DNA of 9,157 bases from an uncultured Eubacteriales bacterium (GTDB lineage Bacteria; Bacillota_A; Clostridia; Lachnospirales; Cellulosilyticaceae), in assembly GCA_900556665.1 (NCBI GenBank), contig USPX01000066.1, forward strand, positions 1-9,157. The letters run 5' to 3'. Shown in pieces: positions 1 to 9,157 of this stretch. The first letter of the stretch is position 1. Each line of letters starts with the position of its first letter. A program made the position numbers and the translations under genes. The notes under the pieces were generated by a model. It saw only the letters and a program-made list of their open reading frames with translations. It made no database searches and had not been told where the DNA came from.

Positions 1-111
1 GATGGTACACATATGCATACTATAGAAGCAGCTAATGAAGAAGAGTTAGATATTATAGAGGAAGAACTAAAGGAACATGGGTTTTTAGTGAGTCACTCAC
101 AAGAAATGTAA
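1..111 (+). CDS. C-terminal fragment of an unidentified protein
   Basis: Frame 1 is open from the window edge to a TAA at 109-111 and encodes 36 residues. The segment begins DGTHMHTIEAANEEE, runs through a strongly acidic, probably helical stretch (roughly residues 9-25), and ends EHGFLVSHSQEM. The stop sits a few bases before a strong terminator, which is what the true end of a gene would look like. The helix followed by a short hydrophobic strand could be the last elements of a small alpha/beta regulatory domain, but I do not recognise the family and assign no function. The rest of the gene lies upstream of the window. Confidence 0.6.
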   Translation, partial: DGTHMHTIEAANEEELDIIEEELKEHGFLVSHSQEM

Positions 112-114
112 TAT

Positions 115-171
115 AAAAAGAGTTTAAGGAATCTTTATTTGTAAGAAGATTACTTAAACTCTTATTTTTAT
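115..171 (+). terminator. Rho-independent terminator of the upstream gene
   Basis: A perfect 11-bp stem (AAGAGTTTAAG at 118-128 with CTTAAACTCTT at 153-163) continues, after one mismatch, into six more pairs (130-135 with 146-151) around a 10-base loop. It is followed by a T-rich tail (TTATTTTTAT). It lies directly after the stop at 111 and before the promoter of the next gene, so it insulates the IIC gene. Confidence 0.85.
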
Positions 172-184
172 ATTAGCAAACCGT

Positions 185-213
185 TTGACTAGTGTCATGA
201 CACATGTTATTAT
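185..213 (+). promoter_or_regulatory. Sigma-A promoter with extended -10
   Basis: The -35 box TTGACT (185-190) and the -10 box TATTAT (208-213) are separated by exactly 17 bases. A TG one base upstream of the -10 (205-206) makes it an extended -10 promoter. The predicted transcript start is near 220, giving a leader of about 25 bases before the IIC ribosome site and ATG at 245. This is the best consensus promoter in the window. Confidence 0.75.
192..203. promoter_or_regulatory. Perfect palindrome GTGTCATGACAC, likely operator
   Basis: This 12-bp perfect inverted repeat lies wholly inside the 17-base spacer between the -35 and -10 boxes of the IIC promoter. A dimeric repressor bound there would exclude RNA polymerase. 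I do not recognise the sequence as the consensus of a particular regulator, and no regulator gene is visible nearby. The palindrome is observed; the operator role is inferred. Confidence 0.5.
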
Positions 214-230
214 GTATACAAAATTAAATA

Positions 231-240
231 AAGGGGAGAA
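231..240 (+). promoter_or_regulatory. Ribosome binding site fixing the IIC start
   Basis: AAGGGGAGAA lies with its GGGGAG core six bases before the ATG at 245. The frame is also open from a TTG at 185, but that codon is part of the -35 box and has no ribosome site, so translation must start at 245. Confidence 0.8.
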
Positions 241-244
241 GAAA

Positions 245-1336
245 ATGAATGATACAAGTAAATGGCGCATGTATGGTAAAAAGTTTGTAAATCGCTATTT
301 AATAGATGGTTTAAGTGGTATGGCTTTAGGACTATTTTCTACTTTACTTATAGGGACAATTATTAAACAAGTAGGCTCATTTATGCCTGACCTTTGGATT
401 GGTCAATTTTTAATGCAGCTTGGGCAGATTGCAACTGTCCTTACAGGTGTAGGGATAGCAGTGGGTGTAGCCCATAGTTTAGGTGCTACTAAATTAGTAT
501 TATATTCAAGTGTATTAAATGGTGTAGTAGGTGCTTATGCAACTAAAATAATAGCAGGTACATTTATAACTGAAAGTGGCATTGTATTTAGTGGCCCAGG
601 AGATCCACTAGGTGCTTTTATAGCAGCCGTTATAGGTGTAGAGATTGGAAGACTTGTAGCAGGAAAAACAAAATTAGATATATTATTAACACCAGCAGTT
701 ACTATTTTATCAGGTAGCTTAGTAGCTATTTTAATAGGGACAAGTCTTGCAAACTTTACAGCCTTATTAGGAGCCTTTATTGAAAGCGCAACTGAATTGC
801 AACCATTTTTAATGGGTATAGTTATTTCAGTAGCAATGGGTATTTTCTTAACACTGCCAATTAGTTCGGCAGCTATTGGTGTCATTTTAGGTTTATCAGG
901 AATAGCAGCAGGGGCAGCTACAGCAGGTTGCTGTGCGCAAATGATAGGCTTTGCAGTGATGAGTTATAGAGAAAACAAGATAAATGGCCTTATTGCACAG
1001 GGACTTGGAACATCTATGTTGCAGATGCCTAATATTATTAAGAATCCTAAAGTATGGATACCACCTATATTAGCAAGTGCCATTACAGGGCCTCTTGCAA
1101 CTGTGGTATTTAGACTTGAAAATGTACCAGCTGGCTCAGGTATGGGAACCTCAGGTCTTGTTGGACCGCTGCTCATGTGGCAAACGATGATTGAGCAAGG
1201 AGCCAACGGTACTGTGTTATTTGTACAAATACTATTACTTTGTTTTGTACTACCAGGTGTTTTAACTTGGATTTTTGCAGTAATGCTTCGTTCACTAACT
1301 TGGATTAAAGAAGGCGATTTACAACTTGAATTATAG
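245..1336 (+). CDS. PTS IIC-like membrane protein, PfoR family (COG3641, PTS_EIIC_2)
   Basis: This 363-residue, very hydrophobic protein has about eight to ten membrane segments, starting near residue 20 (IDGLSGMALGLFSTLLIG). Gly/Ala/Pro-rich signatures of the PTS_EIIC_2/PfoR family are visible: GPGDPLGAF (117-125), LTLPISSAAI (202-211), AGCCAQMIGFA (227-237) and AGSGMGTSGLVGP (296-308). Members look like the sugar-translocating IIC part of a phosphotransferase permease. The family is named after a Clostridium perfringens protein reported to affect perfringolysin O expression, but the mechanism and cargo are generally unknown. No IIA or IIB domain is fused or encoded next to it, so PTS-dependent sugar transport cannot be assumed. 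It is transcribed alone, from an extended -10 promoter carrying a palindrome, and ends at TAG facing yyaC without a clear terminator. The length is typical of a complete member. Confidence 0.85.
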   Translation: MNDTSKWRMYGKKFVNRYLIDGLSGMALGLFSTLLIGTIIKQVGSFMPDLWIGQFLMQLGQIATVLTGVGIAVGVAHSLGATKLVLYSSVLNGVVGAYATKIIAGTFITESGIVFSGPGDPLGAFIAAVIGVEIGRLVAGKTKLDILLTPAVTILSGSLVAILIGTSLANFTALLGAFIESATELQPFLMGIVISVAMGIFLTLPISSAAIGVILGLSGIAAGAATAGCCAQMIGFAVMSYRENKINGLIAQGLGTSMLQMPNIIKNPKVWIPPILASAITGPLATVVFRLENVPAGSGMGTSGLVGPLLMWQTMIEQGANGTVLFVQILLLCFVLPGVLTWIFAVMLRSLTWIKEGDLQLEL

Positions 1337-1368
1337 TCTATATAGCTTCTAAAAATTAAGGATAGTGA

Positions 1369-1959
1369 CTATAAACAAGATTTATTAGATCTGTAATACC
1401 TCCAGAGACAATACTTCATACCAGAAGAAATCGTATCTGCCATGCGCATGACTAAAGAAAGCCTGGTATTCTGAAGTACAACCATATTCATAAGGCTACT
1501 GAAATTGACAATGCCTGTGATATGCAGATGTCCTACTGGGGGTAATTCTTTTTTTACACCAGCGCCAGGTGTAATAGAACCCTCGCCAATAGTTAAACAA
1601 CCTACATTATTAGCAGAGCCTAAACAAGCATCGATAGCTAAAATAAGTGCATTTCTATGTTTGTTTAAAATAAGATTTAAGGTTTCTTCTAAATTCTTTG
1701 CATGAACAGGTTCATCTAAAGTGCCATATAATGTGACCTTCTCTTCTCGTAAATCCTTTAATTTATAACCTACTAACGGACCTAGGCTATCACCTGTCGC
1801 GCGGTCTGTACCTATACATACAATAACAAGTTCATCATTATGATAAGGTAAATAGGTTGCAAGGTAGCTATGAAGCTCGTTGCAAAAAGTATTAAAATGA
1901 TTTTCTTCGTTAATGTTGATATATAGGGGAGAGGCTTTATTACTCCACTCAGGATTCAT
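1369..1959 (-). CDS. yyaC: Spore protein YyaC (DUF1256, GPR-like protease fold)
   Basis: The 196-residue product matches the spore_YyaC/DUF1256 family in length and motifs. These include VIVCIGTDRATGDSLGPLVG (residues 45-64), the AIDACLG strand-loop with Asp110, and PGAGVKKELPPVGH (131-144), followed by GIVNFSSLMNMVVLQNTRLS. Members are found in endospore formers and are related to the germination protease GPR and hydrogenase-maturation proteases. Asp52, Asp57 and Asp110 are the acidic residues most likely to matter, but the substrate of YyaC is not established. Translation starts at the ATG at 1957-1959 (minus strand), preceded by a moderate GGTGAT ribosome site; the stop is TAG. It is convergent with the IIC gene and divergent from the MPN-LysM gene. 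Expression during sporulation is expected from the family; the sequence gives only a weak compartment-specific promoter match upstream. Confidence 0.9.
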   Translation of the reverse strand: MNPEWSNKASPLYININEENHFNTFCNELHSYLATYLPYHNDELVIVCIGTDRATGDSLGPLVGYKLKDLREEKVTLYGTLDEPVHAKNLEETLNLILNKHRNALILAIDACLGSANNVGCLTIGEGSITPGAGVKKELPPVGHLHITGIVNFSSLMNMVVLQNTRLSLVMRMADTISSGMKYCLWRYYRSNKSCL

Positions 1960-1990
1960 ACGTTATCACCACTTTCCTAATTTGTTGTTA

Positions 1991-2019
1991 TAGTTTGCCA
2001 CTTTTTTTGGGATTTATTT
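1991..2019 (-). promoter_or_regulatory. Weak sigma-F/G-like promoter for yyaC
   Basis: Read on the minus strand, CAAACTA (complement of 1991-1997) matches the forespore sigma-G -10 consensus CATACTA at six of seven positions. It lies 17 bases downstream of AAATA (complement of 2015-2019), which resembles the GAATA/GCATA -35 element. The position, about 30-60 bases upstream of the ATG, is right for yyaC. The region is AT-rich and such boxes arise by chance, so this is only a candidate. Confidence 0.3.
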
Positions 2020-2267
2020 CCCGTTTTTATTAGAATTTATTTAGGAATTTGTTAAAGTAAGTAAAATCAAGGATTCGCACATTAAAGTTTTACAGCTAAA
2101 TATATTTTTAGATCATATAAAATTTGAATCGTTATAAAAATAATTCCTAAAAAGTATAAGATATGCATTCGTAAAGATAGAATTAAAGTAGCTTAAGGCC
2201 AGGTTGTGGTAAAAAAAGTAAAAATAGTACTTAAATTGCAAATAAAAAAACTGATATGTTCGACATA

Positions 2268-2297
2268 AATGATTAAAAAATTTATTCCTCATATAGT
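2268..2297 (+). promoter_or_regulatory. Candidate sigma-E-type promoter of the MPN-LysM gene
   Basis: CATATAGT at 2290-2297 matches the mother-cell sigma-E -10 consensus (CATACAnT) at all but one defined position and lies about 50 bases before the ATG at 2346. The -35 region (about 2268-2275, AAATGATT) is only a partial match to the sigma-E -35 motif. I found no good sigma-A promoter nearby. The box is seen; sigma-E control is inferred. Confidence 0.35.
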
Positions 2298-2345
2298 ATT
2301 CTTTAGGAAATGGATAAAATGGATAATAATGGAAGGAGAATACTT

Positions 2346-3860
2346 ATGGGGAAAATATCTTATAGACCTGGTAAGGGCCAATCTAATAAGAGTAATAAAA
2401 ATACTAAAGTTACAAATCTATATGAAGGCGATGGACAAGATACTAACGTGCAGCATATAAGTGAAGAAGCTGAAGTAGTAGAACAAAGTATTAATGAAGA
2501 GACCTTCAAAGAAAAAATTAATGTAGATGAAGATGTTCAGGATGAAATAGCAGCTACAACATTTAATCAATACGATGAAGTAACAGAAACAATTAATGAT
2601 ATAGACATTAAGGGTACTAGAGAAGTTCCAAATAAAAGTAGACATGAAAAGAAGAAGCTAGATAATGTCAAAATGATTGGTGATATGGATTGTGAATATC
2701 ATGTTTACATGGAGGATTATGTTTATACTTATATTTATCAATATGCTTATTCAGACCTATCTAAAGAAAGTGCAGCTATACTTATTGGTGAAGTATATTT
2801 AGATAGTAAAGAGGCGATGATTACAGGTATGATTCCTGTTGATACAAGTAAGCTTACAGATGGCAGTGAATGGATCAACTTAGATGTTGTTAATGAAATA
2901 GAAGAAAAGCGCAAAGAGTATTTTAAGGATCAAGACATTATTGGGTGGCTACATATGCAACCTGGCTATGGCACTATGCTTACAATGAAAGAGCTTAGAG
3001 AACATAGAAGTGTATTTGAAGGTGCAGGCAGCGTATTTATGTTAGTAGATGCGTTAAATAAAGTAGAGACTGTATATGTTTATGAAGATGAAGAACTCAA
3101 AGAACAAAGTGGATATTGCATGTATTATGAACCTAACGAACCTATGCAAAAATATATGGTAGAGCATCCTTTTGCAAAGAAGGAAACAGAGGAGATTAAG
3201 GATACTGTTGTTAACCAATTTAGAGAAATAGGAAAGATTCGTAAGGAAGAATATCTGCAAAAGAAGAATACAAGCTTTACTATTATGGCAGTAGCTATTG
3301 CTTTAGTAGCTTTAACTGGAATTATCGTAAGAATGAATGATGCAAAAGGTTTGATTGGTAATGAAACAGCAGCAGTTATGTCTGGCAGTGTAGATAATAA
3401 GGAAACAGCACTTAATGAACAGTTAGGCAAAGAGGTAGGGGCTGTAGTAGATGATAAACAATCTGAAACTCCAGCTAATGAAGCAGATGAAGTAACAAAT
3501 ATAGATGAAACAGCTAATACTGATGAAACAACTACTGATGTGGATGAAGCTACAACACCAACTATTACGAAAGAAGAAATAGTTGGAGAAGATATTTCAG
3601 AGGATGAAAGTAATAAAGAGGATACAAAGAAAGTAGATGAAGCAAGTAGCAGTGAAGAAGAAAAGGTAACAAACAATGAAGTAGTAGACGAAGCAGAAGA
3701 TTATGATATTTATGTAGTTAAACAAGGGGATACATTAGCTAATATTAGTTATGATAAATATGGCGATGCTAAAAAGTCATTAGAAATAGCTAAACTTAAT
3801 GATTTAGATAGTACCAATAATATTTATGTTGGGCAAGAATTAAAAATGCCTAAAAAATAA
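2346..3860 (+). CDS. Membrane-anchored degenerate JAB/MPN domain protein with C-terminal LysM
   Basis: The 504-residue protein starts at the ATG at 2346, seven bases after AAGGAG (2333-2338). An in-frame ATG at 2310 has no ribosome site. Residues 1-110 are polar and probably disordered. Residues about 115-262 look like a JAB/MPN (JAMM) domain: ESAAILIGEV (141-150) aligns with Rpn11-like EVMGLMLGEF, and GWLHMQPGYGTMLTMKE (200-216) aligns with the GWYHSHPGFGCWLSxxD signature. Glu141 and His203 are kept, but the second His is Gln205, Ser is Thr213 and the ligand Asp is Glu216. A membrane helix at about 310-328 follows a basic stretch, predicting N-inside, C-outside. An acidic D/E/T/S-rich linker (about 330-452) leads to a LysM domain (453-502; YVVKQGDTLANI, NIYVGQELKMP), which in known families binds peptidoglycan. 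This suggests a link between cytoplasm (mother cell during sporulation) and wall or cortex. Catalysis is doubtful. The LysM call is firm; the MPN call is by motif alignment by eye. Confidence 0.75.
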   Translation: MGKISYRPGKGQSNKSNKNTKVTNLYEGDGQDTNVQHISEEAEVVEQSINEETFKEKINVDEDVQDEIAATTFNQYDEVTETINDIDIKGTREVPNKSRHEKKKLDNVKMIGDMDCEYHVYMEDYVYTYIYQYAYSDLSKESAAILIGEVYLDSKEAMITGMIPVDTSKLTDGSEWINLDVVNEIEEKRKEYFKDQDIIGWLHMQPGYGTMLTMKELREHRSVFEGAGSVFMLVDALNKVETVYVYEDEELKEQSGYCMYYEPNEPMQKYMVEHPFAKKETEEIKDTVVNQFREIGKIRKEEYLQKKNTSFTIMAVAIALVALTGIIVRMNDAKGLIGNETAAVMSGSVDNKETALNEQLGKEVGAVVDDKQSETPANEADEVTNIDETANTDETTTDVDEATTPTITKEEIVGEDISEDESNKEDTKKVDEASSSEEEKVTNNEVVDEAEDYDIYVVKQGDTLANISYDKYGDAKKSLEIAKLNDLDSTNNIYVGQELKMPKK

Positions 3861-3888
3861 ACAAAAATTTAAAAAATAAACAATTAAC

Positions 3889-3918
3889 TATACAAATCAT
3901 TCAAAAAAAGTGTATTAT
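3889..3918 (+). promoter_or_regulatory. Possible glgA promoter
   Basis: TATACA (3889-3894) and TATTAT (3913-3918) are spaced by 18 bases, with TG directly before the -10. The -35 matches consensus at only four of six positions. No hairpin terminator separates glgA from the MPN-LysM gene (93-base gap), so read-through from upstream is equally possible. Confidence 0.3.
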
Positions 3919-3940
3919 AAGAAAAGAAATAGTCTAAATT

Positions 3941-3956
3941 AGGAGGTATCACAGTG
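3941..3956 (+). promoter_or_regulatory. Strong ribosome site with GTG start of glgA
   Basis: AGGAGG at 3941-3946 is followed after seven bases by a GTG codon at 3954. No ATG lies between this point and the conserved N-terminal KTGGL region, so the GTG is the start. Confidence 0.85.
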
Positions 3957-5420
3957 AACAACCGACCACTTAAGTGTTTGTTTGTGTCAACAGAAGTAGT
4001 ACCTTATGCTAAAACAGGTGGTTTGGCAGATGTTATAGGCGCATTACCTAAGAAATTACGTGAAAGAGGGATAGATGCTCGAGTAGTAATGCCTTATTAT
4101 CAACGTATTAGGGGAAAGTTTTTTGAACATGACAAGCATTTTATAACTAGTTATGACGTTTATTTAGGATGGCGTGTACAAGGCGTAGGCCTATATTTTG
4201 ATGACACCATTGTACCTACCTATTTCTTAAAGAACGATACATATTTTTCAAGAGATGAATTGTATGGTTATCAAGATGATTATGAACGCTTTGCATTCTT
4301 TTGTAAGGGTGTGTTAGAAATGCTTAGACATATTGACTTTATGCCAGATATTATACAATGTAATGATTGGCAAACAGGTCCTTTGTGCTTACTACTTAAA
4401 GATATGTATAGTAGAGATATGTTTTTTTCTAAGATTAAAACCATTTATACAATACATAACTTAAAATATCAAGGATTATTTGGGAGAGAAGCGTTAGATG
4501 TTTTAGAACTCTCTAATGAATATATGAGTCCAGAACGTATAGAATACCATGGCGCGGTAAGTTATATGAAGGCAGGACTTATTTATTCGGATAAGATTAC
4601 AACAGTAAGTCCAACATATGCTGAAGAGATTAAGACGTATGAATATGGTTGTGGCTTAGATCGTCTGTTGGGAGAAAAACTATACTACAAAATAGAGGGA
4701 ATATTAAATGGTATAGATTATAATATTTATAATCCTGAAACAGACCCTCATATTTATATGAACTATAATATAGATACTTTAGATAGGAAGAAAGAAAATA
4801 AATTTGCTTTCCAAAGAGCTTATGGGCTAGAAGAAAAAGATTGTATGATGATAGGTGTTGTTTCAAGAATTACAGATCAAAAAGGTTTTGATTTAATGAA
4901 ACAACAAGTATATGAAACTTGGGTAATGGATAAAATCATGGAATTAGATGTCCAGTTTGTTATACTAGGAACAGGAGAGAAAGAGTATGAAGATATGTTT
5001 AGATACTTTGCAAATAAGTATAAAAAACGTGTTTGTGCCTTTTTAACCTTTAATGAACCATTAGCTCAAAAGATTTATGCAAGTAGTGATATTTTCTTAA
5101 TGCCATCTTTATTTGAACCTTGCGGTTTAGGGCAACTTATAGCAATGCGTTATGGAACAGTACCTATTGTTAGAAAAACAGGTGGATTAAAGGACACAGT
5201 TATTCATTACAATGAAGGAAGTAAAGAAGGTACAGGTTTTGAATTTGAAGATTGCTCAGGATATTGGATGTACAAGAAGATAGAAGAAGCCTACAAGTAT
5301 TACAATACTAAGGGGCAAGAAGATTTTAGACAAATGCAATATAATGGTATGAGAAAAGGATTTTCTTGGGACGATGCAGCAAGAAAGTATGAGAAGGTAT
5401 ATAGAGCTCTCGTACGTTAA
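3954..5420 (+). CDS. glgA: Glycogen synthase (ADP-glucose type, GT5)
   Basis: GlgA transfers glucose from ADP-glucose to the growing alpha-1,4-glucan in the cytoplasm. The 488-residue product has the usual length and both GT-B halves. The N-terminal half carries FVSTEVVPYAKTGGLADV, with the nucleotide-sugar-binding KTGGL at 20-24, CNDWQTG (136-142) and TIHNLKYQG (166-174). The C-terminal half has GVVSRITDQKGFDL (301-314, with Arg305 and Lys310 in the expected phosphate-binding positions) and SLFEPCGLGQLIAMRYG (385-401), containing the conserved active-site Glu388. The segment PIVRKTGGLKDTV follows. No glgC, glgD, glgP or glgB lies next to it in the window, so the ADP-glucose supply must be encoded elsewhere. 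A strong terminator follows the stop. All key residues I can identify are present and I see no frameshift. Confidence 0.95.
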   Translation: MNNRPLKCLFVSTEVVPYAKTGGLADVIGALPKKLRERGIDARVVMPYYQRIRGKFFEHDKHFITSYDVYLGWRVQGVGLYFDDTIVPTYFLKNDTYFSRDELYGYQDDYERFAFFCKGVLEMLRHIDFMPDIIQCNDWQTGPLCLLLKDMYSRDMFFSKIKTIYTIHNLKYQGLFGREALDVLELSNEYMSPERIEYHGAVSYMKAGLIYSDKITTVSPTYAEEIKTYEYGCGLDRLLGEKLYYKIEGILNGIDYNIYNPETDPHIYMNYNIDTLDRKKENKFAFQRAYGLEEKDCMMIGVVSRITDQKGFDLMKQQVYETWVMDKIMELDVQFVILGTGEKEYEDMFRYFANKYKKRVCAFLTFNEPLAQKIYASSDIFLMPSLFEPCGLGQLIAMRYGTVPIVRKTGGLKDTVIHYNEGSKEGTGFEFEDCSGYWMYKKIEEAYKYYNTKGQEDFRQMQYNGMRKGFSWDDAARKYEKVYRALVR

Positions 5421-5454
5421 ATATTTCTCATCTATTGAAATATAAATTGCTTAT

Positions 5455-5500
5455 AAGAGAACTATTTGAGCGTAATAGCTTAGTAGTTCTCTTTTTATTA
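5455..5500 (+). terminator. Rho-independent terminator of glgA
   Basis: A perfect 10-bp stem, AAGAGAACTA (5455-5464) with TAGTTCTCTT (5484-5493), runs directly into a T-rich tail (TTTTTATTATTT). Further pairing within the loop (GAGC with GCTT) extends the hairpin. It lies 35 bases after the glgA stop. Confidence 0.85.
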
Positions 5501-5549
5501 TTTGGAGATAAGAATAAAGACCTCTTAGTATACTTTATATACTTTTACT

Positions 5550-5577
5550 TTGAATTAATAATATAGTAGTGTATGAT
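5550..5577 (+). promoter_or_regulatory. Sigma-A-type promoter of the DUF5711-cvpA unit
   Basis: TTGAAT (5550-5555) and TATGAT (5572-5577) are 16 bases apart, and the -10 is preceded by TG. The predicted transcript start is near 5584, giving a short leader before the AGGAGG site (5599-5604) and the ATG at 5612. Just upstream lies a short direct repeat, TATACTT-TATATACTT (5530-5545). Confidence 0.5.
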
Positions 5578-5611
5578 AAAGTCATAAGAAGTACTTAGAG
5601 GAGGAAGGAAA

Positions 5612-6796
5612 ATGGCTAATAAATCAAAAAAGGAACATATTAGGCCTATTACTTTACTTTTGGTTATGATCATGTTAAGTGTACTCGCATATGTGGGAAC
5701 GAATGTGTTTGGTGGCTTTTCTTTAACAGGAAATGCAATTAACCTAGGTGAAGCTAAGGAAATTATAAATTTAGATATAAAAGATAATGATTATATAGGG
5801 TTGAATGAAAAACAAATTATTAAAGTTAATCGAGATGGAATTAAGGCATATGACCTAGATGGGTATGAAATTTGGTCGGATACCCTTAGTGTAAATAATT
5901 ATATTGTAAAGCAAAGGGCACCATATATAGCTATAGCCAGCAAAGAAGGAAAAAGGATTTCCTTGTTTAATACCAAGGGAAAAGTAACGGATATTACAGT
6001 AGATAATCCTATTATATATTTTTCAGTAAATGAAAAAGGAGGTATTAGTGTTATTCAAAAATTAAATGGTGGGAATATGGTAGCAGCTTATGATGTAAAT
6101 GGAAAATATTTAGGAGGGATGGTAAGTTACACAAGTAATGAAGGATATCCTACCTCAGTAGAACTTTCAGCAGACAATAAGTTATTACTTGCAACATATG
6201 TGAAAACAGATGAACCAATATTGACATCATCTATACGAGCCATTGCTATGCAACAGGTAGAAGGTGAAGACGGTGAAGGTGTCAAATATGGGATTCTTGA
6301 AAAGGGTAATTTAATTTATGAAGTAGAATTTATAAAAGATAACACATGGGTAAGTATTGGCGATCAAAGGATGACTTGGTATGATATGAATGGTACTGAA
6401 ATTAAAAGTATTACGAATATAAACTCTGTTTTTAGACCATATTTATATAAACAGAGTAAATATGGAAATGGTTTCTTGCCAATTGTTTCAAGTGATAACC
6501 CAACATCTAGTATTATTAAACGTAAAGATAAGTTGACATTTTGGAATGCACAAGGTGATAAAGAGTTTGAAACAGACTTACAAGTAGCAGCAGATTATTT
6601 ATATGTAGATGAACGTGGTGTTGTAATAGGGTCAGATAATCAGTTTGTAGGTTATAACAAAATGGGAAGTCAGACGTTTTCTTATAAGAGTACAATAGAT
6701 GTAAATAAAGTGTTTTATTTATCAGAGATAAGAAAAGGTATTGCGGTAAGTAAGGAAAAAGTAATATTATTAACACCAAAAAGGATGGTGAATTAA
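5612..6796 (+). CDS. DUF5711 family membrane-anchored propeller-like protein
   Basis: The 394-residue product begins at an ATG seven bases after AGGAGG. It has a basic N-terminus (KSKKEHIR) and a single membrane helix at about 12-34, without a clear cleavage site, so the remaining ~360 residues are expected outside the membrane. That part is rich in beta strands and carries a recurring aromatic-[DN]-x-x-G turn: YDLDG (80-84), FNTKG (119-123), YDVNG (160-164), YDMNG (257-261), WNAQG (311-315) and YNKMG (348-352). This resembles beta-propeller blades. The overall pattern fits the DUF5711 family of Clostridia, whose function is not known. The stop codon directly abuts the ATG of the cvpA-like gene, so the two are surely cotranscribed and probably translationally coupled. 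No catalytic motif is visible; a scaffold or sensor role would be a guess. Confidence 0.75.
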   Translation: MANKSKKEHIRPITLLLVMIMLSVLAYVGTNVFGGFSLTGNAINLGEAKEIINLDIKDNDYIGLNEKQIIKVNRDGIKAYDLDGYEIWSDTLSVNNYIVKQRAPYIAIASKEGKRISLFNTKGKVTDITVDNPIIYFSVNEKGGISVIQKLNGGNMVAAYDVNGKYLGGMVSYTSNEGYPTSVELSADNKLLLATYVKTDEPILTSSIRAIAMQQVEGEDGEGVKYGILEKGNLIYEVEFIKDNTWVSIGDQRMTWYDMNGTEIKSITNINSVFRPYLYKQSKYGNGFLPIVSSDNPTSSIIKRKDKLTFWNAQGDKEFETDLQVAADYLYVDERGVVIGSDNQFVGYNKMGSQTFSYKSTIDVNKVFYLSEIRKGIAVSKEKVILLTPKRMVN

Positions 6797-7480
6797 ATGT
6801 TAGATTTAATTATTCTAGGGGTATTACTTATATTTGCATTTATAGGTATGCATAGAGGGCTAATAGATGAGGTTGTTACTTTATTAGGTTCACTGGGTGC
6901 ACTTGTATTATCTTTTATTGTCTATCCAGTAATTAATATAATTTTAAAACTTACACCTTTATATACATATATTAATGAATGGGTAAGAGATAAAGTGGGT
7001 GCTATTCAATTTGGTATGGGAGTACAATCACAAGGAAATGCTATTGTGCAGAATCTTACTTGGTTACCAGATTTTATGAGTGAAACATTGGTGAAGAATA
7101 ATAATATAGAAGTATATAAAGCTTTAGGCGCTAGTAATATAGTAGATTATGTCAGTATTTCAATAACAAATATTATTATGGCAATGTTAGCATTACTTAT
7201 TACTTGGATTATTTTAAAAGTAATTTTAGTTGGAAGTGTACGTGTTGTTGGGAGATTTGTTGCTAAGTTACCTGTTATTTCAAGCTTTAATAAGATGGGT
7301 GGTTTTATAATAGGACTTATGAAAGGGCTGCTTACTTTTTGGGTAATTGCATTAGTTGTACCATGTATTATAGCAATTCCTAGTAGTGAAGGTATAGAAG
7401 CAGTTATAGAGGGAAGTGTATTATTTAAATGGCTTTATGAAAATAACCTAGTGTTATTAGCATTTCAGCGAATGTTTTAA
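6797..7480 (+). CDS. CvpA family membrane protein
   Basis: The 227-residue product fits the CvpA/colicin V production family. Its N-terminus MLDLIILGVLLIFAFIGMHR is followed by GLIDEVVTLLGSLGALVLSF. Four membrane segments are predicted at about 3-19, 25-50, 118-147 and 165-194, and the last begins with the typical glycine-rich NKMGGFIIGLMKGLL. A polar loop of about 65 residues separates helices two and three and probably lies outside the membrane, next to the exported part of the DUF5711 partner. CvpA proteins have been linked to colicin V export and envelope stress tolerance in enterobacteria, but their biochemical activity is unsettled. The ATG follows the upstream TAA with no gap, and its ribosome site (AAGGATGGTG, 6781-6790) lies inside the DUF5711 gene. 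A terminator follows. Confidence 0.85.
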   Translation: MLDLIILGVLLIFAFIGMHRGLIDEVVTLLGSLGALVLSFIVYPVINIILKLTPLYTYINEWVRDKVGAIQFGMGVQSQGNAIVQNLTWLPDFMSETLVKNNNIEVYKALGASNIVDYVSISITNIIMAMLALLITWIILKVILVGSVRVVGRFVAKLPVISSFNKMGGFIIGLMKGLLTFWVIALVVPCIIAIPSSEGIEAVIEGSVLFKWLYENNLVLLAFQRMF

Positions 7481-7507
7481 TAAATAAATTGATAAAAAGT
7501 ATTTGAG

Positions 7508-7545
7508 AGCTATCTGTATATTTGGCAGATAGCCTTTTATTTTAT
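7508..7545 (+). terminator. Rho-independent terminator of the DUF5711-cvpA unit
   Basis: An 8-bp perfect stem, GCTATCTG (7509-7516) with CAGATAGC (7526-7533), with a 9-base loop is followed by CTTTTATTTTAT. It lies 28 bases after the cvpA stop and separates this unit from pdxST. Confidence 0.8.
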
Positions 7546-7593
7546 ATCGATACAATTTAAGTGTATGGGTGCAAAGCTTAAGTAAAGAGAAAG

Positions 7594-7621
7594 TTAACTT
7601 GAAACTGTTTATTTTTATAAT
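7594..7621 (+). promoter_or_regulatory. Likely pdxST promoter
   Basis: A perfect -10 TATAAT (7616-7621) lies 16 bases after TTAACT (7594-7599). The -35 matches consensus at four of six positions and is embedded in a 10-bp palindrome, AAGTTAACTT (7591-7600). The predicted start near 7628 gives a leader of about 70 bases to the ATG at 7698. Confidence 0.5.
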
Positions 7622-7665
7622 TTAGCATGTTAGTATATGAGTAATTTCTAGGAAAAATAGATGAA

Positions 7666-7679
7666 TTGTACCGGTACAA
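7666..7679. promoter_or_regulatory. 14-bp palindrome TTGTACCGGTACAA, likely pdxST operator
   Basis: This perfect inverted repeat ends five bases before the GAGGAG ribosome site (7684-7689) of pdxS. Its length and symmetry are typical of a dimeric repressor or MocR/GntR-type site. In several Gram-positive bacteria pdxST is controlled by the MocR-type regulator PdxR, but no pdxR gene is in this window. Identity of the regulator is therefore inference only. Confidence 0.5.
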
Positions 7680-7697
7680 ATATGAGGAGCATATTTG

Positions 7698-8576
7698 ATG
7701 AATGAGAGATTACAATTAAATAAAAATCTAGCGCAAATGTTAAAAGGTGGCGTCATTATGGATGTAGTTAATCCTAATGAGGCTATAATAGCAGAAAAAG
7801 CAGGAGCTGTAGCAGTTATGGCACTGGAGAGAGTGCCTTCGGATATACGTAAACAAGGTGGAGTAGCAAGAATGTCAGATCCTAAAATGATTAGAGAGAT
7901 TCAAGAAGCAGTAAGTATTCCAGTAATGGCTAAAGTACGTATAGGACATTTTGTAGAAGCACAAATTTTAGAAGCATTAGAAATTGATTATATTGATGAG
8001 AGTGAAGTATTAACACCAGCAGATGAAGATTATCATATTAATAAACATGATTTTAAGGTGCCATATGTATGTGGCGCACGTAATTTAGGAGAAGCGTTAA
8101 GACGTATAGGAGAAGGTGCAGCTATGATTCGTACAAAAGGAGAAGCTGGTACTGGAAATGTTGTAGAGGCTGTAAGACATATGCGTACAATGAATAAAGA
8201 AATTGCAAAAGTAGTGGGTGCAACAAATGAAGAACTTATGACAATAGCTAAAGAATTAGGAGCACCTTATGAACTTGTTTGTTATGTAAAAGAAAATGGT
8301 AAATTGCCAGTAGTGAATTTTGCAGCAGGAGGAATAGCAACACCAGCAGATGCGGCACTTATGATGCAATTAGGAGCTGATGGTGTATTTGTAGGTTCTG
8401 GTATATTTAAATCATCAAATCCAGAAGCAAGAGCAAAGGCTATTGTAAAAGCTACAACATATTATAATGATCCAAAGGTATTAGCAGAAGTATCAGCAGG
8501 GATAGGAGAAGCAATGACATCTATAGATATTCGTCAGCTAGATGAAAAACAACTTTACGCTACAAGAGGGTGGTAA
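7698..8576 (+). CDS. pdxS: Pyridoxal 5'-phosphate synthase, synthase subunit PdxS
   Basis: PdxS builds pyridoxal 5'-phosphate from ribose 5-phosphate, glyceraldehyde 3-phosphate and ammonia delivered by PdxT. The 292-residue product keeps the family's strong conservation throughout its (beta/alpha)8 barrel. Asp22 (GGVIMDVV), Lys79 ([14 protein letters not shown]) and Lys147 ([12 protein letters not shown]) correspond to Asp24, Lys81 and Lys149 of the Bacillus subtilis enzyme. The phosphate-binding glycines lie in [33 protein letters not shown] choose the ATG at 7698, eight bases after GAGGAG (7684-7689), over the adjacent TTG at 7695, which would be only five bases away. pdxT follows after one base. 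The upstream leader carries a perfect palindrome suggesting transcriptional control. Confidence 0.97.
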
Positions 8577-8580
8577 GATG
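8565..8580 (+). promoter_or_regulatory. pdxT ribosome site overlapping the pdxS end
   Basis: AGAGGGTGG (8565-8573) in the last codons of pdxS serves the ATG at 8578, which lies one base after the pdxS TAA. The arrangement implies translational coupling and excludes the in-frame upstream ATG at 8542 inside pdxS. Confidence 0.75.
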
Positions 8581-9153
8581 AAAACAATAGGTGTTTTAGG
8601 ATTACAAGGTGGTGTAGAAGAACATCTAAAAATGTTAAGTGGCATAAAAGGTGTAAAACCTGTAGAAGTTAAGTATATAGAAGAACTTGAAAAGATAGAT
8701 GGTCTTATTATTCCTGGAGGAGAGAGCACTACTTTAAGTAGGCTATTAAGAAGTTTTAATATGCTAGAACCATTAAAGAATAAGATTAAAGAAGGTTTGC
8801 CTACATGGGGAACATGTGCAGGGATGATTTTATTAGCAAAGAATATTGAAGATGAGCCAATGTACCATTTGGGAACAATGGATGTAAGTGTGAAGAGAAA
8901 TGCATATGGTAGGCAATTGGGAAGTTTTCAGGTAGAATCCGATATAGAAAAGATGGGGATAAAAGGAATGCCTCTAGTTTTTATAAGAGCACCCTATATT
9001 ATAGAAGCAAGAAAAGATGTAGAGATATTATTAAAGCAAGAAGATAAAATAGTGGCATGCAGGCAAGCTAACATGTTAGCGACTTCATTCCATCCAGAAC
9101 TTACAGAAGATAATAGAGTTCATGAATACTTTATAAACGAGTTTGTTAACTAA
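8578..9153 (+). CDS. pdxT: Pyridoxal 5'-phosphate synthase, glutaminase subunit PdxT
   Basis: PdxT is the class I glutamine amidotransferase that hydrolyses glutamine and channels ammonia to PdxS in the 12+12 PLP synthase complex. The 191-residue product starts MKTIGVLGLQGGVEEH. It carries the glutamine-binding PGGESTTLSRLL (46-57), the nucleophile Cys80 in WGTCAGM, the RNAYGRQLGSFQ loop (107-118), and the catalytic His172 and Glu174 in SFHPELT. These equal Cys79, His170 and Glu172 of the Bacillus subtilis enzyme. The triad is intact and the length is normal. The gene is complete: TAA at 9151-9153, four bases before the window ends. Any terminator lies outside. Confidence 0.97.
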   Translation: MKTIGVLGLQGGVEEHLKMLSGIKGVKPVEVKYIEELEKIDGLIIPGGESTTLSRLLRSFNMLEPLKNKIKEGLPTWGTCAGMILLAKNIEDEPMYHLGTMDVSVKRNAYGRQLGSFQVESDIEKMGIKGMPLVFIRAPYIIEARKDVEILLKQEDKIVACRQANMLATSFHPELTEDNRVHEYFINEFVN

Positions 9154-9157
9154 ACAA

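Follow-up and report, generated by a model that had tools for sequence, protein, structure and literature searches.

A predicted membrane protein with a degenerate MPN domain and a LysM domain, and its probable link to sporulation in a clostridial order

The locus and its MPN-TM-LysM protein

The window, meaning here the whole stretch of 9,157 nucleotides that was analysed, carries a gene for a protein that joins a degenerate MPN domain, a single transmembrane (TM) helix and a LysM domain, together with a divergent yyaC gene and an upstream element between the two. These features are as follows.

1369..1959, minus strand: divergent yyaC (DUF1256), a sporulation-associated GPR-like protein (PF06866, E 9.9e-60)
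2259..2265, minus strand: TGTCGAA, matching the 0A-box core exactly, 86 bp ahead of the start codon
2292..2299, plus strand: TATAGTAT, a conserved element resembling a -10 box, 26 bp beyond the 0A-like box
2346..3860, plus strand: the MPN-TM-LysM protein, with its start placed by the conserved MGK.SYRP start in the alignment of relatives
2694..3176, plus strand: degenerate MPN (JAB/Mov34) domain, predicted cytosolic
2766..2768, plus strand: Glu153 (141 in the sequence-only reading), in the place of the JAMM catalytic glutamate
2943..2993, plus strand: GWLHMQPGYGTMLTMKE, the former metal loop, with His215, Gln217 (was His), Thr225 (was Ser) and Glu228 (was Asp)
3273..3329, plus strand: single TM helix, residues 322-340, predicted N-in/C-out
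3711..3851, plus strand: LysM domain, predicted outside (PF01476, E 3.5e-8)

The listed open reading frame (2310-3860, plus strand) encodes 516 residues and probably starts at Met13 (MGKISY, position 2346), which is residue 1 in the earlier, sequence-only reading of this DNA. The LysM domain lies above the Pfam curated cut-off (33.7 bits versus 20.9) and is matched in all 42 full-length relatives at E <= 0.001, and a hydrophobic helix follows the MPN domain in 84 of the 85 proteins of at least 240 residues, the remaining one being masked. In the window protein, the 20 residues preceding the helix contain six lysines or arginines and those after it two, and an excess on the N-terminal side recurs in 81 of the 85 proteins. 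With the positive charge so distributed, the MPN domain should be inside and the LysM domain outside, and the window protein should accordingly consist of a cytosolic MPN domain, one TM helix and an external LysM domain.

Elsewhere in the window, a DUF5711 propeller-like protein and CvpA are encoded side by side at 5612-7480. The pdxS and pdxT genes occupy 7695-9153; their listed reading frames overlap (8542-8576), and the real pdxT start perhaps lies further in.

Membership of the MPN fold

The proposal that a degenerate MPN domain is hidden beside LysM is borne out by profile, fold and family evidence. The JAB family PF01398 matches the window protein at E 0.061 (13.6 bits) and the domain alone at E 0.004 (17.4 bits), neither of which reaches the curated Pfam cut-off of 22.5 bits. 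The expectation that standard annotation would probably miss the domain thus holds for the window protein itself, but not for some of its relatives, such as P0070 (28.0 bits) and P0087 (27.2 bits), which exceed that cut-off. PF01398 is matched at E <= 0.1 in 48 of 62 relatives and at E <= 0.001 in six of the 42 full-length ones, and precomputed annotation carries it in eight of 120 homologues among the matches listed. A profile search for JAB/MPN similarity, the check that had been suggested, recovered Rpn11 and other MPN proteins. When the domain was compared by phmmer with PDB sequences, yeast Rpn11 was the best match (E 6.4e-4) and 28 of the 29 rows were MPN proteins (Rpn11/PSMD14, Csn5, Csn6, Prp8), the odd one being VP14465 at E 0.23, and a 62-member profile found Caldiarchaeum Rpn11 as its best PDB match (2e-8) and yeast Rpn11 at 2.5e-6. 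The window protein belongs to the MPN fold, and we regard both the fold and the dead site described below as firm. Weak Pfam matches on single members (ETRAMP, Vpu, DHR-2 and others) were dismissed as chance.

The former metal site

JAMM enzymes carry the motif EXnHS/THX7SXXD, in which the histidines and the aspartate sit on zinc (PMC300881). This motif is absent from the window protein, which presents Glu153, His215, Gln217, Thr225 and Glu228 at the five positions, and the two stretches concerned lie where the sequence-only reading had placed them, namely ESAAILIGEV at its residues 141-150 (2766-2795) and the loop at its residues 200-216. In all 121 homologue rows, in which the window protein is included twice (P0001, P0002), the five positions read E, H, Q, T and E; G212, W213, P218, G219, Y220, G221, T222 and H232 are invariant as well, and in Cellulosilyticum-type proteins the loop GW-H-QPGYG is almost fixed. 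The wider clade was compared in 191 rows, comprising 124 proteins (P0122-P0245) and 67 locus rows, near relatives included. Not one of these rows has the second histidine (position 217), which is glutamine in 163. The first histidine is present in 124 and replaced in 67 (by Gln in 29, Leu in 12, Tyr in 10, and by others), Glu153 is retained in most, and the Ser and Asp positions vary freely while the protein stays conserved.

Because the second histidine is absent throughout the clade, catalysis by the JAMM mechanism appears very unlikely in the window protein, and the conservation of the former metal loop suggests a binding surface instead. Of the two options raised earlier, a pseudoenzyme or a metal-altered domain, the first is therefore favoured; the second stays conceivable, since the window protein retains His215 together with an acidic residue, and a metal might still be bound by His215 and Glu228.

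Intact relatives in ubiquitin-like operons

Bacterial operons of JAB, E1, E2 and ubiquitin-like (Ubl) genes have been described (Iyer et al. 2006, PMC1779556), and intact JAMM-TM(-LysM) homologues of the window protein are encoded in operons of this kind. Unlike the operons in that account, the window locus has a dead JAMM site, and Pfam identifies no Ubl, E1, E2 or RING among its genes. Outside the clade, an intact site of Glu, HTHP, Ser and Asp was found in 10 copies in six loci (L092-L097); the 16 outside-clade loci (L090-L105) comprise six intact, two with HxC and eight otherwise degenerate. At L095, Pfam identifies as neighbours a YukD/ubiquitin-like protein, ThiF (E1), UQ_con with FHA (E2), a trypsin-like protein, Prok-RING_1 and two JAB proteins, one with LysM. 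When 101 loci were scanned with L095-type neighbours, E1, E2 and RING occurred together in five of the six intact loci and Ubl in four; L094, intact and on a contig of 4.2 kb, has RING alone of the scanned operon genes. No ubiquitin-like operon gene was met in the 95 remaining scanned loci, a number that includes many short stretches, duplicates and the unrelated L003.

The MPN-TM-LysM layout is common to the clade proteins and the intact operon homologues. Given that operon genes occur in all six intact loci and in none of the 95 others, the window protein resembles a degenerate relative of a bacterial deconjugase. The earlier suggestion to look among orthologues for a full HxH...D set accordingly yielded none within the same clade; complete sets lie in homologues inside ubiquitin-like conjugation operons. 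Intermediate forms also exist: L090 and L091 combine HxC, and L046 combines HxQ, with Ser and Asp. A quick tree, made without bootstrap from 73 of the 87 rows after the removal of 14 near-copies and with several long branches flagged, puts the 56 clade rows together on one side of a branch (SH-aLRT 96); its root was placed by hand on the intact group, which no single branch sets apart, as L101 falls inside it. Since Rpn11 has the same intact motif, we infer that change probably ran from the intact to the degenerate site. Horizontal transfer from a eukaryote was considered and is not favoured, because intact bacterial homologues exist and the best PDB profile match is archaeal; the tree had no eukaryotic or archaeal sequences. 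Moreover, the operon E2 region is matched in only three of 295 sampled genomes of the host's order (G249, G257, G278), eight other matches covering the FHA part alone, against 214 of 295 for the MPN protein, so the pseudo-MPN gene mostly occurs without that system.

Several variants were noted beside these. The genes at L090:704-1870 and L091:4896-6065 encode solitary MPN-TM-LysM proteins with HxC for HxH and with Ser and Asp retained, and that of L090 adjoins, by eye, ethanolamine-type microcompartment-like genes. At L106:2019-3254 and L107:3918-5330, the former metal-loop stretch is gone and the flanking domain parts, TM and LysM are present; lacking the motif stretch, these two were left out of the motif table and the tree. 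Distant MPN-like proteins at L098, L099, L100, L104 and L105 carry GWYG(V/I)R where the metal loop would be and retain the Asp; in four, the C-terminal end looks LysM-like by eye.

Distribution and the probable link to sporulation

The MPN protein occurs in 23 of 24 genomes of the host's family, in the above 214 order genomes at E <= 0.01 and, with a wider profile, in 25 of 391 genomes of its class at E <= 0.001; its nearest named relative, at about 75% identity, is from Cellulosilyticum ruminicola. Judging by the named relatives, the order is probably Lachnospirales. A whole-genome scan by protein gave one locus, and a second profile search added six further proteins among the matches listed. 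A candidate second copy in C. ruminicola (G001:C9, E 0.004) was rejected, as it overlaps by eye a dihydropteroate-synthase-like reading frame. No description of a LysM-MPN or MPN-sporulation protein was found in the open-licence PMC literature.

The sporulation marker SpoIVA is present in 212 of the 295 order genomes, and the MPN protein co-occurs with it. Both are found in 198 genomes, the MPN protein alone in 16, SpoIVA alone in 14 and neither in 67, which leaves 30 discordant genomes and gives a phi of 0.747 (Fisher 1e-36, a statistic that ignores shared descent), or 0.734 without the four weak MPN matches. If sporulation was lost in few lineages, the independent events behind this pattern would be few as well. 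As a control, the neighbouring gene glgA, present in 264 of the 295 genomes, shows a phi of 0.007 with SpoIVA, and its presence in 63 of the 67 double-negative genomes indicates that poor assemblies do not explain the pattern.

The divergent neighbour points the same way. In C. perfringens, yyaC is sporulation-specific and depends on Spo0A and sigma E (PMC9332280), and a table based on B. subtilis assigns it to the regulon of sigma F (PMC3416734). DUF1256/yyaC occurs in 116 of the 295 genomes, 113 of which have the MPN protein, and the two genes are divergent neighbours in 81 of the 84 genomes compared, the other three having them on separate contigs; in G109 they are adjacent on the same strand. 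The pairing is not universal, as just 111 of the 212 SpoIVA genomes have DUF1256. Among neighbour clusters in the fetched loci, yyaC leads with 26, followed by DUF5711 (14), glgA (13) and CvpA (10), and the downstream window genes glgA, DUF5711 and CvpA are not sporulation genes. Genome comparison thus makes a strong, though indirect, case that the MPN protein is probably a sporulation gene of the host's order, and as its gene sits mostly in SpoIVA carriers, an old tag remover may have been reused as a non-cutting part of spore formation.

The upstream element

The consensus of the 0A box is given as TGTCGAA (PMC3485338). The plus strand of the window reads TTCGACA ahead of the MPN start, which is that consensus on the other strand. 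Of 71 clade loci, 32 have TGTCGA in the 250 bp upstream, versus 39 of 397 control ORFs, a rough control in which some ORFs overlap and one locus can contribute several genes; first-order shuffles yield an average of 2.2. In 22 of the 71 loci, from several families (rows that include close relatives), it lies on the minus strand between -70 and -86, and in most of the 22 a TAT(A/G)GTA-like element lies about 26 bp beyond the box. The exact TGTCGAA is present in five of the 71 upstream regions and TGNCGAA in nine. The boxes counted in PMC3485338 were those on the gene's own strand, whereas the boxes of the MPN genes are on the opposite strand and face away from the gene.

Beyond the sequence-only reading, the analysis adds the sporulation link, the operon ancestry and this conserved putative promoter element.

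Proposed role and alternatives

We favour, with a probability of roughly 0.68, a reading in which a catalytically dead cytosolic MPN domain, joined by a TM helix to an outside LysM domain, makes the protein a non-catalytic scaffold tied to spore-envelope peptidoglycan. The gene would be expressed early in sporulation under Spo0A; the LysM end would hold peptidoglycan of the septum, forespore wall or cortex; and the MPN end, with its old active-site face as a conserved surface, would dock a cytosolic partner at the membrane. The protein might thereby act without cutting, by analogy with Rpn8 and Csn6, which are MPN-minus scaffold subunits of their complexes. A broader evolutionary version, to which we give even odds, holds that endospore formation in a single clostridial order took over a deconjugase from a bacterial ubiquitin-like system, and that this protein, its metal site gone, is now an order-wide, Spo0A-controlled membrane scaffold coupling a cytosolic partner to spore-envelope peptidoglycan. 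This would be a bacterial counterpart of the eukaryotic transition from MPN+ to MPN-minus, with the intermediates (HxH, HxC, HxQ with Ser and Asp) still visible.

The same pseudo-MPN envelope protein may instead serve general cell-wall or division work, its co-occurrence with SpoIVA being lineage history through joint loss in reduced or divergent groups. The 16 genomes that have the MPN protein without SpoIVA, the housekeeping genes among the neighbours and the neglect of phylogeny in the statistic agree with such a role, but glgA behaves otherwise in the same 295 genomes, being unassociated and present in nearly all double negatives, and the divergent yyaC and the 0A-box-like element also speak against it; we consider it unlikely, though worth keeping in mind.

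A partner-less deconjugase remnant might, alternatively, still bind a YukD-type ubiquitin-like protein encoded elsewhere in the genome, as would suit a conserved former active-site face and nearest intact homologues that sit beside a YukD-like Ubl; the rarity in the order of the E2 of that system, and stretches fetched around pseudo-MPN genes in which Ubl, E1, E2 and RING were not found, render this improbable. About equally improbable is that the protein still works as a metalloenzyme whose site has changed (Glu, His and Gln/Glu as ligands), for example as a peptidase or deamidase. The near-fixed loop of Cellulosilyticum-type proteins and the frequent retention of Glu153 and His215 might be read as its traces, but the 67 rows in which the first histidine is gone, and the free Ser and Asp positions, in a protein that is still conserved, speak against it.

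Relation to known systems

The window protein has several partial counterparts. From the JAMM/MPN+ deubiquitinases (Rpn11, Csn5 and archaeal CsRpn11), the window protein differs in the replacement of the second His, Ser and Asp, and in its fusion to TM and LysM without a proteasome or signalosome context. With Rpn8, Csn6 and eIF3f/h, which are MPN folds with a degenerate site, it shares just that combination; unlike them, it is bacterial and membrane-bound, decayed separately, from a bacterial deconjugase as it appears, and has no MPN+ partner in view. SafA, SpoVID and SipL are spore-envelope LysM proteins without an MPN domain; LysM and a sporulation link are common to them and the window protein, which is unlike them in spanning the membrane, as predicted, and in having an MPN domain. 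In C. difficile germination, CspC is a pseudoprotease (PMC6636752), and the likeness lies in a dead protease reused in spore biology, although CspC as described there is subtilisin-like, not MPN, and soluble.

The operon ancestry and the spore link are of more interest than the degeneracy of the site alone. Dead MPN domains are scaffolds of eukaryotic complexes, and a comparable bacterial path would lead from intact JAMM in ubiquitin-like operons, through HxC and HxQ, to an inactive domain encoded by a widespread gene. Should the sporulation link be true, an uncharacterised envelope factor would be added to spore formation in the host's order, which is rich in gut bacteria, and bacterial ubiquitin-like systems would be tied to a developmental programme.

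At L092-L095, tandem pairs of intact JAMM-TM genes surround a Prok-RING/zinc-ribbon gene, with LysM apparently on one member of each pair. These recall MPN pairs such as Rpn11-Rpn8, but unlike there, both copies at L092-L095 are intact.
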